Below are positions 1 through 64,000 of a stretch of 64,000 nucleotides of DNA, piece by piece. Position numbers and translations under genes: made by a program. This DNA is from Calothrix sp. FI2-JRJ7 (GTDB lineage Bacteria > Cyanobacteriota > Cyanobacteriia > Cyanobacteriales > Nostocaceae), in NCBI GenBank assembly GCA_019359675.1, contig JAHHGX010000081.1, positions 1 to 64,000 on the forward strand, in the 5' to 3' direction. The notes beneath the pieces are model-generated. The model ran no database searches. It was not told the DNA's origin and saw only the letters and a program-made list of their open reading frames with translations. The first letter of the stretch is position 1, and every line of letters starts with the position of its first letter.

Positions 1-62
1 ATTCGGTGTAACCTAGTTAAAAAATATATATTATACACGTAAATAATAAATTTATATTGTAG

Positions 63-386
63 TTACAGTTTTATCCTCTCTAATTCACTTTGTACGGGTT
101 TACACGTTAGGTGCAAGATATGAGTTATTCCCATTGCAATACCGATATTTGCCGCTCTCAATGCTGGGGCATCGTTGACACCATCGCCTGTAAGCGCCAT
201 AAAATGCGTTAATTGGTCAATAAAGCGTAATAATAAAGGGCGCGTTTGCTGTTCTGGAAGTTCATTGTAGCCGTATTGTTGTAATCTTAAATTTGCTTCT
301 ACTTCGCTTATTCCTTGAGGAGTTGTAGTTAAATTATGGTAAACTTGTTGGGGAGTAAGCGACCAAATGGGATGATGTGAGTTCAT
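63..386 (-). pseudogene. Internally deleted P-type cation ATPase remnant
   Basis: A 107-residue reading frame joins two parts of a P-type cation-transporting ATPase that are normally several hundred residues apart. The N-terminal cation-ATPase domain (LTPQQVY, then NLRLQQYGYNELPE, up to LTHFMA) runs directly into the phosphorylation-domain hinge motif TGDGVNDAPALRAANIGIAMG at about residues 66-86. The transmembrane helices M1-M4, the DKTGT phosphorylation site and the nucleotide-binding domain are all missing, and after IAMGI the frame leaves the family and stops. Intact proteins are about 900 residues, so no transport is possible. The start chosen is the ATG before NSHHPIW, because the upstream extension has no family resemblance. 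The tail after the hinge overlaps a short sequence (TAGGTGCAAGATAT) also present near 10990. Confidence 0.8.
108..123. repeat. Short dispersed repeat, copy 1
   Basis: The string TAGGTGCAAGATAT here recurs at 10990-11003, followed in both places by a purine and AGTT. Here it lies at the breakpoint side of the ATPase remnant. Confidence 0.45.
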
Positions 387-555
387 AATACCACTCTTAT
401 AATTTAAGAAGCAAACAATTCTGTACAAAATTGCTGTATTCTCAAGTTAGGAATAAAATTTGAGGAACTTGTGAAGATAATTTCCGTATAATACATTACT
501 TAAAATTTATATACAATTCTTTACAGTCAAGGCTTTACATTTAATATTTCGTCAA

Positions 556-652
556 ATAGCGGTAAAGCTTAGTTGCAAAAAGTCGAGGAATTAGGCGCCT
601 CCAACTGCAATTGATTACGAACAAGAAGATGTGACTGCTCTTCTCTTATAAA
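556..652 (+). pseudogene. Fragment of a zinc/quinone oxidoreductase (MDR family)
   Basis: Read with one frameshift near the GGCGCC at about 594 and one stop codon, this stretch gives LQKVEELGA followed by AIDYEQEDVT. That matches the segment of medium-chain dehydrogenase/reductase enzymes after the nucleotide-binding fold (typically ELGAD-x-x-INY-x-x-ED). No start codon, upstream domain or downstream domain is present, so this is a relic. The match is short and was read by eye. Confidence 0.4.
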
Positions 653-806
653 TAACTGATAGCCCTAACAATTCAAAATGTAAAGCCCGCATAGGACTGC
701 TAGAGTTGTAAACTCTATGCGGTCAGAACACTGAGCAACCACAGGTAATTGCACACTAACTATAGTACTTTAGTTCGTTTGTTCAAATTGCTTCAAATGA
801 AAATAA

Positions 807-857
807 GCTGAGAAAGAGCTAAGAAAAAATATTTCTAAATTTATATAAATTCTCAGC
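807..857 (+). promoter_or_regulatory. Candidate OmpR-type operator upstream of the DUF4079 gene
   Basis: Two adjacent 11-bp units, GCTGAGAAAGA (807-817) and GCTAAGAAAAA (818-828), match at 9 of 11 positions. An inverted copy, TTCTCAGC, follows at 850-857. Related CTGAG repeats with the same 11-bp period lie upstream of the genes starting at 5623 and 5970. Tandem half-sites one helical turn apart are typical of OmpR/PhoB-family regulators, and such a regulator is encoded at 4436-5113. Confidence 0.5.
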
Positions 858-934
858 TATACATAATTTAGTTCTTGGTAACACCACCGATAATTGTTCT
901 TATCGAAAACAGGGACATGTCAAAAGGTGCTTAT

Positions 935-1654
935 ATGAACTTAGTAGATTTTCTAGGGCTTGTTCATCCTTTCATCGCAATTTTCTTTGTTTTTCCCTTA
1001 CTTGGCATCGTGGTTAACTTTGCCTGGGCAACACGTCAGCGTCGTTTACAAAGCAAAAGTGCAGGTAAGAGCAAAATTCCAGCGTCGGTTGGTGTTGAAC
1101 ATAAACAATTGGGGAGTTGGCTAACAGGCGCCATTGTGGGATTAACTTTGATAGGATTAGCTCATCCAATCGGCAAACATATTATTACGAATCAAGTTTG
1201 GAGCAAGGCGCCGTTTAAAGTAATTTTTATTTTGTTGATGTTTGTAGCGACTATTATATCTTTAGTATTCCTCTACCGTGCTAATACAAAGCTATGGCGG
1301 TCTGTGTTTGCAACTCTCACAGGTGCGGGTTTAGTAACTTTAGGATTTCAAGACGGAGTGTTTCGTCGTGATAACGAATGGTTTTGGTCGCATTACTATA
1401 TCGGTATGGCTGCGGCAATGCTGATGATTTTCTCTTTAGCTATTGTACCCGAAATTTATAAAGATAAGTCACATCGCTGGCGCCTAATTCACACGATTTT
1501 AAATTGCGTTGCTTTGTTATTATTTATGGGACAAGCAATGACAGGCACGCGAGACTTATTAGAAATTCCTTTAAGTTGGCAAGAACCTTATATCTATAAA
1601 TGTGATTTTGTAAATAAAACTTGTCCCATATCTCAACCGGAATTAAAAAAGTGA
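935..1654 (+). CDS. DUF4079 multi-pass membrane protein, cytochrome b561-like
   Basis: This is a hydrophobic protein of about 239 residues with five or six predicted membrane segments. Histidines sit at helix ends (LVHPF, LAHPIG, SHYYIG, LIHTILN), a pattern that could ligate haem. The SHYYIG...IHTILN...QAMTG part is clearly related to the short DUF4079 protein at 34586-35050. The family is cyanobacterial and uncharacterised; resemblance to b561-type electron carriers is inference. The ATG at 935 is favoured by an AAAGG element upstream; ATG 917 and TTG 875 are also in frame. The stop codon overlaps the GTG start of the next gene (GTGA), implying translational coupling to that sensor kinase. 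The C-terminus has a CDFVNKTC pair that could form a disulfide. Confidence 0.75.
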   Translation: MNLVDFLGLVHPFIAIFFVFPLLGIVVNFAWATRQRRLQSKSAGKSKIPASVGVEHKQLGSWLTGAIVGLTLIGLAHPIGKHIITNQVWSKAPFKVIFILLMFVATIISLVFLYRANTKLWRSVFATLTGAGLVTLGFQDGVFRRDNEWFWSHYYIGMAAAMLMIFSLAIVPEIYKDKSHRWRLIHTILNCVALLLFMGQAMTGTRDLLEIPLSWQEPYIYKCDFVNKTCPISQPELKK

Positions 1655-3069
1655 GTAGATTCAACAGATTATTTCCTAAAATTGACTCTTTTTCATTACA
1701 ATTTCGTTTGACAATCGGTGTTATCATAGTTTCTGCTTTTGGATTAGCTGGTCTTGCTAGTTGGACTGGTTGGAAAATGCAACGAATTTTAATCGATAGT
1801 CATAAGCGGAATATTCAGGAAATCGCTTCACGTCTACCGCGCGATGTCGAAGTTTACAGTGAGATGTTGCCAATTGAGACTGCATTACAAAAAGCAATTG
1901 ACAATCGAACGGAAAATGACACTTTGTTATGGGTAAAAAGTCAAGATACAAATCAAATACTAGCTAAATCAAATAATTTCAATCCTGTATCTGGCTCTAA
2001 CATTGCTGAATTAATTTCTCTTACACAAATGCCTGATAAAGCAGAAATTTACGCGGTTAAAGGACATTACTTTGTTTTATGCGGTGAAAAATTAAGAATC
2101 AAAGGTGAGTTAATAGGTGAAATTTATATAGCACAAGATATTACCCGTGACCAAACCATGTTTGTCACACTGCTACATAATGTAGGTATCGCTGGAATTG
2201 TGGTAATTGTAATAATATCAGCAACAATTGCATTCTACATTAAAAATTCCCTCCAACCTCTACGACAAATTAGCCAAATGACAGCAGTAATTCAAGCAGA
2301 AGATTTAGACTCATATAAGTTACACCTTGCTCAGGCGCCGACAGAGGTTAAAGAACTCGCGCAAACTGTTAATATGATGTTGTCTCGATTATCTCAAGCT
2401 TGGGAAAAAGAACGACAATTTACCAGTAATATTTCTCATGAACTGCGAACACCATTAACTGTTGTATATGGATATTTACAAAGTGTACTAAGAAGACAAC
2501 AAAATTTAACCGAAATTCAGAAAGAAGCTTTGCAAACAGCAGCATCAGAAGCAGAACGTACCATTCATATATTACAAGATTTACTCGACTTAGTTAGAAT
2601 AGATAGTAGGTATGGGCATTTTGATATTAAACCTTGTACGTTAAATGATATAGTTTCCGACCTTGTGGAGATGGCATATCAAAATAGTAATAGACAAATT
2701 AAAATTGAGGCGCCTACTCATCCAATTATTGTAAAAGCAGATAGCAACAAACTCGAAAAAGTATTACTTAATTTGATTGATAACGCAATTAAATATTCTC
2801 ATCAAGATACACCCATAGTTATAAAGTTAAAGCAAATTAAAAACGAGGGCATAATTGAAGTTTTTGACAATGGCTACGGTATTCCCTTACAACACCAATC
2901 TCGCATTTTTGAGAGATTTTATCGTGTAGATGACGCGCGCAGTTCCAATGGTGGTACTGGTTTAGGTTTATCAATTGTTAAAAGCTTTATAGAAAGTATG
3001 GGTGGTACAGTTATGGTGAGTTCTAAGATAAATCAAGGTAGTGTATTTACAATTATTTTACCTTGTTGA
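1651..3069 (+). CDS. Membrane sensor histidine kinase (HAMP-HisKA-HATPase)
   Basis: The 472-residue kinase has a first membrane helix at about residues 15-40, an extracytoplasmic sensor of about 135 residues, a second helix at about 177-197 (GIAGIVVIVIISATIAF), HAMP, and a dimerisation domain with phospho-acceptor His in ISHELRTPLT (about 263). The ATPase domain has an N box (LIDNAIKY), G1 (DNGYGIP) and G2 (GGTGLGLSI). The GTG start overlaps the stop of the DUF4079 gene by 4 bases, so the two are cotranslated. An earlier in-frame TTG would lie inside the upstream gene and is less likely. The likely partner is the OmpR-type regulator at 4436-5113. The signal sensed is unknown; coupling to a putative redox membrane protein suggests an envelope or redox cue. 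Confidence 0.88.
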   Translation: MSRFNRLFPKIDSFSLQFRLTIGVIIVSAFGLAGLASWTGWKMQRILIDSHKRNIQEIASRLPRDVEVYSEMLPIETALQKAIDNRTENDTLLWVKSQDTNQILAKSNNFNPVSGSNIAELISLTQMPDKAEIYAVKGHYFVLCGEKLRIKGELIGEIYIAQDITRDQTMFVTLLHNVGIAGIVVIVIISATIAFYIKNSLQPLRQISQMTAVIQAEDLDSYKLHLAQAPTEVKELAQTVNMMLSRLSQAWEKERQFTSNISHELRTPLTVVYGYLQSVLRRQQNLTEIQKEALQTAASEAERTIHILQDLLDLVRIDSRYGHFDIKPCTLNDIVSDLVEMAYQNSNRQIKIEAPTHPIIVKADSNKLEKVLLNLIDNAIKYSHQDTPIVIKLKQIKNEGIIEVFDNGYGIPLQHQSRIFERFYRVDDARSSNGGTGLGLSIVKSFIESMGGTVMVSSKINQGSVFTIILPC

Positions 3070-3072
3070 TAT

Positions 3073-4305
3073 TTATGAATGGTTTGCAGGTAATATTATA
3101 CTCACGGTTGTTCCTTGTTCGGCATTAGATGTAATTACTAACTTCCCACCGTGTGCTTCAACAATACGTTTAGTTATTGCAAGTCCCAGTCCTGTACCAT
3201 CCGGTTTCGTTGAATAAAATGGTTGAGTTAGTTTTGATAATACTTCTAGTGCTATTACAGCGCCACTATTATGAACATTGATTCTAACTTGATTGATATT
3301 TGATACAATATCTAACTTAATAGTATCTCCTACGTTTACGGCTTCATAAGCATTACGGATTACATTTATTAATACTTGTTTTAACTTGTCTTTATCTCCG
3401 AGTACCTGAACGTTCGTACTTGCAGGAGTAAATTTTATATATCTCCCCTCTGCCTCTAGCATATGTAGAAACTCTATAATACATGTAACGAATTCGTTGA
3501 GACAAATTGGCACCACTTGTAAAGCTTGGGGTTTAGCATAAAGTAATATTTCTTGTAATAATCTTTCTAAACGATTACCTTCATCTAGCGCTAGAGATAA
3601 TCGTAATTTTGCAGCATCATTCAAATCCAGTTTATTAAAATAATTCAATCCCATTTTCATAGTTGTCAATGGATTACGAATTTCATGAATAATACATGCA
3701 GCAAATTCACCAATTGCCGCAAGACGTTCTTGCTCTACAAGTTGAGCTTGTGCTGCTTTTAATTCTTCACTTCTCTGCGCGACTTCAGCTTCTAACAGTT
3801 CATTAAATTGCTGCTGTTGTTTATAAAGATAATAGTTATCTATTGCTGTAGCGGCACGTTCTGCAAATAATTCCACTATATTAACTTCTGAAGAAGAAAA
3901 ATTGCGTGGTTCTTTATGGAATGAGCAAATTGTACCAATAACTCCTGAATGGGAAGTGCGTAGTGGTATTCCTAAGTAAGCTTGATAACCTTCTGGAGCT
4001 TGACCATATTCTGTACAGCACTTAGTATCTTCGACTATTAAACTGCGTCCAGTTTCTATAACTGTTCCGGATAATTGACCATGTACAGAATAAGTACCTA
4101 TTTCTCTACCTAAATCTATACTACTAGCCAATACCTTGCCAAAGCCTTGCTGGCAAATAGTTACAACAGACCAATCAATACTAATTAACTCATTAACGCC
4201 ACAAGCTATTTCTTTTAAATATTCGCTTAATTCACCATTTCGATGACTAAGCGACGATAAAACCTCTATTGTCCGCCTTTGCCGCCAGTAGAAGTCATTA
4301 GACAT
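3073..4305 (-). CDS. GAF-domain histidine kinase, cytoplasmic
   Basis: This 410-residue protein lacks membrane helices. A GAF domain spans about residues 22-160 (VEDTKCCTEYG, YLGIPLRT, ICSFHKEPRNF), then a coiled coil of about 40 residues, the phospho-acceptor His in IIHEIRNPLTTMK (about 206), and an ATPase domain with N box (VIRNAYEA) and G2 (GTGLGLAIT). It resembles cyanobacterial kinases that read a small molecule or chromophore through GAF, but no chromophore-binding cysteine motif is obvious. It is convergent with the membrane kinase (3-base gap) and lies 130 bp downstream of the regulator gene on the same strand, so it may share its transcript. A GCTGAAAA sequence just upstream (about 4360 region) resembles half of the putative operator of the cluster. 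Confidence 0.85.
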   Translation of the reverse strand: MSNDFYWRQRRTIEVLSSLSHRNGELSEYLKEIACGVNELISIDWSVVTICQQGFGKVLASSIDLGREIGTYSVHGQLSGTVIETGRSLIVEDTKCCTEYGQAPEGYQAYLGIPLRTSHSGVIGTICSFHKEPRNFSSSEVNIVELFAERAATAIDNYYLYKQQQQFNELLEAEVAQRSEELKAAQAQLVEQERLAAIGEFAACIIHEIRNPLTTMKMGLNYFNKLDLNDAAKLRLSLALDEGNRLERLLQEILLYAKPQALQVVPICLNEFVTCIIEFLHMLEAEGRYIKFTPASTNVQVLGDKDKLKQVLINVIRNAYEAVNVGDTIKLDIVSNINQVRINVHNSGAVIALEVLSKLTQPFYSTKPDGTGLGLAITKRIVEAHGGKLVITSNAEQGTTVSIILPANHS

Positions 4306-4435
4306 GATATACCTAAATAAAAAAATACCTATCTTATAGACTTAACACTTGATAGGACTTTTTCAGCTAAATAAAAACTTAAGATTACTGGCGCCAGTGA
4401 TAAATAATTGTTAAATTATGATATATTTTACAGTA

Positions 4436-5113
4436 TTAATTGTCGCGTAATGCATACCCGATACCCCGCACCGTATGAATTAAGCGTTTTTCATTATTTG
4501 CTTCCAACTTCAAACGGACATAGCGAACATAGACTTCTATAACGTTAGAGTCTCCAACAAAATCATAACCCCAAACTGTTTCTAAAATTTGCTCTCTGGT
4601 AAATACCTGACGCGGGTAACTCATTAAATACTCAAGCAAATCAAACTCTTTCGCTGTTAGTTCTATTGTTCTGTTACCTCGAAATACTTCACGAGTGCGA
4701 CGGTTTAACTTTAAATCTTCAAATTGTAATATATCAGAACTATCTTCTTGAGTACGACGCAGATGAGCGCGGACTCTTGCTAATAACTCCTCAATACTAA
4801 AGGGTTTGACAACATAATCATCGGCGCCAGCATCCAAACCAGTCACACGGTCGTTAACTTCATCTTTTGCAGTTAACAAAATAACAGGAATTTTACTCCC
4901 CGTTGCACGCAGACGACGACAAATTTCTACTCCAGTTAAACCAGGAACCATCCAATCTAAAATCGCTAAATCCGGCGCCGATTCTCGTGCTAAAGTAATT
5001 CCCGTCATTCCATCGTTGGCGACACTAACTTTATAACCTTCGCTAGTTAATTCTAACTCGACAAATCGAGCTAGCTTTACATCATCTTCCACTAAAAGAA
5101 TATGTGCTATCAT
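4436..5113 (-). CDS. OmpR/PhoB-family response regulator
   Basis: The 225-residue protein has a receiver domain (residues 1-120) with acidic pair DD at 10-11, phospho-acceptor Asp53 (ILDWMVPG), Thr81 and Lys103 (VVKPF). A winged-helix DNA-binding domain follows at about 128-225 (LTAKEFDLLEYLM, VWGYDFVGDSNVIEVYVRYVR, TVRGIGYAL). Family members activate or repress transcription after phosphorylation by a cognate kinase. It sits between two kinases and next to genes whose upstream regions share 11-bp-period CTGAG repeats, which are the natural candidate targets. It resembles the cyanobacterial RppA/ManR group, but an exact orthologue cannot be named from sequence alone. A GGGG-type ribosome site lies ahead of the ATG. 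Confidence 0.9.
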   Translation of the reverse strand: MIAHILLVEDDVKLARFVELELTSEGYKVSVANDGMTGITLARESAPDLAILDWMVPGLTGVEICRRLRATGSKIPVILLTAKDEVNDRVTGLDAGADDYVVKPFSIEELLARVRAHLRRTQEDSSDILQFEDLKLNRRTREVFRGNRTIELTAKEFDLLEYLMSYPRQVFTREQILETVWGYDFVGDSNVIEVYVRYVRLKLEANNEKRLIHTVRGIGYALRDN

Positions 5114-5127
5114 AATTTCCCCGAATT

Positions 5128-5160
5128 AGATACCCGACTTGTTTAAAAAGTCGGGTATCT
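5128..5160 (-). terminator. Perfect 13-bp hairpin between the secreted-protein gene and the regulator
   Basis: AGATACCCGACTT and its exact complement flank a 7-base loop. On the minus strand it follows the stop of the 5198-5623 gene and precedes the regulator start by about 15 bases. There is no strong T run, so it may be an intercistronic processing or attenuation hairpin as easily as a terminator. Confidence 0.55.
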
Positions 5161-5197
5161 TAATAATATTATTTTAACCCGAAAGATTAACTACTCA

Positions 5198-5623
5198 TTA
5201 TTTGACTTCGCTTGGAGCAAAAGCGGTTATTTTACCTTGTTTAACTGCAACAACTACATCGTAAGTTGCACAATAAGCAAATGTAGTATTATTAGCTTTA
5301 TTATAAAGATTTACAACCATACCTGCACCACCAGGTTGAACAGCAATTGGTTCTAAATCACCGAAGAAATAACGACGGAGTTCATCACCACTGCCAAACA
5401 TTCCTTTATGTTTAGTCAGCATAGTGATTTTTTGAGCAGGAGTTAAGCCTGTAACATCTTTCATTGCTTCTGCTTGAGCAGAACGCTGAGTAGATGTCAT
5501 CATTGTGCTTGTTTCTTTTGCTACCGCTTGATTCGACTGTAAGTTAATTGCACTGAGTGAGGCGCCACCAATTGTGACTAAACCAGTTAAAGCAGCAGTA
5601 GTTACAATAGTTTTGAGATTCAT
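5198..5623 (-). CDS. Secreted or periplasmic protein of unknown function
   Basis: The 141-residue product begins with an export signal (MNLKTIVTTAALTGLVTIGGASL, likely cleavage near residue 35, AVAKE). The mature part has a charged helix (TPAQKITMLTKHKGMFGSGDELRRYF) and a beta-rich C-terminus with one cysteine (FAYCATYDVVVAV). I do not recognise the family. It shares its intergenic region with the divergent DM13 lipoprotein, and both promoters carry CTGAG repeats. It lies upstream of the regulator on the same strand, so it may be a target or a secreted accessory of this signalling cluster. Confidence 0.7.
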   Translation of the reverse strand: MNLKTIVTTAALTGLVTIGGASLSAINLQSNQAVAKETSTMMTSTQRSAQAEAMKDVTGLTPAQKITMLTKHKGMFGSGDELRRYFFGDLEPIAVQPGGAGMVVNLYNKANNTTFAYCATYDVVVAVKQGKITAFAPSEVK

Positions 5624-5682
5624 TTTGGATGATTCCTTTATAAAATCGTCTGTCTTCGATGTTTATTAGTATTGACTGCATT

Positions 5683-5704
5683 CCTGAGTTTTTGCTGAGA
5701 ACAG
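5683..5704. promoter_or_regulatory. Candidate OmpR-type operator, secreted-protein side
   Basis: CCTGAGTTTTT (5683-5693) is followed immediately by GCTGAGAACAG (5694-5704), so CTGAG is repeated at exactly 11 bp. It lies 60-80 bp upstream of the gene starting at 5623, in a position suitable for promoter control. Confidence 0.45.
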
Positions 5705-5800
5705 GATTAGCTGGTGTTAAAAACTACCATTATTTTTTTAATCTACTGAATGGTAGTAAGCATTTATTCATGCATGACATAATTTAAGAGCTTAAAATTA

Positions 5801-5840
5801 GCTGAGAAAACCATAAGAACTATCAAAGGCAAATCTCAGC
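5801..5840 (+). promoter_or_regulatory. Candidate OmpR-type operator upstream of the DM13 gene
   Basis: GCTGAGAAAAC (5801-5811) is followed by the weaker unit CATAAGAACTA (5812-5822), and an inverted TCTCAGC lies at 5834-5840. The direct repeat plus inverted copy mirrors the arrangement at 807-857 upstream of the DUF4079 gene. Confidence 0.45.
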
Positions 5841-5969
5841 TTTATAGACTGAAACATTTAGAGCTTTATAACCTTTAACCGGATAGCTTAAGCAACAATC
5901 AAGTTAGTTAGTTAAAGCTAAAGCAAAACCTATATCACTAACTGATGCTATATCGAGGAATATAAAGCT

Positions 5970-6467
5970 ATGAAATTAAGAAGTCTTTTAATGCTAAGTC
6001 TCGCATCCCTGTTGATAGCAAGCTGTGCAAAAGAAATTAGTGCAACTGAAAATCATGTGGCTATGAAGCCTTCAAATATTCCTGTAGTTAAGTTAGCACA
6101 ATCTCAACAAACTGCGAAAGTTGGTACTTTTGTTTCTGGAGAGCATACAACACAAGGTACAGCAAGCATTATAACAAATAACGGCAACTCTTTTCTAAAG
6201 CTTGATAAGTCATTTAAAACTTCCGACTCTGGGCCAGATTTAGTTGTAATTTTGCATCGTTCAGATAACGTAATTGGTTCAACTAAGCCACCCTCCTATT
6301 CCTTAAAAAAAGGAGATTACGTCATTCTTGGCCGCTTACAAAAATTTCGCGGCACCCAAACTTATGCTATTCCTAAAAACATTGATTTAGCGAATTATAA
6401 ATCTGCTGCTATTTGGTGCCGTAAGTTCAATGCTACCTTTGGTGCTGCCAAGTTAAGCAATAGCTAA
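5970..6467 (+). CDS. DM13-domain lipoprotein
   Basis: The 165-residue product has a lipoprotein signal with lipobox LIASC (Cys19), placing it on the outer face of a membrane. Residues about 50-160 match the DM13 pattern: F-x-x-G-E-H-T-T-Q-G near the start, then GPDLVVILH, a GDYVILGRLQKFRGTQTYAIP block, and the closing AAIWC-RKFNATFGAAKL with the conserved cysteine (Cys150). DM13 is predicted to take part in extracytoplasmic electron transfer, often with DOMON or cytochrome b561 partners. A b561-like DUF4079 protein is encoded in the same cluster. The EamA permease gene starts 18 bp downstream and probably shares the transcript. Confidence 0.85.
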   Translation: MKLRSLLMLSLASLLIASCAKEISATENHVAMKPSNIPVVKLAQSQQTAKVGTFVSGEHTTQGTASIITNNGNSFLKLDKSFKTSDSGPDLVVILHRSDNVIGSTKPPSYSLKKGDYVILGRLQKFRGTQTYAIPKNIDLANYKSAAIWCRKFNATFGAAKLSNS

Positions 6468-6485
6468 TAAAGTATTAAGTTTGTC

Positions 6486-7520
6486 ATGGTTAAGAAACAC
6501 AACAGAATTTCAGGACAGATTTGCCTCTGGCTTGCAATTCTGATTTTTGGAGCATCTAGTGCCATTACCCGAAAGTTAACAGAAATTGGCGCCCAACATT
6601 TTATAGATGCTCGTAATCCTATTTCTCTTTGTAATGTTTTATTTGTTGGTAATATATGCGCCTTGTTGATTTTAATTCCGATTTACAGGCGCCAGTGGAA
6701 CAAAGCAACATTAAGGAAACTATCAAGAAAAAACTGGTTAAATCTAACAAAGGTTGCAATTTTATCGGGAGCTATCGCACCTGCTTTAATCTTTCAAGGT
6801 TTAGCATTAACGAATGTTAATAATGTTGTTTTGATTGGACGCTTAGAACCACCTTTAACATTAGCTTTATCAGTTTGGCTATTGAAGCAAAGAATAAATA
6901 TTTGGGAAACTGTAGGAGCAGTTATTGCCTTTATTGGTGTCACCTTAACCATAATTCTTCAACCTCCACAACCCATGACGCATATGGGAGTTCATATAGG
7001 TGTTGGGGAAATATTGTCTGCAATAGGAGCTATGGCTTTAGCTGTTTCTACAATTATTAGCAAACAACATCTCTCTAAAATTCCTTTAGGAATCTACAGT
7101 GTATTTCGTACAGCTTTGGGAACAATAATATTTTTCTTTCTTGCATTAATAATTTATGGTCGCGACCATTTTACAGATGTATTTTCGCCTTTTCTTTGGC
7201 AGTGGATGTTTGTATATGGTTTTGTAATTGTAGTTCTAGGTCAGTCATTTTGGATTAAAGGCTTGAAAGTTTCCAGTGTATCGGTAGCTTCTTTAATTAG
7301 CTCATTTACGCCACTCGTAGGCATTTTAGCAGCTTACTTTATTTTGGGTGAGACGCCGACTATGGCTCATTATATTGGTGGTAGCTTGATTTTGGTTGGA
7401 GTATTGTTGAGCCAAATTGGAATTAGGCGCCAAGCTTCTCTTAGAACTGGGTTGCCCAAAATAATTTTTACTTCAGCACAACACAAGCTAGAAACAACTA
7501 TAGGATTTAAAGGAATGTAA
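6486..7520 (+). CDS. EamA-type DMT-superfamily permease
   Basis: The 344-residue protein has about ten membrane helices in two EamA repeats (about residues 13-158 and 170-312). Typical features are the GASSAITRK first helix, the NVNNVVLIGRLEPPLTLALS stretch and a second-repeat ending with FILGETPTMAHYIGGSLILVGVLL. DMT permeases export or import small metabolites; the substrate cannot be deduced. It starts 18 bp after the DM13 lipoprotein gene and is probably cotranscribed, so it may fall under the same regulator. The 3' end overlaps the remnant antitoxin gene read from the other strand. Confidence 0.85.
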   Translation: MVKKHNRISGQICLWLAILIFGASSAITRKLTEIGAQHFIDARNPISLCNVLFVGNICALLILIPIYRRQWNKATLRKLSRKNWLNLTKVAILSGAIAPALIFQGLALTNVNNVVLIGRLEPPLTLALSVWLLKQRINIWETVGAVIAFIGVTLTIILQPPQPMTHMGVHIGVGEILSAIGAMALAVSTIISKQHLSKIPLGIYSVFRTALGTIIFFFLALIIYGRDHFTDVFSPFLWQWMFVYGFVIVVLGQSFWIKGLKVSSVSVASLISSFTPLVGILAAYFILGETPTMAHYIGGSLILVGVLLSQIGIRRQASLRTGLPKIIFTSAQHKLETTIGFKGM

Positions 7521-7702
7521 TTTTGTTTATACGTGCTTTAGCCTCTGCATGTGAAACAATATCACCATCAGCCACCAGATGAGTGCCCTTGCTCTACTTT
7601 ATACAAAAAATACAAATACTCCATTACTTCTGAAAAAGTAACGTCTTGCGGCATTTCTTCTAAAGCCTTCATTATTTTTTGCTTTACTGTAGTGGTCGTC
7701 AT
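7507..7702 (-). pseudogene. Frameshifted antitoxin-like small gene
   Basis: An ATG at 7702 opens a 44-residue frame (VKQKIMKALEEMPQDVTFSE, then VMEYLYFLYKVEQG) ending at 7568. In the next frame the sequence continues as HLVADGDIVSHAEAKARINK to a stop at 7507. Joined, the two halves match the small family whose members read ALEELP-x-D-A...YLLYKIE-x-G...ADAGK-x-ISHEEAK-x-R, usually the antitoxin partner of a RelE/ParE toxin. A single frameshift near 7585 separates them. No toxin gene is adjacent. It overlaps the end of the convergent EamA gene. Confidence 0.6.
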
Positions 7703-7840
7703 GAGACTGAGCCTAAATTAATAATTAGTAGTTTGATACAAAATAATTTTTACCACATCAGAAAGATATTACATTTTCCTAGAAAGCATCAGGACACAAG
7801 CGCGCTTGAAGGCTTAACCGGATGCAGACCTTACAGAAAT

Positions 7841-10147
7841 TTAATACCTATTCCTATCAACAATCGCTCTCACTAACTTCTCTGGCTCTACAGGTTTTGT
7901 GATGTAAGTTTGAAATCCGGCCTGAAGTGCCCGTTGTTGATCCATTTCTCCAGCATAGGCAGTCAGTGCAATTGCTGGGATCATTCCACCTTGATTAGGT
8001 GGTCGCGAACGAATTTGCTGGAGTAGCATATAACCGTCCATCTGGGGCATCCCAATGTCACTCACTAACACATCGGGAATAGATTGTTCCAGTGATTGCA
8101 ATGCTTCTAAGCCAGAAGCAACGACTGTAACTTTTGCCCCACTCTGGCTTAACAGAAAAGCTTGAAACTCACGGGTATCTGGTTCATCATCTACCAGCAA
8201 AATTTGAATGCCTGCTAGCGGCAATCCAGCATCTGTTTGGGTCTGGATAGGTTGAGGTGCTTCTTGCCATGTCTGTTGCATCGTCGGCAATTGCACAATG
8301 AAGGTGGCGCCTTGCCCTTCACCCTGGCTCTCTGCTTGCACTGTTCCCCCATGCATCTCCACAATTTGCCGCACGATCGCCAGTCCCAATCCCAAGCCGC
8401 CAAACTTGCGCGTGGTTGAACCATCCTCTTGTCGGAAGTACTCAAACACATACGGCAAAAACTGCGGATTGATGCCTTTGCCCGTGTCAATAACTCGGAT
8501 TTGTGCTTTTTTGTCGAACTGCCGCAGTTCAACAGTTACTTGTCCGTGATTGGGTGTGAATTTGACGGCATTGGTCAGCAAGTTCCAGACAACCTGCTGC
8601 AAACGGGCTGCATCTCCAGAAACGGGGGCAACCGCTGGAGCAAAATCCAGAATGATTTGAATGTTCTTTGCTTCTGCTGCTAACCGCACTGTTTCCACGG
8701 CAGCAGAAATCACAAAGGTCAAACTAACGGGCGCCACTGTTAGAGATAGTTTGCCTTGCATGATCCGGGAGGTGTCGAGCAAATCTTCGATCAATTGCGT
8801 CTGTAGTTTGGCGTTGCGTTCAATGGTTGCAAGGGCTTCTCTTTGGCGAGCAGCATCGAGTTTGCCCTTCTGTAATAATCGAGTCCAACCCAGAATGGGA
8901 TTGAGGGGCGAGCGCAGCTCATGGGACAGCACGGCTAGAAATTCGTCCTTAATCCGATTTGCATTCTCGGCAATTTCTCGTGCCGCTTGTTCACAAGCAA
9001 GGAGTTGTTCGCGCTCTTGCTCGGCGGTTTTGCGATTATGAATATCGACACTGGCGCCGAACCAACGAACTATCTCGCCCGTTTGGGGATCTCGATAAGG
9101 CTCGCCACGAACAAGAAACCAGCGATAGGTTCCCTTCATAGAGCGAATTCGGTGTTCTACCAAGAAGATACCGCCGCTGCGCCGCGCTTCGTTAAACGCC
9201 GCCATTGTTAGATCGCCATCCAGAGGATGAACAAAACTAGCAGCCACCTCCGCTGCTGTCGTCGGTTCGTAAGGAACTCCCGTGTAGTTGCTCCATTGCT
9301 TGTTGAAGAACTCAACCCGCCCCTGTGCATCTGTAATCCAAATGATTTGTGGAACGGCATCCGCCATCAGTCGGAAGCGTTGCTCACTCTCACGCAAGGC
9401 GCCTTCAATGCGGGCACGTTCAACGTCTGCCCAGGTTCGTTCTGCGGTTTCTTCAACTAGTTTGACCTCGGTTTTTGTCCACTGACGCGGCGTGGATTGG
9501 TGAACGGCTAGCAGGGCAACAAATTGATTGTTTTTGATCAGCGGTACATCAATGTGTGCAGCAATATCAATCTCGCGGTATTTCGCCTTCTCAGTAACCG
9601 TATATTTCGGATTATTAGGAATGTCGGTAACAACCTGGGTGCGCCCAATCTCATGGTCTGCGGTCAGGTTGCGTCGGTAGTCTTCCAAACGGTATCGCCC
9701 ACTCAATTGAGCCACCCCATTTGTGTAGTTGCAATGAACAATGACCTCCTCACCACCCGACACCACTTCGATGTAAATTACGCGCGTTGCCCCTAAAGAC
9801 TCACCTAAAACGCGAGCGGCGACCGCTTGTATTTCTGAAGCATCGGTGAGCGGACGGAGAGCATCTGCAAGTTTAACTCGGAACGCATTGAGTTGATTTG
9901 CTTGGTGTAAAACTGCCTCAGCAGAGCCATTTTGTCGCTCTTTAGAGTCTAGCTTCGTCTTTTCGGGTGGCTTTGCTTTATCAAGTTCGGTCAGTAGGGT
10001 TTGCACCGCCATTTTCAGGTCGTCCGACCAGGTTTCGACGGCGCCCAATGTCGTTTGTGACCAATTGTGCGCTCGCAGCAACGCCCCCAACTCGCCGCCT
10101 CCAACAAACAAATTCTCAGCTATTGCCCTGGATTCTTCTGCCCTCAT
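7841..10147 (-). CDS. Hybrid histidine kinase with GAF, PAS and C-terminal receiver
   Basis: This is a 768-residue cytoplasmic signalling protein. It has a short N-terminal segment (AENLFVGGGELGALLRAHNW), a GAF-like domain at about 95-250, a PAS/PAC unit at about 255-375 (PQIIWITDAQGRVEFFNKQW, then EIVRWFGASVDIHNRK), HisKA with His in VLSHELRSPLNPI (about 406), an ATPase domain (NLLTNAVKF, DTGKGI, GLGLGLAIV), and a receiver with phospho-acceptor Asp in VLVSDIGMPQMDG (about 697). The order fits self-phosphorylation followed by intramolecular transfer. No output domain is attached and no partner regulator is adjacent. Its base composition is visibly more G+C-rich (near half) than neighbouring genes, which may mean later acquisition, although it does carry GGCGCC sites at the local density. 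Confidence 0.9.
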   Translation of the reverse strand: MRAEESRAIAENLFVGGGELGALLRAHNWSQTTLGAVETWSDDLKMAVQTLLTELDKAKPPEKTKLDSKERQNGSAEAVLHQANQLNAFRVKLADALRPLTDASEIQAVAARVLGESLGATRVIYIEVVSGGEEVIVHCNYTNGVAQLSGRYRLEDYRRNLTADHEIGRTQVVTDIPNNPKYTVTEKAKYREIDIAAHIDVPLIKNNQFVALLAVHQSTPRQWTKTEVKLVEETAERTWADVERARIEGALRESEQRFRLMADAVPQIIWITDAQGRVEFFNKQWSNYTGVPYEPTTAAEVAASFVHPLDGDLTMAAFNEARRSGGIFLVEHRIRSMKGTYRWFLVRGEPYRDPQTGEIVRWFGASVDIHNRKTAEQEREQLLACEQAAREIAENANRIKDEFLAVLSHELRSPLNPILGWTRLLQKGKLDAARQREALATIERNAKLQTQLIEDLLDTSRIMQGKLSLTVAPVSLTFVISAAVETVRLAAEAKNIQIILDFAPAVAPVSGDAARLQQVVWNLLTNAVKFTPNHGQVTVELRQFDKKAQIRVIDTGKGINPQFLPYVFEYFRQEDGSTTRKFGGLGLGLAIVRQIVEMHGGTVQAESQGEGQGATFIVQLPTMQQTWQEAPQPIQTQTDAGLPLAGIQILLVDDEPDTREFQAFLLSQSGAKVTVVASGLEALQSLEQSIPDVLVSDIGMPQMDGYMLLQQIRSRPPNQGGMIPAIALTAYAGEMDQQRALQAGFQTYITKPVEPEKLVRAIVDRNRY

Positions 10148-10427
10148 GCGTTCATTTCCTTATGGCAAGTATTCCCCTCGCATTTCCTGGGTCAGCTTTA
10201 GAGTGTGCCGGAGTCCTCGAATCAATTGACTGAATTGCTGGCTGCTCAATACTGACGCATTGCTGATGAAACGCCATATTGCTCACAATTTATAAAATCT
10301 TTTACATCTTTAGTTAATTTTAAAACAAAAGCAATACATCTCAAGACACAAGTTCTTCTCCTCTCTCTGTGCCCTAGAAGCCTAATAAGGTAAAAGTTTC
10401 TACTAACAAAATTAATCACATTGACTA

Positions 10428-10754
10428 TTAGCCCCCTCCGTGCCCACCTCTTCCGAAGCTACCAAAACCACTGCGCCCAACTGTAGAATGACTTCCACCA
10501 TCACTGGCGCCACTTCCAACCCTACTAGAACTACCAAACCTACTACCAGAACTACCACCATAGTAGCTTCGACTACCACTACTACCACTGCTTGAATTTG
10601 GTGGACAGTTGTTAACTTGTTGGTTAGGTTGTCCTTGTGCTGTTTGCGCGCGATTACATTCCTGACTTGTTTCGGGAGTTGATGCACAAGCAGCTAGAAA
10701 GGAAATTGTCATTAACGTGACAATAAGTTTTAATAAGCTAGGTTTAAGTTTCAT
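10428..10754 (-). CDS. Ser/Gly-rich lipoprotein
   Basis: The 108-residue product has a signal with lipobox LAAC (Cys23), then a short Gln/Asn-rich part containing two cysteines (QECNRAQ, NNCPPN) and a low-complexity C-terminal half dominated by Ser, Gly, Arg and Tyr. Such tails are flexible and are found in several small cyanobacterial lipoproteins of unknown role. A competing frame through the same DNA (Val-rich) is an artefact of the repetitive composition; the lipobox supports this frame. Confidence 0.65.
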   Translation of the reverse strand: MKLKPSLLKLIVTLMTISFLAACASTPETSQECNRAQTAQGQPNQQVNNCPPNSSSGSSGSRSYYGGSSGSRFGSSSRVGSGASDGGSHSTVGRSGFGSFGRGGHGGG

Positions 10755-11144
10755 TGGATTTTATAGTTAAATTTCTGGGTCAAATTGCAAAGCTTTAAAA
10801 CAGTAACTAAAGTAACTACAGATCGAGAGAACAAAATTTCGCTCTTTCCTCGCATCTTTGTATCTACGTATTTATACTTAATGTATCTATTTTAAATAAA
10901 CATATATTTTCATCAATAATACTAAAAATAAGCCTTTTTAGCCTGCGTAGGCAGGCTTTGTTCGTATAGTCTCACCCTTATAGGGTGTAGGTGCAAGATA
11001 TAAGTTTCTCTCATATTTGACGGACAGGCGAGACGCCTATCCTACGGGACATCGATTCTGCGACAGTCTTGTAACCATGTGGCAGAATTTATAAGAGAAC
11101 AAACATAAAAAACATAAAGTCCTTCCACACTTATATTTCCCAGA
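10755..11144. other. Intergenic region with short repeats upstream of valS
   Basis: The region holds a GCCTGCGTAGGCAGGC palindrome (about 10941-10956), a second copy of TAGGTGCAAGATAT, and a GACAGGCGAGACGCCTATCC palindrome-like repeat (about 11022-11041). No T-box, tRNA or small ORF was recognised. Confidence 0.5.
10988..11004. repeat. Short dispersed repeat, copy 2
   Basis: TAGGTGCAAGATAT is shared with 108-123, where it forms part of the deleted ATPase remnant. Confidence 0.45.
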
Positions 11145-14100
11145 ATGACCGCAACAATATCAAACACCAACCTCCCTAGCGTTTACGACCCAAAAGCCGC
11201 TGAATCCAAGTGGCAACAGTTTTGGGAAGATAACCATATATATAAGGCAGACCCGAATAATCAAGCCGAGCCGTACTGTATCGTTATTCCGCCTCCTAAC
11301 GTTACGGGTAGCTTGCATATGGGACACGCTTTTGATAACTCGCTTATCGATACATTGGTTCGCTACCATCGAATGAAAGGCAAAAACGCCTTATATCTAC
11401 CAGGTACTGACCATGCGAGTATTGCAGTACAAGCAATTCTTGAAAAGCAACTCAAAGCAGAAGGCAAAACTCGCTACGACTTGGGACGCGAAAAGTTTCT
11501 CGAAAAGGCTTGGCAGTGGAAGGCTGAGTCTGGAGGGACTATTGTCAATCAGTTGCGGCGTTTAGGTGTGTCGGTGGACTGGACGCGCGAACGGTTCACT
11601 TTAGATGAGGGTTTATCAAGGGCCGTATTAGAAGCTTTCGTTAAACTTTATGATGAAGGACTAATATATAGAGGCGAGTATTTAGTAAACTGGTGTCCTG
11701 AATCGCAATCGGCGGTTTCAGATTTGGAGGTTGACCAAAAAGAAGTAAATGGCAACCTTTGGCATTTCCGCTACCCACTCTCTGATAATTCGGGTTTTGT
11801 TGAAGTTGCCACAACTCGTCCAGAGACAATGTTGGGTGATACAGCTGTTGCGGTTAACCCAAACGACGAACGTTATAAAGATTTCATTGGCAAAACTTTA
11901 ACTTTGCCAATAATGAATCGAGAAATTCCGATTATTGCTGATGAACTTGTTGACCCAACTTTTGGGACTGGTTGCGTTAAGGTTACACCTGCCCATGACT
12001 TGAATGACTTTCAAATGGGTAAACGTCACAACTTGCCGTTTATCAATATTATGAATAAAAACGGCGCCCTCAATGAAAACGCCGGAGAATTCCAAGGGCA
12101 AGACCGTTTTGTTGCGCGTAAGAATGTTGTTGCAAAGCTCGAAGAGCTAGGTGTTTTAGTTAAAATTGAAGAGTACAAACATACAGTTCCATATAGTGAA
12201 AGAGGTAAGGTTCCTGTTGAACCGCTACTTTCCACGCAGTGGTTTGTTAAAATTCGTCCTCTGGCAGATAATGCGCTGGAATTCCTAGATAATCAAAATT
12301 CTCCAAACTATGTCCCGCAGCGTTGGAGTAAAGTTTATCGTGACTGGTTAGTTAAGCTAGAAGATTGGTGTATTTCTCGACAGTTATGGTGGGGTCATCA
12401 AATTCCTGCTTGGTATGCAGTTAGCCAAACAAATGGAGAAATTACTGATACAACTCCTTTTGTTGTTGCTAAAAACGAAGAAGAAGCAATACAAAAAGCG
12501 AAGCAACAATTTGGCGAAGATGTAAAACTCGAACGTGACCCAGATGTGTTAGATACTTGGTTTTCTTCTGGGTTGTGGCCCTTTTCTACAATGGGTTGGC
12601 CTGAACAAACTCCTGATTTAGCGAAGTATTATCCTACTAGCGTTTTGGTTACTGGCTTTGACATCATATTTTTCTGGGTCGCTAGAATGACTATGATGGC
12701 TGGGCATTTTACTGGACAAATGCCGTTTCAAGATGTTTACATCCACGGGTTAGTTCTCGATGAGAAGGGCAAAAAAATGTCCAAGTCAGCGGGTAATGGT
12801 ATTGACCCGCTACTACTTATCGATAAATATGGTACTGATGCACTGCGATATACGTTAATTAAAGAAGTTGCTGGCGCCGGACAAGATATTCGTTTAGACT
12901 ACGACCGTAAGAAAAATGAATCGCTGTCGTTTGAAGCTTCGCGTAATTTTGCCAACAAATTATGGAATGCTTCGCGGTTCGTAATGATGAACTTGGATGA
13001 ACAAACTCCTTTACAGTTAGGAGTTCCGCAACCAAGCGAACTTAGCGATAAGTGGATACTTTCACGGTATAACCAAGTTATTAAAGAAACTAGTAATTAC
13101 ATAGATAATTATGGTTTGGGTGAAGCTGCGAAAGGTCTTTATGAGTTTATTTGGGGTGATTTTTGCGACCAGTATATAGAACTTGTTAAGTCTCGGTTGC
13201 AAAGTGATGCAGACCCAAGTTCGCGAAAAGCTGCACAGCAGACGCTGGGTTATGTTTTGGAAGGGATTTTGAAGTTACTGCATCCTTATATGCCTCATAT
13301 TACTGAGGAAATTTGGCATACGCTTACTCAAAAAGGCGCCGATTCCAAGGAGAGTTTATCGTTACAGCGTTATCCAGAGGTTGATGAGGGTCAGATTGAT
13401 GTAGGGTTGGAAGAACAGTTTGATTTGTTATTTGGGGTTATTCGCACTATTCGGAATTTACGTGCGGAAGCTGATGTTAAACCGGGTGTGAAGGTTGCTA
13501 TTAATTTGCAGACTGATAGTAGTAGGGAACGCGAGGTTTTAGCTGCTGGGTCCGTTTATATTAAGGATTTGGCGAAGGTTGAGAGTTTGAGTGTTGGTGG
13601 TGGGGAGGTAAAGACGGGGGAAAGTACGGGGGAAAGCATGGGGGAAAGCACTGAAGTGCTTACAACGGTGCTTACAACGACGACTACAAAATTCCAAATT
13701 CCTCAAAAGTGGCGCCTTTATCTCAAGATTATTGGTGTAATACTTTTAGTTAGAGTTGGGTTTGCTGTTTTTAATGCTATTAATCATGTTGCTGTAATTG
13801 CTGGGTTTTTTGAGGTAGTCGGTCTTGGTTTCTCTGGTTGGTATTTGGCAAATAATGTTTTTAACAAAGAAAAAAGACAGCAAATACTTCAAACTGCATC
13901 CAAGTCGGTAGAAAAAGTACCACAACCAACGGTAGAATCTGAGCCTAATCAAGAAGAAGCTATTGCAGGTGTTATCGGTACTGTACAAGTTATTTTGCCG
14001 TTAACCGGAGTCGTTGATATTGCTGCCTTTTGTGCCAAACTACAGAAAAAACTTGAAAAAATCGAAAACGATATCAAGTCTCTTTCTGCTAGACTTAATA

Positions 14101-14219
14101 ACCCTGGTTTCGTAAATAATGCTTCCCCTGAAGTAGTTCAAGGTGTACGCGATAATTTAGCCGAAGCCGAAAAACAAGCACAAATCTTACGTGACCGCAT
14201 TCAAAAATTATCACAATAA
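11145..14219 (+). CDS. valS: Valyl-tRNA synthetase with inserted CAAD membrane domain
   Basis: The 1024-residue class I synthetase charges tRNA-Val. It has the HIGH-type motif in [13 protein letters not shown] (about 52-62), an editing domain, the KKMSKSAGN motif near residue 541 and an anticodon-binding domain. A C-terminal coiled-coil arm (about 945-1024, [19 protein letters not shown]) is typical of ValRS. Between the last two lies an extra segment (about 848-925) with two membrane helices ([20 protein letters not shown], then [20 protein letters not shown]). This matches CAAD, the cyanobacterial aminoacyl-tRNA synthetase appended domain known to anchor such enzymes in thylakoid membranes. 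The linker before CAAD is a recent-looking tandem repeat (GES-T/M-GES). Typical ValRS without CAAD is about 880-950 residues. Confidence 0.96.
13612..13685 (+). repeat. valS: Tandem microrepeat encoding the valS linker
   Basis: Three near-identical 12-bp units (GGGGGAAAG plus three bases) are followed by two copies of GTGCTTACAACG. They encode [13 protein letters not shown] and [11 protein letters not shown], the flexible spacer ahead of the CAAD domain. Confidence 0.75.
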
Positions 14220-14262
14220 AAAAGTTATGAGTTATGAGTTATGAGTTAAAAATTAATAACTC

Positions 14263-14329
14263 GTAAGGTGCGTGACGCTACTAGATAATTAGCTTCGTTC
14301 TAAAATTTCTATAGCGTCACGCACCCTAC
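14263..14329. repeat. Palindromic repeat, GTGACGCTA stem (family A, copy 1)
   Basis: GTAAGGTGCGTGACGCTA is paired with TAGCGTCACGCACCCTAC around an AT-rich loop. It lies just after valS and could also serve as a transcript-end hairpin. Confidence 0.8.
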
Positions 14330-14363
14330 TCCCAACTCCTAACTCCTAACTTCTAACTAATTT

Positions 14364-14810
14364 ATGTTGTATTTAGCCCAAGTACATAAAAACGAATTTC
14401 TCGAACAATACCAGTTACGTTTGTTAGCTCGTAAAGAAGCTGAGAATATGTGGGCTACTATTCCTGAAGAAGCATTTATTCTTTTGGGTAAAAGTAGTGC
14501 GCTGACCGAAAAGCTACTGGTTTTAGTTGAACTTTCACCCACTGGTGATATTGCACGACTCGAAGATGCTACAAATTGGGTGCTATCGTTAGTAAATACT
14601 TACCTAACGACTGGCATTACCCCAGATTTTCTGACGCAAGAAAAAGAACGTGCTGAACAATGGCGCCAAAATTTAACTTTACAAAATCAAGATTTAGCAC
14701 GTCGCTCATTAGAATTAGAAGCACGACGCGAACAAATTCAAGCTTTAGAAGAAAGTTTAAAGCGTGAGAAAAGCACCTTCAGTAATGGTAGTCATCCTGA
14801 AGAAAGCTAG
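14364..14810 (+). CDS. Conserved cyanobacterial protein with C-terminal coiled coil
   Basis: The 148-residue soluble protein has an alpha/beta N-terminal half (YLAQVHKNEFLEQYQLRLLA, then EEAFILLGKSSALTEKLLVLVEL) and a charged heptad-like C-terminus (about 95-140, ARRSLELEARREQIQALEESL). I do not recognise a function. The coiled coil suggests oligomerisation or a protein partner. It follows valS on the same strand after a palindromic repeat and is probably a separate transcript. Its last bases overlap the end of the convergent methyltransferase gene by 4 bp. Confidence 0.65.
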   Translation: MLYLAQVHKNEFLEQYQLRLLARKEAENMWATIPEEAFILLGKSSALTEKLLVLVELSPTGDIARLEDATNWVLSLVNTYLTTGITPDFLTQEKERAEQWRQNLTLQNQDLARRSLELEARREQIQALEESLKREKSTFSNGSHPEES

Positions 14811-15673
14811 GAGACTCCAATTAACCTAGTTTTACAAAGCAGTACTATGCTACTTTGCTGCTGAGTATCCGCTTGATTGAGCTTCATTAACCCTTCTACT
14901 AACCAAGCTAATTTTACCTGTCGCTTGAGGCGCCGTAGTTCCTTCCATACAGATAGTGATTCTGCGACTCTCCAACCGTATTTTTGAAAAAAGCTTGTTC
15001 CTTCTTGAGGAGCAAATAACAAAGTTTTATTTCCACTAGCAAAATATTGGTCAAATATTTTACGAGCGTAGATTTTATTATAATTTTGTAGAGTGTCTGC
15101 TGACTCTAACTCAAATAACCACCAGTTCAAGTTTGATTGCTCATAAATATCAGCAGCAATAGATGCTACTTGTAGTTCTGGTAAGTAAGAAAGAAGTCCT
15201 TCAGTAATTACAAGCGCTTGCTTAGAGTTTTTGGTAATCTCAGCAAATAAATGTTTTCTTAAAAAAGCATCTGTAATATCTAACTTAATCCGCTCCAAAG
15301 TACAAACAGGTGTAGCTTGTAAAAGTTTTTGTTCCTTCTCAACCAAAATTTCTGGGAAATCAACTTCAACCCAGCGAAGCGACGCAGGAAGATTTAATCG
15401 ATAAGGACGAGTATCTAGTCCTGCTGCTAAGTTTAACACCGTATCAATCTTGTGATATTTAACCAACTTTTCTATTTGTTCATCGATAAGACGAGTACGA
15501 AGCGCTATCGCATTGGTAATTTTTTCCTTTTCTCCAAGCACCTCAACCAGCATCGCTCCTTTGCCACCTGCAAGTAAACGTGCGTAAGGGTCATGAAATA
15601 AAGCATCAGCGCGTTCGCTTTCCAAAGCACGATACATCGCTACCAAATAGGCAGTATCTGCAATATTTTTCAT
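14807..15673 (-). CDS. SAM-dependent methyltransferase, leucine-carboxyl-methyltransferase-like
   Basis: The 288-residue protein carries the signatures of the LCM-type O-methyltransferase group: an N-terminal DTAYLVAMYRALESERADAL with FHDPYARLLAG, then RTRLIDEQIEKLV, the SAM-binding LNLAAGLDTRPYRL (about residues 82-95), VEVDFPEIL, and an ALVITEGLLSYLP segment. Members methylate carboxyl or hydroxyl groups on proteins or small molecules, and some serve natural-product clusters. No biosynthetic genes are adjacent here, so the substrate is unknown. Confidence 0.85.
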   Translation of the reverse strand: MKNIADTAYLVAMYRALESERADALFHDPYARLLAGGKGAMLVEVLGEKEKITNAIALRTRLIDEQIEKLVKYHKIDTVLNLAAGLDTRPYRLNLPASLRWVEVDFPEILVEKEQKLLQATPVCTLERIKLDITDAFLRKHLFAEITKNSKQALVITEGLLSYLPELQVASIAADIYEQSNLNWWLFELESADTLQNYNKIYARKIFDQYFASGNKTLLFAPQEGTSFFQKYGWRVAESLSVWKELRRLKRQVKLAWLVEGLMKLNQADTQQQSSIVLLCKTRLIGVS

Positions 15674-15783
15674 GTGTATAATAATTTATTTATAAATATT
15701 TGTGTTATGGATACATAAAGGAGATATAAAATGGCGCCTACGCTATTTACTAATACACTTCAATAATAAATTTTCAGGATATT

Positions 15784-15812
15784 TTCAAAAGAAACCTGGT
15801 TTCTTTTTTTGG
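15784..15812. terminator. AAGAAACC/GGTTTCTT hairpin with T run
   Basis: AAAGAAACCTGGTTTCTTTTTTT forms a short stem followed on the plus strand by seven T residues. Similar AAACC(C/T)GGTTTC hairpins occur near 29610 and 48645. It points away from both neighbouring starts, so it may be a dispersed repeat rather than a working terminator. Confidence 0.35.
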
Positions 15813-15870
15813 GAACAGATAATGGTATTATAAACGTCTTTAACTAATCCCTACATAATGCTTTACGTCA

Positions 15871-16533
15871 ATGAACTCAAATAAGCTATCAACTGCTTGC
15901 TTATTCTTACTAATTCTATCAACCAGCGCACCCTTCAATACGCGCGCATTAGCATCAGATATAAGCGACATTAAACCATCAATACAGCAAGCAGCACTAA
16001 GAAAATTATCTAAAAAAGTTAGTACACCTATTGACAAATTGGAAATTGTTTATACATTTAAACCAACTTTTCGGACTATTGGTAAAAGTGGATTTGGATT
16101 TGTAGTTGTAGACAAACGTAACGGTAAAATATTTGACATAGCAGTAGATTCTAATGGACAAGAAATGAATATAGAAAAATTAGCGCAACAAGATAAAACT
16201 GCTTATGTATCTAAATATGGAAAACTATCACAAGGTTTATTTGAAAAACTTGCAGAGACTAAACCCAATGACCAAATCTCTGTGGTAATTAAATTAAAAG
16301 TAGAACGTCAAGAGGTAAAAAGTATTCAGGCGCCAGTTCCAGCCAGTACAGATACAGAACAGCAAACTGTAGAAAACGAACGAGTTGTGAATGAAGCAAT
16401 TAATAAAATTGAAGAATTAGGGTTTAATGTAACTGGCGATAACTCTAATCCTGCGGTATATGGAAATTTAACGCCTACCCAAATACGCGCGATAGAAAAG
16501 CTAGATATTGTGGATAGTATCGATATATTGTAG
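15871..16533 (+). CDS. Secreted protein with two protease-propeptide-like domains
   Basis: The 220-residue product has a signal segment (LSTACLFLLILSTSAPF, cleavage near ALASD). A first domain (about 55-105, LEIVYTFKPTFRTIGKSGFG) looks like a PepSY or inhibitor-type fold, and the second (about 125-220) has the pattern of subtilase propeptides (ISVVIKLKVE, KIEELGFNV, LTPTQIRAIEKLDIVDSIDIL). No protease domain follows, so it could be a free inhibitor or chaperone; that is inference. The stop codon TAG lies inside a family B repeat (GTAGGTTGGG) immediately following the reading frame. The ribosome-binding site is weak. Confidence 0.6.
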   Translation: MNSNKLSTACLFLLILSTSAPFNTRALASDISDIKPSIQQAALRKLSKKVSTPIDKLEIVYTFKPTFRTIGKSGFGFVVVDKRNGKIFDIAVDSNGQEMNIEKLAQQDKTAYVSKYGKLSQGLFEKLAETKPNDQISVVIKLKVERQEVKSIQAPVPASTDTEQQTVENERVVNEAINKIEELGFNVTGDNSNPAVYGNLTPTQIRAIEKLDIVDSIDIL

Positions 16534-16583
16534 GTTGGGTGGAGGCTTTGCGTTTACGTAGTACGCCGTAGGCGCAACCCAAC
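16530..16583. repeat. Palindromic repeat, GTTGGGT family (family B, copy 1)
   Basis: GTAGGTTGGGTGGAGG at one end pairs imperfectly with CAACCCAAC at the other. Its first bases supply the stop codon of the preceding gene. Confidence 0.7.
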
Positions 16584-16754
16584 ACAAAGACTTGTTATCT
16601 CACTAATAACCGCCTATGGTTGAAACCCATAGGCTAATAGCATAAGTCCATTAAAATGGACTGAATATAATTACGTTAAATTAGTTAAATTAATATTTAG
16701 ATTTATTGGTTTATACTTACAAGCCTAAGATAGAACTTATCTCATTAATATCCC

Positions 16755-17813
16755 TTAATTCGTTTTATAAGGGTAAAGAGCTTTTACAGCAGCCAAACGG
16801 ACTTCTTCATTTTCATCATAAACTAAGTGTGCTAAAACTGTTTCTGACGTATTCTTATTCTCTGCAACCACGCAGCGAATATCATAAAACTTGTCTTGTG
16901 CAAGTTGTTTGAGAGTCATTTCTGAAGCTTGATTATTAGCAGCAACTAAATAACGTATTTCATCACCTTTGTCTTTTGCTAAAAAATCTAAAGCTTTTGC
17001 TGGCGCCTTTTGATTCCTTGCTAAATTTAAACGCACCATATAAGCTTTATCATAAGCTAGAGTTTCCAATATATCTACTGGAGTATTTGGATTAGCTGCT
17101 ACTGCCGCACGTCTTTCTTGATGTTTATTATTATAGAATTTTTTTAAAACATGAGCAGGCATATTTTTATGACGTAAAGCAAGACAAGAAATTTCCCTAT
17201 CGCTCTTTAACGCTAAAATTTCTAATATATCTTTAGGAGTATTAATATGTTGAGCAATTATACGTTGAAAAGTTTTGTTGCAGTGTGCTGCTAAATTTCT
17301 TATTACATCGCTTGGAGTATTTGGATTCTCGACAACTCAGCGACGTACACTAAAAATGTCATCTTGAGACAGTTTCTTTAAAATTTGAACAGGAGTACAA
17401 GGATTTCTTGCCACAGCAATACGTACTCTTTGCTCTTTATCTCCGGCTAATTTCATCAAAAAAGTCAGAGGGATTTTAGGACTTATTGCTAAAGAAGCCC
17501 TTATTTCAGCATCAGAGCTATGAAATGCCCAGGTTAGGAAAAATTTAGGTATCTCGAATTGTTCAAAGATACGCTTATTTGATTTGTAGAGGTCTTCAAA
17601 AAAACATGGATTTTCCAATAGTAATAGAGAAAGAGCAGGGTTATTTAAAACATTTAGCGGCGCCTCAGAGAATAATTTTATCAGTACATCTGTTGGTGTA
17701 TTCGGATTTTGAGCAACAGCAAAGCGCGTTTTTACCTGATTACTTATAGCTAACTCTCGCAAACGTTCTGAGGGTGTAGTTTCATCTAACGCTTCTTCCA
17801 AACTTTGACTCAT
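16755..17813 (-). pseudogene. LRV-repeat protein gene interrupted by an in-frame TGA
   Basis: The two open frames 17337-17813 and 16755-17162 belong to one gene. Reading straight through the TGA at 17337-17339 gives continuous leucine-rich-variant repeats in the same frame (SVRR-stop-VVENPNTPSDVIRNLA). The repeats follow the pattern VR-x-x-VA-x-NPNTP-x-x-x-L-x-x-LA-x-D throughout, about 350 codons. The stop sits where related repeats have an aromatic residue, consistent with TGG to TGA. LRV repeats form right-handed helical scaffolds for protein contacts. The downstream part might be re-initiated at the ATG at 17162. Partner proteins are not suggested by the neighbours. Confidence 0.75.
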
Positions 17814-17875
17814 AGTAATGGAATCACAAGTACTATCTCTATATACTTATTATTCCCCATGTAGATAAAAAACTG

Positions 17876-18052
17876 ACCTTTGCGCCCTTTGCGGTAATTT
17901 CTCTAACTCCCCCTCTGTGTCCTCTGTGTCTCTGTGGTAAATAAATATTTTGAGGTTTTTGTAAACAAAGTAGATTTATGAGATTCTTCGCTGCGCTCAG
18001 AATGACATTTTGTATCTTAAAAAAAGTCCCTCTCCGATACGGAGAGGGACAG
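17876..18052. repeat. Cluster of common intergenic repeat fragments
   Basis: It contains a CTCTGTGTCTCTGTGGTAAA segment (also near 49470 and 60255), an AGATTCTTCGCTGCGCTCAG segment, and a TCCCTCTCCGATACGGAGAG hairpin at about 18029-18048 close to the end of the UbiB-family gene. These are dispersed noncoding repeats seen in many cyanobacterial genomes. Confidence 0.55.
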
Positions 18053-18071
18053 ATTTTGGCAAATGCCAAAA

Positions 18072-20066
18072 TTAGGGAGAGGTTGTGCGAACTTCTGTTG
18101 CTGCTAGTAATTCTCTAACAACTCTTGCCGCAGCTTTTTGTGCGATTTGACCTGTTATTTGTTGCCCTAACTTTTGTACACCAGGGTTAAAAAGTATCTG
18201 AGTAAGTTGAGGCGCCAGTTGATTTGCATCAAACCCGCGTGTTTCTTGTAAAATCTTGGCAATATTCTTGATATGTTCTAACGTTTGCTGCTGGTCGGTG
18301 TTGGCAGCAGGTGCCTCCGTGACTGCGGTCAGCCCAACTTGTTGACGCAGTAAGGAAGTAAAATTGTGTAAAGCATTTCTTCGTAACCCATCCACACTTT
18401 TAAACAACTCGTCAACAAGTTTTTCACGAATATACTGACCACGTTCGGATGATAGAAAGTCGAGTGCTTGGTTTAGTACTAAGTTAAAGTCGTAGTCTTG
18501 GTTGCCACGCGCGTTCTTTAACAAATTTTCCAAACGGTTCCAACGGAAGCTACCATCTTTAAATAATAAGTCTCTTAAAGAGTTTCTTAATTGCGGCGCC
18601 GGGTCGGTTAATAATCGTTTTGCGACATATGGATATGCTTCGCTTAATACTTTAAAGTTGGGGTCGATGTAAATAGCGATACCTTCGAGTGTTACCAAGG
18701 AGCGAATAATCAACGCATAATAAGGCGGCACACGGAAGGGATACTCGTACATCAATTCTGACAGGTCGTCAGTTATACTCTTGATGTTGAAATCAGCGAC
18801 GCTGGCGCCTTGAGCATTAGCAAAGACTTTGGCAAACGCTGGGACTATTGGCGTTAAGTCAGTGTCGGGGGTGAGAAAATCTAAGTTGACGTAATCTTGA
18901 GCTAAACCTTCAAAATCTCGGTTGACCACGTGAACAATAGCTTCGATTAAACCATAACGCTGTGCTGGTTGAACTTCGCTCATCATCCCAAAGTCTAAAT
19001 AAGCAAGTTTTCCATCAGGTGTAGCAAGTAAGTTACCTGGGTGAGGATCTGCGTGGAAAAATCCATGTTCCAGTAACTGCCGCAGCGAACACTGTACACC
19101 AACTTCGATTAAATAACGAGCGTCGATTCCTTGTGCGCGCAATTCCTCAGTTTGATTTAATTTTGTTCCATATATCCATTCCATCGTTAAAACACGACGG
19201 TTTGTATACTCCCAATAAATTTTGGGAACGTAAATATCTTTGATATGACCGTAAAGCTGAAAAAATCGCTCTGCGTTTTCACCTTCGTGGATGTAGTCCA
19301 TTTCCTCGAAGATACGTTCCCCTAACTCGTCGAGTATTCCCACTAAGTCGCTACGTACCCGCTTTACAGCCCGTTGTGCCCATCCAGCAAGTTTACGAAG
19401 CAAGTATAAATCTATGGCTATAGCTTCGCGTAAGTCAGGACGTTGAATTTTTACTGCAACTTCTTCACCACTGAAAAGCTTTGCTTTGTATACCTGTCCT
19501 AACGAAGCAGCAGCTATTGGTTGCGGTGAAATTTCTGCGTAAACTTCGTGTGGCTTTTGTCCAAGTTCTTCTTCTATAAATTGATATGCTATTTCGTTTG
19601 GGAACGCAGGAAGTTTATCTTGTAACTGCGTCAGTTCTTCTAAATATACAACAGGCACCAAATCTGGACGTGTTGATAAAGCTTGTCCAATTTTTATATA
19701 CGCTGGCCCAAGTTTTGTCAGCAGTTTACGAAACTGTACAGCGCGCTTAATGTCGTTTTTTACTTTGACACCTCGTTTTCCATCCCACCATATCCCAAAG
19801 GCAAATGCCAATGTTGGCGCCAATACCTTGAATATTCTTTTCAATACCCTGAATAGACGCGACTGATAGTAAACCGCAATTGCATCAGCATCGTACTTTA
19901 ACTGCAAATCACTATTCCCCGAAGTCGAAGTTATCGCTCTTGGAGGTAAGTTTGCTAACTCTCCTGGTGCGCTATTTAAAGCCATAGGTTGAACCTCAGT
20001 CAGCGTCTCGGGGTGACTATCTTTTTCAAGCACTAGGTTTGGTTGGGAAACTTTATTCACGTTCAT
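18072..20066 (-). CDS. ABC1/AarF/UbiB-family atypical kinase
   Basis: The 664-residue protein shows the UbiB hallmarks: the KxGQ motif (AYIKIGQALSTRPDLVP, about 125-140), the Ala-rich loop in place of the usual P loop (AAASLGQVYKAKL), VAVKIQRPDL, the catalytic HADPHPGNLL and the metal-binding LDFGMM. Family members support quinone biosynthesis or lipid homeostasis through an unusual ATPase activity; cyanobacteria and plastids have several paralogues. The N-terminal 50 residues are low-complexity, and the C-terminal 120 (FTSLLRQQVGL to the end) look like a helical extension. The gene is monocistronic and divergent from recN across 343 bp. Confidence 0.92.
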   Translation of the reverse strand: MNVNKVSQPNLVLEKDSHPETLTEVQPMALNSAPGELANLPPRAITSTSGNSDLQLKYDADAIAVYYQSRLFRVLKRIFKVLAPTLAFAFGIWWDGKRGVKVKNDIKRAVQFRKLLTKLGPAYIKIGQALSTRPDLVPVVYLEELTQLQDKLPAFPNEIAYQFIEEELGQKPHEVYAEISPQPIAAASLGQVYKAKLFSGEEVAVKIQRPDLREAIAIDLYLLRKLAGWAQRAVKRVRSDLVGILDELGERIFEEMDYIHEGENAERFFQLYGHIKDIYVPKIYWEYTNRRVLTMEWIYGTKLNQTEELRAQGIDARYLIEVGVQCSLRQLLEHGFFHADPHPGNLLATPDGKLAYLDFGMMSEVQPAQRYGLIEAIVHVVNRDFEGLAQDYVNLDFLTPDTDLTPIVPAFAKVFANAQGASVADFNIKSITDDLSELMYEYPFRVPPYYALIIRSLVTLEGIAIYIDPNFKVLSEAYPYVAKRLLTDPAPQLRNSLRDLLFKDGSFRWNRLENLLKNARGNQDYDFNLVLNQALDFLSSERGQYIREKLVDELFKSVDGLRRNALHNFTSLLRQQVGLTAVTEAPAANTDQQQTLEHIKNIAKILQETRGFDANQLAPQLTQILFNPGVQKLGQQITGQIAQKAAARVVRELLAATEVRTTSP

Positions 20067-20409
20067 GAACTACCACCACAGCTATATTGTTAAGTATTGT
20101 AACAAGTAATAAATTAATATTAAATTAATTACAGTAAGGCGCCTCTATATTTCAGCTTAACTTGCTTCATTAAAAGGGATGTACCCAAAAAACCGCCAAT
20201 ATTATATTAGCGAGCCGACAATAAGCAGTCACGAGGCATTAGAGATACAACATTGGGTATAGGGGTGAGTACTAAAATTTGTACTTAAACCGAGCTTTGT
20301 CACTGATTATTGCGACAAAAGTAAAAGCATACCAGGTTTGATAAACTCATACTTGACGGGATAATTTGATCGTATCCCGCTTCTAAGTACGGCACGGAGA
20401 TTTAGCTGG
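20067..20409. promoter_or_regulatory. Divergent promoter region of the UbiB-family gene and recN
   Basis: There is no gene or RNA recognised in this 343-bp region. It carries one GGCGCC site (about 20138) and an AGTAC...GTACT near-palindrome at 20268-20285 that could be a repressor site for recN. Confidence 0.5.
20268..20285 (+). promoter_or_regulatory. AGTAC-N8-GTACT inverted repeat upstream of recN
   Basis: AGTACTAAAATTTGTACT is an 18-bp near-palindrome about 125 bp before recN. Cyanobacterial LexA sites are also built on GTAC half-sites, but with a shorter spacer (RGTAC-N3-DGTWCB), so this is only a candidate SOS-type operator. Confidence 0.35.
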
Positions 20410-22170
20410 ATGTTGCGAGTTCTACGAATCGAGAATTTTGCCCTCATCGACCAATTAGAACTTGAATTTGGAACTGGATTGAATGTTCTAACTGGTGAAA
20501 CTGGTGCGGGAAAGTCGATTATACTCGATGCAATTGATGCGGTCTTGGGTGGCAAAGTCTCAAGTCGTGTAATTCGTACTGGTACTAATCGCTCACTAGT
20601 CGAAGCTACTTTTGTTGCTGACTCAGCTTTAGCGCATTGGTTAAGCGAACAAGAAATTGATTTAATCGATGATAACTTACTAATCGTTAGCCGCGAAATT
20701 TCTATTACTGCCAGTAATATCCGCAGTCGGTCGCGTTTAAACGGTGTACTTGTTAATCGTCAAGTCATGAACGAGTTACGCGATAGATTGGTAGAAATTA
20801 CTGCCCAAGGACAAAGTGTCTTGGTCGGACAATCTTCTCAAGTTCGTGACTGGTTAGACGTTTACGGTGGTAGTACGCTTCCCCAACACCGTGATGTTGT
20901 TGCAGGTGCTTATGTTACCTACCAACAAGCACATTTAGCTTTAGAACAACGTCGCACATCCGACCGCGAACGTTTACAGCAACTTGATTTATTAACTTAT
21001 CAAGTAACTGAACTTGGCGCCGCAAATTTAGACGACCCCGACGAACTCGAACTACTCCAACAGGAACGCGAGCGTCTTACCCACGTCGTTGATTTGCAAC
21101 AAATGAGTTATAAAATATACCAAGCTTTATATCAAAATGATAGTGATGCTCTTACTGTTACAGATTTACTCGGTGATAGTGAAGGCGCCTTAACAGACAT
21201 GGTTGAGTACGACAAAGAGCTACAACCGTTATTAGATTTAATATGTGATGCTCAAACAGCAGTTTGCGAAGTCGCTCGACAAATAAATGCTTATGGTGAA
21301 AATCTTGAAGCTGACCCGCAGCGCTTAGAAGAAGTTGAGGAAAGAATTCGCGAACTCAAACAAATAATTCGTAAATACGGGCCAACATTAGCGGATGCCA
21401 TTGCCCATTACAACCGTACACAAGCCGAGTTAGCAGCACTGACCAACTCAGAACAATCTATCGAGAGTTTGGAAAAGCAAGAAAAAGCTTGTTTCGACAA
21501 ATTAATCAAAGCTTGTAACAAGTTAACGCAATTACGGCGCCAAGCTGGTGAGAAGTTAGAAGCTGAGTTAATTCGCGAACTCAAACCGTTAGCAATGGAA
21601 AAAGTGCAGTTTAAAGTTGATATTACCCCAATTGCACCAACTTCAACGGGCGCCGATAAAATTACCTTTATGTTTAGCCCCAATCCAGGTGAACCTTTAC
21701 AACCCTTGTCAGAAACTGCTAGTGGTGGGGAAATGAGTCGATTTTTACTCGCACTCAAAGCTTGTTTCTCACAAATTGAGGCGCCGGATACAATGGTGTT
21801 CGACGAAATTGACGTTGGAGTATCGGGAAGAGTCGCGCAAAGCATCGCCGAAAAACTCCACCAAATTAGCTATCAACAGCAAGTGTTATGCGTCACTCAC
21901 CAACCTCTTGTAGCGGCAATGGCAGATAGACATTTTCGTGTCTCTAAGCAAGTAATAAATCAAGCCCGTAAAAAAGAAAACAACGGACACGCAGAAGAAC
22001 GTACAGTAGTAAGAGTCGTAACCCTAGACAACCTAACAAAGCGTCGTGACGAACTCGCACAGCTAGCAGGAGGAAAATCTGCCCAAGATGCCATAGCTTT
22101 CGCTGACTCACTACTCGTACAAGCACAACACCACCGCAATAAACTGGCAACGGATGATAAACGGATGTAA
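20410..22170 (+). CDS. recN: DNA repair protein RecN
   Basis: The 586-residue SMC-like ATPase has Walker A in GETGAGKSIILDAIDAVLGG (about 29-37), a central coiled coil (about 160-370), the ABC signature ASGGEMSRFLLALK (about 437-449) and Walker B in MVFDEIDVGVSG (about 464). The H-loop region is CVTHQPLVAAMADRHF. RecN holds broken DNA ends during recombinational repair. Length fits the family (about 550-580). A GTAC-type palindrome lies upstream. The last codons run into short AACGGAT tandem repeats (22149-22190), so the extreme C-terminus (KLATDDKRM) may be repeat-derived. Confidence 0.96.
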   Translation: MLRVLRIENFALIDQLELEFGTGLNVLTGETGAGKSIILDAIDAVLGGKVSSRVIRTGTNRSLVEATFVADSALAHWLSEQEIDLIDDNLLIVSREISITASNIRSRSRLNGVLVNRQVMNELRDRLVEITAQGQSVLVGQSSQVRDWLDVYGGSTLPQHRDVVAGAYVTYQQAHLALEQRRTSDRERLQQLDLLTYQVTELGAANLDDPDELELLQQERERLTHVVDLQQMSYKIYQALYQNDSDALTVTDLLGDSEGALTDMVEYDKELQPLLDLICDAQTAVCEVARQINAYGENLEADPQRLEEVEERIRELKQIIRKYGPTLADAIAHYNRTQAELAALTNSEQSIESLEKQEKACFDKLIKACNKLTQLRRQAGEKLEAELIRELKPLAMEKVQFKVDITPIAPTSTGADKITFMFSPNPGEPLQPLSETASGGEMSRFLLALKACFSQIEAPDTMVFDEIDVGVSGRVAQSIAEKLHQISYQQQVLCVTHQPLVAAMADRHFRVSKQVINQARKKENNGHAEERTVVRVVTLDNLTKRRDELAQLAGGKSAQDAIAFADSLLVQAQHHRNKLATDDKRM

Positions 22171-22192
22171 CGGATATAACGGATGAGCGCAA
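22145..22192 (+). repeat. AACGGAT tandem microrepeat
   Basis: AACGGAT recurs four times with short spacers across the recN stop codon, followed by an inverted ATCCGTTAC copy at about 22198, so a weak hairpin could form at the recN transcript end. Confidence 0.5.
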
Positions 22193-22309
22193 AAATTATC
22201 CGTTACATCTGTTGTATTCGTTGCCAAGTTTACATTTTGAAACAATTATCGGAAATTTGGGAATCATAACTGTAGTAAAACTATTGGCAGTAGTATTGAG
22301 AAGTCTTAA

Positions 22310-23032
22310 ATGAACGATAAGTTGCACTTGAATGGGCTACTTGAAGAAATTTATCAACAGCTATTACCCCAAGTGAAGGTAGAAAGCGTTCACCCTCACG
22401 ACCCGGTAGAAGTTGATAATTTGCCTCAACCCTGGCGCCTGTTAGGCAGAGGTAATTATGCTGCGGTATTTTGTCATCCTGATTACGCAGATGAAGTTGT
22501 AAAAATTTATGCTCTGGGACGGCAGGGTTTTGAGGAAGAAATACAAGTGTACAGTCGTCTTGGAGAGCATCCAGCTTTTTCTCAGTGCTATTACGCGAAA
22601 CCAAACTTTTTGGTTTTAAAGCGTTTACTTGGTACTACTCTGTACGACTGTATCCAACGAGGTATGCGTATACCGAAGCAAGTTATAGATGATATTGATG
22701 AAGCATTAGAATACGCACGAAGAAAAGGGCTTTATCCTCACGACATTCACGCGCGTAACGTCATGATGCAGGAAGGTAGAGGTTATGTGGTAGATATATC
22801 AGACTTCCTTCATCAAGAGAGTTGCTCGAAATGGGACAACTTCAAAAAAGCATACTATTGGCTCTACCGTCCCATACTGTGTCCACTTGGCTTGCGGGTA
22901 CCTTACTTCGTCCTTGATATTATCCGTAAGGGTTATCGTGCTTTTTCTACGTTCAGAAAAAGTTGTCATCGACAATTAGGGATGTTACTTGGTTACAAAT
23001 CTTCAAAACATCTCAAACGCTTTAAACGATAG
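22310..23032 (+). CDS. Protein-kinase-like protein with a divergent catalytic loop
   Basis: The 240-residue protein has a glycine-rich loop (LLGRGNYAAVF, about 44-54), a lysine in VVKIYALG, a catalytic-loop equivalent YPHDIHARNVMM (about 141-152) and a DIS in place of DFG (VVDISDF). This places it in the serine/threonine or RIO/ABC1-like kinase superfamily, in a reduced form lacking a full C-lobe. The C-terminal 60 residues are rich in Arg, Lys and Tyr and contain a hydrophobic stretch (WLYRPILCPLGLRVPYFVLDII), hinting at membrane association. The substrate is unknown. It stands alone between recN and the stress-protein pair. Confidence 0.75.
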   Translation: MNDKLHLNGLLEEIYQQLLPQVKVESVHPHDPVEVDNLPQPWRLLGRGNYAAVFCHPDYADEVVKIYALGRQGFEEEIQVYSRLGEHPAFSQCYYAKPNFLVLKRLLGTTLYDCIQRGMRIPKQVIDDIDEALEYARRKGLYPHDIHARNVMMQEGRGYVVDISDFLHQESCSKWDNFKKAYYWLYRPILCPLGLRVPYFVLDIIRKGYRAFSTFRKSCHRQLGMLLGYKSSKHLKRFKR

Positions 23033-23237
23033 TTAACCTGTTTATAATCCTAAAAAAGTTATCTCTAATTATCTATTTTGCTCTTGAATTAATTTAATAC
23101 AAGACTCCCATAACAGTAAATATAACCTGCGGAAGCTTATATTTAGCTAAATTCAGCCCTCAGAAAGATGGAGAATAAGTCATTTATTTTTTACTCTTTC
23201 TATTAAGGAATATAAAACCACATGAGGGCAAATAATT

Positions 23238-24221
23238 ATGGTACTTCATAAACTTGGAGATTTTGATCCAGATTACCGCGATACTTTTGAAGGAAATGAT
23301 ATCAAAGGTTTGAGTGTATATGCTGAAACAAGCGATGAAAAAATCGGTACTATCAGCGATGTATTAGTAGATGAAGAAGGTCGTTTCCGCTATTTTATTG
23401 TAGATTTAGGTTTCTGGATTTTTGGTAAGAAAGTATTATTACCAGTTGGTCGCTCACGCATCGACCATACTGCTGACCGCGTTTATGCTATTGGTATGAC
23501 ACGTGAGCAAGCAGATGCACTACCAGAATTTAATAACGATCTTGCTATCGATTACGATTACGAAGAGAATGTTCGCGGAGTTTATCGCGGTTCATCCAGC
23601 AATGTTCGTACTTCTGATGTAACAAGTACTGCATCCCTAGAAGCATCAACACCATTAGATGCATCAATGCCTCTCGACGCTTCCGCAGCAGCAATGGGTA
23701 CAGCATATGCTTCAGGCGCCGCAGCAGTTCCAGCAGCTACATCTGAGTCACGTAAAATTGCTGATACCCCTGTATACAATCGTGATGCATACACATACAA
23801 AAATGAACCATCGTTGTATGACCTGAATGAGCAAGACCACCAAACATTACGTCTATACGAAGAACGTTTAGTTGCCAACAAGCAGCGTCGTAAAACAGGT
23901 GAAGTTGCCATTGGTAAGCATGTTGAGACAGAAACCGCACGAGTAGCTGTTCCAGTCGAAAGAGAAAGAGTTGTTGTTGAGCGTATAACTCCTACTGATG
24001 CAGGTAGAGCAGTTACTCCCGACGCAACCGCATTCCACGAAGGTGAAGTAGCTCACGTAGATATTTACGAAGAAACTCCTGATATCCGTAAAGAAACTGT
24101 TGTTCGTGAAGAAGTTCGCGTTAGTAAAGTTGTAGACCAAGAAACAGTTCAAGCACAAGAAACAATTCGTCGTGAAGAATTAGACGTAAATGCTCCTGGT
24201 CTCGATATTGAGCAACGCTAA
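23238..24221 (+). CDS. PRC-barrel/DUF2382 stress protein
   Basis: The 327-residue protein has a PRC-barrel domain at about 20-105 (IKGLSVYAETSDEKIGTISD, RYFIVDLGFWIFGKKVLLPV), an Ala/Ser-rich linker with repeated LDAS units (about 130-170), and a C-terminal DUF2382 domain (about 200-327, LRLYEERLVANKQRRKTGEV, VPVERERVVVERI, ETVVREEVRVSKVV). DUF2382 proteins such as YsnF/AvaK are linked to general stress and cell-surface stress responses. The architecture is shared, in reduced form, by the next gene, suggesting a duplicated pair. A GAGG-type site precedes the ATG. Confidence 0.9.
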   Translation: MVLHKLGDFDPDYRDTFEGNDIKGLSVYAETSDEKIGTISDVLVDEEGRFRYFIVDLGFWIFGKKVLLPVGRSRIDHTADRVYAIGMTREQADALPEFNNDLAIDYDYEENVRGVYRGSSSNVRTSDVTSTASLEASTPLDASMPLDASAAAMGTAYASGAAAVPAATSESRKIADTPVYNRDAYTYKNEPSLYDLNEQDHQTLRLYEERLVANKQRRKTGEVAIGKHVETETARVAVPVERERVVVERITPTDAGRAVTPDATAFHEGEVAHVDIYEETPDIRKETVVREEVRVSKVVDQETVQAQETIRREELDVNAPGLDIEQR

Positions 24222-24257
24222 GAACTTTCAATAATTATCTTGTAAACTCTTGTAGAT

Positions 24258-24332
24258 TCTTGTGGGGTGGGCATCCTTGCCCGCCCTTAAGTAAGAAATA
24301 AAACAGGCAGGGATACCTGTTCCACAAGTGTT
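24258..24332. repeat. GGGTGGGCA...CCCGCCC / AGGCAGGGATACCTG repeat (family D, copy 1)
   Basis: Two short palindromes in tandem lie between the paired DUF2382 genes. Similar GGGCGGGCAA and TTCCACAAG segments are found at about 25829-25861 and 49512-49545. Confidence 0.6.
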
Positions 24333-24423
24333 GCACAAGAGTTCCACAAGATTGATATATTAAAACCTTTTTTATAAATAAAAAATAAATTTAAATATCT
24401 ATAAATTTACCAAGGATTGAGTT

Positions 24424-25320
24424 ATGACAGTCGCTTCAGAAAACGTTAGTAATTTAAATAGTACAGATAAACAAGCACAAATTACATCTTTACTAACCAA
24501 TCTCAATAAAAAGATCAGAAATTTTGCTGTAGTTGACACAGAGTTAGAGCAGGTTGGTGCCGTTAAAGATGTGATAATTGACTCTAATCGGCAAATAAGC
24601 TTTATTGTATCTGACGCTCAAACTACACCAAGACTATTTATACTAAAGGGTCAACACGTTCAAAAAATAGACCCACAGCTTAGAAAAATCTTTCTAATTA
24701 TAGATAGAACACAAGTTAACAACTTACCAGAATATCAAGAACGAAACATGGAAATAAATACAGACGCACAAGGTTTATCTTCAGATAGCTACGTTGTAGA
24801 TTCTCATTTAGCTGATGCTACATCAGAAATACATACGCAGCAAACGACCTTGCAAAGCGAAGACGTAATTAAGTTACTTGAAGAACGGTTAGTTGTTGAC
24901 CGCACTAAGCGAAAAATCGGTGAAATAATTGTTCGTAAAGAAATTGAGACCCGAATGGTGACAATTCCTGTTCGTCGTGAAAGATTAATCGTTGAACAGT
25001 TAAGTCCCGAACATAAGCAACTTGCAAATATTGACTTAGGGGAAGAACAATTAACGCACGAAGAGTCAACACCAGTTAGCTCAACTTCAGCAATGCCATT
25101 GACGACTAGTTTTGAAGGTAGCTTGACTATTACTGGAGAGTTCAGTTCGCCAAAAGTCGCAAGTTTGTTACTTAATGCTATTGCCCTGGAACGTAATCAT
25201 GGTTGTCAACGGATACAAGTGACTATCGCTGTCGATAATGAGCAACTTCAACAAAAATACCAAGAATGGTTTGCACGTACTTCCATTGGAAACCGTGAGG
25301 AGAATGGTAATGGAAAATAA
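24424..25320 (+). CDS. Second PRC-barrel/DUF2382 protein
   Basis: The 298-residue product has a degenerate PRC-barrel-like N-terminus (about 30-105, RNFAVVDTELEQVGAVKDVI, FIVSDAQTTPRLFILKGQHV) and a DUF2382 core (about 148-195, VIKLLEERLVVDRTKRKIGE, TIPVRRERLIVEQL). The C-terminus (about 222-290, FEGSLTITGEFSSPKVASLL) is not found in its upstream neighbour. It probably arose by duplication and divergence of the 23238 gene, 203 bp upstream. A hairpin-like GGGCACC...GGCTGCC sequence followed by a long T run (about 25357-25384) lies downstream and looks like a terminator. Confidence 0.82.
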   Translation: MTVASENVSNLNSTDKQAQITSLLTNLNKKIRNFAVVDTELEQVGAVKDVIIDSNRQISFIVSDAQTTPRLFILKGQHVQKIDPQLRKIFLIIDRTQVNNLPEYQERNMEINTDAQGLSSDSYVVDSHLADATSEIHTQQTTLQSEDVIKLLEERLVVDRTKRKIGEIIVRKEIETRMVTIPVRRERLIVEQLSPEHKQLANIDLGEEQLTHEESTPVSSTSAMPLTTSFEGSLTITGEFSSPKVASLLLNAIALERNHGCQRIQVTIAVDNEQLQQKYQEWFARTSIGNREENGNGK

Positions 25321-25354
25321 AGAATTTATTAAGTTATGAAACAATTTATGCAAT

Positions 25355-25385
25355 TTGGGCACCATATGGCTGCCTTTTTTTTGGT
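25355..25385 (+). terminator. Likely rho-independent terminator
   Basis: A short imperfect stem around GGGCACCATATGGCTGCC is followed by TTTTTTTT, 35-60 bases after the DUF2382 gene. Confidence 0.45.
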
Positions 25386-25503
25386 TGGTGCAAAAAGTTA
25401 TAATTCTTAATATATGGTTTCTACCTAGAAAAAATTCGGAATTACCCCGTTAGCTAGTTGTTAAAAGTTGTAGGCTAGAGTAGTGGGTTTTTTTATATAA
25501 GCA

Positions 25504-25821
25504 ATGAATTCGGTGTATATCCTTGTCGCGGTGGTTTTAGCTACGGGCGGGATAATAGGGAGTGTTGGTGACAAATTCGAGAAAAGAGTTCGTAAACACC
25601 GCTTATCACTATTTTTCCTACGTCCAAAACATACAATTTTACTGATAGCGTTTTTTACAGGTGTACTTATTTCAGCTTCAACGCTTTTTATTGTGTTTGC
25701 TGCTGATGCTGGGTTACGAGACACGGTGTTTCAAATTGATGCTTTGCAGAGGGATATTAGTCTTAAGCAGGAAGAGTTAGATGTGTTGATTAGGCACATT
25801 CAAAGTTTGGAGAATAGTTAG
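25504..25821 (+). CDS. Short DUF3084-like membrane protein
   Basis: The 105-residue protein matches the N-terminus of cyanobacterial DUF3084 proteins: first helix (VYILVAVVLATGGIIGSVGD), a basic loop (FEKRVRKHRLSLFFLRPKHT), second helix (LLIAFFTGVLISASTLFIVF) and the beginning of a coiled coil (QIDALQRDISLKQEELDVLI). Full-length family members continue for about 300 more residues, but here a stop follows and no continuation is visible before the next gene. It may be a truncated copy or a naturally short paralogue. The frame is intact and the start is an ATG. Confidence 0.65.
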   Translation: MNSVYILVAVVLATGGIIGSVGDKFEKRVRKHRLSLFFLRPKHTILLIAFFTGVLISASTLFIVFAADAGLRDTVFQIDALQRDISLKQEELDVLIRHIQSLENS

Positions 25822-25828
25822 GGATGTT

Positions 25829-25861
25829 TGGGGCGGGCAATCTTAAGCCCGCTCCACAAGA
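25829..25861. repeat. GGGCGGGCAATCTTAAGCCCGC repeat (family D, copy 2)
   Basis: Short palindrome followed by TCCACAAGATAG, matching the layout of the copies at 24258 and 49512. Confidence 0.55.
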
Positions 25862-25879
25862 TAGTAGTACACAGGAATA

Positions 25880-27241
25880 CTAGACTAGGGGTAGTAGGAT
25901 TTCAAATTCGGTTCCGGCGCCTGGTTGAGAGTGAATTTTAAATTTGCCTCCGTGTCTTGCTGTAATAATACGGTAGCTGGCGGCGAGGGTTGTTTCTTTG
26001 TCTGCGCGCTTTTCGACCGAAAATGATTCGATTATTTGTTGTTGGGTTTCTTCGGATATTCCCTTGCCGTTATCGGCGATGCGTACTGAAACCCAGCGTG
26101 AGTCAACTGCGCCACTTGTTGTTGGTGGTAAAGAAATTACCTCGGTTATAATCTCAATTCGAGGTTTTTCTTCGTTACAAGTGGTATCCAGCTTATTATA
26201 TTGCTGTCGGATTGCTTCATCGAGTAGGCTATCGACTGACCGACTCAAAATATTCATAAATACTTGATTGAGTTGCCCTAGGAAACAATATACAGGGGGT
26301 AATGACCCATAATTTCTAATTATTTCTATTTCGCCTTTGACTTGGCTATTAATCAACAAGATTACGTTTTCAATACAGGTGTGTATATCCGCTGGTTTGG
26401 GGTAAACGGCATCAATATGACAAAAGTTTTGCAAACTGGTTACAAGTTTTTTGAGCCGCTCTGCTCCTGTTCGGATACTTGTAAGCGATTTATTTAAGTC
26501 TTGCTCTAAAAAATCAAACTCTATATCTTGTATCAAATAAGCGATGTGTTCTGAGGGGTTGGGCAATTCTCGGTTATAAGCTGCAATTAGTTTTAATAAG
26601 TCTTGGCTATAGTTAGAAACGTGGGTCAAGTTACCCCATATAAAATTTACTGGGTCAAGAATTTCGTGCGCTACTCCATCGACTAATCGCCCTAAAGAAG
26701 CCATTTTGTCGTTTTGGATGATTTGCGCTTGGCTACGTTCGTACCTGACTTGTGTTTCTATACCCCGAATTTGCCATGATGCTATATTTAATTCCGATAT
26801 ATCGAGTAAGCGATAGGCGCCTTCAGATGATTTGACAACAACAGGTTCGCTTACTAGTTCAGGAGAACGCCTTAATGCTAGCTGCATTGCCGTCAAAATA
26901 GAAGTTGTCTCAGACAAAAGTAACACACCAGTTCGGGCATAACTGTAAAGAATACTCAGGGGTTGCTCGAAAAACATTTCCTTCCCAAACGGGCGAATTA
27001 AAAATTCTAATAACTGGCGCCGCGAAAGCATTCCTATGTAATTACCGTCTTCGAGCAGTATCACCCCAGGTAGAAGCGGGTATTTCTCAAACACTTGAGC
27101 AACACAGGCACCTGTACAGGATGTTTTAACCTCGAATGTGTATAATGACAATTCTTGCAGCGTAGAGTCTAGACTTAGATCACCTCTATTGCCTTCGATA
27201 AGAATCGGCGCATTGATTTCGGAAACAAATTCTTGTTGCAC
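25880..27241 (-). CDS. Histidine kinase with N-terminal CBS-like sensor
   Basis: The 453-residue protein begins with about 150 residues resembling a CBS pair (VAQVFEKYPLLPGVILLEDG, GMLSRRQLLEFL, then a second SEPVVVKSSEGAYRLLDISE). A short coiled coil and the dimerisation domain with His in VAHEILDPVNFIWGN (about 190) follow. The ATPase domain has NGKGIS and the final ITARHGGKF box. In many cyanobacterial relatives the motif reads HEINNPV; here it is HEILDPV, still with the essential His and Glu. The G2 glycine box is weak (KRADKETTLAASYR instead of GTGLGL), so kinase activity may be reduced or lost. Confidence 0.8.
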   Translation of the reverse strand: MQQEFVSEINAPILIEGNRGDLSLDSTLQELSLYTFEVKTSCTGACVAQVFEKYPLLPGVILLEDGNYIGMLSRRQLLEFLIRPFGKEMFFEQPLSILYSYARTGVLLLSETTSILTAMQLALRRSPELVSEPVVVKSSEGAYRLLDISELNIASWQIRGIETQVRYERSQAQIIQNDKMASLGRLVDGVAHEILDPVNFIWGNLTHVSNYSQDLLKLIAAYNRELPNPSEHIAYLIQDIEFDFLEQDLNKSLTSIRTGAERLKKLVTSLQNFCHIDAVYPKPADIHTCIENVILLINSQVKGEIEIIRNYGSLPPVYCFLGQLNQVFMNILSRSVDSLLDEAIRQQYNKLDTTCNEEKPRIEIITEVISLPPTTSGAVDSRWVSVRIADNGKGISEETQQQIIESFSVEKRADKETTLAASYRIITARHGGKFKIHSQPGAGTEFEILLPLV

Positions 27242-27776
27242 TCTAGACCCTGATTATTCATTAATTTACGTTCTTAAAATATTGCTAACGAGAAATCGCT
27301 AGCTCTTCTAGCCTATTTCAGTTTTGCGTTTTGCGGTATGTGGAAAATAGGGAATAGCAATTTTGTGCCAACTGGTAAACCTCCGAGCCATTTTGATTTT
27401 AAAAGCTTTGTAAAATCTCAATAAAATTACGTAAAGTTTTCTTTTTTACGAGCAATTTTACTGTAAGTATATTCATGGCTAGATAAATATTCTATGTAAG
27501 TATCATCAATATAAACAAATACTATGCTGTTATTTCTCATGAAATGTATATATAATTTTCAAATTTTTGTGTATAAATTATTACAATATTCTGCAAAGAT
27601 GAAGTATGGAACAATAATTAGTAGTAAGTAGACAATGTAACAACTGCTACTTTAATCTCAACGTCAAACTCTGTTTAAGTTATATTTAATTACCTGTACT
27701 TGTTTTTGATCCCCATTTCGATACAATGCGGGAACATAACTATTAATGCTAATCTCCGCTTTGCTCCAGCACACTT
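27242..27776. other. 535-bp AT-rich intergenic region, content unknown
   Basis: No ORF, repeat family member or RNA could be recognised on either strand. It separates the divergent CBS-like kinase and permease genes and is much longer than needed for two promoters. It also lacks any GGCGCC site. Confidence 0.5.
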
Positions 27777-28832
27777 ATGAATCAACTGAGTAACGGTTTT
27801 ACGATATTTCTAAGTTTATTAGTCGAGGCGATACCATTTTTGCTGCTTGGGGTTTTGTTCTCTAGTGTGCTGCTGTTCATGGTTGATGAGCGCAAGCTAG
27901 TTGAAAGAATGCCAAGGAACCCTTTATTGGGGGCGTTTGTTGGTAGTTTAGTAGGCTTTTTGTTCCCTGTCTGTGAATGTGGCAACGTTCCAGTCGCTCG
28001 TCGTTTGTTGATGCAAGGGGTTCCTACATCCGTTGCAATTGGCTTTTTGCTAGCGGCGCCTACAATAAACCCGATTGTAATTTGGTCTACATGGACGGCG
28101 TTTCGCGACCAGCCAGAAATTGTAGTGCTACGGGTAGTATTTTCCTTGGTAATAGCAACAATCGTTGGTTGGGCATTTAGCTTTCAAAAAGATTTAACGC
28201 CACTAGTGCAACCAGCTATCGCGCGCTATCTGAAATTCAATCCACCCCCACAACAATCATCAAAACGTCGTAGTGGCAGAGGGCAAAATACTAGAGTGCA
28301 AACGGGTAATTCAACATTATTACAGTCGGGCACTTATATTTTGGGTGGTTCGTCTTCTGGTCAAATTACTCGTATCGACACAAGTCCAGAAGAAGTGGCA
28401 ATCGCAAATCAAACAAAACCAATATCTGATAAGTTGCGCTTGGTGTTGGATAATATTATTCAGGAACTGCGCGAGTTAGGGGCAGTGATGGTGATAGGTA
28501 GTGCAGTTGCAGCAGCGATTCAAGTACTTGCACCTCGCGATATAATATTGAGTTTGGGCGCAGGAACGATAACTTCAATCATCGCAATGCTTGTACTAGC
28601 AGTAGTAGTATCGATTTGTTCTACAGTAGATTCATTTTTTGCCTTGTCATTTGCTTCTGCTTTCACAAGTGGTTCATTGCTAGCATTTCTGGTATTTGGA
28701 CCAATGGTTGATATTAAAGGTATTGGGCTGATGCTGTCAATTTTTAAACCACGAGCATTGTTTTATTTATTTACATTGGCAGGACTACTCACGTTTTTGA
28801 TGACGCTATTTTTGAATTTACATGTCTTTTAA
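27777..28832 (+). CDS. Predicted permease, UPF0718/YraQ (ArsP-like) family
   Basis: The 351-residue protein has eight or so membrane helices in two halves, joined by a hydrophilic loop of about 75 residues (about 155-225). The first half contains the hallmark FPVCECGNVPVARRL (about 62-76, with two cysteines) and AAPTINPIV; the second has VVSICSTVDSFFALSF and FGPMVDIKGIGLML. Relatives include ArsP organo-arsenical exporters and YcgR-like proteins. The cysteine pair suggests a thiophilic metal or metalloid substrate; this is inference. The next gene follows after 6 bases and encodes the usual partner subunit. Confidence 0.88.
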   Translation: MNQLSNGFTIFLSLLVEAIPFLLLGVLFSSVLLFMVDERKLVERMPRNPLLGAFVGSLVGFLFPVCECGNVPVARRLLMQGVPTSVAIGFLLAAPTINPIVIWSTWTAFRDQPEIVVLRVVFSLVIATIVGWAFSFQKDLTPLVQPAIARYLKFNPPPQQSSKRRSGRGQNTRVQTGNSTLLQSGTYILGGSSSGQITRIDTSPEEVAIANQTKPISDKLRLVLDNIIQELRELGAVMVIGSAVAAAIQVLAPRDIILSLGAGTITSIIAMLVLAVVVSICSTVDSFFALSFASAFTSGSLLAFLVFGPMVDIKGIGLMLSIFKPRALFYLFTLAGLLTFLMTLFLNLHVF

Positions 28833-28838
28833 TATCAA

Positions 28839-29612
28839 ATGACTAGTCAAACGAATACTAAACCCAAAATTTCTCCCAAACTTCTAGCTTGGCTCGATGT
28901 TATAGCGATTGGTTCTTGGGGAGTTTTGATGTTGAAATACTGGCAAACTGGTAAATTAAACATTTTAATTCACCCTGATTATTTCTGGTTAATAATTGTC
29001 GCGAGCATAGCGTTATTATTAGTTGCTTCTCTAAAAGCTAAAGAATTATTACAAAGGCGCCGCTATAACGAAGTTGCCCTAGCCCAACATCTAACAGTTT
29101 TTCCTCCTGGTTGGAGTAGTTCGTTATTAATAATTACAGCGCTTCTAGGCTTTTTTATTACACCCCAAGTTTTTGCCAGTCAAAGCGCAATGGATAGAAG
29201 CGTCACCGAGCTACTGGGGCCAACACGTTCCCAACCGCAAGCTTTCCGTGCTTCAGTTCGTCCAGAAGAAAGGTCATTAGTAGAGTGGGTAAGAACCCTC
29301 AACATTTACCCAGAACCTGATGCTTATACAGGGCAAAGAGCAAAAGTTCAAGGTTTTGCCATGTATCCCAAAGATATTGGTCAAGACTTTATGATGCTGT
29401 CACGGTTTGTAATTACTTGTTGTGCTGCTGACGCTTACCCAGTTGGAATACCCGTCAAACTATCTGAAGGTCGAGATAAATACCCCGCTGATAAATGGTT
29501 TGAGGTTGAAGGCAAAATTATTACAGAAACCTTTAATGGAAAACGTCACCTCGCCATTAACGCTACATCTATTAAAGAAATTCCACAACCAAAAAATCCT
29601 TACAGTTCATAA
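28839..29612 (+). CDS. TIGR03943-family partner of the YraQ-type permease
   Basis: The 257-residue protein has three membrane helices in the first 100 residues (WLDVIAIGSWGVLMLKYW; YFWLIIVASIALLLVASL; SLLIITALLGFFIT) followed by an extracytoplasmic domain (about 120-257). This domain contains RAKVQGFAMYPKDIGQDFMM, then SRFVITCCAADAYPVGIPVK with a Cys-Cys pair, and an OB-like WFEVEGKIITETFNGKRHLA. The same gene pair is found as YcgR-YcgQ in Bacillus, and the two proteins are thought to act together. Its stop lies about 20 bp before the next ORF, so a three-gene operon is likely. Confidence 0.85.
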   Translation: MTSQTNTKPKISPKLLAWLDVIAIGSWGVLMLKYWQTGKLNILIHPDYFWLIIVASIALLLVASLKAKELLQRRRYNEVALAQHLTVFPPGWSSSLLIITALLGFFITPQVFASQSAMDRSVTELLGPTRSQPQAFRASVRPEERSLVEWVRTLNIYPEPDAYTGQRAKVQGFAMYPKDIGQDFMMLSRFVITCCAADAYPVGIPVKLSEGRDKYPADKWFEVEGKIITETFNGKRHLAINATSIKEIPQPKNPYSS

Positions 29613-29625
29613 AAGAAACCCGGTT
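29604..29625. repeat. AAAGAAACCCGGTTTCTAC short palindrome
   Basis: A compact AGAAACC/GGTTTCT palindrome placed in the 20-bp gap between two co-oriented genes. Similar copies lie near 15790 and 48645. Confidence 0.5.
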
Positions 29626-29632
29626 TCTACAA

Positions 29633-31135
29633 ATGGCTAAAAAAAAGTTTACATTATTACCTATTGACCGTATTTCTATTGCCCTGATAGTAATAATATC
29701 TGTACTAATTGGTATATTACTTATCCAAGGTGATGTTGTTAGGGCAAGCGTCAGAAACTTTAGTTGGGAAAATCAAAAAGTCGGCGCCGATGATACTTCT
29801 TTCAGCATGATATTTAGTCGTCCAATGGATGTTAAAAGTGTTGAAAATAATTTAAAAATAGACCCCCCGTTAGCTGGAAAGTATAGCTGGGCAGGAAGAC
29901 GGATGGTGTACACGCTGTTAACTCCGGCGCCTTATGGTACAAATTATAAAGTTCAATTACAGGGAGCAGTCGATAAGTTTGCCAAAAAACAGGGCAAAAA
30001 CTTAACGCTTCAACCTTTTTCAGGCGCCTTCCGCACGCGCGACCGTGCCATTCTTTATATTGGTGCGACAGGAGAAGAACAAGGAAGGTTAGTACTTCAG
30101 AACTTGACGCAAGACCAAAAAATAGTCCTTACCCCCAAAGACCTAGCGGTTATGGACTTTAAACCTTATCCAGAAGGAGATAAAGTTTTATTCTCTGCAC
30201 GTTCGAAAACAAACCAAGATTTGCTCTCCAGCAAAATATATACTGTCACAACAGGCTTTCCGAGTAAAGCCACAGAAGAAGCACAACCCGCAAGTCGAGT
30301 GGACTTGGTACTAGATAGTAATGGGTATCAAAATTTAAAATTCGATTTATCAGCCGATGGCAAAACTATTGTTATTCAACGTGGCAAAAAAGATACTCCT
30401 GGTGACTTTGGGTTATGGTTTATGTCCGCACATAAAGATTCTTCGGAAGGAACTAAACTTACTCGTCTAGAAAGTCAACCAAGTGGAGACTTTTTAATTA
30501 CCCCCGATAGCAAAGGGGTAGCTGTTGCCCAAGGTGAAGGTGCAGCAATTTTGCCATTACAAAAAGACGGTAGCAGACCGCTTGACTTTTTACCTCAGTT
30601 TGGTTTAGTACAAGCGTTTTCTAAAGATGGGACACAAGCTGCAATGGTTAAATTTAACCGCGACTTTCAAAACCCGACTCGCTCGTTATTTTTAGTCACA
30701 AACCAAGGTGTAAACAAAGAACTGATAAAAACCACAGGTACAATAATTGGTTGTGAATTTGACACAGCATCTCCGAATCTTTACTGTTTAATTACCCAAT
30801 TATTACCTGGCGACCAATTTTTGGAACAGCCATATTTTATAGCCATTAACCTAAAAACCGGGCAACAAAAAGCATTACTAGTTCTTCCAGCAGGGCAACG
30901 TAATATACAAATGAGTCTTGCACCCGATGGTTTAGGGTTGCTGTTCGACCAAGTAGTAAGCCAAGAAGGTGGTGCCTCAACAACTAGCAACTTAAAAACC
31001 TCATCAGGTGAAACAATATCAGGCAGTAGTCTTTGGCTAATGCCCTTGCTACCCGTTGCCGACACATCAAATGCCGCCGAAATAAAACCCGAACAACTAC
31101 CCATAGCTGGCTTTTACCCACGTTGGCTCCCGTAG
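29633..31135 (+). CDS. Membrane-anchored Ig-like/beta-propeller protein
   Basis: The 500-residue product has one N-terminal membrane helix (about 14-33, ISIALIVIISVLIGILLIQG), a bacterial Ig-like domain (about 45-135, FSMIFSRPMDVKSVENNL, VYTLLTPAPYGTNYKVQL) and a region with repeated short strands resembling a TolB/WD40-like propeller (about 150-480). It probably sits on the periplasmic side. It follows the permease pair closely, so it may assist that transporter, but no function is established. The stop codon TAG is supplied by the first bases of a family A palindrome (GTAGGGTGCG), so the original C-terminus may have been a little different. Confidence 0.7.
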   Translation: MAKKKFTLLPIDRISIALIVIISVLIGILLIQGDVVRASVRNFSWENQKVGADDTSFSMIFSRPMDVKSVENNLKIDPPLAGKYSWAGRRMVYTLLTPAPYGTNYKVQLQGAVDKFAKKQGKNLTLQPFSGAFRTRDRAILYIGATGEEQGRLVLQNLTQDQKIVLTPKDLAVMDFKPYPEGDKVLFSARSKTNQDLLSSKIYTVTTGFPSKATEEAQPASRVDLVLDSNGYQNLKFDLSADGKTIVIQRGKKDTPGDFGLWFMSAHKDSSEGTKLTRLESQPSGDFLITPDSKGVAVAQGEGAAILPLQKDGSRPLDFLPQFGLVQAFSKDGTQAAMVKFNRDFQNPTRSLFLVTNQGVNKELIKTTGTIIGCEFDTASPNLYCLITQLLPGDQFLEQPYFIAINLKTGQQKALLVLPAGQRNIQMSLAPDGLGLLFDQVVSQEGGASTTSNLKTSSGETISGSSLWLMPLLPVADTSNAAEIKPEQLPIAGFYPRWLP

Positions 31136-31194
31136 GGTGCGTGACGCTATTAACAATCTAGAAACTCTTCGAGCATCTAATAGCGTCACGCACC
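31132..31194. repeat. Palindromic repeat, GTGACGCTA stem (family A, copy 2)
   Basis: GTAGGGTGCGTGACGCTA pairs with TAGCGTCACGCACC. Its TAG terminates the preceding gene. Confidence 0.8.
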
Positions 31195-31390
31195 AACTCC
31201 CATAACACCAACACCAGCTTTCTATCCTTACCAGTAGAATGTAAGTACAATTAGTGCTATAAAATACTATGAACAGGTTTGTAGACCCCAGGTCGCTTCA
31301 AAAGTGTTCTGGGTAAAATTTTATAATAAATGCGCTAAAAACCCTCGCTCAGTACGCCAGAATAATTTTTAAACTTGTGGGTGAAAAGTG

Positions 31391-32917
31391 ATGAATGAAG
31401 CTAACACCCCAGATAATGGGGCTACCGAACAACCAACATTATCTGAGACAACCGCACAATCTGAGCCTATAGATTGCCCGTTTTACTCGGTTGTGCCGCA
31501 TAATTTGACAAATCAAATGTTGACAAATACAACCCATGTGTCAAGCGAAGAGGCTAATGACGCTGATTTTAAGCAGCAAGTTTTCACCTTAAATCAAGAA
31601 CAATGGGAAAGTGAGGTAATTACAACCCCTGAAATGTCAGAAAATAATGACAACCAGGCGCCGTCAAAAGATTGGGTAGCAGAACCAGACAGTGCCAAAT
31701 TAGCGGCAATTGATGCAGAATTTCAACAAATGCTCGCGTTAAACCATGAGTTACGAGCAGCGAACGATAAACTATATAGTCAAGTAGAAGAATTAACGTC
31801 TCGTTTGGCAGAGTCTGAAAAAGCTGTGCAATTTCAGCAAAAGCGTTACAGCGTCACCGAAGCAATGCTGAAACAACAAACGCAAGAACTTTGTGCCACT
31901 CAAGAACAAGTTCAATCACTTTATCAGCAATTAGACAATTCTTTACAAAACGTTCAACGTCAAGAAACTTTAGTTGAGACGTATAAAGCTCAGTTAGAAT
32001 TTAACCAACAGCGTCTCGCGCAGTTAGAGCGAGAATGCGCTAACTTGCAAGCTAACTATAGTTCGCAGTCACAACAACTAATTCAATCAGAGACCGCATG
32101 TAAAGAACTGCGAACAAGGTTAATGCGACAGCAGCGTCAAACATTGCAATTTAAGGCAGCGCTTGAAAAATGCCTAGACCCTATGTCTGTTGTCGAAAGT
32201 AATGATAACGAATCTCCAACGTGTCAAACTACAGCTAACAATTCTACTTCTCTGAAAAAATTTAAGTCTTTGTTCGTAAATGCCCAACCGATAAAACCCT
32301 GGTCATCAAATGAAGATTTTGATTCTGTAGACCAAAGTATCGAACCACTAAACGAAAATATAATTGTACCACAAGATACACCCGCACAACCAGAAGCATT
32401 AGAGGCGCCACCAATAGAAGCACATCCTGCAAACAACTTAGGTGAGCAAATCGACAGCGTAATTCAAATGTACTTTGTCTCTCAAACGGCACCAGCTTCA
32501 TCAGAAGTGAATATAGAACAAGATATACAAGACATTATAGAGGTGCCAGAAACGACTTCTTTTAAAGAAGCAGAAGACATATGGGATACAGTAGTGGACG
32601 AAGTTCAAACTCAATCATTTGATTTTATAAGTCAACAAGCAAATAAAAATAGTACAAATAATGATACAGCAATTACTCCGGAAATAGTAATAGAGAATAA
32701 CTCAATTCCAAATGCTGTGGAAGAAGATTACTGGGCAGAAGTCTCGCAGCTAACACATTTAGATTTACCAGCTACAGAATCACCACATCATCCTTCCCAT
32801 AATATTGATGATGCAAATTCTCCTTCACCAGTAGTTTACCCCAGGCGCCCACCTAAAGGACGTAAATCATTATCCTCTGTACAATTACCTAAATTTCCTC
32901 GAAAACCTCAACAGTAA
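31391..32917 (+). CDS. Large coiled-coil protein of unknown function
   Basis: The product of about 508 residues has an acidic, Asn/Thr-rich start, a long coiled coil at about 95-265 (heptads through LRAANDKLYSQVEELTSRL and QQLAQLERECANLQ-like stretches), then an acidic low-complexity half ending in a basic Pro-rich tail (VYPRRPPKGRKSLSS, then PKFPRKPQQ). It has no enzyme motif or signal peptide. Such architecture suits a scaffold or cytoskeleton-like role, which is inference. The ATG at 31391 directly follows an in-frame GTG. It is 54 bp upstream of the PD-(D/E)XK gene. Confidence 0.65.
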   Translation: MNEANTPDNGATEQPTLSETTAQSEPIDCPFYSVVPHNLTNQMLTNTTHVSSEEANDADFKQQVFTLNQEQWESEVITTPEMSENNDNQAPSKDWVAEPDSAKLAAIDAEFQQMLALNHELRAANDKLYSQVEELTSRLAESEKAVQFQQKRYSVTEAMLKQQTQELCATQEQVQSLYQQLDNSLQNVQRQETLVETYKAQLEFNQQRLAQLERECANLQANYSSQSQQLIQSETACKELRTRLMRQQRQTLQFKAALEKCLDPMSVVESNDNESPTCQTTANNSTSLKKFKSLFVNAQPIKPWSSNEDFDSVDQSIEPLNENIIVPQDTPAQPEALEAPPIEAHPANNLGEQIDSVIQMYFVSQTAPASSEVNIEQDIQDIIEVPETTSFKEAEDIWDTVVDEVQTQSFDFISQQANKNSTNNDTAITPEIVIENNSIPNAVEEDYWAEVSQLTHLDLPATESPHHPSHNIDDANSPSPVVYPRRPPKGRKSLSSVQLPKFPRKPQQ

Positions 32918-32971
32918 AGAGCGTTTCAAATCAACTATGATGAACATAACGTACTAACGTTAAGTGTACTT

Positions 32972-33796
32972 ATGTTATTTGATGAAACCCATCTGATGCG
33001 ACTGTCGCAAGGACAGCTTAATACATTAGAAAAGTGTCCACGACAGTTTCAGCATACTTATTTAGAGCAACTTTACTCTCCTGTTGACCCAGACCACGAT
33101 GAAAAGTTAATGCTGGGGAGTCGGTTTCACTTGCTCATGCAGCAACGTGCAATGGGTTTATCTATCGATACTTTTTTGGAAACTGATGCTCAGTTACGCG
33201 GTTGGATAGATGGACTTAGTACTGTGGCGCCGTTTATTCTAGAGAAAACGAGTGATGAAACGTTCAAGGAAAGCGAACACTACCGAACTCTACAATTTCA
33301 AGATTACTTACTCACGGTTGTTTACGATTTGTTGATTGCTGATAATGTACAAGCGCAAATTTTAGATTGGAAAACTTATCCAAAACCACAAAATTCCCAT
33401 TACTTAGAACAAAACTGGCAAACAAAGCTTTATTTATTCGTTTTGGCAGAAACTAGCCAATATGTACCAGAAAATATTTCTATGACCTATTGGTTTGTTC
33501 AACCTCATCATAAACCACAAAGCATAAAATTTAATTACAGCACTGCTCAACACGAGCAAAGTAAAAATAAATTAAATCAGTTACTTACTCAACTAAATCG
33601 ATATATAACTGAATATTACAACGGCAAAGATTTTCCACAAGTTCCTGAAGGCAGTAAAATATGCGACAGGTGCCAATTTACAGCACGGTGTAATAGAAAT
33701 AACTTGCCCATTAGCACCTCTCAACAGACTCCCTCCTTAGCATTAGACCCTTCACTACTCGACTTAGTTACGATTGAAGAAGTAACCCTTTCGTAA
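32972..33796 (+). CDS. PD-(D/E)XK nuclease-family protein with Cas4-like cysteine cluster
   Basis: The 274-residue protein begins with LSQGQLNTLEKCPRQFQHTY (Cys22), then GSRFHLLMQQ with the first catalytic His, the ILDWKTYPKP motif (about 130-139, Asp and Lys of the nuclease core), a QTKLYLF segment (motif IV-type Gln), and a C-terminal CDRCQFTARC (Cys231, Cys234, Cys240). One N-terminal and three C-terminal cysteines are the iron-sulfur arrangement of Cas4, AddB and related RecB-like exonucleases. No CRISPR array or cas gene is in the window, so it is a stand-alone member, possibly for DNA repair. Confidence 0.85.
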   Translation: MLFDETHLMRLSQGQLNTLEKCPRQFQHTYLEQLYSPVDPDHDEKLMLGSRFHLLMQQRAMGLSIDTFLETDAQLRGWIDGLSTVAPFILEKTSDETFKESEHYRTLQFQDYLLTVVYDLLIADNVQAQILDWKTYPKPQNSHYLEQNWQTKLYLFVLAETSQYVPENISMTYWFVQPHHKPQSIKFNYSTAQHEQSKNKLNQLLTQLNRYITEYYNGKDFPQVPEGSKICDRCQFTARCNRNNLPISTSQQTPSLALDPSLLDLVTIEEVTLS

Positions 33797-33797
33797 A

Positions 33798-33827
33798 TGT
33801 AGAGACGTTACATGTAACGTCTCTACA
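33798..33827. repeat. Palindrome TGTAGAGACGTTACATGTAA-type (family C, copy 1)
   Basis: A near-perfect 30-bp palindrome centred on ACATGT, 2 bases after the nuclease gene. Related copies are at 54103 and 60681. It would form a strong hairpin at the transcript end. Confidence 0.75.
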
Positions 33828-33843
33828 GATTAATTTTTATTTT

Positions 33844-34509
33844 ATGCAATTTGATAATAATGACACAGTGTTTGTCCGCGAGTTAGGAATTGATGATATT
33901 GCTGCTATTTATCATTTAGGAGAAGAATTATTCACGAGTGATTTATACCCATATCTATACCGAACTTGGGATGAGTGGGAAGTAATAGGACTTTATAACA
34001 CCGACCCAGAATATTGCTTAGTTGCTGAAATTGATGGTGAACTTGCTGGATTTATTTTGGGAACGATTATCACTAAAGCTACCTGGACTTATGGTTATAT
34101 TCTATGGTTAGGAGTTAATCCAAAGTTTCAGCGTCGTGGTGTAGCTGACAAGCTGGTAGATAAAGCTATTTCTCGCATGATTGAAGACGGCGCCCGTTTT
34201 ATGCTCGTAGATACAGACCCTGCGAATGTACCAGCACTTAAGTTTTTTAACCGTAAAGGTTTTGGTAACACGCGAGAGCATATTTTTCTATCGATGAATT
34301 TGAGTAAGCACGAGCATTACGGCAGGTTAATAGAATACGAACATCAAAAAGCAGAACGTGCAGGATATCGAAGAGTAGCAAGGGAGCGGAGTAGACGTAA
34401 CCCCACGTTGCGTGCTGGTAAACCAGATGCAGGCGCCAGTGATGTTGTTTTGAATCCCCTTGTCAACGATATTCCATCAGTAGATGAAACATCTAACAGC
34501 CAGGATTAA
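33844..34509 (+). CDS. GNAT-family N-acetyltransferase
   Basis: The 221-residue protein has a GNAT fold in residues 8-150: VRELGIDDIAAIYHLGEELF at the start, CLVAEIDGELAGFILGTII, the acetyl-CoA-binding LGVNPKFQRRGVADKLVDKA (R-x-x-G-x-A) and DTDPANVPALKFFNRKGFG near the end. The C-terminal 60 residues are basic and probably disordered (RRVARERSRRNPTLRAGKPD). Similar proteins are RimI-like; the substrate is unknown. It lies between the nuclease and DUF4079 genes without obvious operon coupling. Confidence 0.85.
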   Translation: MQFDNNDTVFVRELGIDDIAAIYHLGEELFTSDLYPYLYRTWDEWEVIGLYNTDPEYCLVAEIDGELAGFILGTIITKATWTYGYILWLGVNPKFQRRGVADKLVDKAISRMIEDGARFMLVDTDPANVPALKFFNRKGFGNTREHIFLSMNLSKHEHYGRLIEYEHQKAERAGYRRVARERSRRNPTLRAGKPDAGASDVVLNPLVNDIPSVDETSNSQD

Positions 34510-34585
34510 AAAAACAGCTTGTACAATGTAAAAAAAAGTTATGCTAACTTTTATGAAGATTTAAGAATTTGGGGAGAACACGGCA

Positions 34586-35050
34586 ATGGAACTATCTCCA
34601 TCGGTTAAGTACGGGTTGAATTTCGTCCACCCAGTCCTGATGTGGGGGTTATTATTAGTATCACTGTACGCAGCTTATCTGGGTTTAAAAATACAACGTA
34701 CCCGTAGCGCGCAAGGTGAAGAAAAGAAAGAGCTAATTAAAGGACGTTATAATGTCCGTCACTTTCAAATTGGTTCTTTGCTATTAGGCTTTATGGTGGC
34801 AGGTTCTGTAGCGGCGATGGGTGTGACTTATATTAATAACGGCAAGTTATTCGTTGGTCCCCACTTGCTTATAGGACTTGGAATGACAGTTCTAATTGCG
34901 TTTTCAGCATCGCTTTCCCCTTTTATGCAAAAAGGCGCCAATTGGGCACGCATGACGCATATTTTAATCAATTTCACTATATTGGGTTTGTTTACTTACC
35001 AAGCTATTAGTGGTGTACAGATTGTACAGAGAATTATAAGTAAAGCTTAA
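34586..35050 (+). CDS. Short DUF4079 membrane protein
   Basis: The 154-residue, four-helix membrane protein has histidines near helix ends (FVHPVLMWG, VRHFQIG, VGPHLLIG, MTHILIN), a pattern like di-haem b561 proteins. It shares the GLGM...THILIN...QAISG half with the larger family member at 935-1654. The family is cyanobacterial and its function is unknown. A GGGGAG ribosome site precedes the ATG. Downstream, a GGTCGCTGGA...TCCAGCGACC inverted repeat (35064-35091) is a likely bidirectional terminator. Confidence 0.85.
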   Translation: MELSPSVKYGLNFVHPVLMWGLLLVSLYAAYLGLKIQRTRSAQGEEKKELIKGRYNVRHFQIGSLLLGFMVAGSVAAMGVTYINNGKLFVGPHLLIGLGMTVLIAFSASLSPFMQKGANWARMTHILINFTILGLFTYQAISGVQIVQRIISKA

Positions 35051-35063
35051 TTGAAAAGCGAAT

Positions 35064-35091
35064 GGTCGCTGGAGTATTTTCCAGCGACCAT
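35064..35091. terminator. Inverted repeat terminator between convergent genes
   Basis: ATGGTCGCTGGA pairs with TCCAGCGACCAT, with only a few bases in the loop, located between the convergent DUF4079 and DUF1997 genes. Confidence 0.6.
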
Positions 35092-35114
35092 TAAGCATCG
35101 ATTATTGAGCATTA

Positions 35115-35780
35115 TCACTTTTTTGGAAAAGATACACCTATTGAACCGTGAAAATCGTCTTGAACCTTACGTGTTAAGCGACGTGAGACTTGACGAACAA
35201 TTTGGTTGAGCAAACGGTCACCCGTGCTTTGTATCAACGACTGAGGTAAGCGCTTAATAAACTTAGGGAATTGAATATGAACCGCTAAATGTAATTCCCA
35301 CTCAACGCGCGTCAGAACCGAACCAATTGAAACATCTTCCTCACGGCACTCGACGAGTTGCAAGCTAGCACGGTAATCTACATCGTATCCAGGTGGATTG
35401 TAATCGGGAATTGGGATGGTCTGAATATTGTAAACACCTTCATTGGGTGGTAAGAGTTCTAAACCGATTTTTGGTTCAACTTCATAATTGAAGGCGCCAA
35501 AGCGACCAATAACCAAAGCATAACCATTTTGACCAAGTGGCTGAACCTTCATTGGTTCTGCACAGCGTACAAACCATTTAGAATGACAGTTTAAATATTC
35601 TGCCACAGTTTGAGATGGCGCGTACATTTCCATACAATCGCTGTAGCGACAATAAAACTTTATTGGTTTGCCAGCGTCAATATTAGAGATTAAGTCCTCT
35701 GTGTTGACTAAACCTGATGTTACAGACATTACTTGCTCCGTAGTATCAAGTGCTTGGTAGTCCTGGTCTTTCGATAGCAT
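35115..35780 (-). CDS. DUF1997 family protein
   Basis: The protein of about 221 residues is soluble and beta-rich. Recognisable parts are the N-terminal KFYCRYSDCMEMYAPSQTV, FNYEVEPKIGLELLPPNEGV, LTRVEWELHLAVHIQFPKFI and a C-terminal helix (SLIQSTGDRLLNQIVRQVS). It resembles START/polyketide-cyclase-like DUF1997 proteins conserved in cyanobacteria and plants, whose ligand is unknown. The ATG at 35780 has an AGGAG seven bases upstream and is preferred over ATG 35822 and GTG 35828, which lack such a site. Confidence 0.82.
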   Translation of the reverse strand: MLSKDQDYQALDTTEQVMSVTSGLVNTEDLISNIDAGKPIKFYCRYSDCMEMYAPSQTVAEYLNCHSKWFVRCAEPMKVQPLGQNGYALVIGRFGAFNYEVEPKIGLELLPPNEGVYNIQTIPIPDYNPPGYDVDYRASLQLVECREEDVSIGSVLTRVEWELHLAVHIQFPKFIKRLPQSLIQSTGDRLLNQIVRQVSRRLTRKVQDDFHGSIGVSFPKK

Positions 35781-35959
35781 ATCCGTACTCCTGTGTCTTT
35801 TTCCTTGCCTTTTATTAATCATTCCCACATTTAAGATAAGGTTTCGTACTAATCTTCTATTTTTACCAAAACCTTAAAAATATGTAACAAAGTTCATTTA
35901 ATCTTTTTAATAATCAGACTTAATCAAACACTTACTAGTTTCTTAGGGTAACGTTTATC

Positions 35960-36619
35960 ATGAAAGCTTTTGTAGCAGGTGCAACAGGAGAAACAGGTCG
36001 TCGCATAGTTCAAGAACTAGTTGCGCGTAATATTCCTGTTCGTGCCTTGGTTCGTGATATCAACAAAGCAAGAAGTATTCTTCCTGCGGGTGTTGATTTG
36101 GTACAAGGTGACGTTCTTGAACCTGGTACCCTTGCGACAGCACTAGGTGATAGTACCATAGTTCTTTGTGCTACTGGCGCCAAGCCAAGTTTCGATCCTA
36201 CAGGACCATACAAAGTAGACTTGGAAGGCACAAAAAACTTAGTTGATGCTGCCAAAGGTAAAGGGATTGAGCATTTTGTTTTAGTTACTTCGCTGTGTAC
36301 TTCGCAATTTTTTCACCCGCTGAATTTGTTTTGGTTGATTTTGGTATGGAAAAAGCAAGCTGAAGAATATCTTCAAAAAAGTGGCTTGACTTATACGATT
36401 GTCCGCCCAGGTGGGTTAAAAAATGAAGACAACCAGGATGCAATTATCATGCAAAGTGCTGATACATTGTTTGACGGTAGCATACCTAGACAAAAAGTGG
36501 CGCAGGTTTGCGTCGAAGCTCTATCAGAACCGAGCGCAAAAAACAAGATAGTCGAAATTGTGGCAAAACCCGAAGCGGTGCCGAAAGGTTTTGGTGAGTT
36601 ATTTGCTGGTGTCGCTTAA
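35960..36619 (+). CDS. Atypical SDR, NAD(P)-binding epimerase-like protein
   Basis: The 219-residue protein has the dinucleotide-binding motif VAGATGETGRRIV (about 4-16), VQGDVLEPGTL, the VLCATGAKPSF segment, and IVRPGGLKNED after a YLQKSGLTY stretch. It belongs to the atypical SDR group that includes the Tic62 N-terminal domain and Ycf39-like proteins, in which catalytic Tyr-Lys is not conserved. Members often act as NADPH-dependent sensors or assembly factors in photosynthetic organisms. The specific role here is unknown. Confidence 0.85.
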   Translation: MKAFVAGATGETGRRIVQELVARNIPVRALVRDINKARSILPAGVDLVQGDVLEPGTLATALGDSTIVLCATGAKPSFDPTGPYKVDLEGTKNLVDAAKGKGIEHFVLVTSLCTSQFFHPLNLFWLILVWKKQAEEYLQKSGLTYTIVRPGGLKNEDNQDAIIMQSADTLFDGSIPRQKVAQVCVEALSEPSAKNKIVEIVAKPEAVPKGFGELFAGVA

Positions 36620-36630
36620 AATTTAATTTT

Positions 36631-36671
36631 GGGTTGGGTTTGGTTGGGTTCCGTTCCTCCACCCAACCTAC
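36631..36671. repeat. Palindromic repeat, GTTGGGT family (family B, copy 2)
   Basis: GGGTTGGGTTTGGTTGGGTT opposite CCTCCACCCAACCTAC, just after the SDR gene. Confidence 0.65.
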
Positions 36672-36790
36672 TTATTATTTGTGTAAAGAATTATATAGTA
36701 CGTACTTTTAAAGTAATATGTGGCACTAAGTTGGGAACTCTAAATAATGAGGTGTAATTATTCAGATGTAAACAACGAGGCATATTGATT

Positions 36791-38282
36791 ATGAATATAT
36801 TGACTTGTGATATCATCGAGCGCAAAGTTGCTCAAGATAGATTGCGTATACGTGAAGAGGACTTACGACTTTTAGTTGCATCTGTAAAAGACTATGCTAT
36901 TTTTATGCTAGATACCAAAGGAAGGGTTGTCAGTTGGAACAAGGGAGCTGAAGCTATTAAAGGGTATCAAGCGCATGAAATTATTGGGCAACATTTCTCT
37001 CGTTTCTATACAGCAGAGGATTTGGAAGATGGTAAACCCGACCGAGAACTGCAAATTGCCATTGCGACTGGAAGTTACGAAGAAGAATGTTGGCGCCTTC
37101 GTAAAAATGGTTCTCGTTTTTGGGCAAATGTTTTAATTACTGCTTTATTTGATGACGATGGAGAGTTGCGGGGTTTTAGCAAGGTGACGCGAGATTTTAC
37201 CGAGCGAAAACAAATTGAAGACAATTTGCGTCAATCTGAATTTCAATTACGGCAAAAAGCCCAAGAATTAGAAAATACCTTAATCGAATTGTATAAAACC
37301 CAAACGCAACTGGTACAGAGCGAAAAAATGTCTTCCCTTGGTCAATTAGTAGCTGGGGTTGCACATGAAATCAACAACCCCGTCAATTTTATTTTTGCTA
37401 ATCTAGCTCCTGCAAGTAACTATGCTCAAGATTTATTGCGTTTGTTGTATTTATACAGCAGATTGCAGGTTGGTGAGGTACAGTAATTGAAAAATGTCTA
37501 AAATGTTAGTAATTAATCAAATTAGGTAGAGTTTCTATTTTACCTATTTATACGACAAATATTGGTGTACCTCATTTACTCGCAATCTGCTGTATCAACA
37601 GTATTATCCGAATCCGCATTTAGAAATTCAAGCAGAAACAAAAGCAATAGATATTGAGTTCCTGGTTGAAGATTTTCCTAAAATAATATCTTCAATGAAA
37701 ATGGGAGCTGAGAGAATTCAAACTATCGTGCGTGTACTTCGCAACTTTTCTCGTATGGATGAAGCCGAAGTAAAAGAGGTAGATATTCACGAAGGTATCG
37801 ACAGTACTTTAATGATTTTGCAAAATCGACTGAAGACGAAACCTGAATATCCCGATATTCAAGTAATTAAAGAATATGGTGATTTGCCTTTAGTGCAATG
37901 TTACGCTGGACAACTGAATCAGGTTTTTATGAATATCCTTAGCAATGCCATTGATGCGATAGAAGAATCAAATAAAGAACGTCCGTTGTACGATATTATA
38001 GCTATTCCAAGTAGTATTAGAATTAACACTTCTATAAATACTGATAGCGCAGTAATAACAATTTCTGATAATGGTTTGGGCATTTCAGAAGATATACTTA
38101 GCAAAATATTTGATCCATTCTTTACAACCAAAGCAGTTGGTAAAGGAACAGGTTTAGGCTTGTCAATAAGTTATCAAATTGTCACAATGAAGCACGGTGG
38201 TAAACTTTGGTGTGAGTCAATACCAAAACAAGGAACAAAGTTTGTAATCGAACTACCTATCAAATTAAATATACCACTTTAA
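36791..38282 (+). pseudogene. PAS histidine kinase gene split by a 137-bp MITE
   Basis: Upstream of the insertion the frame encodes a PAS/PAC unit (about 20-145, [40 protein letters not shown]) and the dimerisation domain with His in [17 protein letters not shown]. The insertion brings a frameshift and a stop. Downstream the kinase resumes with [43 protein letters not shown] and [15 protein letters not shown]. Removing 37456-37592 plus one TA copy restores a continuous frame (LLYLYQQYYPNPHLEIQAE). The N-terminus starts abruptly within what looks like the end of an earlier PAC ([13 protein letters not shown]), so the gene may also be 5'-truncated. Confidence 0.85.
37456..37592. mobile_element. 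MITE with TA target duplication (IS630/Tc1-type ends)
   Basis: The 137-bp insert begins CAGCAGATTGC and ends GCAATCTGCTG. Including the flanking TA, 29-bp ends (TACAGCAGATTGC...GAGGTACA) are inverted repeats of each other with four or five mismatches. A TA dinucleotide flanks both sides (37454-37455 and 37593-37594), the duplication produced by IS630/Tc1/mariner transposases. No transposase is encoded. Confidence 0.85.
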
Positions 38283-38294
38283 CTTGAATTATCT

Positions 38295-39137
38295 ATGTCT
38301 CTCAACCTTATCAGCAACTACAAATCTTTTGGTGGTAAACTCAGCTTTTACTCCCATACATCCACCACTTGCAACAGCGAAATGCGCTTTGCTATATATC
38401 AACCTCCACAAGTACAAAAGTCTCTCCCAGTTTTATACTTTCTTTCGGGGTTGACTTGTACAGAAGAAAATTTCATGGTCAAAGCTAATGCCCAAAAATA
38501 TGCTGCTGAGTATGGGTTGATATTAGTTGCACCAGATACAAGTCCTAGAAATACAGGTATTCCAGGTGAGGATGATGATTGGGACTTTGGCACAGGCGCC
38601 GGATTCTATGTTGACGCAACACAAGCACCTTGGTCAAACTATTACAACATGTATAGTTATATAGTTGAAGAGTTAACTAATTTAATCACAGCTAATTTTC
38701 CGATTGACATAAACAAACAAGGTATATTTGGTCACTCAATGGGAGGACATGGCGCCCTTGTTTGTGCCATAAGAAATCCAAATAAATTTAAGTCAGTATC
38801 GGCATTTGCACCAATAGTGGTGCCAATGCAGTGTACTTGGGGAACAAAAGCGTTTACTGGTTATTTGGGTGAAGATAAACAAAATTGGCGCTCCTTTGAT
38901 GCGAGTGAGTTAGTTAGAAAACATAAATATCACGGTAATATTCTAATTGACCAAGGTACAGACGATAAATTTATACAAGAACAGTTGAAGCCAGAATTAT
39001 TCGAGCAAGCTTGTCAAGAAGTTAACCAACCTTTAACGTTACGTTATCAACAAGGTTATGACCATAGTTATTATTTTATTTCTAGCTTTATAGAAGACCA
39101 TATAAAGCATCATGTTAAAGAATTGGGTATTAAATAG
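38295..39137 (+). CDS. fghA: S-formylglutathione hydrolase
   Basis: The 280-residue alpha/beta hydrolase has the esterase-D pattern: LYFLSGLTCTEENFMVKANA, APDTSPRNTGIPGEDDDWDF, GTGAGFYVDATQAPW, the nucleophile elbow IFGHSMGGHGAL (Ser near 147), and catalytic Asp and His in QGTDDKFIQEQL and YDHSYYFISSF. It cleaves S-formylglutathione to formate and glutathione, the second step of glutathione-dependent formaldehyde detoxification. The alcohol dehydrogenase partner is not in the window. The stop is followed directly by a GGTGGGCAGTGCCCACC palindrome. Confidence 0.93.
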   Translation: MSLNLISNYKSFGGKLSFYSHTSTTCNSEMRFAIYQPPQVQKSLPVLYFLSGLTCTEENFMVKANAQKYAAEYGLILVAPDTSPRNTGIPGEDDDWDFGTGAGFYVDATQAPWSNYYNMYSYIVEELTNLITANFPIDINKQGIFGHSMGGHGALVCAIRNPNKFKSVSAFAPIVVPMQCTWGTKAFTGYLGEDKQNWRSFDASELVRKHKYHGNILIDQGTDDKFIQEQLKPELFEQACQEVNQPLTLRYQQGYDHSYYFISSFIEDHIKHHVKELGIK

Positions 39138-39138
39138 T

Positions 39139-39163
39139 AGGGTGGGCAGTGCCCACCTTACCC
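39139..39163. repeat. GTGGGCAGTGCCCAC palindrome
   Basis: A short strong palindrome between convergent genes, abutting the stop codon of the hydrolase gene; it may act as a bidirectional terminator. Confidence 0.6.
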
Positions 39164-40498
39164 TAAGCAGTATTTTAAAAATCTTTGTGGAATTTCTGGA
39201 GAACTTCCCCAGTGTTGGTGAATATAAGAAGCATGAAGATTAAATTTTGTACTCCAACCTTCCAAACCTGTAGCTTCTTCTGTATCAACACGATAAGTTT
39301 CAAATATAGGCGCCTTTGAGTTACACAATAAGTGTGAACGATGAAATTCATGTCCATATATAACTGTATTTGTATCAAAAAGAAAATTATGAAGTAACGT
39401 GACAGCACGTCGATAACCCAAAGTTAAGCGTTTGTCCATTACAGCTTGAGTTGGTAATGCTCCCACCATTGGCCAAGCTTTGCCTTCAAAGTTGATAATT
39501 TTTTCACATAAGTACATCAAACCACCGCATTCAGCTATGGTAGGGATTCCTGCGTTTATGGCAGCTTTAACACTATTAATGGCGCTTGTATTGTTAGATA
39601 ACTCTTGAGCAAATACTTCTGGAAATCCACCACCAAAATACATTCCTTGAATATCTTTGGGTAAATTGTCTTTGATTGGACTCCAAAAAACTAACTCGGC
39701 GCCAAATTTTTGTAGTAAATCCAAATTATCTTGATAGTAAAAATTAAAAGCATTATCTAACGCAACAGCTATTCTAACTGTATATTTCTCTTCTACCCTT
39801 TCCCCTTTCCGCTTTCCCCTTTCCCGCAACAACGGTAATAACGTTTGCCAGTCAAAACAATTGGCGCCTAAGTCAGCGAGTCGGGAGATAATAGCATCAA
39901 GTTCTGGTAGCTCGCTAGTTGGAACTAAACCTAAGTGACGGTCGGGGATTGATATGTTATCTTCACGTCGCAGTACACCTAAGATTTTTACTTGTAATGG
40001 TAAAAGTGCATTTTTGAGTAAATCTAAGTGACGGTCGCTTCCAACCCGGTTAAGAACTACACCAGCAATATTTATACTGGGGTCGAGTGTGCTGTAGCCA
40101 TGTACGATTGCGGCTACTGAACCTGATAATCGACTACAATCAACTACTAAAATTACAGGTATATTTAATAACTTTGCTATGTGCGCTGTGCTAGCGAAGG
40201 GAATAGTTTTATTTCCAATTCCATCGAATAGTCCCATCACTCCTTCTACTAAAGCAATATCAACTTGTTCACGATGATGGAGAAAACATTCTTTTACGTA
40301 AGTTTCTGATGTTAAAACTGGGTCTAAATTACGACTAGCTTTACCCGTTATATAACTGTGAAACATTGGGTCTATATAATCTGGCCCAACTTTATATGAT
40401 TGTACGTTGTAATTATTTTTACATAAAAATGCTAATAGGGCGAGCGTGACTGTTGTCTTGCCCACCCCACTGCGTTCTCCGGCGATAATTAATGACAT
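39158..40498 (-). CDS. cobB: Cobyrinate a,c-diamide synthase
   Basis: The 446-residue amidotransferase has an N-terminal P loop (IIAGERSGVGKTTVTLALLA, about 4-23), the DYIDPMFH segment, VEGVMGLFDGIG, and a C-terminal class I glutaminase domain with MYFGGGFPEVFAQEL and the nucleophile Cys in IAECGGLMYL (about 332). It converts cobyrinate to the a,c-diamide using glutamine and ATP in anaerobic-type cobamide synthesis. Cobamide is the cofactor of the class II ribonucleotide reductase also in this window. It follows opcA on the same strand after a GGGCGGGTT...AACCCGCCC repeat, so it is probably a separate unit. Confidence 0.93.
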   Translation of the reverse strand: MSLIIAGERSGVGKTTVTLALLAFLCKNNYNVQSYKVGPDYIDPMFHSYITGKASRNLDPVLTSETYVKECFLHHREQVDIALVEGVMGLFDGIGNKTIPFASTAHIAKLLNIPVILVVDCSRLSGSVAAIVHGYSTLDPSINIAGVVLNRVGSDRHLDLLKNALLPLQVKILGVLRREDNISIPDRHLGLVPTSELPELDAIISRLADLGANCFDWQTLLPLLRERGKRKGERVEEKYTVRIAVALDNAFNFYYQDNLDLLQKFGAELVFWSPIKDNLPKDIQGMYFGGGFPEVFAQELSNNTSAINSVKAAINAGIPTIAECGGLMYLCEKIINFEGKAWPMVGALPTQAVMDKRLTLGYRRAVTLLHNFLFDTNTVIYGHEFHRSHLLCNSKAPIFETYRVDTEEATGLEGWSTKFNLHASYIHQHWGSSPEIPQRFLKYCLG

Positions 40499-40504
40499 GG
40501 TTGT

Positions 40505-40562
40505 TTGGGCGGGTTTACGAGATATGCGTACTGTTTTAGGATATCTGTTAACCCGCCCCTAC
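40505..40562. repeat. GGGCGGGTTTACGA...GTTAACCCGCCC palindrome (family D-like)
   Basis: Inverted GGGCGGGTT/AACCCGCCC arms between cobB and opcA. It could act as a terminator for opcA on the minus strand. Confidence 0.6.
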
Positions 40563-40564
40563 AG

Positions 40565-41938
40565 TTACTCTTCGGTGCTGAATCCTAATTTTAGGATTTG
40601 GGCTGTCATTGCTAGGCTTTCTTCTAATAATGCTTCGTGACCCCAGCGTTGTACTTGTTGACTTAATAGGGCTTCTGCTTTTTGTTCAGAAAGTGAGGTT
40701 ACTTGTTGGAATAAACCTGTAGATTGGGCGCCACCTTGAGTTTCCATCCGCATACAGCCACCTGTTTCGGTGCAAATTAATGTACCGCAGTCAGCATTTA
40801 TGTTGGTGGAACTTAAGCGCAGTGCGATTAAGTCACCTGGTATTTCACCACTTTCTCCCATTGGCACACCTGCTAATTCGGCTTCGATGGGTCGCTGGTC
40901 GTTGGAAAGGAACTTAATTTTGGTGATGTCGTAATCGCCTTTTTCTTGTTGATAACCAACTGGTTTCCAACCTAAGCGACTAGCAAACCAACCGATAAAT
41001 AATAGTGCTTGTACTGGACTACCTTTTTCGTAATCAATATTTACACGGTCAATATCACCTAGCGCTGCACGACGGTTTGGTGCGTCATATGCTTGTGCTG
41101 CTAATTCTTGCCATCCAGAAATTCGGCGCCAATTTAGGTCTGCAAGCGGTACACCGTTTTCAACTAACTCTTGTAAGTTGAGTAAATCTTTTTCAGGTTC
41201 GTTGAAATTGCAGGAGTCAACAATTATGTTATTACAAACTGCTGACAAGCGTTTGAATAATGGGTTATTTGGGTCGGGTGTTGCTTTCCACCATAAAAAT
41301 TTAGGCAAACCACCAATTAATAAAGCTGGTATCATCCCACCAATACGTTCGAGTGCAGTTGCTGTACCTGTTAAAGTCAGGTATTCACAACAAACAAGCG
41401 TACCCGATGATTGTTTTTGAATAGGACAATAAGCAGCAACTTGAGCTTTTACACCTTCATCAGCACCCGCGACCGGAGAAAGAGTAACTATACGGCAGGG
41501 ATTACGAAGTGCAATTTCATCGGCGATACGAGGACTTTTTGAGTCTCCCATAGATGAAGCTGCCTCAGAAATTGTTCCCGAAGCTCGACTTTTCGCTGCT
41601 TCTCCTCGCAATATTGTAAGTGTATCGGGTGTTGCGGTTCCTGTTTGTGGAATTTTAAAAGCTTTTTGGGCAGCCCGCAGCGCCACTTCAGTTTGAGGTC
41701 CTAATATCCCATCAATTGGACCATTGTAAAATCCTAACGCTGCTAAAAGTTGCTGCGTTTCTTCTGGTTCATAAACAACTAAAGTAAAAGTTGTTGCACG
41801 AGTTGCAGCAGGTAAAGCACCATCTTCACCTGCCATACCATAACTTTGCCAAATTTGCCCTAATTCCGCTTCGATTTCAGTTAGCGAAATATCTTTAGGC
41901 GCCTGGAGTGAATAAATTGTAGGAGCTTGAGAAACCAT
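40565..41938 (-). CDS. opcA: Glucose-6-phosphate dehydrogenase assembly protein OpcA with PG-binding domain
   Basis: The 457-residue protein is the allosteric activator of cyanobacterial glucose-6-phosphate dehydrogenase. OpcA-typical stretches include ARPAATRATTF-like N-terminal residues, VAAYCPIQKQSSGTLVCCEY with several cysteines (redox control by thioredoxin is established for OpcA), IGGLPKFLWWKATPDP and DSCNFNEPEKDLL. A peptidoglycan-binding-type 1 module (about 62-112, LAALGFYNGPIDGILGPQTE) is inserted near the N-terminus. Such an insert is seen in other cyanobacterial OpcA proteins, and its role in a cytoplasmic protein is not known. It is the last gene of fbp-tal-zwf-opcA. Confidence 0.92.
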   Translation of the reverse strand: MVSQAPTIYSLQAPKDISLTEIEAELGQIWQSYGMAGEDGALPAATRATTFTLVVYEPEETQQLLAALGFYNGPIDGILGPQTEVALRAAQKAFKIPQTGTATPDTLTILRGEAAKSRASGTISEAASSMGDSKSPRIADEIALRNPCRIVTLSPVAGADEGVKAQVAAYCPIQKQSSGTLVCCEYLTLTGTATALERIGGMIPALLIGGLPKFLWWKATPDPNNPLFKRLSAVCNNIIVDSCNFNEPEKDLLNLQELVENGVPLADLNWRRISGWQELAAQAYDAPNRRAALGDIDRVNIDYEKGSPVQALLFIGWFASRLGWKPVGYQQEKGDYDITKIKFLSNDQRPIEAELAGVPMGESGEIPGDLIALRLSSTNINADCGTLICTETGGCMRMETQGGAQSTGLFQQVTSLSEQKAEALLSQQVQRWGHEALLEESLAMTAQILKLGFSTEE

Positions 41939-41954
41939 AATTTTAACTAAGTAT

Positions 41955-42035
41955 AAACAGTGATGAGTGCTGAGTGCTGAATGCTGAGTAATGAGTTAAG
42001 AGATACTCAGCACTCAGCACTTTCTACTCAGCACT
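41955..42035. repeat. GTGCTGAGTGCTGA tandem and inverted microrepeats
   Basis: The 7-bp unit GTGCTGA recurs on one side and CAGCACT on the other, between opcA and zwf. This gives hairpin potential within the operon. A related ACTCAGCACTCAGCAC run lies at 44848-44882. Confidence 0.6.
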
Positions 42036-42038
42036 TTT

Positions 42039-43568
42039 TTAGAGTCTTCTCCAACGACGACCGTCGCGGTTAATGAGTAGTTCGGCTTCAACAGGTTCCC
42101 AGGTACCAGCTTCATACTGAGGAACTACTATTGGGTTTGAGGATGCATCCCAAACACTTAGTGCTGGTGTTACTACTTGCCATGCGGCTTCAACTTCGTC
42201 ACCACGTGTAAATAGCGTTTGGTCTCCCATCATGCAATCTAAGAATAAACGGTCGTATGCATCTGATGTTGCTTCGATACCAAACGAACCGTAACTAAAG
42301 TCCATATCTACAGAACGAGTACGGAAGTCTGCTCCAGGCATTTTCACTTCAAAGCGTAGCGAAATCCCTTCGTTAGGTTGAATTCGCATAGCCAGAACGT
42401 TGGCGTTAACTTGTTGAGCGGCAGATTGGAAAATACGCGAGGGGACTTCGCGGAAGTGGATGGATATTTCGCTGACTTTTTTGGGCATTCGCTTTCCAGT
42501 TCTGAGGTAGAAGGGAACACCTTGCCAGCGCCAGTTATCGATGACAAATTTCATCGCTACAAATGTGGGTGTGGTTGAGTTGGGGTTAACACCTGGTTCT
42601 TCGCGATACCCAGGTACTTGTTTGCCCTTCATCCAGCCAGCACTGTATTGACCGCGTATTGCGGATAAATCTAAGTTATTAACGTCTGCCAGTCGAGTAG
42701 CTTGTAGCACCTTTACTTTTTCTGTACGGATACTTTCAGCATCCATTGCGTTAGGCGCCTCCATCGCGGTCATACAATAAAGTTGCATGAGGTGATTTTG
42801 CAACATGTCTCGTAAGGCGCCGGATGATTCGTAGTAACCTGCACGGTCTTCAACACCGACGGTTTCAGCAACTGTTATTTGTACGTGGTCTACAAAACGA
42901 CGGTTCCACAATGGTTCAAAAATGGCGTTGGCAAAACGAAATACCAACAAGTTTTGTACTGTGTCTTTACCTAAATAGTGGTCAATACGGTAAACTTGGT
43001 TTTCTTTGCAGTGTTTTTGTACTACAAGGTTTAGAGTTTTTGCAGAAGCTAAGTCACGACCAAATGGTTTTTCAATTACTAAGCGATGCTTGTAAGGGTC
43101 ATCAAGCATCTTGGCATTACCAAGCTGTTTGATAGCTTCGGCGAATAGGTTAGGAGAAAGTGAGAGGTAGAACATGCGGTTGCCGCGCGTTCCTCGTTTC
43201 TCATCAAGTTCGCTTAAAAATTTCTTAAGTTTTTGGTAATCTTCGGGTTTATCGGTATTACCGGAACAGTAAAACAAACCTTGAGCAAAGTCTTGCCAGA
43301 GTTCTTCTGGATGTACACCACCGTGAGCTTCTTCCATACCTTTCCGCATTTGTTCACGGAAATATTCGTGAGTCCACTCGCGACGCGCGACTCCAACAAT
43401 GGTTGTTTCTGGTGGTATGCGTCGTTCTTTTCGCAGCTTATACAGCGATGGTACAAGCTTACGCCAAGTCAAGTCTCCGGAGGCGCCGAAGATTATAATG
43501 ATTTGGGGTTCGGGCATCCCTTGTTGTTGCAGACCAACCCGCAAAGGATTTTCTAGCAGACTGACCAT
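42039..43568 (-). CDS. zwf: Glucose-6-phosphate 1-dehydrogenase
   Basis: The 509-residue enzyme oxidises glucose 6-phosphate with NADP, feeding the oxidative pentose phosphate pathway, the main dark and heterocyst reductant source. Visible motifs are [20 protein letters not shown] (NADP binding, about 25-44), the active-site [20 protein letters not shown] (about 190-209), [20 protein letters not shown] and [17 protein letters not shown]. Length matches the cyanobacterial family. It lies 66 bp downstream of tal and 101 bp upstream of opcA on the same strand. Confidence 0.97.
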
Positions 43569-43633
43569 AGAATTTTGATGAAGAATGAATGGATTTTAGA
43601 TTAGGTTAGGGGCTAGTCCCTAACCCATATTTC

Positions 43634-44779
43634 CTACACAGGAGACAATAGCTTAATTTTGTCTTCTAAAGAGTTCATCAATGACTCAAAAGGTTTGACA
43701 AACTTATCAATACCGTCGGTGAGAAGTTCATCCATAACGGTATTAATGTCAATATTGATATCTGGGTCTTTAAGACTATCAATAAGGTTGTAAGCTTCGT
43801 CAACATTGCTTTCCACGCGACTTGCAACGTCACAATGGTCGCTACAAGCTTCGATTGTTGCAGGAGGTAAAGTATTAACGGTTTCTGGACCAATTAGTTG
43901 ATCAACGTACATAACGTCACTGTAACTTGGGTCTTTAGTACTTGTAGAAGCCCATAGTAACCGTTGTACATTTGCACCCTTTGCTGCTAAAGCTTGCCAG
44001 CGTTCGTCTTGTACAATTTTCTTATACTCTTGGTAGGCGATTTTGGCGTTAGCAATTGCGACTTTTCCTTTCACTGCGCGTAGTTTAGCATCTACAGCGA
44101 TGTCAGGAACCCCCTTTTTAAGTGTCGCATCGATTTTGGCATCAATATTGCTATCGATTCGGCTAAGAAAGAAACTAGCGACAGAAGAAATTTTGTTAAT
44201 AGCATTACCTTCTGCTGAACGTTTTTCTAAACCGCGAATATAAGCCCAGAAACAATTAACATAACTTTGCACACTAAATAACAGTGTGACGTTAACGTTA
44301 ATCCCTTCCGATATTACAGTCTCCACAGCAGGCAACCCGGCTTCTGTTCCGGGAATCTTAATCATTACGTTGTCTTTGCCAATTTCTTCGTAGTAGCGAC
44401 GAGCTTCTTTAATTGTCGCTTCAGTATCGTGAGCAATAGTAGGTGGGACTTCTATACTTACATACCCATCTAAACCATCTGTAGCATCATATACAGGGCG
44501 TAATATGTCACAGGCGTTGCGAATATCTTCAAATACAAGCGATTCGTAGATTTTATACGTAGGTAATCCGGCACGGACACCTGCTTCGATATCAGCATCA
44601 TAGATGGCATTACCGTATATAGCCTTTTCAAAGATGGCAGGGTTTGAGGTAATTCCACAAATGCCTTGGTTTTCGACGAGATTTTTGAGTTCTCCTGATT
44701 TGATAATATCCCTAGTCAAATTATCCATCCAGATACTTTGACCGTGGTTTTTAATTTCCAGTAGATGATTGGTTGCCAT
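43634..44779 (-). CDS. tal: Transaldolase
   Basis: The 381-residue enzyme transfers a dihydroxyacetone unit in the non-oxidative pentose phosphate pathway. It shows IWMDNLTRDIIKSGEL (about 16-31), ICGITSNPAIFEKAI, VSIEVPPTIAHDTEATI, the Schiff-base lysine in VMIKIPGTEAGLPAVE, and NVTLLFSVQSY. This is the longer bacterial subfamily usual in cyanobacteria. It is encoded between zwf and fbp, the arrangement known from Nostoc and Anabaena. No GGCGCC site occurs across this gene, unusual for the window. Confidence 0.96.
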   Translation of the reverse strand: MATNHLLEIKNHGQSIWMDNLTRDIIKSGELKNLVENQGICGITSNPAIFEKAIYGNAIYDADIEAGVRAGLPTYKIYESLVFEDIRNACDILRPVYDATDGLDGYVSIEVPPTIAHDTEATIKEARRYYEEIGKDNVMIKIPGTEAGLPAVETVISEGINVNVTLLFSVQSYVNCFWAYIRGLEKRSAEGNAINKISSVASFFLSRIDSNIDAKIDATLKKGVPDIAVDAKLRAVKGKVAIANAKIAYQEYKKIVQDERWQALAAKGANVQRLLWASTSTKDPSYSDVMYVDQLIGPETVNTLPPATIEACSDHCDVASRVESNVDEAYNLIDSLKDPDINIDINTVMDELLTDGIDKFVKPFESLMNSLEDKIKLLSPV

Positions 44780-44847
44780 AATTTCCCTCGCAGATTGCTA
44801 ATTAATCCCCGCTATAGCCACATGAAAGGAATTATTGTTTGTTACTA

Positions 44848-44882
44848 CTCAGCACTCAGCACGATTCACTCAGTACTCAGCA
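44848..44882. repeat. ACTCAGCACTCAGCAC microrepeat
   Basis: Four CAGCAC/CAGTAC units in tandem across the fbp stop region; they encode the end of fbp (KGAEY and stop) in part. They resemble the run at 41955. Confidence 0.5.
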
Positions 44883-45922
44883 CCTTTAATGAATGACTCT
44901 ACTTTTGCCACGTCATGCTTACTACCAATGATTAAGGGAGTACGCTGGTGCAGTTTTTCTGCCACTACATCCAATATATCTGTAGTACCAGTAGTAGCAC
45001 GACCACCAGCTTGTTCGATAACGAATGCTAATGGTGCCGTTTCGTAGAGCAAACGTAGTTTACCTTCAGGTTTTTTGACTGTGCCAGGATACAAGAACAC
45101 ACCGCCTTGCAATAATACTCTATGAATATCACTGACCATTGCGCCACTATAGCGAGCAGTATATCCTTCCGTCCGATGGACATAGCGAATGTACTCACGT
45201 ATTGATTCATCCCACTGCCAGAAGTTACCTTCGTTAACACTATAAACAGAACCTTGGTCAGGAATCTTAATATTTTCTTCAGTTAAGATAAACTCGCCCA
45301 AACTAGGGTCGAGTGTAAACGAATGAACCCCACGACCGATGGTATATACGAGCATTGTGCTGGGCCCGTAGAGAATGTATCCAGCAGCAATTTGATTACG
45401 TCCAGCAGTGAGCAAATCACTAGCTTTGCCGTCTAAATCTTCGCCTTCTTGTCTACGAATTGAAAAAATTGAACCAAGACTAAGATTGTTATCAGTATTT
45501 GACGAACCATCTATTGGGTCGTAAAGCAAAGTATACCGACCAATAGGACAATTTTCTGGGATGTAGTAAGGTTCATCCATTTCTTCGGATGCGAGTCTAC
45601 ACACCAAACCGCTTTGCTTAAAGACGGAGATAAACACGTCATTGGCGTATACATCCATCTTTTTGACAGATTCACCTTGAACATTAACCTCTCCAGTGAA
45701 TCCCAATACACCTTCCATCAACCCAGCGCGACTAAGACGACGAGCTACTAACTTACCAGCAAGCCCGATACGATTCATTAACGCGCTTAAATCCTGTGCC
45801 TCTGGCGAAAAACTCTGTAATTGTTGTAGAACGTGACGTGACAGGGTTGTACAATCACGGTCTAAGCCATCTTGATCAGCGTTAACCATCGATAAATCGG
45901 CATATTCTGATGCTTGAGCCAT
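44870..45922 (-). CDS. fbp: Fructose-1,6-bisphosphatase, class I
   Basis: The 350-residue enzyme hydrolyses fructose 1,6-bisphosphate, serving gluconeogenesis and hexose supply for the pentose phosphate route. The class I signatures are [20 protein letters not shown], the metal-binding [20 protein letters not shown] (about 133-152), [20 protein letters not shown] and [20 protein letters not shown]. It is the first gene of fbp-tal-zwf-opcA. The last codons overlap CAGCAC microrepeats. Confidence 0.96.
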
Positions 45923-46039
45923 GTTTTAAATCCTCTTGCTCGTGCTGCCTCTATATTAGAAATTTAATTTCAGAACTGATAAGTGTTTTTAGATTAACTA
46001 AAGAAAGTAAGAGTGAGGCGCCTGACATCAAGCGCCTAA

Positions 46040-46085
46040 AACCGACCAGTCGTGATAGTTATAGGAATAACACGACTCGTCGGTT
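46040..46085 (-). terminator. Rho-independent terminator of the RNA-binding protein gene
   Basis: Fifteen-base arms AACCGACCAGTCGTG and CACGACTCGTCGGTT flank a 16-base loop, and on the minus strand the stem is followed by TTTTA. It lies between the end of the RNA-binding protein gene and fbp, both on the minus strand. Confidence 0.65.
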
Positions 46086-46187
46086 TACATTGTCTATGGC
46101 TTACATTGACCGGAATTGTTTTCTGTCAATAAAAACGCGACCAATGGCTTGCGTAGTAAGAAAACAATTTGCTATGATTATGTTCCA

Positions 46188-46502
46188 TTATTCATAAGCT
46201 TCCTGTTTCCCTGCCCAATCTCCTCGTCGATTACCGCCACCGCCACCGCCACCACCACCTTCTCGTGGTTTAGCTTTATTGACCCGAAGTTGGCGCCCCA
46301 TCCATTCGGCTCCATCGAGTTCAGTAATTGCTGTATCTTCTTGGGCATCTTCGTTCATGTCAACAAAGGCAAACCCGCGCATCCGACCAGTTTCACGGTC
46401 GGTAGGCAGGACTACTCTAGTCACCTCGCCGTAGTCTGCGAACACTGCTCTTAGGTCTGCTTCGGTAGCACGGTAAGAGAGATTTCCAACGTAAATAGTC
46501 AT
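46188..46502 (-). CDS. RRM-type RNA-binding protein with glycine-rich tail
   Basis: The 104-residue protein is one RNA-recognition motif with RNP2 (IYVGNLSYRA, about 3-8) and RNP1 (RMRGFAFVDM, about 41-50), then a short Gly-rich tail (nine Gly in a row, then NRRGDWAGKQ). This is the cyanobacterial Rbp family, several of which are cold-induced and implicated in mRNA localisation or stability. A long upstream region without genes (46503-47047) would give room for the long 5' leader typical of these genes. Confidence 0.93.
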   Translation of the reverse strand: MTIYVGNLSYRATEADLRAVFADYGEVTRVVLPTDRETGRMRGFAFVDMNEDAQEDTAITELDGAEWMGRQLRVNKAKPREGGGGGGGGGNRRGDWAGKQEAYE

Positions 46503-47047
46503 GTGGATCGCGTTAAATATAAACAGAAAACATTTTCGTTCAACTGCAAGACCGTTTGTTACAAATTGCTGTCTGGAGTAAGCTATTAGTACTTTACGAT
46601 CAATAACTGGTGCCGTCGGAGGCTAACATATTATTATGTCATACCGTAAACAGCGCAACCATTATTTGGGCTGAACTTTCGTATACGCTCATAATAATAA
46701 CTGATTGTGTGAAATTTCAAAGTATGAGATTTTACAAAGGTTAGTAAGTTTAGGTAAGTCTAACTTATATTTCAGATGCCTTAACCTTTTGTGGTGATTA
46801 GACGTATATCTTTTCTTTGGATGAAGATAATAAAACCATCATTAAACTTGATTTAAATAAATTCATAGTAACCATAAGAAAATAGAAGCATTCTCTTAAA
46901 CTCACTTTAAATTTAGCGCATTTTCATCGCATCATCCACAAATTTTTCCTTGAGTAATTATACCCAATATGTAGGGTGCGTGACGCTACCACCAACTTAT
47001 AAACGAAGCAAACATATAAATAGCGTCACGCACCTTACCATAAAACA
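46503..47047. promoter_or_regulatory. Long leader/promoter region of the RNA-binding protein gene, plus a repeat
   Basis: This 545-bp region has no ORF. The 120 bases next to the RNA-binding gene, read on the minus strand, include GTTAGCCTCCGACGGCACC and probably form its 5' leader. A family A palindrome occupies 46971-47038. Confidence 0.45.
46971..47038. repeat. Palindromic repeat, GTGACGCTA stem (family A, copy 3)
   Basis: GTAGGGTGCGTGACGCTA pairs with TAGCGTCACGCACCTTAC around a loop with AAACGAAGCAAA, similar to the loop of copy 4. Confidence 0.8.
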
Positions 47048-47266
47048 TTACTCAATAGAAATAGACTGAGGACCAGTAGACTTGCCGTTGTGAGTAACAG
47101 GTGGAGTATAGCTAGTACCCATTTGCTGGTTAAGCCAACTTCTTACAGGGTCATCAGCAAGGTGAAGACGCAGGGCGCCAGAAGCAAAACCGCCCAAAAA
47201 CGAGACCGGATGCTGAAGCAATTGCTTAAATATAGGTGACAGTTCATCAAGAAACATAATATTCAT
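47048..47266 (-). CDS. Small conserved cyanobacterial protein
   Basis: The 72-residue protein has an amphipathic or weakly hydrophobic N-terminal half (MFLDELSPIFKQLLQHPVSF, LGGFASGALRLHLADDPVRS, then WLNQQMG) and a polar tail. The first half reads like a conserved family I recall in cyanobacteria without assigned function. A GGGGG run just before the start codon serves as ribosome site. It begins 10 bases after a family A repeat that would lie in its 3' region. Confidence 0.6.
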   Translation of the reverse strand: MNIMFLDELSPIFKQLLQHPVSFLGGFASGALRLHLADDPVRSWLNQQMGTSYTPPVTHNGKSTGPQSISIE

Positions 47267-47648
47267 ACCCCCAAAGGCGCCGTATCATAAACCATTGTAA
47301 TCATTAATTATTGTAACAATCGAAGCAATTGCTAGGGATGGGTTAAATGAAAGTCATATGTGATCCCCCCCAACCCCCCCCGCTCTCTTCGGGGGGGCAA
47401 CAAGCACATTTCTATAACCCTTGCTATTATTGGCACAATCCATATTTTAGGATATTGCAAATTGTCATCTATCATTAGATATAAAATATATACTAAAGCA
47501 AAATCAAATTACGACCACAATCAGTAGATAAAGCAATAGGGTCGAATGTCGCTTACTTAAGCTCGCAAAACTCGATCGTAGGTTGGGTGGAGGAACGGAA
47601 CCCAACAAATTTTGACGTTACGTTGGGTTCTTTTAGCCTCTACCCAAC
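47267..47648. other. Gene-free stretch with C-tract hairpin and a family B repeat
   Basis: No gene is seen. It contains one GGCGCC (47276), the CCCCCCC/GGGGGGG hairpin at about 47365-47398, and a family B palindrome at its right end. Confidence 0.55.
47365..47398. repeat. Homopolymer C/G hairpin
   Basis: Runs of seven or more C, separated by AA, face a run of seven G across GCTCTCTTC. On the minus strand this is a G-rich hairpin that could also form G-quadruplex structures. Confidence 0.6.
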
Positions 47649-47652
47649 CTAC
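47578..47652. repeat. Palindromic repeat, GTTGGGT family (family B, copy 3)
   Basis: GTAGGTTGGGTGGAGGAACG at one end and CCTCTACCCAACCTAC at the other. Its outer TAG, read on the minus strand, is the stop codon of the glycosidase remnant. Confidence 0.7.
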
Positions 47653-48235
47653 AATTTCTTAAGTAAGTGCCATTCAGCAATAGGGTTAATTAATTTACCA
47701 ACAAAATCACCATTAGCATTAGTTAAATGAGAAGCTAGAAACCAAAAATTCCCATTTCGACATTCAACAACCTTCCCGCAATACAAAAAACCAGTTGGGT
47801 CAGTAGGTTCCCCAATCAAAAACTTGTCAGTACTAAAACGAAACGATTTTAAAGCATTATCAGCAGCCAAATAATGTATACCTGTAACAGGTTGTGCTTG
47901 CAATCGCTGATTACGTGCTATCGAGTGCGAAGTATGTAGAACAGAAAACATCAAATAATAGCGTTCATCAATTTTAACCAAAGATGGAACTTCCAAATCA
48001 CCTTTCCTCACCTGGTTCAGTAATAGGCGCGCCTACTTGCCAGTCAATCAAATTACTTGAACGCGCGTAACCTATAACACCGCGACCATCGGTTTCTCCA
48101 GTAGAGCAACGAGCAGTTATCAAGATATGAAAAAAACCATCTTTGTAAAACACCCAAGAATATAATTTTATCGGTTTTGGCTTTGAAGTTAAATTTGATG
48201 TTATTGGAATATTTAAAATTATCTACATTTTCTAC
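47649..48235 (-). pseudogene. Beta-propeller glycosidase remnant (GH32/43/68-like)
   Basis: Reading from 48235 gives WVFYKDGFFHILITARCSTG and SSNLIDWQVGAPITEPGE in one frame. The next frame continues with GDLEVPSLVKIDERYYLMFS, DKFLIGEPTDPTGFLYCGKV and ASHLTNANGDFVGK. The first piece and the EVPSLVKIDERYYLMFS block are characteristic of five-bladed propeller glycosidases. A frameshift near 48010 divides the gene, the N-terminal catalytic part is missing, and the terminal stop comes from a family B repeat. It is therefore non-functional. Confidence 0.65.
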
Positions 48236-48245
48236 GAAAATTAGG

Positions 48246-48618
48246 TTACCGCACCACTACACACCACTCGAAAACCGATGTTATATACATCGCGCCGTGA
48301 TGTTTTAATAGTTTTTGTAGTTCGATGATGGTTTGTTTCCAAACAGCAGTAGTACTTGTTTGCTCAACTACTAACGCTAATTCTAACCATCTAGTAGCAG
48401 CAGGTTTAAGGACTGGTGCCCAAATATCCGCTTCCGCAATACGGCGAACAGTGGCTTCTTCGTCGAGTATATTTTCTGTATGAGAAGGGATTTTCCGCAT
48501 TAAAGGACGCAACGCGCGGGATAATGCCAGAGAATCTCGCAACGAAGAAGCTGCTGGTATTTGAATCGAAACAGTTTCTCTAGCTTCGCTAGTATTCGAG
48601 CTGGTTTCCTTTGGTTTC
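48246..48618 (-). pseudogene. SAV_2336/vWA-like domain remnant
   Basis: The open frame has no start codon at its upstream end; the first ATG is at 48542. The product contains LALSRALRPLMRKIPS, LDEEATVRRIAEADIW and RWLELALVVEQTSTTAVWKQ, TIIELQKLL. This follows the N-terminal domain of SAV_2336-type proteins, in which a vWA-like DDS-x-SM motif occupies the place of EQTST here, so the metal site appears lost. The C-terminal half is also gone. In other bacteria such proteins occur with MoxR ATPases in conflict-type systems. Confidence 0.5.
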
Positions 48619-48667
48619 TATTGTAGGTTGTTGTGCTTAGTGGGGGAAACCAGGTTTCTGGGTTTCT

Positions 48668-49345
48668 TTACTCTTGAAGTATTTCGTACCAGAATGAGAG
48701 GTCTTTGACGTGGTGGGAACCGTTAATGGGATGGCGCCCAATGCCAAAGTTGTCTCTGTTTTGTAGCCAGGATGTTCGATATAAGCCGACTGTATCGCCT
48801 GTGACTTTGCGTAGGGCTTGGTATGTTACGTTACCTAGAACAGATGCGGCGCCTAGGGCACCTGTGATGGTTGCTACTTGTGGTGCTGCGATGGCTAATC
48901 CAAGTAAGGTTGCGGCGGCGCCTTTAAATTCTGTAGATTGTAGTTGTTCTTTTAGTAATGTTGCTAGGTCATCAGAATCTTGGCGGTTGCGAGATACTGT
49001 AATGAAAATATCTAGGAAGTGTTGTGCTTGACCGTAAAAGATTAATAAGCCGTTTTCACCTGTGGGTAAACGGTCGTTGTTTTTGACTCCGGGAAAACGG
49101 AAGGTTTGGGGTGTGTAAATACTTGTTTGTTCTCCTGGTGTGGCGCAACCATGTACGACTAGTGCGTCTAGGCGCATTTCGGCATCACCAAACCATTTTT
49201 TTGTGTCCCAAATAAAAATATCTTGCAGTCGAATTGCTATATTTACTGGTTCGGCTATACTTGCTGATTCTCTAGTGGCGCCTCGACTGACGGGTTGTTC
49301 TTCAAGGGCTACGGTTTCATCAATCAACCATTCTTGTTGAACCAT
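48668..49345 (-). CDS. Protein of unknown function next to vWA-like remnant
   Basis: The 225-residue protein has a beta-rich first half (IRLQDIFIWDTKKWFGDAEM, LDALVVHG, TFRFPGVKNNDRLPTGENGL, LLIFYGQAQHFLDIFITVSR) and a hydrophobic helical segment (about 143-175, AAATLLGLAIAAPQVATITG). It ends with VGLYRTSWLQNRDNFGIGRH. I do not recognise a family. The hydrophobic helices flanked by polar domains could insert into a membrane. Its frame is intact, unlike its neighbours on the same strand, so it may still be expressed. Confidence 0.6.
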   Translation of the reverse strand: MVQQEWLIDETVALEEQPVSRGATRESASIAEPVNIAIRLQDIFIWDTKKWFGDAEMRLDALVVHGCATPGEQTSIYTPQTFRFPGVKNNDRLPTGENGLLIFYGQAQHFLDIFITVSRNRQDSDDLATLLKEQLQSTEFKGAAATLLGLAIAAPQVATITGALGAASVLGNVTYQALRKVTGDTVGLYRTSWLQNRDNFGIGRHPINGSHHVKDLSFWYEILQE

Positions 49346-49384
49346 CTACGGCTCCTTCGATAGAGAAATACACCGTAAATTTTA

Positions 49385-49548
49385 TCACATGGGAGTAGGC
49401 GCCGTTCTTTGCTGTTCGTGTCTCTACCTTTGTGTACTTTGTGACGAGCGTGGTTAATCTTTCTTCTCTGTGGACTCTGCGTCTCTGTGGTAAAAAAACT
49501 ATATGACTATACAAGCGGGACGGGCAAGGATGCCCGTTCCACAAGAGT
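49385..49548. repeat. Dispersed repeat fragments upstream of the unknown gene
   Basis: Includes GTCTCTACCTTTGTG and CTCTGCGTCTCTGTGGTAAA (compare 17925 and 60255), then a GGGACGGGCAAGGATGCCCG palindrome with TTCCACAAGAG (family D, copy 3). Confidence 0.55.
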
Positions 49549-49554
49549 AGAATG

Positions 49555-52500
49555 TTAATTTGGACTTTGTTCTGGCATCATGCATTTGTCGGAGTCACAA
49601 CCTGCGGGGCCTGCTTCTGACATTTCGCCAAAGTCGTATTTTCTGAGAGCGTCATAAAAATCATCGTTATTACGGCGCCTTTCAACTTCTTGGCTTAGTT
49701 GTTCGTATTTTTCTTTGGATATTGGCTCGAATGGTAAGCGGGGGAAGGTTTGCAGGTCGTCGAAGCGTGCGAGTAATGCAGCGCTGATGTAACCTTCGTC
49801 GTCGCGGATGGCTTCGTAAATGCGAGTACCGAGAATTTCGATTTCGTTTTCTCGTAATTCAATAGTGGCTGAGGTGTTGTGTGTGACGTAAGATTTTTGC
49901 ACTTGCATGTAAAAATCTGTTTGTGCTAAGGCATTGAATTTACTGATATCGATTTTATCGGCGCCTGGTAAGTCAGCCCAAGATACAGCAACGGGTATTT
50001 CTACAAGCCATTCTGTACAACGTGGGTCGAATGGGTCGTTGAGCAAATTACCGTTTTCATCTTTGTCTGATTGCGAAGGTACAATTGGATATCCGTAATC
50101 TAAACAAGCGAGAGCAACGGGGTCATTTTTACGACATGTAATACGGCGAATAAAACGCTGGGCTTTTGGTGGGTGCCAACCTGGAGAGGCGCCTGTAAGT
50201 AAAGATTTTGTACCGCTAGGTTGAACGGTTGTACAGCGGTTTGGACGTTTTAAACCGTGTTTGTCGCAGTATTCCCACACTGCTTTATGTACAATTTCTT
50301 TCCACCGAGTTAGATACTCTTGTTCATTGGCTTTAAATATTACACCTTGAGGTGTTTCTGGGCGCCCTTGTTCCCACCAACGTAACCAGTCAACACCAAA
50401 AGCATGAACAAAGAAGTCGAATAACCCGGTAAACGAAACACCAACAATAGGGTCGAGTTCACGACTATATTGATAACGTGGTTCGAGGAATTTGTGGTGT
50501 AATAGTGCTGCTACAGATAAAGCGGCTGCGGTAAATGCTTCTTCTTGCTCTTTATAATTATCAGGGTCGAGTAAATTTAAGTGTACCTCTGCTAAATTAC
50601 AAAAGAAATTAGAACCAATAATTTCTCCGCAAGGGTTTAAACCAAACCTTCCTAAACGATGCTCTAATTCATTGTCATCTATATTAGGATGACGTTCTTG
50701 TAGCCATTGTTTCGCTTGTCCTTGCGAGTAAGCTTTGAGAAAATCTATTTTTAGTTCTCTAGTTGAGAGTAAGTCGCAATTGGAACGCGCTACAGCTTCA
50801 CCTGCCCATTGAATGGCGCCTTCCCCACTGTAATATTGCTTACGTACTGCATCAATACATTCAGTTAGCGTTGGCTTACGGTGAAATACACGGGTGTGGT
50901 TTGCCATACGAAGAGCATCACGTTCTGGGTCAATACGCCAGTTACCTTCTTCATCCTGCTGCCAAAGGTTTGCTTTTGCATCGGCAAACAAAGTATCGTC
51001 GTTGGTGCCTTGCCTCATACCTGCACTGTTATGTGTCAGATAACCGTCGCAGTAAAAACAATGTGCTTCTTCCACTTCTATGTCGTAGGTTTGTACATGG
51101 TCATAGCTGCCCAAACCTTTAACTGTAACGGGAATATCTAAATTAATCTCAGACTCGGCAATATAGCGTTCGTAATTAGCATCAACTGAGCGAGAACCCA
51201 AAAATCCCATTTTTTGCATTTCGCTATATGTATAAGTTTCCCGCATAACGGGGCCAGGAACTGTAAAACCATACATTTTAAGTCCTTGACGCACTAAACC
51301 TTTGGCTGAATGGGGAGCGATTAGTGCGTTATAGCGTTCTTTCAAAGCAGGAATAGTCAGACTGTATTTTAGGCGCCATTTTTGGTTTTGTGGTCGAACG
51401 ATAGAAATTCTGCCAGCAATGCCCAAACTGGATAAAACTGCACCAACTTGTCTAATAAAAGAACGATAAACAGTAGTAACAAGGTGCGGTGGACGGTTAT
51501 TAACGGCGCCATCGCTATCCATTAAACCAGCTAAGTAGGCTGCACGAATATCAGTAGTACCTTGCAAAATAAAGCTAGGAACTTCAAGCGGTATATTGGG
51601 CTGTTTGATGTAACGGTGGAAATATTCAGCTAAACGCATTGAAGAACAAATGGATTTAGCTGTATTTTCACCTTTGACAGTGCCATGATGTGCCGTGAGT
51701 CCAAATAAGGCTAATGCTGTATCTATTTTGGCTTGAATTCTTGCTGTTTCCTCTATGTTCAAGCTATTTGCTGCCCACTCGACTCGGCCATACGGCTTGT
51801 TATGCTTGTTACGACCAAGGGCAACATAACCGTCACCGTGAGTAAAACCAATCAGCCAAGCAACTTCTGGTGTTAGTGTCGGAATTTTAAATGATTTAGC
51901 TGTACGACTTTGTGTGGGTCGTTGCTGGGTAAAGTCTGGTGGTAGTTCAGTAATTGTACCTGGTAAAACTTGTGTATTGTGTAGCAGACGCTCACCTTCT
52001 GTTAGACTTGCCACAAATTTCCAATCAACTGTACCAATAGCATCAGCAAGTACAGCTTGTCTATGGTTTAAAGTCGCTCTTGGGAAAGTGGAATTAGTTT
52101 CGATTTCATAAACATCCTGAAATCCTTGGTCAAATTTGTTTACTACAGTTCTAAATCCCAAGGGCGTTTGTACTAAATCACCAATTTGTACATCTTTTAT
52201 GGGAACCAAGCCTTTTGATGTATGAACAAGAGCATCTTCTGGCAAACAGCGTCTAATATTACCTGCAACAATACATACAGCAGCTTGGTCAATTAATAAG
52301 CAACATTCAACAGAATTTAATTGTCTACCAATTGCCTTATTGAGAATAGAAGCACATTTGGTATATAGTTCAGGCAATTTAACAGGGTTTGCAACACCAC
52401 CAAATCCTTTTAGTGTTTCACCTGCTTTACGAACATCGCTAAGGTCAACTATAACTTTTACTTCTTCTGTAAAACGGTCATCGGTAGAAAGTTCAAGTAA

Positions 52501-53076
52501 AGTTTGATATGACTTAACCCAACCTTGGCGACTATCACCTACATATATAGTTACTTGATTTGCCTCTATTTGAACTACTTCGGTTTCTTCACGGCGCCGT
52601 TCTAAGTTCGTTTTACCAATTTCTCCCTGTAATATTACACTTAGCTTATTGCGAATAGGTGGTAATTTACTAATATATTTTGGTTCTAGGATGGCGCCAG
52701 TACCACAGCCCATCATCGCTAAATCCATCATTAACCCGAAGGCTTTCCAATCTTCAAGGTTAGTAGAGGTACAATTGTATCCTCCTGAAAAGTTGGTAGG
52801 TTTTTTTATCCAGTCGGTTCCACCCACCCACAACCACCGTCCACTAGGTAATGCCTTGATGCTGCGCTCCATTTTGGTCAGGAGTTCCGCTTCTTGGGGT
52901 GTTAGCTTACCTAACTCGACTAAACCATTAATAGTACGTTCGCACACCTTATTCCAGCTTTCTCGCATTCCTAAGTCGTTACGACGGCTGTAGGTTCTAA
53001 AAAATACGGGGTTGGCAGCAGGGGCTGTAACTGGAAATTCTGCACTCTGGGATTTACGCTCAAGCTCTCGAACCAT
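49555..53076 (-). CDS. nrdJ: Adenosylcobalamin-dependent ribonucleotide reductase (class II) with intein
   Basis: The precursor is 1173 residues; removing the intein leaves about 766, the usual size of the monomeric B12-dependent reductase of cyanobacteria. It reduces ribonucleotides for DNA synthesis using adenosylcobalamin radicals. Host motifs include GRWLWVGGTDW, GGYNCTSTNLEDW, LDPDNYKEQEEAF, LNPCGEIIGSNFFCNL (active-site Cys and Glu) and VQPSGTKSLLTGASPGWHPP. The split lies after NIRR and resumes with SAGMRQG, a known intein site in this family. Cobamide-synthesis gene cobB is in the same window. Confidence 0.95.
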   Translation of the reverse strand: MVRELERKSQSAEFPVTAPAANPVFFRTYSRRNDLGMRESWNKVCERTINGLVELGKLTPQEAELLTKMERSIKALPSGRWLWVGGTDWIKKPTNFSGGYNCTSTNLEDWKAFGLMMDLAMMGCGTGAILEPKYISKLPPIRNKLSVILQGEIGKTNLERRREETEVVQIEANQVTIYVGDSRQGWVKSYQTLLELSTDDRFTEEVKVIVDLSDVRKAGETLKGFGGVANPVKLPELYTKCASILNKAIGRQLNSVECCLLIDQAAVCIVAGNIRRCLPEDALVHTSKGLVPIKDVQIGDLVQTPLGFRTVVNKFDQGFQDVYEIETNSTFPRATLNHRQAVLADAIGTVDWKFVASLTEGERLLHNTQVLPGTITELPPDFTQQRPTQSRTAKSFKIPTLTPEVAWLIGFTHGDGYVALGRNKHNKPYGRVEWAANSLNIEETARIQAKIDTALALFGLTAHHGTVKGENTAKSICSSMRLAEYFHRYIKQPNIPLEVPSFILQGTTDIRAAYLAGLMDSDGAVNNRPPHLVTTVYRSFIRQVGAVLSSLGIAGRISIVRPQNQKWRLKYSLTIPALKERYNALIAPHSAKGLVRQGLKMYGFTVPGPVMRETYTYSEMQKMGFLGSRSVDANYERYIAESEINLDIPVTVKGLGSYDHVQTYDIEVEEAHCFYCDGYLTHNSAGMRQGTNDDTLFADAKANLWQQDEEGNWRIDPERDALRMANHTRVFHRKPTLTECIDAVRKQYYSGEGAIQWAGEAVARSNCDLLSTRELKIDFLKAYSQGQAKQWLQERHPNIDDNELEHRLGRFGLNPCGEIIGSNFFCNLAEVHLNLLDPDNYKEQEEAFTAAALSVAALLHHKFLEPRYQYSRELDPIVGVSFTGLFDFFVHAFGVDWLRWWEQGRPETPQGVIFKANEQEYLTRWKEIVHKAVWEYCDKHGLKRPNRCTTVQPSGTKSLLTGASPGWHPPKAQRFIRRITCRKNDPVALACLDYGYPIVPSQSDKDENGNLLNDPFDPRCTEWLVEIPVAVSWADLPGADKIDISKFNALAQTDFYMQVQKSYVTHNTSATIELRENEIEILGTRIYEAIRDDEGYISAALLARFDDLQTFPRLPFEPISKEKYEQLSQEVERRRNNDDFYDALRKYDFGEMSEAGPAGCDSDKCMMPEQSPN
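51028..52248 (-). mobile_element. Intein with LAGLIDADG homing endonuclease in nrdJ
   Basis: The 407-residue insert (host residues 277-683) starts with Cys1 (CLPEDALVHTSKGLVPIKDV, block A), has a block B-like ATLNHRQAVLA with His, and two DOD endonuclease motifs (LIGFTHGDGYV and YLAGLMDSDGAVN) that keep both catalytic acidic residues. It ends with block F (VQTYDIEVEEAHCFYCDGYL) and the terminal His-Asn, followed by Ser+1 of the host. All residues needed for splicing are present and the endonuclease appears intact, so the element could still be mobile. It contains two GGCGCC sites (51372, 51505), suggesting long residence. Confidence 0.95.
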
Positions 53077-53217
53077 AAAACAAGTCTTTTTGTTTCAGAC
53101 ACTTCTTGACAGATTAAGACTATACGTCAACTAGCGACGCGAAGAAAGGATTGCCAAATATTGAAAATTACGCTCTACCTTATAGGTACTCGTTCCTGTG
53201 TAAAATAAATATTTATT

Positions 53218-53799
53218 ATGACACTTGCTCCTTGGCGCCAAATTCTCACGGGTGTACTACATCGTAATCGTAGACTACCTTATTCTCGTTACTTTCAACT
53301 AGCTACTGTCCAAACGGACGGTTATCCAGCTAATCGCACGGTGGTGTTTCGCGGTTTTCTTAATGAGACTAACCAATTGAAAATAATTACTGATAGCCGT
53401 AGTCAAAAAATAGACCAGATACAGCACCAACCGTTTGCTGAAGCTTGCTGGTACTTTACAGAAACACGTGAACAGTTTCGGCTTTTGGGTAAACTAACGT
53501 TGATAGGCGCCGATTGTAATGACACAGAACTGTTAAATGCGCGCACTTCAACTTGGCAAGATTTATCAGATAATGCCCGCATCCAATTTGCCTGGGCACA
53601 TCCTGGTAAGGAACGAGCAAACCCGGAAGCATTTGCACCACCACAACCTGATGCAGTTAATCCTTTACCAGAGTTTTGTTTATTGTTGCTTGACCCAGTA
53701 AAAGTTGACCATTTGCAGTTGCGGGGAGAACCCCAAAATCGTTGCTTATATACACGTGACGAACTCGGAAATTGGACTTGTTTCGAGATTAATCCATGA
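53218..53799 (+). CDS. PPOX-type FMN flavoprotein (Npun_F5749-like)
   Basis: The 193-residue protein resembles pyridoxamine-phosphate-oxidase-like split-barrel proteins of cyanobacteria: PWRQILTGVLHRNRRLPYSR, FQLATVQTDGYPANRTVVFR (FMN phosphate contacts), LKIITDSRSQKIDQIQ, and a C-terminal RCLYTRDELGNWTCFEINP. Members bind FMN, but the substrate and pathway are unknown. It starts about 140 bp from nrdJ in a divergent arrangement. An ATG start is used, and no operon partner follows. Confidence 0.85.
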   Translation: MTLAPWRQILTGVLHRNRRLPYSRYFQLATVQTDGYPANRTVVFRGFLNETNQLKIITDSRSQKIDQIQHQPFAEACWYFTETREQFRLLGKLTLIGADCNDTELLNARTSTWQDLSDNARIQFAWAHPGKERANPEAFAPPQPDAVNPLPEFCLLLLDPVKVDHLQLRGEPQNRCLYTRDELGNWTCFEINP

Positions 53800-53848
53800 G
53801 AAGGCGCCCCGGAGTAGACACGTAAAAATAACACTCAAAACTTAAATC

Positions 53849-53944
53849 TCAGCATCTTAACTTTACAAATCGTAAAATGGGTTCAGTCTCTGGAAGTTCT
53901 AGAAACTGTTCTAACGTCAAAGATTGGGCAGGCGTTTGTACCAT
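53849..53944 (-). pseudogene. Truncated Uma2-family N-terminal fragment
   Basis: A 31-codon frame begins MVQTPAQSLTLEQFLELPET, nearly the same as the start of the Uma2-like gene at 54987-55277, then diverges and stops. Uma2 proteins are PD-(D/E)XK nuclease-fold proteins of about 190 residues, so only the first sixth survives. Confidence 0.65.
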
Positions 53945-54102
53945 TTTACTTCTCTGTGCATCTATATATATAAATATTATCTGCTTGGATTAGGCTGTAA
54001 TAAATATTCCTCTATTACTTGCGAACTATCTCTTTCGTCAGTGGTACGCATCATATTTAATTTCTAAAACTGATTGTTATCTATTTAGTTAAAAGTGCTG
54101 AG

Positions 54103-54131
54103 TGTAGAGACGTGATATATCGCGTCTCTAC
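54103..54131. repeat. Palindrome TGTAGAGACGTGATATATCG-type (family C, copy 2)
   Basis: GTAGAGACG and CGTCTCTAC arms around GTGATATATCGCG. The core differs from that of the copies at 33798 and 60681 but stays palindromic. Confidence 0.65.
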
Positions 54132-54191
54132 TGAGTGCTAGATACATAGATGAGGCAACAGTCAATGTATAAATTAAATCATAATTAATTT

Positions 54192-54722
54192 ATGGAACCC
54201 ATACAACTGAGTCAGGAACTGCGGCAAGGCAAAAACCCCAATATGAGCAGACGCCGTGCGATTATTGGATTATCAATGCTAGGTGGTTCAATGGGACAAC
54301 TTGTAACCCTCTACCAAACAGGGGTAATTAGTCATCTACCTGACCCACCAGTTCCGATTTTCAACGCAGATAAAGTAGACGCTTCTAACTATGCTTACAA
54401 ACGTTTCAATGCTCCTGATGGACCTTTGATGATAGCAACATACGCTTTAACTGCGTGGTTAGCTTCTATGGGTGGTTTAGAACGTGCGCGTCGTAACCCG
54501 CTAATACCAATAGCAATGGGTATAAAAATTTTATTTGACTGCGCGACCAACGTACAATTAGCACGCGAAGAATGGCAAGAAAATAAAGCTTTTTGCGAAT
54601 ACTGCCAAGTTGCTTCAGTGTGTTCATTCGCGTCGCTAGTGCTTGCATTACCAGAAGTTACACTAGCTATGCGCGTTTTACTTGGGAAGAAAGATAAAGA
54701 AACCACAGCAAGTAATACGTAG
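54192..54722 (+). CDS. Vitamin K epoxide reductase-like membrane protein
   Basis: The 176-residue protein has four membrane segments (AIIGLSMLGGSMGQLVTLYQ; MIATYALTAWLASMGGL; PLIPIAMGIKILFDCA; VCSFASLVLALPEVTLAM). The motif FCEYCQVA has a CxxC pair (Cys135 and Cys138) at the start of the last helix, as in VKOR-family thiol oxidoreductases that exchange electrons with quinones. The usual partner loop cysteines and thioredoxin-like fusion are absent, so activity is uncertain. The stop codon TAG lies in a palindromic repeat (GTAGGGTGG) directly after the gene. Confidence 0.7.
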   Translation: MEPIQLSQELRQGKNPNMSRRRAIIGLSMLGGSMGQLVTLYQTGVISHLPDPPVPIFNADKVDASNYAYKRFNAPDGPLMIATYALTAWLASMGGLERARRNPLIPIAMGIKILFDCATNVQLAREEWQENKAFCEYCQVASVCSFASLVLALPEVTLAMRVLLGKKDKETTASNT

Positions 54723-54817
54723 GGTGGAATGGCACGCGCCTTTACGATATTATGGTGCGTGAAAGCACTTTAATATACGTTACATTGATTGGTTGTAATA
54801 GCTTTCACGCACCCTAC
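54719..54817. repeat. Palindromic repeat, GTGAAAGC stem variant (family A, copy 4)
   Basis: Core arms GGTGCGTGAAAGC (54754-54766) and GCTTTCACGCACC (54801-54813) keep perfect pairing with a different inner stem from GTGACGCTA. A left extension begins GTAGGGTGG and gives the upstream gene its stop codon. Confidence 0.75.
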
Positions 54818-54864
54818 CTAATTTTATTGGCGCCTCCAAATGCGTGAAATAGCGACATTCATAC

Positions 54865-54928
54865 GTAGGGTGTGTTACGCTATGCAAAAACTACACTCAA
54901 CACAACAAATTGTGTAGCGTAACGCACC
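54865..54928. repeat. Palindromic repeat, GTTACGCTA stem variant (family A, copy 5)
   Basis: GTAGGGTGTGTTACGCTA faces TAGCGTAACGCACC; both arms changed together relative to the GTGACGCTA version. Confidence 0.75.
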
Positions 54929-54956
54929 ATTAATAATGATTTGATTTTAAATTTAA

Positions 54957-54985
54957 GTAGGTTGGGTGGAGGAACGTAACCCAAC
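54957..54985. repeat. Palindromic repeat, GTTGGGT family (family B, copy 4)
   Basis: GTAGGTTGGGTGGAGGAACG then CCCAAC, immediately beside the end of the Uma2-like gene. Confidence 0.65.
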
Positions 54986-54986
54986 A

Positions 54987-55277
54987 TTAACAATTAGCTT
55001 CGGTACACTCCGTGAACGCAATTACCTTCAGTACAGTATCAGGTACAACCGAGCGTCCACCAAATGTGCAGCGAAGCTCTGTATAAGCACGCGCTATTTT
55101 CTGAGGTTTGAGGGCAACATTAATAGTACTAGCTAGTTCAGTTTGAATAGTACTGTGTTCACCTTGTGGCATTGGCTTTTGAATTATTTGACCATTAATA
55201 TATTCGCTTGCAGGTTCGGTCTCTGGAAGTTGCAGAAACTCTTCTAGCGTCAAAGGTTTAGCGGGCGTTTGTACCAT
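54987..55277 (-). pseudogene. Truncated Uma2-family protein
   Basis: The 96-residue frame starts MVQTPAKPLTLEEFLQLPET and proceeds through ASEYINGQIIQKPMPQGEHS and RAYTELRCTFGGRSVVPDTV, which includes the VPD of the nuclease-fold core. The reading frame then departs (LKVIAFTECTEANC) and stops, about half the normal length of 190. The catalytic D-E/K strand that should follow is missing. It is followed by a family B repeat. A related shorter fragment is at 53849-53944. Confidence 0.65.
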
Positions 55278-55369
55278 TTTATTTCACCTTCTTGACTTGG
55301 GGGAGTCATAATTATTATTTTAGCTACTTAGAACAACTTGAGGTGGCGCCGCTACGAGTTAGACTTGCT

Positions 55370-56659
55370 TTAATGTTGCCAAGCATAACAAAAATCAACA
55401 TAACTCATGTTTTTGGCACAATGGTAAATTAAGTTATAAATAGCTTCATAGCGATAAGAAGTATTATTATAAGTTGTTTTATGTGTTGAATTACTTTCAA
55501 TATTTTTAGCAACAGTGTGAAAAAAACCTTTATTTTCAGGAAATTTTTGTGTTGCAGTTAAAACAGCAACAGTATCTTTATGATTTGGATAAAATTGCAG
55601 GAGATATCTAAAAGCTCTATTATCAAAACGTGAATTTTCTGTCTTTGTGATAATTTCAATTAGAGTTTGTCTCGCTGTTTGATTACCAACATCTAGTTTG
55701 GCTAGATAAAAAGCACAATTTAGACGAACATCTTCTGATTCAGATGCTAGCTTGTGAGATAATATTTTGATAACAGGTTGAAAATCAAAGTTAATTTTTA
55801 ACAAGTTATCGATAATCACACTAATTAGATGATAATCATTAGTGGCTTCTAAAATCTTAACAAGAGCATTTTGTGCAACTAAATGATGTGGGTTTAGCTC
55901 CCATAATGTAATTGCAGTTTTAAAGTAATGATTATCATTGTGACAAGCATTATTTTTTAATCGCTCAACCAGAGCTATAATGGCTTGTTGATTACAGGAA
56001 GCAACGGCGCCTAAAGCTGTCATAATATTCCAACAAAGAGATACATTTGATGTCTTGGTTAGAAAACTTATTAAAGCTTGGACTGCATTTTCATTGCCGT
56101 GACCGATATTTGCCAAGCTGTCAATTATTCTGCGTTGCGTATGTTCGTCTGTACTAACATCGAGTAACAGAATTAATGCAGCAATGGCAGTTTTATTGCC
56201 TGTGTCAAGTTTTCCTAACTCTGTAGCAGCATGTCGCAGTGTCACCCTACTTGTAGTTGTGTGCAGTAATTTGGTAAAAGCTGCAATGACTCGTTGTTTA
56301 TCGGTGACTTTTAATGCGTCCCTTGCTGCTGCTTGTAATGGTTTTGGTACTATTTGCCAACCAAAGTAGACATAGCTCCAGTTGAGTAATTGATTTACAA
56401 TTACATCACCAAGGTATGATTTTGAAAAATAACTTAAAGCTTCGGCAGCTAGAAAGTACGCACGGTATCTGTAAAAGTTTCCACAACCGTCATCAAAGTT
56501 TATTAGCGCTTTGATAAATTCGTCTTTCTCTGTATTGGAAATCTCTTCTCTACTAAACCAGTGCAGAATTTCTGCTTTGCTGTCTGGTTCAAATATACGG
56601 TAAGTACTTTGCTCTAAATTACCGGGAATGTGATTGAAGAAGCATTTGTATTCATTCAT
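55370..56659 (-). CDS. HEAT-like repeat protein
   Basis: The 429-residue alpha-helical protein carries about seven HEAT/PBS-lyase-like repeats between residues 125 and 370. Typical units are KTAIAALILLLDVSTDEHTQ, RRIIDSLANIGHGNENAVQA and SEDVRLNCAFYLAKLDVGNQ. The N-terminus (FNHIPGNLEQSTYRIFEP) and C-terminus (NLIYHCAKNMSYVDFCYAWQ) are unique. Such repeats provide a protein-binding surface, and relatives in Nostocales often occur next to NACHT/NB-ARC domains; no such domain is fused here. Low G+C and paucity of GGCGCC (one site) are noted. Confidence 0.75.
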   Translation of the reverse strand: MNEYKCFFNHIPGNLEQSTYRIFEPDSKAEILHWFSREEISNTEKDEFIKALINFDDGCGNFYRYRAYFLAAEALSYFSKSYLGDVIVNQLLNWSYVYFGWQIVPKPLQAAARDALKVTDKQRVIAAFTKLLHTTTSRVTLRHAATELGKLDTGNKTAIAALILLLDVSTDEHTQRRIIDSLANIGHGNENAVQALISFLTKTSNVSLCWNIMTALGAVASCNQQAIIALVERLKNNACHNDNHYFKTAITLWELNPHHLVAQNALVKILEATNDYHLISVIIDNLLKINFDFQPVIKILSHKLASESEDVRLNCAFYLAKLDVGNQTARQTLIEIITKTENSRFDNRAFRYLLQFYPNHKDTVAVLTATQKFPENKGFFHTVAKNIESNSTHKTTYNNTSYRYEAIYNLIYHCAKNMSYVDFCYAWQH

Positions 56660-56766
56660 TGCCTCCTTTCCACCAATTTTGTGGAATGCTAAGGAATTGT
56701 ATAAATGATATTAATCTTAAATCGTTAAATATGCAAGTAGTAGAGAACGGCGCCTGTTTGTAGTAA

Positions 56767-56800
56767 TGTTGGGTTGCGCTTGCGCTACACCCAACCTACA
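56767..56800. repeat. Palindromic repeat, GTTGGGT family (family B, copy 5)
   Basis: GTTGGGTTGCGCTTGCGCTA and CACCCAACCTAC form a hairpin about 8 bases past the cysE stop codon. Confidence 0.65.
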
Positions 56801-56803
56801 TCT

Positions 56804-57592
56804 TTAAATTCCTGAACCGTCGAGAAATTGTTCGATTATTTTATTGTTGAGGCGGCAGGATTCACCCATACTAGTTTCTGAGTCATCAAATGTTTGATGA
56901 TTATTTATACCTGCATATGCAAATGCGGGCACATTGTCTGGTGCCAAGTCTTTGTTTTGTGCTTTTTTCAACTCTGTTACTTGTTGTTCGAGTTGTTCTA
57001 ATCTGTCTACTAATGCTCGAATTACTTGGGCTTCAGCATCAGGTAAGCTAGCATGTTCTAGTGGATTTACGCGCACACCTGAGCGATATACTATACGTCC
57101 TGGAATCCCGACTACGGTGCAATCTGAAGGAACATCGCGTAGTACTACAGAACCAGCACCAATACGAACGTTGTTACCAATTTCGATATTACCCAAAACT
57201 TTGGCGCCAGTACCAACAACAACGTTTTCACCAATAGTTGGGTGACGTTTACCGCATTGCTTACCAGTACCACCAAGCGTAACACCTTGATAAATCAGCG
57301 CATAATTACCGATTATTGCTGTCTCACCTATTACTACACCCATACCGTGGTCTATAAATACACTTTGTCCAATAGTGGCGCCGGGATGTATCTCAATACC
57401 CGTTAAAAAGCGGGCAATGTGCGACATAAAGCGCGGGATAAAGGGAATATTTAGGCGGTATAATGGATGTGCAAGTCGATGAAAGAGCAGTGCTTGCAAA
57501 CCGGGGTAACAAAACATTACTTCTAACCAGTTGCGCGCAGCAGGGTCACGCTCGAATATAATGCGAAAGTCGGCTAGGAGTGTAGATAACAC
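56804..57592 (-). CDS. cysE: Serine O-acetyltransferase
   Basis: The 262-residue enzyme transfers acetyl from acetyl-CoA to serine, the first step of cysteine synthesis. It has the N-terminal helical part (FRIIFERDPAARNWLEVMFC, GLQALLFHRLAHPLYRLNIP) and the left-handed beta-helix of hexapeptide repeats (IEIHPGATIGQSVFIDHGMG, the GVTLGGTGKQCGKRHPTIG loop, GAGSVVLRDVPSDCTVVGIP). The C-terminal 50 residues form an extra tail. It lies downstream of DUF1338 on the same strand, but a family A repeat in between makes cotranscription uncertain. Confidence 0.95.
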   Translation of the reverse strand: MLSTLLADFRIIFERDPAARNWLEVMFCYPGLQALLFHRLAHPLYRLNIPFIPRFMSHIARFLTGIEIHPGATIGQSVFIDHGMGVVIGETAIIGNYALIYQGVTLGGTGKQCGKRHPTIGENVVVGTGAKVLGNIEIGNNVRIGAGSVVLRDVPSDCTVVGIPGRIVYRSGVRVNPLEHASLPDAEAQVIRALVDRLEQLEQQVTELKKAQNKDLAPDNVPAFAYAGINNHQTFDDSETSMGESCRLNNKIIEQFLDGSGI

Positions 57593-57678
57593 GTTAATAG
57601 CATCCTCGTTTTGGCAAAATAGGCTCTATCGTAATATTAACGTTTTTTGGCGCCATCTCCCCTTCGTCGATAGACAAG

Positions 57679-57741
57679 GTAGGGTGCGTGACGCTATCAA
57701 CAATCTTAAAACGAAGCTAATTATCTAGTAGCGTCACGCAC
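57679..57741. repeat. Palindromic repeat, GTGACGCTA stem (family A, copy 6)
   Basis: GTAGGGTGCGTGACGCTA and TAGCGTCACGCAC, loop with AAACGAAGCTAA as in copies 1 and 3. It runs into the end of the DUF1338 gene: on the minus strand GCGTGACGC supplies its TGA. Confidence 0.8.
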
Positions 57742-58609
57742 AGGAGCGAAATTTAGTCATTTCAAATAGCTGTTTGGCACTGTTACCAAGAAACCCATCG
57801 AACAGTATTCGTTTACCGTCTACCTCTACCATATACCGTTCGGCAATTTCATAGTAAGCGTAAGTCCAAGGAATTAATATCTCTTGCTCGGTTTCATCTA
57901 CTACAGTAACTAATTCTGTAACTGCTTGCGTTGCTGTTTGTCGCAAACCTACATTTACAGAACCTTCAATTTCCGCTTTCATTGGAACACCTAAATTTGC
58001 TAAAGCGTTTGCAGTAGATTCTATATCTGGATATTGGAGAGTGTTTTGACGGTTAACGTATCCTGTAAAGTGGTTGACTGCGTACCCGTGCAGAAGTACC
58101 CATGCACCATATTGACTAATTTCGTTGACTTTTTCTACCACCGAACGAGATGGTGGTTGCCAAGGACGAGTAAATATTTGTGTTGAGTTAATAGACGGCG
58201 CCATTTCAAAGTTGATATTTTCTAGATTGGCGCCTTTTACTGTGTCATATATTAATGTAGCTATATCAGGTGGTAGGTGTTCTACAATTAATTCGCTAAT
58301 AAACAACTTTGGTAAATCATATTCTTGTTGTTGAGGGTGACGGTAGTAACGTGCGTAAAGATGGTTTGGAAAAAAGTACTCGTCTACTGCTTCGTAACCA
58401 AATGCACGTAGGATTGGTTCAAATAATTTTATACCTAGATTGACTTTATCTATATCTAAACGCAGTGAACGAAATGCAATATGGTCGTTGGCAACTGTTC
58501 CTTGAGCGTTTGTTATCATTTGTTGATATACACGTGCATAGCTGACTCTGGTAAAATATTGGTGCCAGAGAGTGTTCCAAAAATGTGTAATATCTATAGG
58601 ATGTATCAT
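57734..58609 (-). CDS. DUF1338 protein, candidate 2-oxoadipate dioxygenase/decarboxylase
   Basis: The 291-residue protein carries the family metal-ligand pattern: ANDHIAFRSL (His43), YAVNHFTGYVNR (about 181) and YAYYEIAERYMV (Glu about 254). Characterised DUF1338 enzymes (HglS in Pseudomonas, FLO7-type in plants) are Fe(II)-dependent and convert 2-oxoadipate to 2-hydroxyglutarate with O2. The final residues (FRSCA) and the stop codon are encoded by the adjoining repeat (57679-57741), so the native C-terminus may have been altered. It is next to a class III aminotransferase and, farther on, an aldehyde dehydrogenase, all on the minus strand. Confidence 0.85.
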   Translation of the reverse strand: MIHPIDITHFWNTLWHQYFTRVSYARVYQQMITNAQGTVANDHIAFRSLRLDIDKVNLGIKLFEPILRAFGYEAVDEYFFPNHLYARYYRHPQQQEYDLPKLFISELIVEHLPPDIATLIYDTVKGANLENINFEMAPSINSTQIFTRPWQPPSRSVVEKVNEISQYGAWVLLHGYAVNHFTGYVNRQNTLQYPDIESTANALANLGVPMKAEIEGSVNVGLRQTATQAVTELVTVVDETEQEILIPWTYAYYEIAERYMVEVDGKRILFDGFLGNSAKQLFEMTKFRSCA

Positions 58610-58746
58610 TTGTTTATTTTATAGGGAGTTCAATAACAAATTCTGTGCCTTTGTTAGGTGTCAAGGAAAATTAGTTGGAGACATTGAGAATAAGTTTAAT
58701 CACCAAAATTATTGGCGCCGTATTGAACTAACTTTATAGTTCCTAA

Positions 58747-60063
58747 CTATATGTGGTCTTCTAACAAAATTTGTGAAATGCCCTTTCCAAATGTCTCCAA
58801 AGCAACTTGAATTTGCTCACTATCAATAACCAATGGGGGGCAAAAACGAATAGCAGCTTTACCACAACCTAGTAACAATAACCCGTGGTGAAAAGCAGCA
58901 TGGAGAAGAGCATCGCGCAAACGTGTACTCATATTACCCTCTGCATCTAAAATATCTACTGCTACCATCAACCCTTTCCCACGCGGTTTAGAAATTCGAC
59001 CGTAACGTTGATACAATTTAAATAAACCCGCTTGTAACAATTCTCCCATTTGAGTTGCATTATCCATTAACCCGTTCTCAAGTAACTGTAATGTTGCGAT
59101 ACCCGCAGCACATGCAACTGGGTTTCCACCAAATGTAGTAGCGTGCGAACCAGGTTTCCATGTCATAATTTCACTACGAGCAATAATGGCGCCCAAAGGT
59201 AAACCGCTAGCAATACCTTTTGCTGTTGTAATAATATCCGGCGCCACGTTCCAATGTTCAATAGCAAACAATTTTCCAGTCCGTCCCATCCCAGACTGAA
59301 CTTCATCGATTATCATCAAAATACCGTGTTTATCGCATATCTCACGGATACGCTGTAAAAACCCATTTTCAGGAACAATATATCCACCTTCACCTTGTAT
59401 CGCTTCTACTATAATTGCTGCAACTTCGTTAGGTGGTAGCATTGTTGTAAATAACTGTTCCAAATAATCTAAACTTGTTCCCGTACCATAAGGTATATGA
59501 GTAACTCCTGGTAACAAAGAACCAAAATTTGCTCGTTGTACAGTTTTAGAACCAGTCAAAGACATTGCTCCATAAGTGCGTCCATGAAAGGCGCCTAAAA
59601 ATGCCACAATCAAATTACGACCAGTATAATAACGCGCAAGTTTAATGGCGCCTTCATTAGACTCTGCGCCAGAGTTACTAAAAAATACCTTAGATTTGCC
59701 GTGGAGAGGCGCCCGTTCTGCAAGCATTTCCGCCAATTCAATCATTGGCTCATAGTAAAAATCAGTACCAGACATATGCAGTAAATTTGCTGACTGGTCT
59801 TGAATTGCCCGCACAACATCAGGATGACAATGACCAGTTGAAGTAACAGCAATACCTGCCGTCATATCTAAAAACACATTACCATCAACATCTTCCACCA
59901 TACATCCTTCACCTCGTGCAACAACTAACGGATAATCACGGGTATAAGAAGGTGATGTTACAGCATGGTCACGTTCAACTAACATCTTCGCACGTGGTCC
60001 TGGTAACGAAGTCAACAACTTAGGCGAATGTGGCAATGGTCTTTTTACAGGTATACTTAACAT
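58747..60063 (-). CDS. Class III PLP aminotransferase, acetylornithine/GABA-type
   Basis: The 438-residue enzyme has GCMVEDVDGNVFLDMTAGIA, TDFYYEPMIELAEMLAERAP, the SNSGAESNEGAIKLARYYTG PLP pocket, FLGAFHGRTYGAMSLTGSKT, the IIDEVQSGMGRTGKLFAIE metal-dependent loop with Asp, and the PLP lysine in TTAKGIASGLPLGAI. The N-terminal GPRAKMLVERDHAVTSPSYT and overall pattern look like the archaeal-type broad-specificity omega-aminotransferase branch. Substrates could be lysine, 2-aminoadipate, ornithine or GABA; the context with DUF1338 favours the lysine/aminoadipate route. It is 137 bp upstream of DUF1338. Confidence 0.88.
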   Translation of the reverse strand: MLSIPVKRPLPHSPKLLTSLPGPRAKMLVERDHAVTSPSYTRDYPLVVARGEGCMVEDVDGNVFLDMTAGIAVTSTGHCHPDVVRAIQDQSANLLHMSGTDFYYEPMIELAEMLAERAPLHGKSKVFFSNSGAESNEGAIKLARYYTGRNLIVAFLGAFHGRTYGAMSLTGSKTVQRANFGSLLPGVTHIPYGTGTSLDYLEQLFTTMLPPNEVAAIIVEAIQGEGGYIVPENGFLQRIREICDKHGILMIIDEVQSGMGRTGKLFAIEHWNVAPDIITTAKGIASGLPLGAIIARSEIMTWKPGSHATTFGGNPVACAAGIATLQLLENGLMDNATQMGELLQAGLFKLYQRYGRISKPRGKGLMVAVDILDAEGNMSTRLRDALLHAAFHHGLLLLGCGKAAIRFCPPLVIDSEQIQVALETFGKGISQILLEDHI

Positions 60064-60362
60064 TGCTTGTATATTTAACTAAATATGGATTTAGCTATTT
60101 TTACGATAAGTATCATTTTCATTCTGTCACTAAAATAACAGATTTATGACTTTCACACTTAAACCCGCCTATAGCTTACAGTTATAGGCTAATAGCTTAA
60201 GTAGATTAAAATGGACTGAAAATAGAAGTTACAAGACGTAAGTTAACTTTTCTCTTTGTGTCTCTGTGTCTCCGTCGTAAAGAGATATACTGTCAATATT
60301 AAGGATATGAAATAATCTTTATATTTTTGATATTTCCTCATAGTCAAGCCAGGTAGAATAAC

Positions 60363-60670
60363 CAAAAGTTCTCGTTTAATAATAAAGATGCTAGATATTT
60401 TGAATCTTTACTATTAAGATTGCGAGAGTTGTCTAAGTTAACAGTTTCAGAAAATATTAACAACCGTAGTAAAAGTCTTCGATGTCATTTGATTACATGG
60501 AAAGACACAACATAACCGAATGGTTTTGGGATACCGAATGAACAAGAAATTCTTGGTTATGCTTATCAATTTTAAATCTCTTCAAATGAACACGGTCGAG
60601 TTCATGGTTTTTTATAGAAAACATTTTTTATATTGTTTGGTTAGACCCAAATCATAATCTTTATCAATGA
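60363..60670 (+). pseudogene. Decayed gene for a small protein
   Basis: In one frame this reads FNNKDARYFESLLLRLRELS, SLRCHLITWKDTT, stop, PNGFGIPNEQEILGYAYQF, stop, SSNEHGRVHGF. After a one-base shift in a T run (about 60612) it continues IENIFYIVWLDPNHNLYQ to a TGA at 60668. Two nonsense codons and one frameshift within 100 codons show decay. The sentence-like motif RVHGF...FYIVWLDP-x-H-x-LY occurs in a small family of about 100 residues in cyanobacteria that I cannot assign a function. Confidence 0.6.
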
Positions 60671-60680
60671 AATCAAAATG

Positions 60681-60709
60681 TGTAAAGACGTTACATGTAA
60701 CGTCTCTAC
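60681..60709. repeat. Palindrome TGTAAAGACGTTACATGTAA-type (family C, copy 3)
   Basis: Same core (GACGTTACATGTAACGTC) as the copy at 33798, with one arm base changed. Confidence 0.75.
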
Positions 60710-60727
60710 GTGCGTGTATTATATATG

Positions 60728-62221
60728 TTAATCACGGTTGTCAATTTGGGCGCGTTGTAAGCTTCCAGAAAAGTCTACATATACAGTTTTCCATTCGGTA
60801 AATGTATCAATAGCAGCACTTCCTGCTTCGCGATGTCCGTTACCTGTTTGTTTGACTCCTCCAAATGGTAAATGAACTTCGGCGCCTATAGTTGGCCCGT
60901 TAATATAAGTAATACCTGCTTCAATATCACGCATTGCTGTAAATGCACGGTTAACATCACGGGTATATATAGAAGATGAAAGACCGTAGTTTGTATCGTT
61001 GAGAATATCTATAGCTTGTTCAAATGAGTTTACTTCGATTAAAGCGACTACTGGTCCAAATATTTCTTCACGAGCTACGCGCATATTTGGAGTGACGTTA
61101 TCTAATATAGTAGGTTGAAAAAAGTAGCCCTCTTTAAGTCTACCTTCGCTTGCTATTCCACCACCTATTAATATAGAGGCGCCTTCAGAGCGAGCAATAT
61201 CCATATATATTCTGACTTGTTGAAGTTGCTTGTCATTAATAATGGGTCCAATTTCTGTATTTGTGTCATAACCAGCACCCAAGCGTAATTTACTCGCACG
61301 TTCAAAGAGCATTTGTGTGAATTTGGCTTTGATATCGCGGTGTAAAATAAGACGACTTGTTGCGGTGCATCGTTGTCCTGCTGTACCAAATGCTCCCCAT
61401 ACGGCGCCATCAAGTGCCAATTCTAAATCAGCATCTTCCATAACTATCTGAGCATTTTTGCCTCCCATCTCCAAACATACCCGCTTATGGAGGCGCCCAC
61501 AAATTTCTCCAACTAGCGAACCTGTTTGAGAAGAACCAGTAAACGAGACTAAGTTAACGTCAGGATGTTCTACTAAACTTTTACCTGCTTCTTCCCCAAT
61601 ACCATGCACTAAGTTAACAACACCAGGTGGAAAACCAGCTTTCTCAAATATTTCAATTAACTTAGTCGCACAAGCAGGTGTATCTTCAGCAGGTTTTAAA
61701 ATAACGGTGTTACCACATACTAATGCTGGCATTGCTTTCCAACAAGGAATAGCAATAGGAAAATTCCACGGAGTAATTAAAGCGCATACACCTATTGGTG
61801 TTCTAACAGTCATCGCGAACTTGTTTGGCATTTCGGATGGAGTCGTTTGTCCGTAAAGACGGCGCCCTTCCCCAGCACTATAAAAAGCACAGTCAATACC
61901 TTCTTGCACATCTCCGCGTGCTTCGGTGAGTGGCTTACCCATTTCGCGACTAATTAACTGTGCTAACTCTTCTTTGTATTGAAGTAATAACTCTCCAACT
62001 TTAAATACATACTCAGCGCGTGCAGGTGCAGGAACTAGGCGCCAGTTCTTGTAAGCATTGCGTGCTGCCATTACCGCTTCGTTGACATCTTCGTTTGTAG
62101 AACGGGGAAAAGTAGCGACAATTTCATTTTTAGACGCTGGGTTAATACTTTGCAGCCTATTGTCAGTGCAATCTAACCATTTACCGTTGATGAAATTACG
62201 ACAAGTGAAGGTAGCAGCCAT
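60728..62221 (-). CDS. NAD(P)-dependent aldehyde dehydrogenase
   Basis: The 497-residue enzyme has FINGKWLDC, the cofactor-binding LITPWNFPIAIPCWKAMPAL and GNTVILKPAEDTP, SFTGSSQTGSLVGE, catalytic Glu in VCLEMGGKNAQIV (about 264), catalytic Cys in FGTAGQRCTATSRL (about 298), and the late EEIFGPVVALIEV. The C-terminal TIGAEVHLPFGGVKQTGNGH identifies a branch with an unusual acidic residue near the active-site mouth. It could oxidise 2-aminoadipate semialdehyde, succinate semialdehyde or similar. Together with the aminotransferase and DUF1338 it fits lysine breakdown, which is inference. Confidence 0.9.
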   Translation of the reverse strand: MAATFTCRNFINGKWLDCTDNRLQSINPASKNEIVATFPRSTNEDVNEAVMAARNAYKNWRLVPAPARAEYVFKVGELLLQYKEELAQLISREMGKPLTEARGDVQEGIDCAFYSAGEGRRLYGQTTPSEMPNKFAMTVRTPIGVCALITPWNFPIAIPCWKAMPALVCGNTVILKPAEDTPACATKLIEIFEKAGFPPGVVNLVHGIGEEAGKSLVEHPDVNLVSFTGSSQTGSLVGEICGRLHKRVCLEMGGKNAQIVMEDADLELALDGAVWGAFGTAGQRCTATSRLILHRDIKAKFTQMLFERASKLRLGAGYDTNTEIGPIINDKQLQQVRIYMDIARSEGASILIGGGIASEGRLKEGYFFQPTILDNVTPNMRVAREEIFGPVVALIEVNSFEQAIDILNDTNYGLSSSIYTRDVNRAFTAMRDIEAGITYINGPTIGAEVHLPFGGVKQTGNGHREAGSAAIDTFTEWKTVYVDFSGSLQRAQIDNRD

Positions 62222-62337
62222 AATTTATAACTCCAAATCGGTAGTACACTGATACAGTTGCATTTAGTTTCGCTCGAATTTTATAAATCGTCAATATATT
62301 TTTCCATATGCTTCCGGTACGTGACACCAGAGAATAC

Positions 62338-62401
62338 GTAGGGTGCGTGACAGCCTGAAAAATTCAGCAAATAAACGAAAAATAAGCTGCTGTCACGCAC
62401 C
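62338..62401. repeat. Palindromic repeat, GTGACAGC stem variant (family A, copy 7)
   Basis: GTAGGGTGCGTGACAGC faces GCTGTCACGCACC; inner stem changed on both arms compared with GTGACGCTA copies. Confidence 0.78.
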
Positions 62402-62478
62402 AGTACTAATGAATGCCAGTAATTAGGATTTGGTGCTGAAAAATTATGAGGTAGCAATTTCTGTTCAGCAACGGAATC

Positions 62479-62784
62479 TTAGTCTCGGCAACGTTGCTTG
62501 CCACCGTGTTCTCCGCTAATGTTTTTACATCCCAACTTGCTTAAATAAGCGTGGCAAGATCCTGCACCTTTACCGCTTCCTAATTCTTCACCGTTTGCTC
62601 CTTTGCCATAACACTTAACTGTACCTGCTGTTGGATTGGCGCTTGTACTTACTCGTGAACTGGCAGTATGTGCCGATTGATTGGTCTGCGCTAGCAATAA
62701 GGAAGGAAATGCTACTACAGAAGCAAAAACTGATGCTGCTATCAAGGTGCTAAAAGAGGTAAACTTTAATGTCCGTAATTTCAT
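62479..62784 (-). CDS. Small secreted cysteine-rich protein
   Basis: The 101-residue product (ATG 62784 with a GGA upstream, rather than the TTG at 62793) begins with an export signal (SFSTLIAASVFASVVAFPSL, cleavage near LLAQT). The mature form ends with VKCYGKGANGEELGSGKGAG followed by SCHAYLSKLGCKNISGEHGG and KQRCRD: four cysteines and many Gly and Lys. The spacing suggests two disulfides or metal coordination. KCYG resembles the start of copper-buffering DUF2282 peptides, but the rest does not match, so I leave the function open. Confidence 0.65.
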   Translation of the reverse strand: MKLRTLKFTSFSTLIAASVFASVVAFPSLLLAQTNQSAHTASSRVSTSANPTAGTVKCYGKGANGEELGSGKGAGSCHAYLSKLGCKNISGEHGGKQRCRD

Positions 62785-62890
62785 TGTTTTCAATCCTGGT
62801 TAAAATTAGTTATTCGTTTGAGGTTTTGAATCTCTCACTTTTACATATGTCAATCCAGGAATATTTATGCAAGTTCGCAGCTACCTTTAC

Positions 62891-64000
62891 TTACAATATT
62901 GCCAAAACTCCTACAGGAGAACCCGAACCTGCTTGCAATAGCATTGGCGCCACGACAATTTTAAATCCACGCACAGGTAATTTATCAAGGTTTGTTAAAT
63001 TCTCTAAAACAATGCGGGGCTTTTCTAAGACCATCCGGTTAATAGTAAACGTCGTATCCAAACCACCATCAACACCATGTGTATCAATCCCTACTCCTGC
63101 TATTTGCCGCTCTCTAAGTAAAAACTTTGTTGCTTCGGTGCCAAACCCAGGAAAATGCATGTTACCATTTACGTCTTCACACATAAAAGCACTGGGGTCA
63201 TGCCATTTTGCTGACCATGCTGTATGCAATAAAACAACACAATCGTGAGGTATTTCACCGTGTAGCTCTTCCCAGTCCAAAATATCAGATACATTCAGCG
63301 TATAGTCAGGATTCTCTTGGGCTTTTGTACTGATATCAATTACAACTGCTGATGCTAATAATGATTCTGCTGGGTATTGGTCAATAGTGGTGCCGTCTTT
63401 ATAGAAACTGATTGGTGCGTTGATGTGAGTGGCGCTGTGTTCACCAATTGTTAGTTCGCGTAAAAAGTAACCGTGGGTTTTAATTTGTGCGGCAGGTGTA
63501 AATTTTACAGGTGGGTCGCCTTGCCATTGAGGAATGTTGTTACTAATAACATGGCTTAAATGAATTATATTATTGTCACTGCACAGGCAAGATGCCTGTG
63601 CTACATGTGTTTTTTGTACTACATTTGTACGTGCTACATTTGTCAATTTTTCCAGAGTAGCAGCCATGACATCGCGTGTTTGTCCAGTGACAGTACATAT
63701 TAATGCTTCTCTATAAACACGTTGTGCATTGTGGTGCTTATAATTTGCGGCGCCGCTAGAAACAGTAACAGCAGCATGAGCAATGCGTGTAGTTAATTCA
63801 ATAGCCCAAGCACGTAAATGTAACTTTTGTGCAAAACTAATATCTTTATTTACTAACGCATCACGAATAGTAGCGCGACAATCATTCAACTCATCCTGTA
63901 ACGAAACATAAGCATTGGTAATAAACGATAAATTTTTCTTGCGTGCTGCCACCTCAATAATATTCAAGCCAGCAAGCGCACATCCCGTAGCCAAAAAAGT
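62891..64000 (-). CDS. Acyl-CoA dehydrogenase-like/cyclase-family fusion, partial
   Basis: The frame remains open at the window edge, so the N-terminus is missing. Residues about 1-120 of the visible part are the C-terminal helical domain of an acyl-CoA dehydrogenase (LHLRAWAIELTTRIAHAAVT, HHNAQRVYREALICTVTGQT, MAATLEKL). From about 155 a cyclase/kynurenine-formamidase-like domain follows (IPQWQGDPPVKFTP, TIGEHSATHINAPISFYKDG, DCVVLLHTAWSAKWHD, GVGIDTHGVDGGLDTTFTIN). The metal motif reads HSATHINAP rather than the common H-x-GTH-x-D-x-P-x-H. The linker between the domains (KTHVAQASCLCSDNN) is encoded by a dispersed intergenic repeat (see 63575-63655). Confidence 0.78.
   Translation of the reverse strand, partial: TFLATGCALAGLNIIEVAARKKNLSFITNAYVSLQDELNDCRATIRDALVNKDISFAQKLHLRAWAIELTTRIAHAAVTVSSGAANYKHHNAQRVYREALICTVTGQTRDVMAATLEKLTNVARTNVVQKTHVAQASCLCSDNNIIHLSHVISNNIPQWQGDPPVKFTPAAQIKTHGYFLRELTIGEHSATHINAPISFYKDGTTIDQYPAESLLASAVVIDISTKAQENPDYTLNVSDILDWEELHGEIPHDCVVLLHTAWSAKWHDPSAFMCEDVNGNMHFPGFGTEATKFLLRERQIAGVGIDTHGVDGGLDTTFTINRMVLEKPRIVLENLTNLDKLPVRGFKIVVAPMLLQAGSGSPVGVLAIL
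63575..63655. repeat. Repeat units translated inside the fusion gene linker
   Basis: GCACAGGCAAGATGCCTGTG is a palindrome of the type normally seen between genes. It is followed by three TACATTTGT/TACATGTGT units (GTGCTACATGTG, GTACTACATTTG, GTGCTACATTTG). Together they encode the linker NVARTNVVQKTHVAQASCLC in frame. Confidence 0.65.

Follow-up and report, generated by a model that had tools for sequence, protein, structure and literature searches.

Genes and candidate operators at the locus

The window, a stretch of 64,000 nucleotides from Calothrix sp. FI2-JRJ7, carries near its start a cluster of envelope and signaling genes, which are collected together with their candidate operators in Table 1. 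An earlier reading of this DNA from its letters alone (the sequence-only reading) had described, between positions 935 and 7520, a DUF4079 membrane protein coupled to a sensor kinase, a second kinase with a GAF domain, an OmpR-type regulator, a secreted protein and a DM13 lipoprotein. All of these were found: the sensor kinase is of the HAMP type and overlaps DUF4079, and the secreted protein (SEC) is small. An EamA exporter is encoded there as well. Read directly, the stop codon TGA of DUF4079 (1652-1654) overlaps the GTG start of the kinase in the motif GTGA. The overlap recurs in relatives, at 15 of the 25 loci with both genes, gene starts having been assigned mechanically. The kinase and the regulator lie 1.4 kb apart on opposite strands.

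Table 1. Genes and candidate operators of the cluster, with positions in the window.
Feature	Position	Strand	Remarks
Candidate operator, 11-bp tandem GCTGAGAAAGA-GCTAAGAA	807..825	+	Upstream of the DUF4079-kinase operon
Further half-site TTCTCAGCT	850..858	-	Same promoter as the 807-825 tandem; same in relatives
DUF4079 membrane protein	935..1654	+	PF13301, E 3.3e-46; b561-like four-histidine core, CX6C tail
HAMP-HisKA-HATPase sensor kinase	1651..3069	+	GTG start overlaps DUF4079 stop
GAF-domain histidine kinase	3073..4305	-	Found in part of related loci
OmpR/PhoB-type response regulator	4436..5113	-	Likely partner of the HAMP kinase
SEC, small secreted protein	5198..5623	-	Without named family; invariant Cys118
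Candidate operator, 11-bp tandem CTGAG-N6-CTGAGAA	5684..5701	+	Upstream of SEC; direct reading; same in relatives
Candidate operator GCTGAGAAAAC-CATAAGAA	5801..5819	+	Upstream of DM13; supported in relatives
DM13 lipoprotein	5970..6467	+	PF10517, E 1.2e-32; invariant Cys150
EamA-family exporter	6486..7520	+	Next to SEC and divergent from it at 26 of the 31 related loci with both

Conservation of the gene association

In a neighborhood search, the association proved to be conserved beyond the Calothrix strain: in 92 of 140 genomes of the host's family, at least two of DUF4079, SEC, regulator and DM13 are encoded within 10 kb of each other. Restriction of the association to this strain, which the sequence-only reading had named as a refuting outcome, is not what is found. 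The suspected partnership of DUF4079 and DM13 is supported by their distance, which is at most 1.5 kb in 47 and at most 10 kb in 54 of the 86 genomes holding both. In 63 of 110 genomes, none of DUF4079, SEC and DM13 is found within 10 kb of the regulator. Kinase and regulator form a same-strand operon in seven of the 15 loci with both, and likewise in the loci L154, L140 and L211. The order of the genes is variable while their membership is kept, both across the loci of 32 family genera and in other families.

At DUF4079 loci of the Nodosilinea/Leptolyngbya type, other module genes were not found, save for a weak hybrid-kinase match. A plasmid copy of DUF4079 in N. linckia adjoins an ECF sigma/ChrR-like pair and a ferritin-like gene, and other module genes were not found there. 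A group-2 sigma factor is encoded near some SEC genes, but is not a constant neighbor.

A tandem operator candidate

The shared operator candidates of the sequence-only reading are confirmed as exact sites at 807-825 and 5801-5819, the only exact matches in 8.66 Mb to GCTGAGAA-N5-TNAGAA, a pattern derived from these two sites themselves. With at most one mismatch, 13 sites are found versus 9 for the reversed pattern, and specificity is therefore limited to the exact form. A SEC-type pattern with loose gaps set by eye has no match in the strain's own genome.

Across the family, a three-unit tandem was located 61 times, in 55 of 140 genomes, and its reversed control not at all; 49 of these sites lie just upstream of SEC, no more than 520 bp from a listed SEC match. 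When one spacer is shortened by one base, seven sites are found, one of which (in genome G007) fits the correct form too, and three in the reversed control. Outside the family, the tandem is present upstream of SEC at 10 of 21 loci, none of them used to draw the pattern. A two-unit tandem, counted in one sequence per genus with a pattern drawn from the same loci, is located in the upstream region of SEC for 25 of 29 genera and in that of EamA for 16 of 23, versus 10 of 414 control upstream regions; the SEC and EamA counts are not independent, one intergenic region often being common to both. It is weakly represented at DM13 (2 of 8, as compared with 6 of 8 for the single word CTGAGAA) and at the kinase (3 of 16), and DUF4079 (1 of 25 genera) and the regulator (0 of 11) show no enrichment of it in their upstream regions. 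At DM13, no recurrence of TGA in 11-bp phase was found. The best reading of the 11-bp CTGAGAA tandem is that of the regulator's operator, which the regulator would bind. For OrrA, another candidate identity of the regulator, the accessible passages of the literature do not give a binding motif.

An MsrP-type operon linked via the candidate operator

Twelve of the three-unit sites lie away from SEC. Three of these, in one genus (g7), precede an operon encoding a Met-rich peptide, a TlpA-like thioredoxin (TRX), CcdA, a cytochrome b561 and an MsrP-like enzyme, or its b561-MsrP end; for six others (L131-L136), a visible link was not found. In L154 and L062, the Met-rich-to-MsrP genes form one contiguous block with SEC and DUF4079, beside which lie kinase and regulator, and in L048 and L056 they are joined with the module in other forms. 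Outside the family, such a block is again found (L195 and L204). In Kovacikia, the tandem is present at both SEC and the Met-rich-to-MsrP operon. Among 11 further MsrP loci (L143-L153), two have the tandem upstream. This part of the system was invisible to the sequence-only reading because the cluster of the window strain is devoid of MsrP, b561, TRX and CcdA; the strain's sole MsrP-like match at E 1e-40 (66% identity) is located elsewhere (C65), with no tandem upstream.

The MsrP-like enzyme matches PF00174 with 122.2 bits (cut-off 24) and reaches 97 bits on NF003767, below the MsrP equivalog cut-off of 207. Its b-type partner, adjacent in the scanned loci, scores 60 and 63 bits on PF01292 (cut-off 30.1), and several lone MsrP genes have no b561 beside them. 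The Met-rich peptide was not accepted as an MXKDX repeat protein, TIGR02953 giving 29.4 bits against a cut-off of 41 for one peptide (L126:4232-4693) and no match for another (L125:5047-5493).

DUF4079 and its putative periplasmic partners

The b561-like histidines noted in the sequence-only reading stand as an arrangement: H11, H56, H153 and H186 are shared by all 59 window-type sequences, and by all 22 sequences when the window protein is aligned with 21 short-type DUF4079 proteins. In the structure model, which has helices at 3-38, 53-85, 153-176 and 181-209, each core helix carries one invariant histidine. Homology to b561 is unproven, the profiles scoring below cut-off: PF03188 gives 15.5 bits on the N. 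linckia copy (cut-off 23), and PF01292 detects 5 of 25 DUF4079 members (best E 0.1), fewer than unrelated families such as DUF998 (13 of 25, best E 2.4e-5). A Foldseek search of the model against the PDB yielded no match at E 0.001, its best rows being unrelated proteins, and a sequence search of the PDB up to E 10 none; a further Foldseek comparison ranked rhodopsins and GPCRs above b561, so that a b561 fold cannot be claimed for the model.

Cytochrome b561 proteins can have DOMON or DM13 partners. The four-histidine arrangement of DUF4079 would likewise suit two haems, with DM13 as its partner. We propose that DUF4079 may be a di-haem conduit of the b561 type, with H11/H153 as outer and H56/H186 as inner pair across the membrane, which would move electrons to the cysteine-bearing periplasmic partners DM13 and SEC. 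Invariant cysteines are C223/C230 of DUF4079 (59 of 59), C118 of SEC (52 of 52) and C150 of DM13 (16 of 16). The DM13 domain is recognized with 113.1 bits on PF10517 (cut-off 25). For SEC, neither Pfam nor NCBIfam yields a match at E 0.1, nor does a sequence search of the PDB up to E 1, and structure prediction for seven SEC sequences was unusable (mean pLDDT 45). Extending the proposal, the periplasmic CX6C tail of a new b561-like conduit would reduce SEC and DM13 as two new cysteine partners and open a second reducing route into the periplasm, beside or in place of MsrPQ, all of it under one methionine-sensing two-component system in an undescribed, cyanobacterium-wide redox network; we hold this larger picture to be tentative and on balance doubtful.

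The signal and its alternative explanations

As the sequence-only reading had suggested, the evidence supports a redox-type system of the envelope controlled by a single two-component circuit. The gene content, the conserved association, the operator, the invariant residues and the kinase-regulator operons are all read from sequence. We consider it fairly probable that the cluster represents, in this strain, an oxidant-response module of the cyanobacterial envelope, whose two-component circuit works like HprSR-MsrPQ of Escherichia coli, a system for sensing reactive chlorine and repairing methionine sulfoxide in the periplasm. The induced proteins would carry electrons across the cell envelope and mend oxidative damage in it. 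The membrane sensor kinase would detect periplasmic oxidants, most likely by oxidation of conserved methionines, and phosphorylate the OmpR-type regulator, which would then bind the CTGAGAA tandems and turn on SEC, EamA and DM13-DUF4079, and in other genera also the Met-rich peptide, the TlpA-like thioredoxin, CcdA, the cytochrome b561 and the MsrP-like molybdenum enzyme. The periplasmic domain of the kinase conserves Met127 in 29 of 30 sequences and Met72 and Met170 in 25 of 30 each, as well as Met43; His51, next to the membrane, is found in 27 of 30 and Cys144 in 13 of 30. These methionines suggest the sensing of an oxidant, or of copper.

With copper as the signal, the kinase would be CusS-like, its methionines and His51 would bind Cu(I), and the Met-rich peptide of the MsrP-type operon and DM13 would handle periplasmic copper. 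The best NCBIfam match of the kinase is indeed the heavy-metal sensor TIGR01386, and the regulator matches the heavy-metal regulator TIGR01387; however, these scores (229.5 and 237.3 bits) lie below the curated cut-offs of 292.55 and 279.2, and the regulator has better scores with NblR and PhoB. Neither the kinase nor the regulator reaches the cut-off of any NCBIfam family listed (the best 25 of 89 and of 106, respectively), which includes the rejected assignments of the regulator as NblR (NF045914, 276.8 against 300), RppA or RpaB. Moreover, HprSR of E. coli, which belongs to the same heavy-metal sensor/regulator sequence class, answers oxidants, and among the recurrent neighbors annotated, which are a part of all neighbors, no metal efflux or copper-oxidase family was found. 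We therefore judge a copper or other metal response unlikely.

Still less probable is the model of the sequence-only reading, which has electrons passing between DUF4079 and DM13 and the coupled kinase sensing the redox state of DUF4079. The overlapping frames, the proximity of DM13 and the four invariant histidines speak for it, but the kinase overlaps DUF4079 in some genera only: elsewhere, kinase-regulator operons occur without an adjacent upstream DUF4079, which is found behind SEC or MsrP instead. DUF4079 seems to be controlled by the circuit rather than to feed into it. That unrelated envelope genes merely share a regulator site by chance, with no common biochemical task, would fit the composition shuffled among genera and the presence of EamA and the GAF kinase, which have no obvious redox role; yet order is shuffled while membership is retained, which argues for a shared function of the module genes and makes a loose neighborhood highly improbable.

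Relation to known systems

To our knowledge, little is known about the protection and repair of proteins outside the plasma membrane in oxygen-producing bacteria. If the oxidant-response reading is true, it would provide a regulator, an operator and an effector set for these processes, as well as possible roles for DUF4079 and SEC, families without function, and for bacterial DM13, and the culturable Nostocales offer a ready test bed. The system is widespread in cyanobacteria and apparently undescribed: in the open-licence literature, DUF4079 is mentioned only in a gene table within the accessible text portions, and no report combining DM13 with a histidine kinase in cyanobacteria was found.

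In E. coli, exposure to reactive chlorine leads to induction of msrPQ by HprSR (PMC12503329). In the cyanobacterial system, too, a membrane kinase and an OmpR-type regulator are linked with an MsrP-type molybdoenzyme whose membrane partner is of the b-type, but this system adds SEC, DM13, DUF4079, EamA, the Met-rich peptide, TRX and CcdA, has its own operator and an enzyme below the MsrP cut-off, and lacks msrP in the cluster of the window strain. Methionines of HprS reportedly have a role in induction by HOCl and chlorite. In Azospira suillum, the SigF/NrsF-YedY1-MrpX system is said to comprise a Met-rich hypochlorite scavenger. Both this and the cyanobacterial system feature a Met-rich peptide in the periplasm, a YedY-type enzyme and a membrane partner of the b-type, whereas control is exerted by a sigma/anti-sigma pair in Azospira and by a two-component system in cyanobacteria.

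The cluster and its conservation

The window opens its contig in an 8.66-Mb cyanobacterial genome, whose closest named relatives, judged by DUF4079, are Calothrix and Dulcicalothrix. The cluster at 935-7520 retains a predicted control circuit, a small secreted protein (SEC), an EamA-family exporter and the DUF4079 and DM13 genes; an MsrP operon, linked to SEC in other genera, is absent there.

Features of the window and of one comparison locus
Feature	Position	Strand	Remark
Cation P-type ATPase remnant	63-428	-	Most of pump gone; N-terminal domain (PF00690) joins GDGVNDAPAL motif directly
DUF4079 membrane protein	935-1654	+	Overlaps kinase frame by GTGA (1651-1654)
HAMP-HisKA sensor kinase	1651-3069	+	
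GAF kinase	3073-4305	-	
OmpR/PhoB-type regulator	4436-5113	-	
SEC	5198-5623	-	No Pfam or NCBIfam match at E 0.1
DM13 lipoprotein	5970-6467	+	Pfam describes electron transfer
EamA exporter	6486-7520	+	
Valyl-tRNA synthetase	11145-14219	+	Hydrophobic insertion near C-terminus, resembling the cyanobacterial CAAD domain
Second, short DUF4079	34586-35050	+	Same four histidines
Nostoc linckia plasmid2, DUF4079 locus (L123)	7195-10768		

With thresholds for the same gene fixed on identity to the proteins of the window or of an MsrP locus (L125), window-type DUF4079 occurs in 107 of 140 family genomes (E 1e-30), the regulator in 115 (E 1e-80), DM13 in 103 and SEC in 85. The gene association, whose conservation the sequence-only reading had put up for checking, is kept beyond this strain: among these genomes, which are mostly related to each other and do not count as independent events, 92 of 140 have at least one pair of DUF4079, SEC, regulator and DM13 within 10 kb. 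Pair distances, from coordinates in 107 (DUF4079), 83 (SEC), 110 (regulator) and 95 (DM13) genomes, give as lower bounds DUF4079-DM13 within 10 kb in 54/86 genomes having both (within 1.5 kb in 47), SEC-DUF4079 in 36/81, regulator-DUF4079 in 32/101, SEC-regulator in 27/81, regulator-DM13 in 21/88 and SEC-DM13 in 9/66, where chance would yield about 0.2 in 80 genomes. Nearly all SEC genomes also carry DUF4079 (81/83; Fisher 3e-13, kinship of genomes ignored) and the regulator (81/83; 2e-11, likewise). As counter-evidence, the regulator lies apart from DUF4079, SEC and DM13 in 63 of 110 genomes.

Gene order is shuffled between loci yet recurrent, with SEC and EamA divergent in 26/31 and SEC preceding DUF4079 on the same strand in 20/26; kinase and regulator are taken as partners because the regulator comes after the kinase on one strand in 7/15. 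Genomes of one genus (G083, G104, G130) hold 6-8 DM13 matches each, some doubled inside one open frame. Four loci (L041, L037, L059, L060) have group-2 sigma factor genes at distances of 0.1 to about 4.5 kb from a SEC copy.

Across the class, SEC is found in 80 of 388 genomes, that is in 48/160 genera of several families. Thirty such loci were taken, 21 from families other than that of the window; in 10 of the 21, the putative tandem operator described below is present in the 350 bp before the SEC frame or in its first 60 bp. The 20 out-of-family stretches around SEC contain DUF4079 (9), the regulator (8), the GAF kinase (4), a TlpA-like thioredoxin and EamA (3 each), and DM13, the kinase, CcdA, b561 and MsrP (2 each).

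A putative shared operator

Word counts over 300-bp upstreams of module genes placed CTGAGAA as the leading 7-letter word before SEC and EamA, and GCTGAGAA as the leading 8-letter word before DM13; upstream of DUF4079, both kinases and the regulator, other words came first. TGA reappears at 11-bp steps from CTGAGAA: at SEC, 11 bp away on both sides (33 and 15 of 45 seeds) and again 22 bp further on (14 of 45); at DUF4079, 11 bp away on both sides (6 and 4 of 10 seeds). DM13 shows no such recurrence. Direct repeats with an 11-bp period are typical of OmpR/PhoB-type regulators. Counting one sequence per genus, with a two-unit pattern drawn from these same loci, the tandem precedes SEC in 25/29 genera, EamA in 16/23, the kinase in 3/16, DM13 in 2/8 (the single word in 6/8), the GAF kinase in 1/5, DUF4079 in 1/25 and the regulator in 0/11, against 10/414 control upstreams. 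The low count at DUF4079 may arise because this gene often does not head its operon.

The three-unit pattern CTGAGAANNNGCTGAN8TNAA has 61 sites in 55 of 140 whole genomes and its reverse none; a second spacer one base shorter gives 7 (reversed control 3). Of the 61, 49 have a listed SEC match no more than 520 bp away. For the local form, derived from the window genome's two sites, that genome has no further perfect match.

Candidate operator sites at an MsrP operon

The comparison took in the surroundings of all 12 three-unit sites that lie away from listed SEC genes. Three, in a single genus, precede an MsrP-type operon, which in two cases (L125, L126) encodes a Met-rich peptide, a TlpA/ResA-like thioredoxin, a CcdA-like protein, a prokaryotic cytochrome b561 and an MsrP-like molybdopterin oxidoreductase; in the third (L127) the site precedes b561-MsrP only, about 530 bp further on. 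A second genus contributes two sites upstream of EamA (L129 and L130, the latter with broken SEC pieces) and a third where a contig ends (L128). The remaining six (L131-L136), where the only module-gene match is weak kinase similarity, may be chance occurrences.

In other genera this MsrP-like gene (82-87%) lies inside the cluster itself. One locus (L154) reads operator-SEC-Met-rich-thioredoxin-CcdA-b561-MsrP-DUF4079 with a convergent regulator-kinase pair whose kinase has a tandem upstream; a congener (L062) is identical in arrangement, and variant forms occur in L048 and L056. In Kovacikia (Leptolyngbyales), 5.6 kb separate SEC from the Met-rich-to-MsrP operon, with a tandem at each. Two loci from other families (L195, L204) have SEC followed by thioredoxin-CcdA-b561-MsrP, in L195 with DUF4079 and a 1.9-kb gap in between. 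Against this, the tandem stands upstream in only 2 (L152, L153) of 11 further MsrP loci (L143-L153; L148 truncated by a contig end), picked by identity to the MsrP-like gene of the L125-L127 genus and excluding those at SEC, and in 0/8 loci of a more distant MsrP-like type that includes the window genome's copy (L039, L155-L158, L160-L162).

What the system may sense and control

Taken together, the encoded parts point to envelope oxidation as the theme: an MsrP-type enzyme with b561, a thioredoxin/CcdA pair, a Met-rich peptide, DM13, a membrane protein with four histidines, and secreted proteins whose cysteines are invariant. The closest working model is HprSR-MsrPQ of E. coli, in which HprSR turns on msrPQ in response to reactive chlorine (PMC12503329). 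In Limnospira, split msrP genes are repressed by gamma radiation and MsrQ was not readily identified; the accessible part of that study names no regulator for them (PMC8400943).

Between the first and second membrane helices of 30 kinase sequences, Trp94 (30/30), Met127 and Met43 (29/30 each), His51 (27/30), Met72 and Met170 (25/30 each) are conserved, whereas Cys144 is present in 13/30 and His139 in 7/30. Such a pattern suits oxidation of methionines, or binding of Cu(I), more than sensing through thiols. The sequence-only reading had DUF4079 exchange electrons with DM13 and the coupled kinase read its state; such an input is possible, but a role for DUF4079 as a target of the circuit is more likely.

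DUF4079 also occurs in other settings, some form of it being present in 145/145 family genomes. On the N. linckia plasmid it adjoins an ECF sigma factor, a ChrR-like cupin anti-sigma factor and a ferritin-like protein; there the same membrane protein accompanies a different regulator, possibly of an oxidant type. In Nodosilinea/Leptolyngbya (L081, L083 and similar loci), a window-type homologue sits, without the module, in a recurrent cluster of esterase, alcohol dehydrogenase, DUF4168, TetR and UPF0182 genes.
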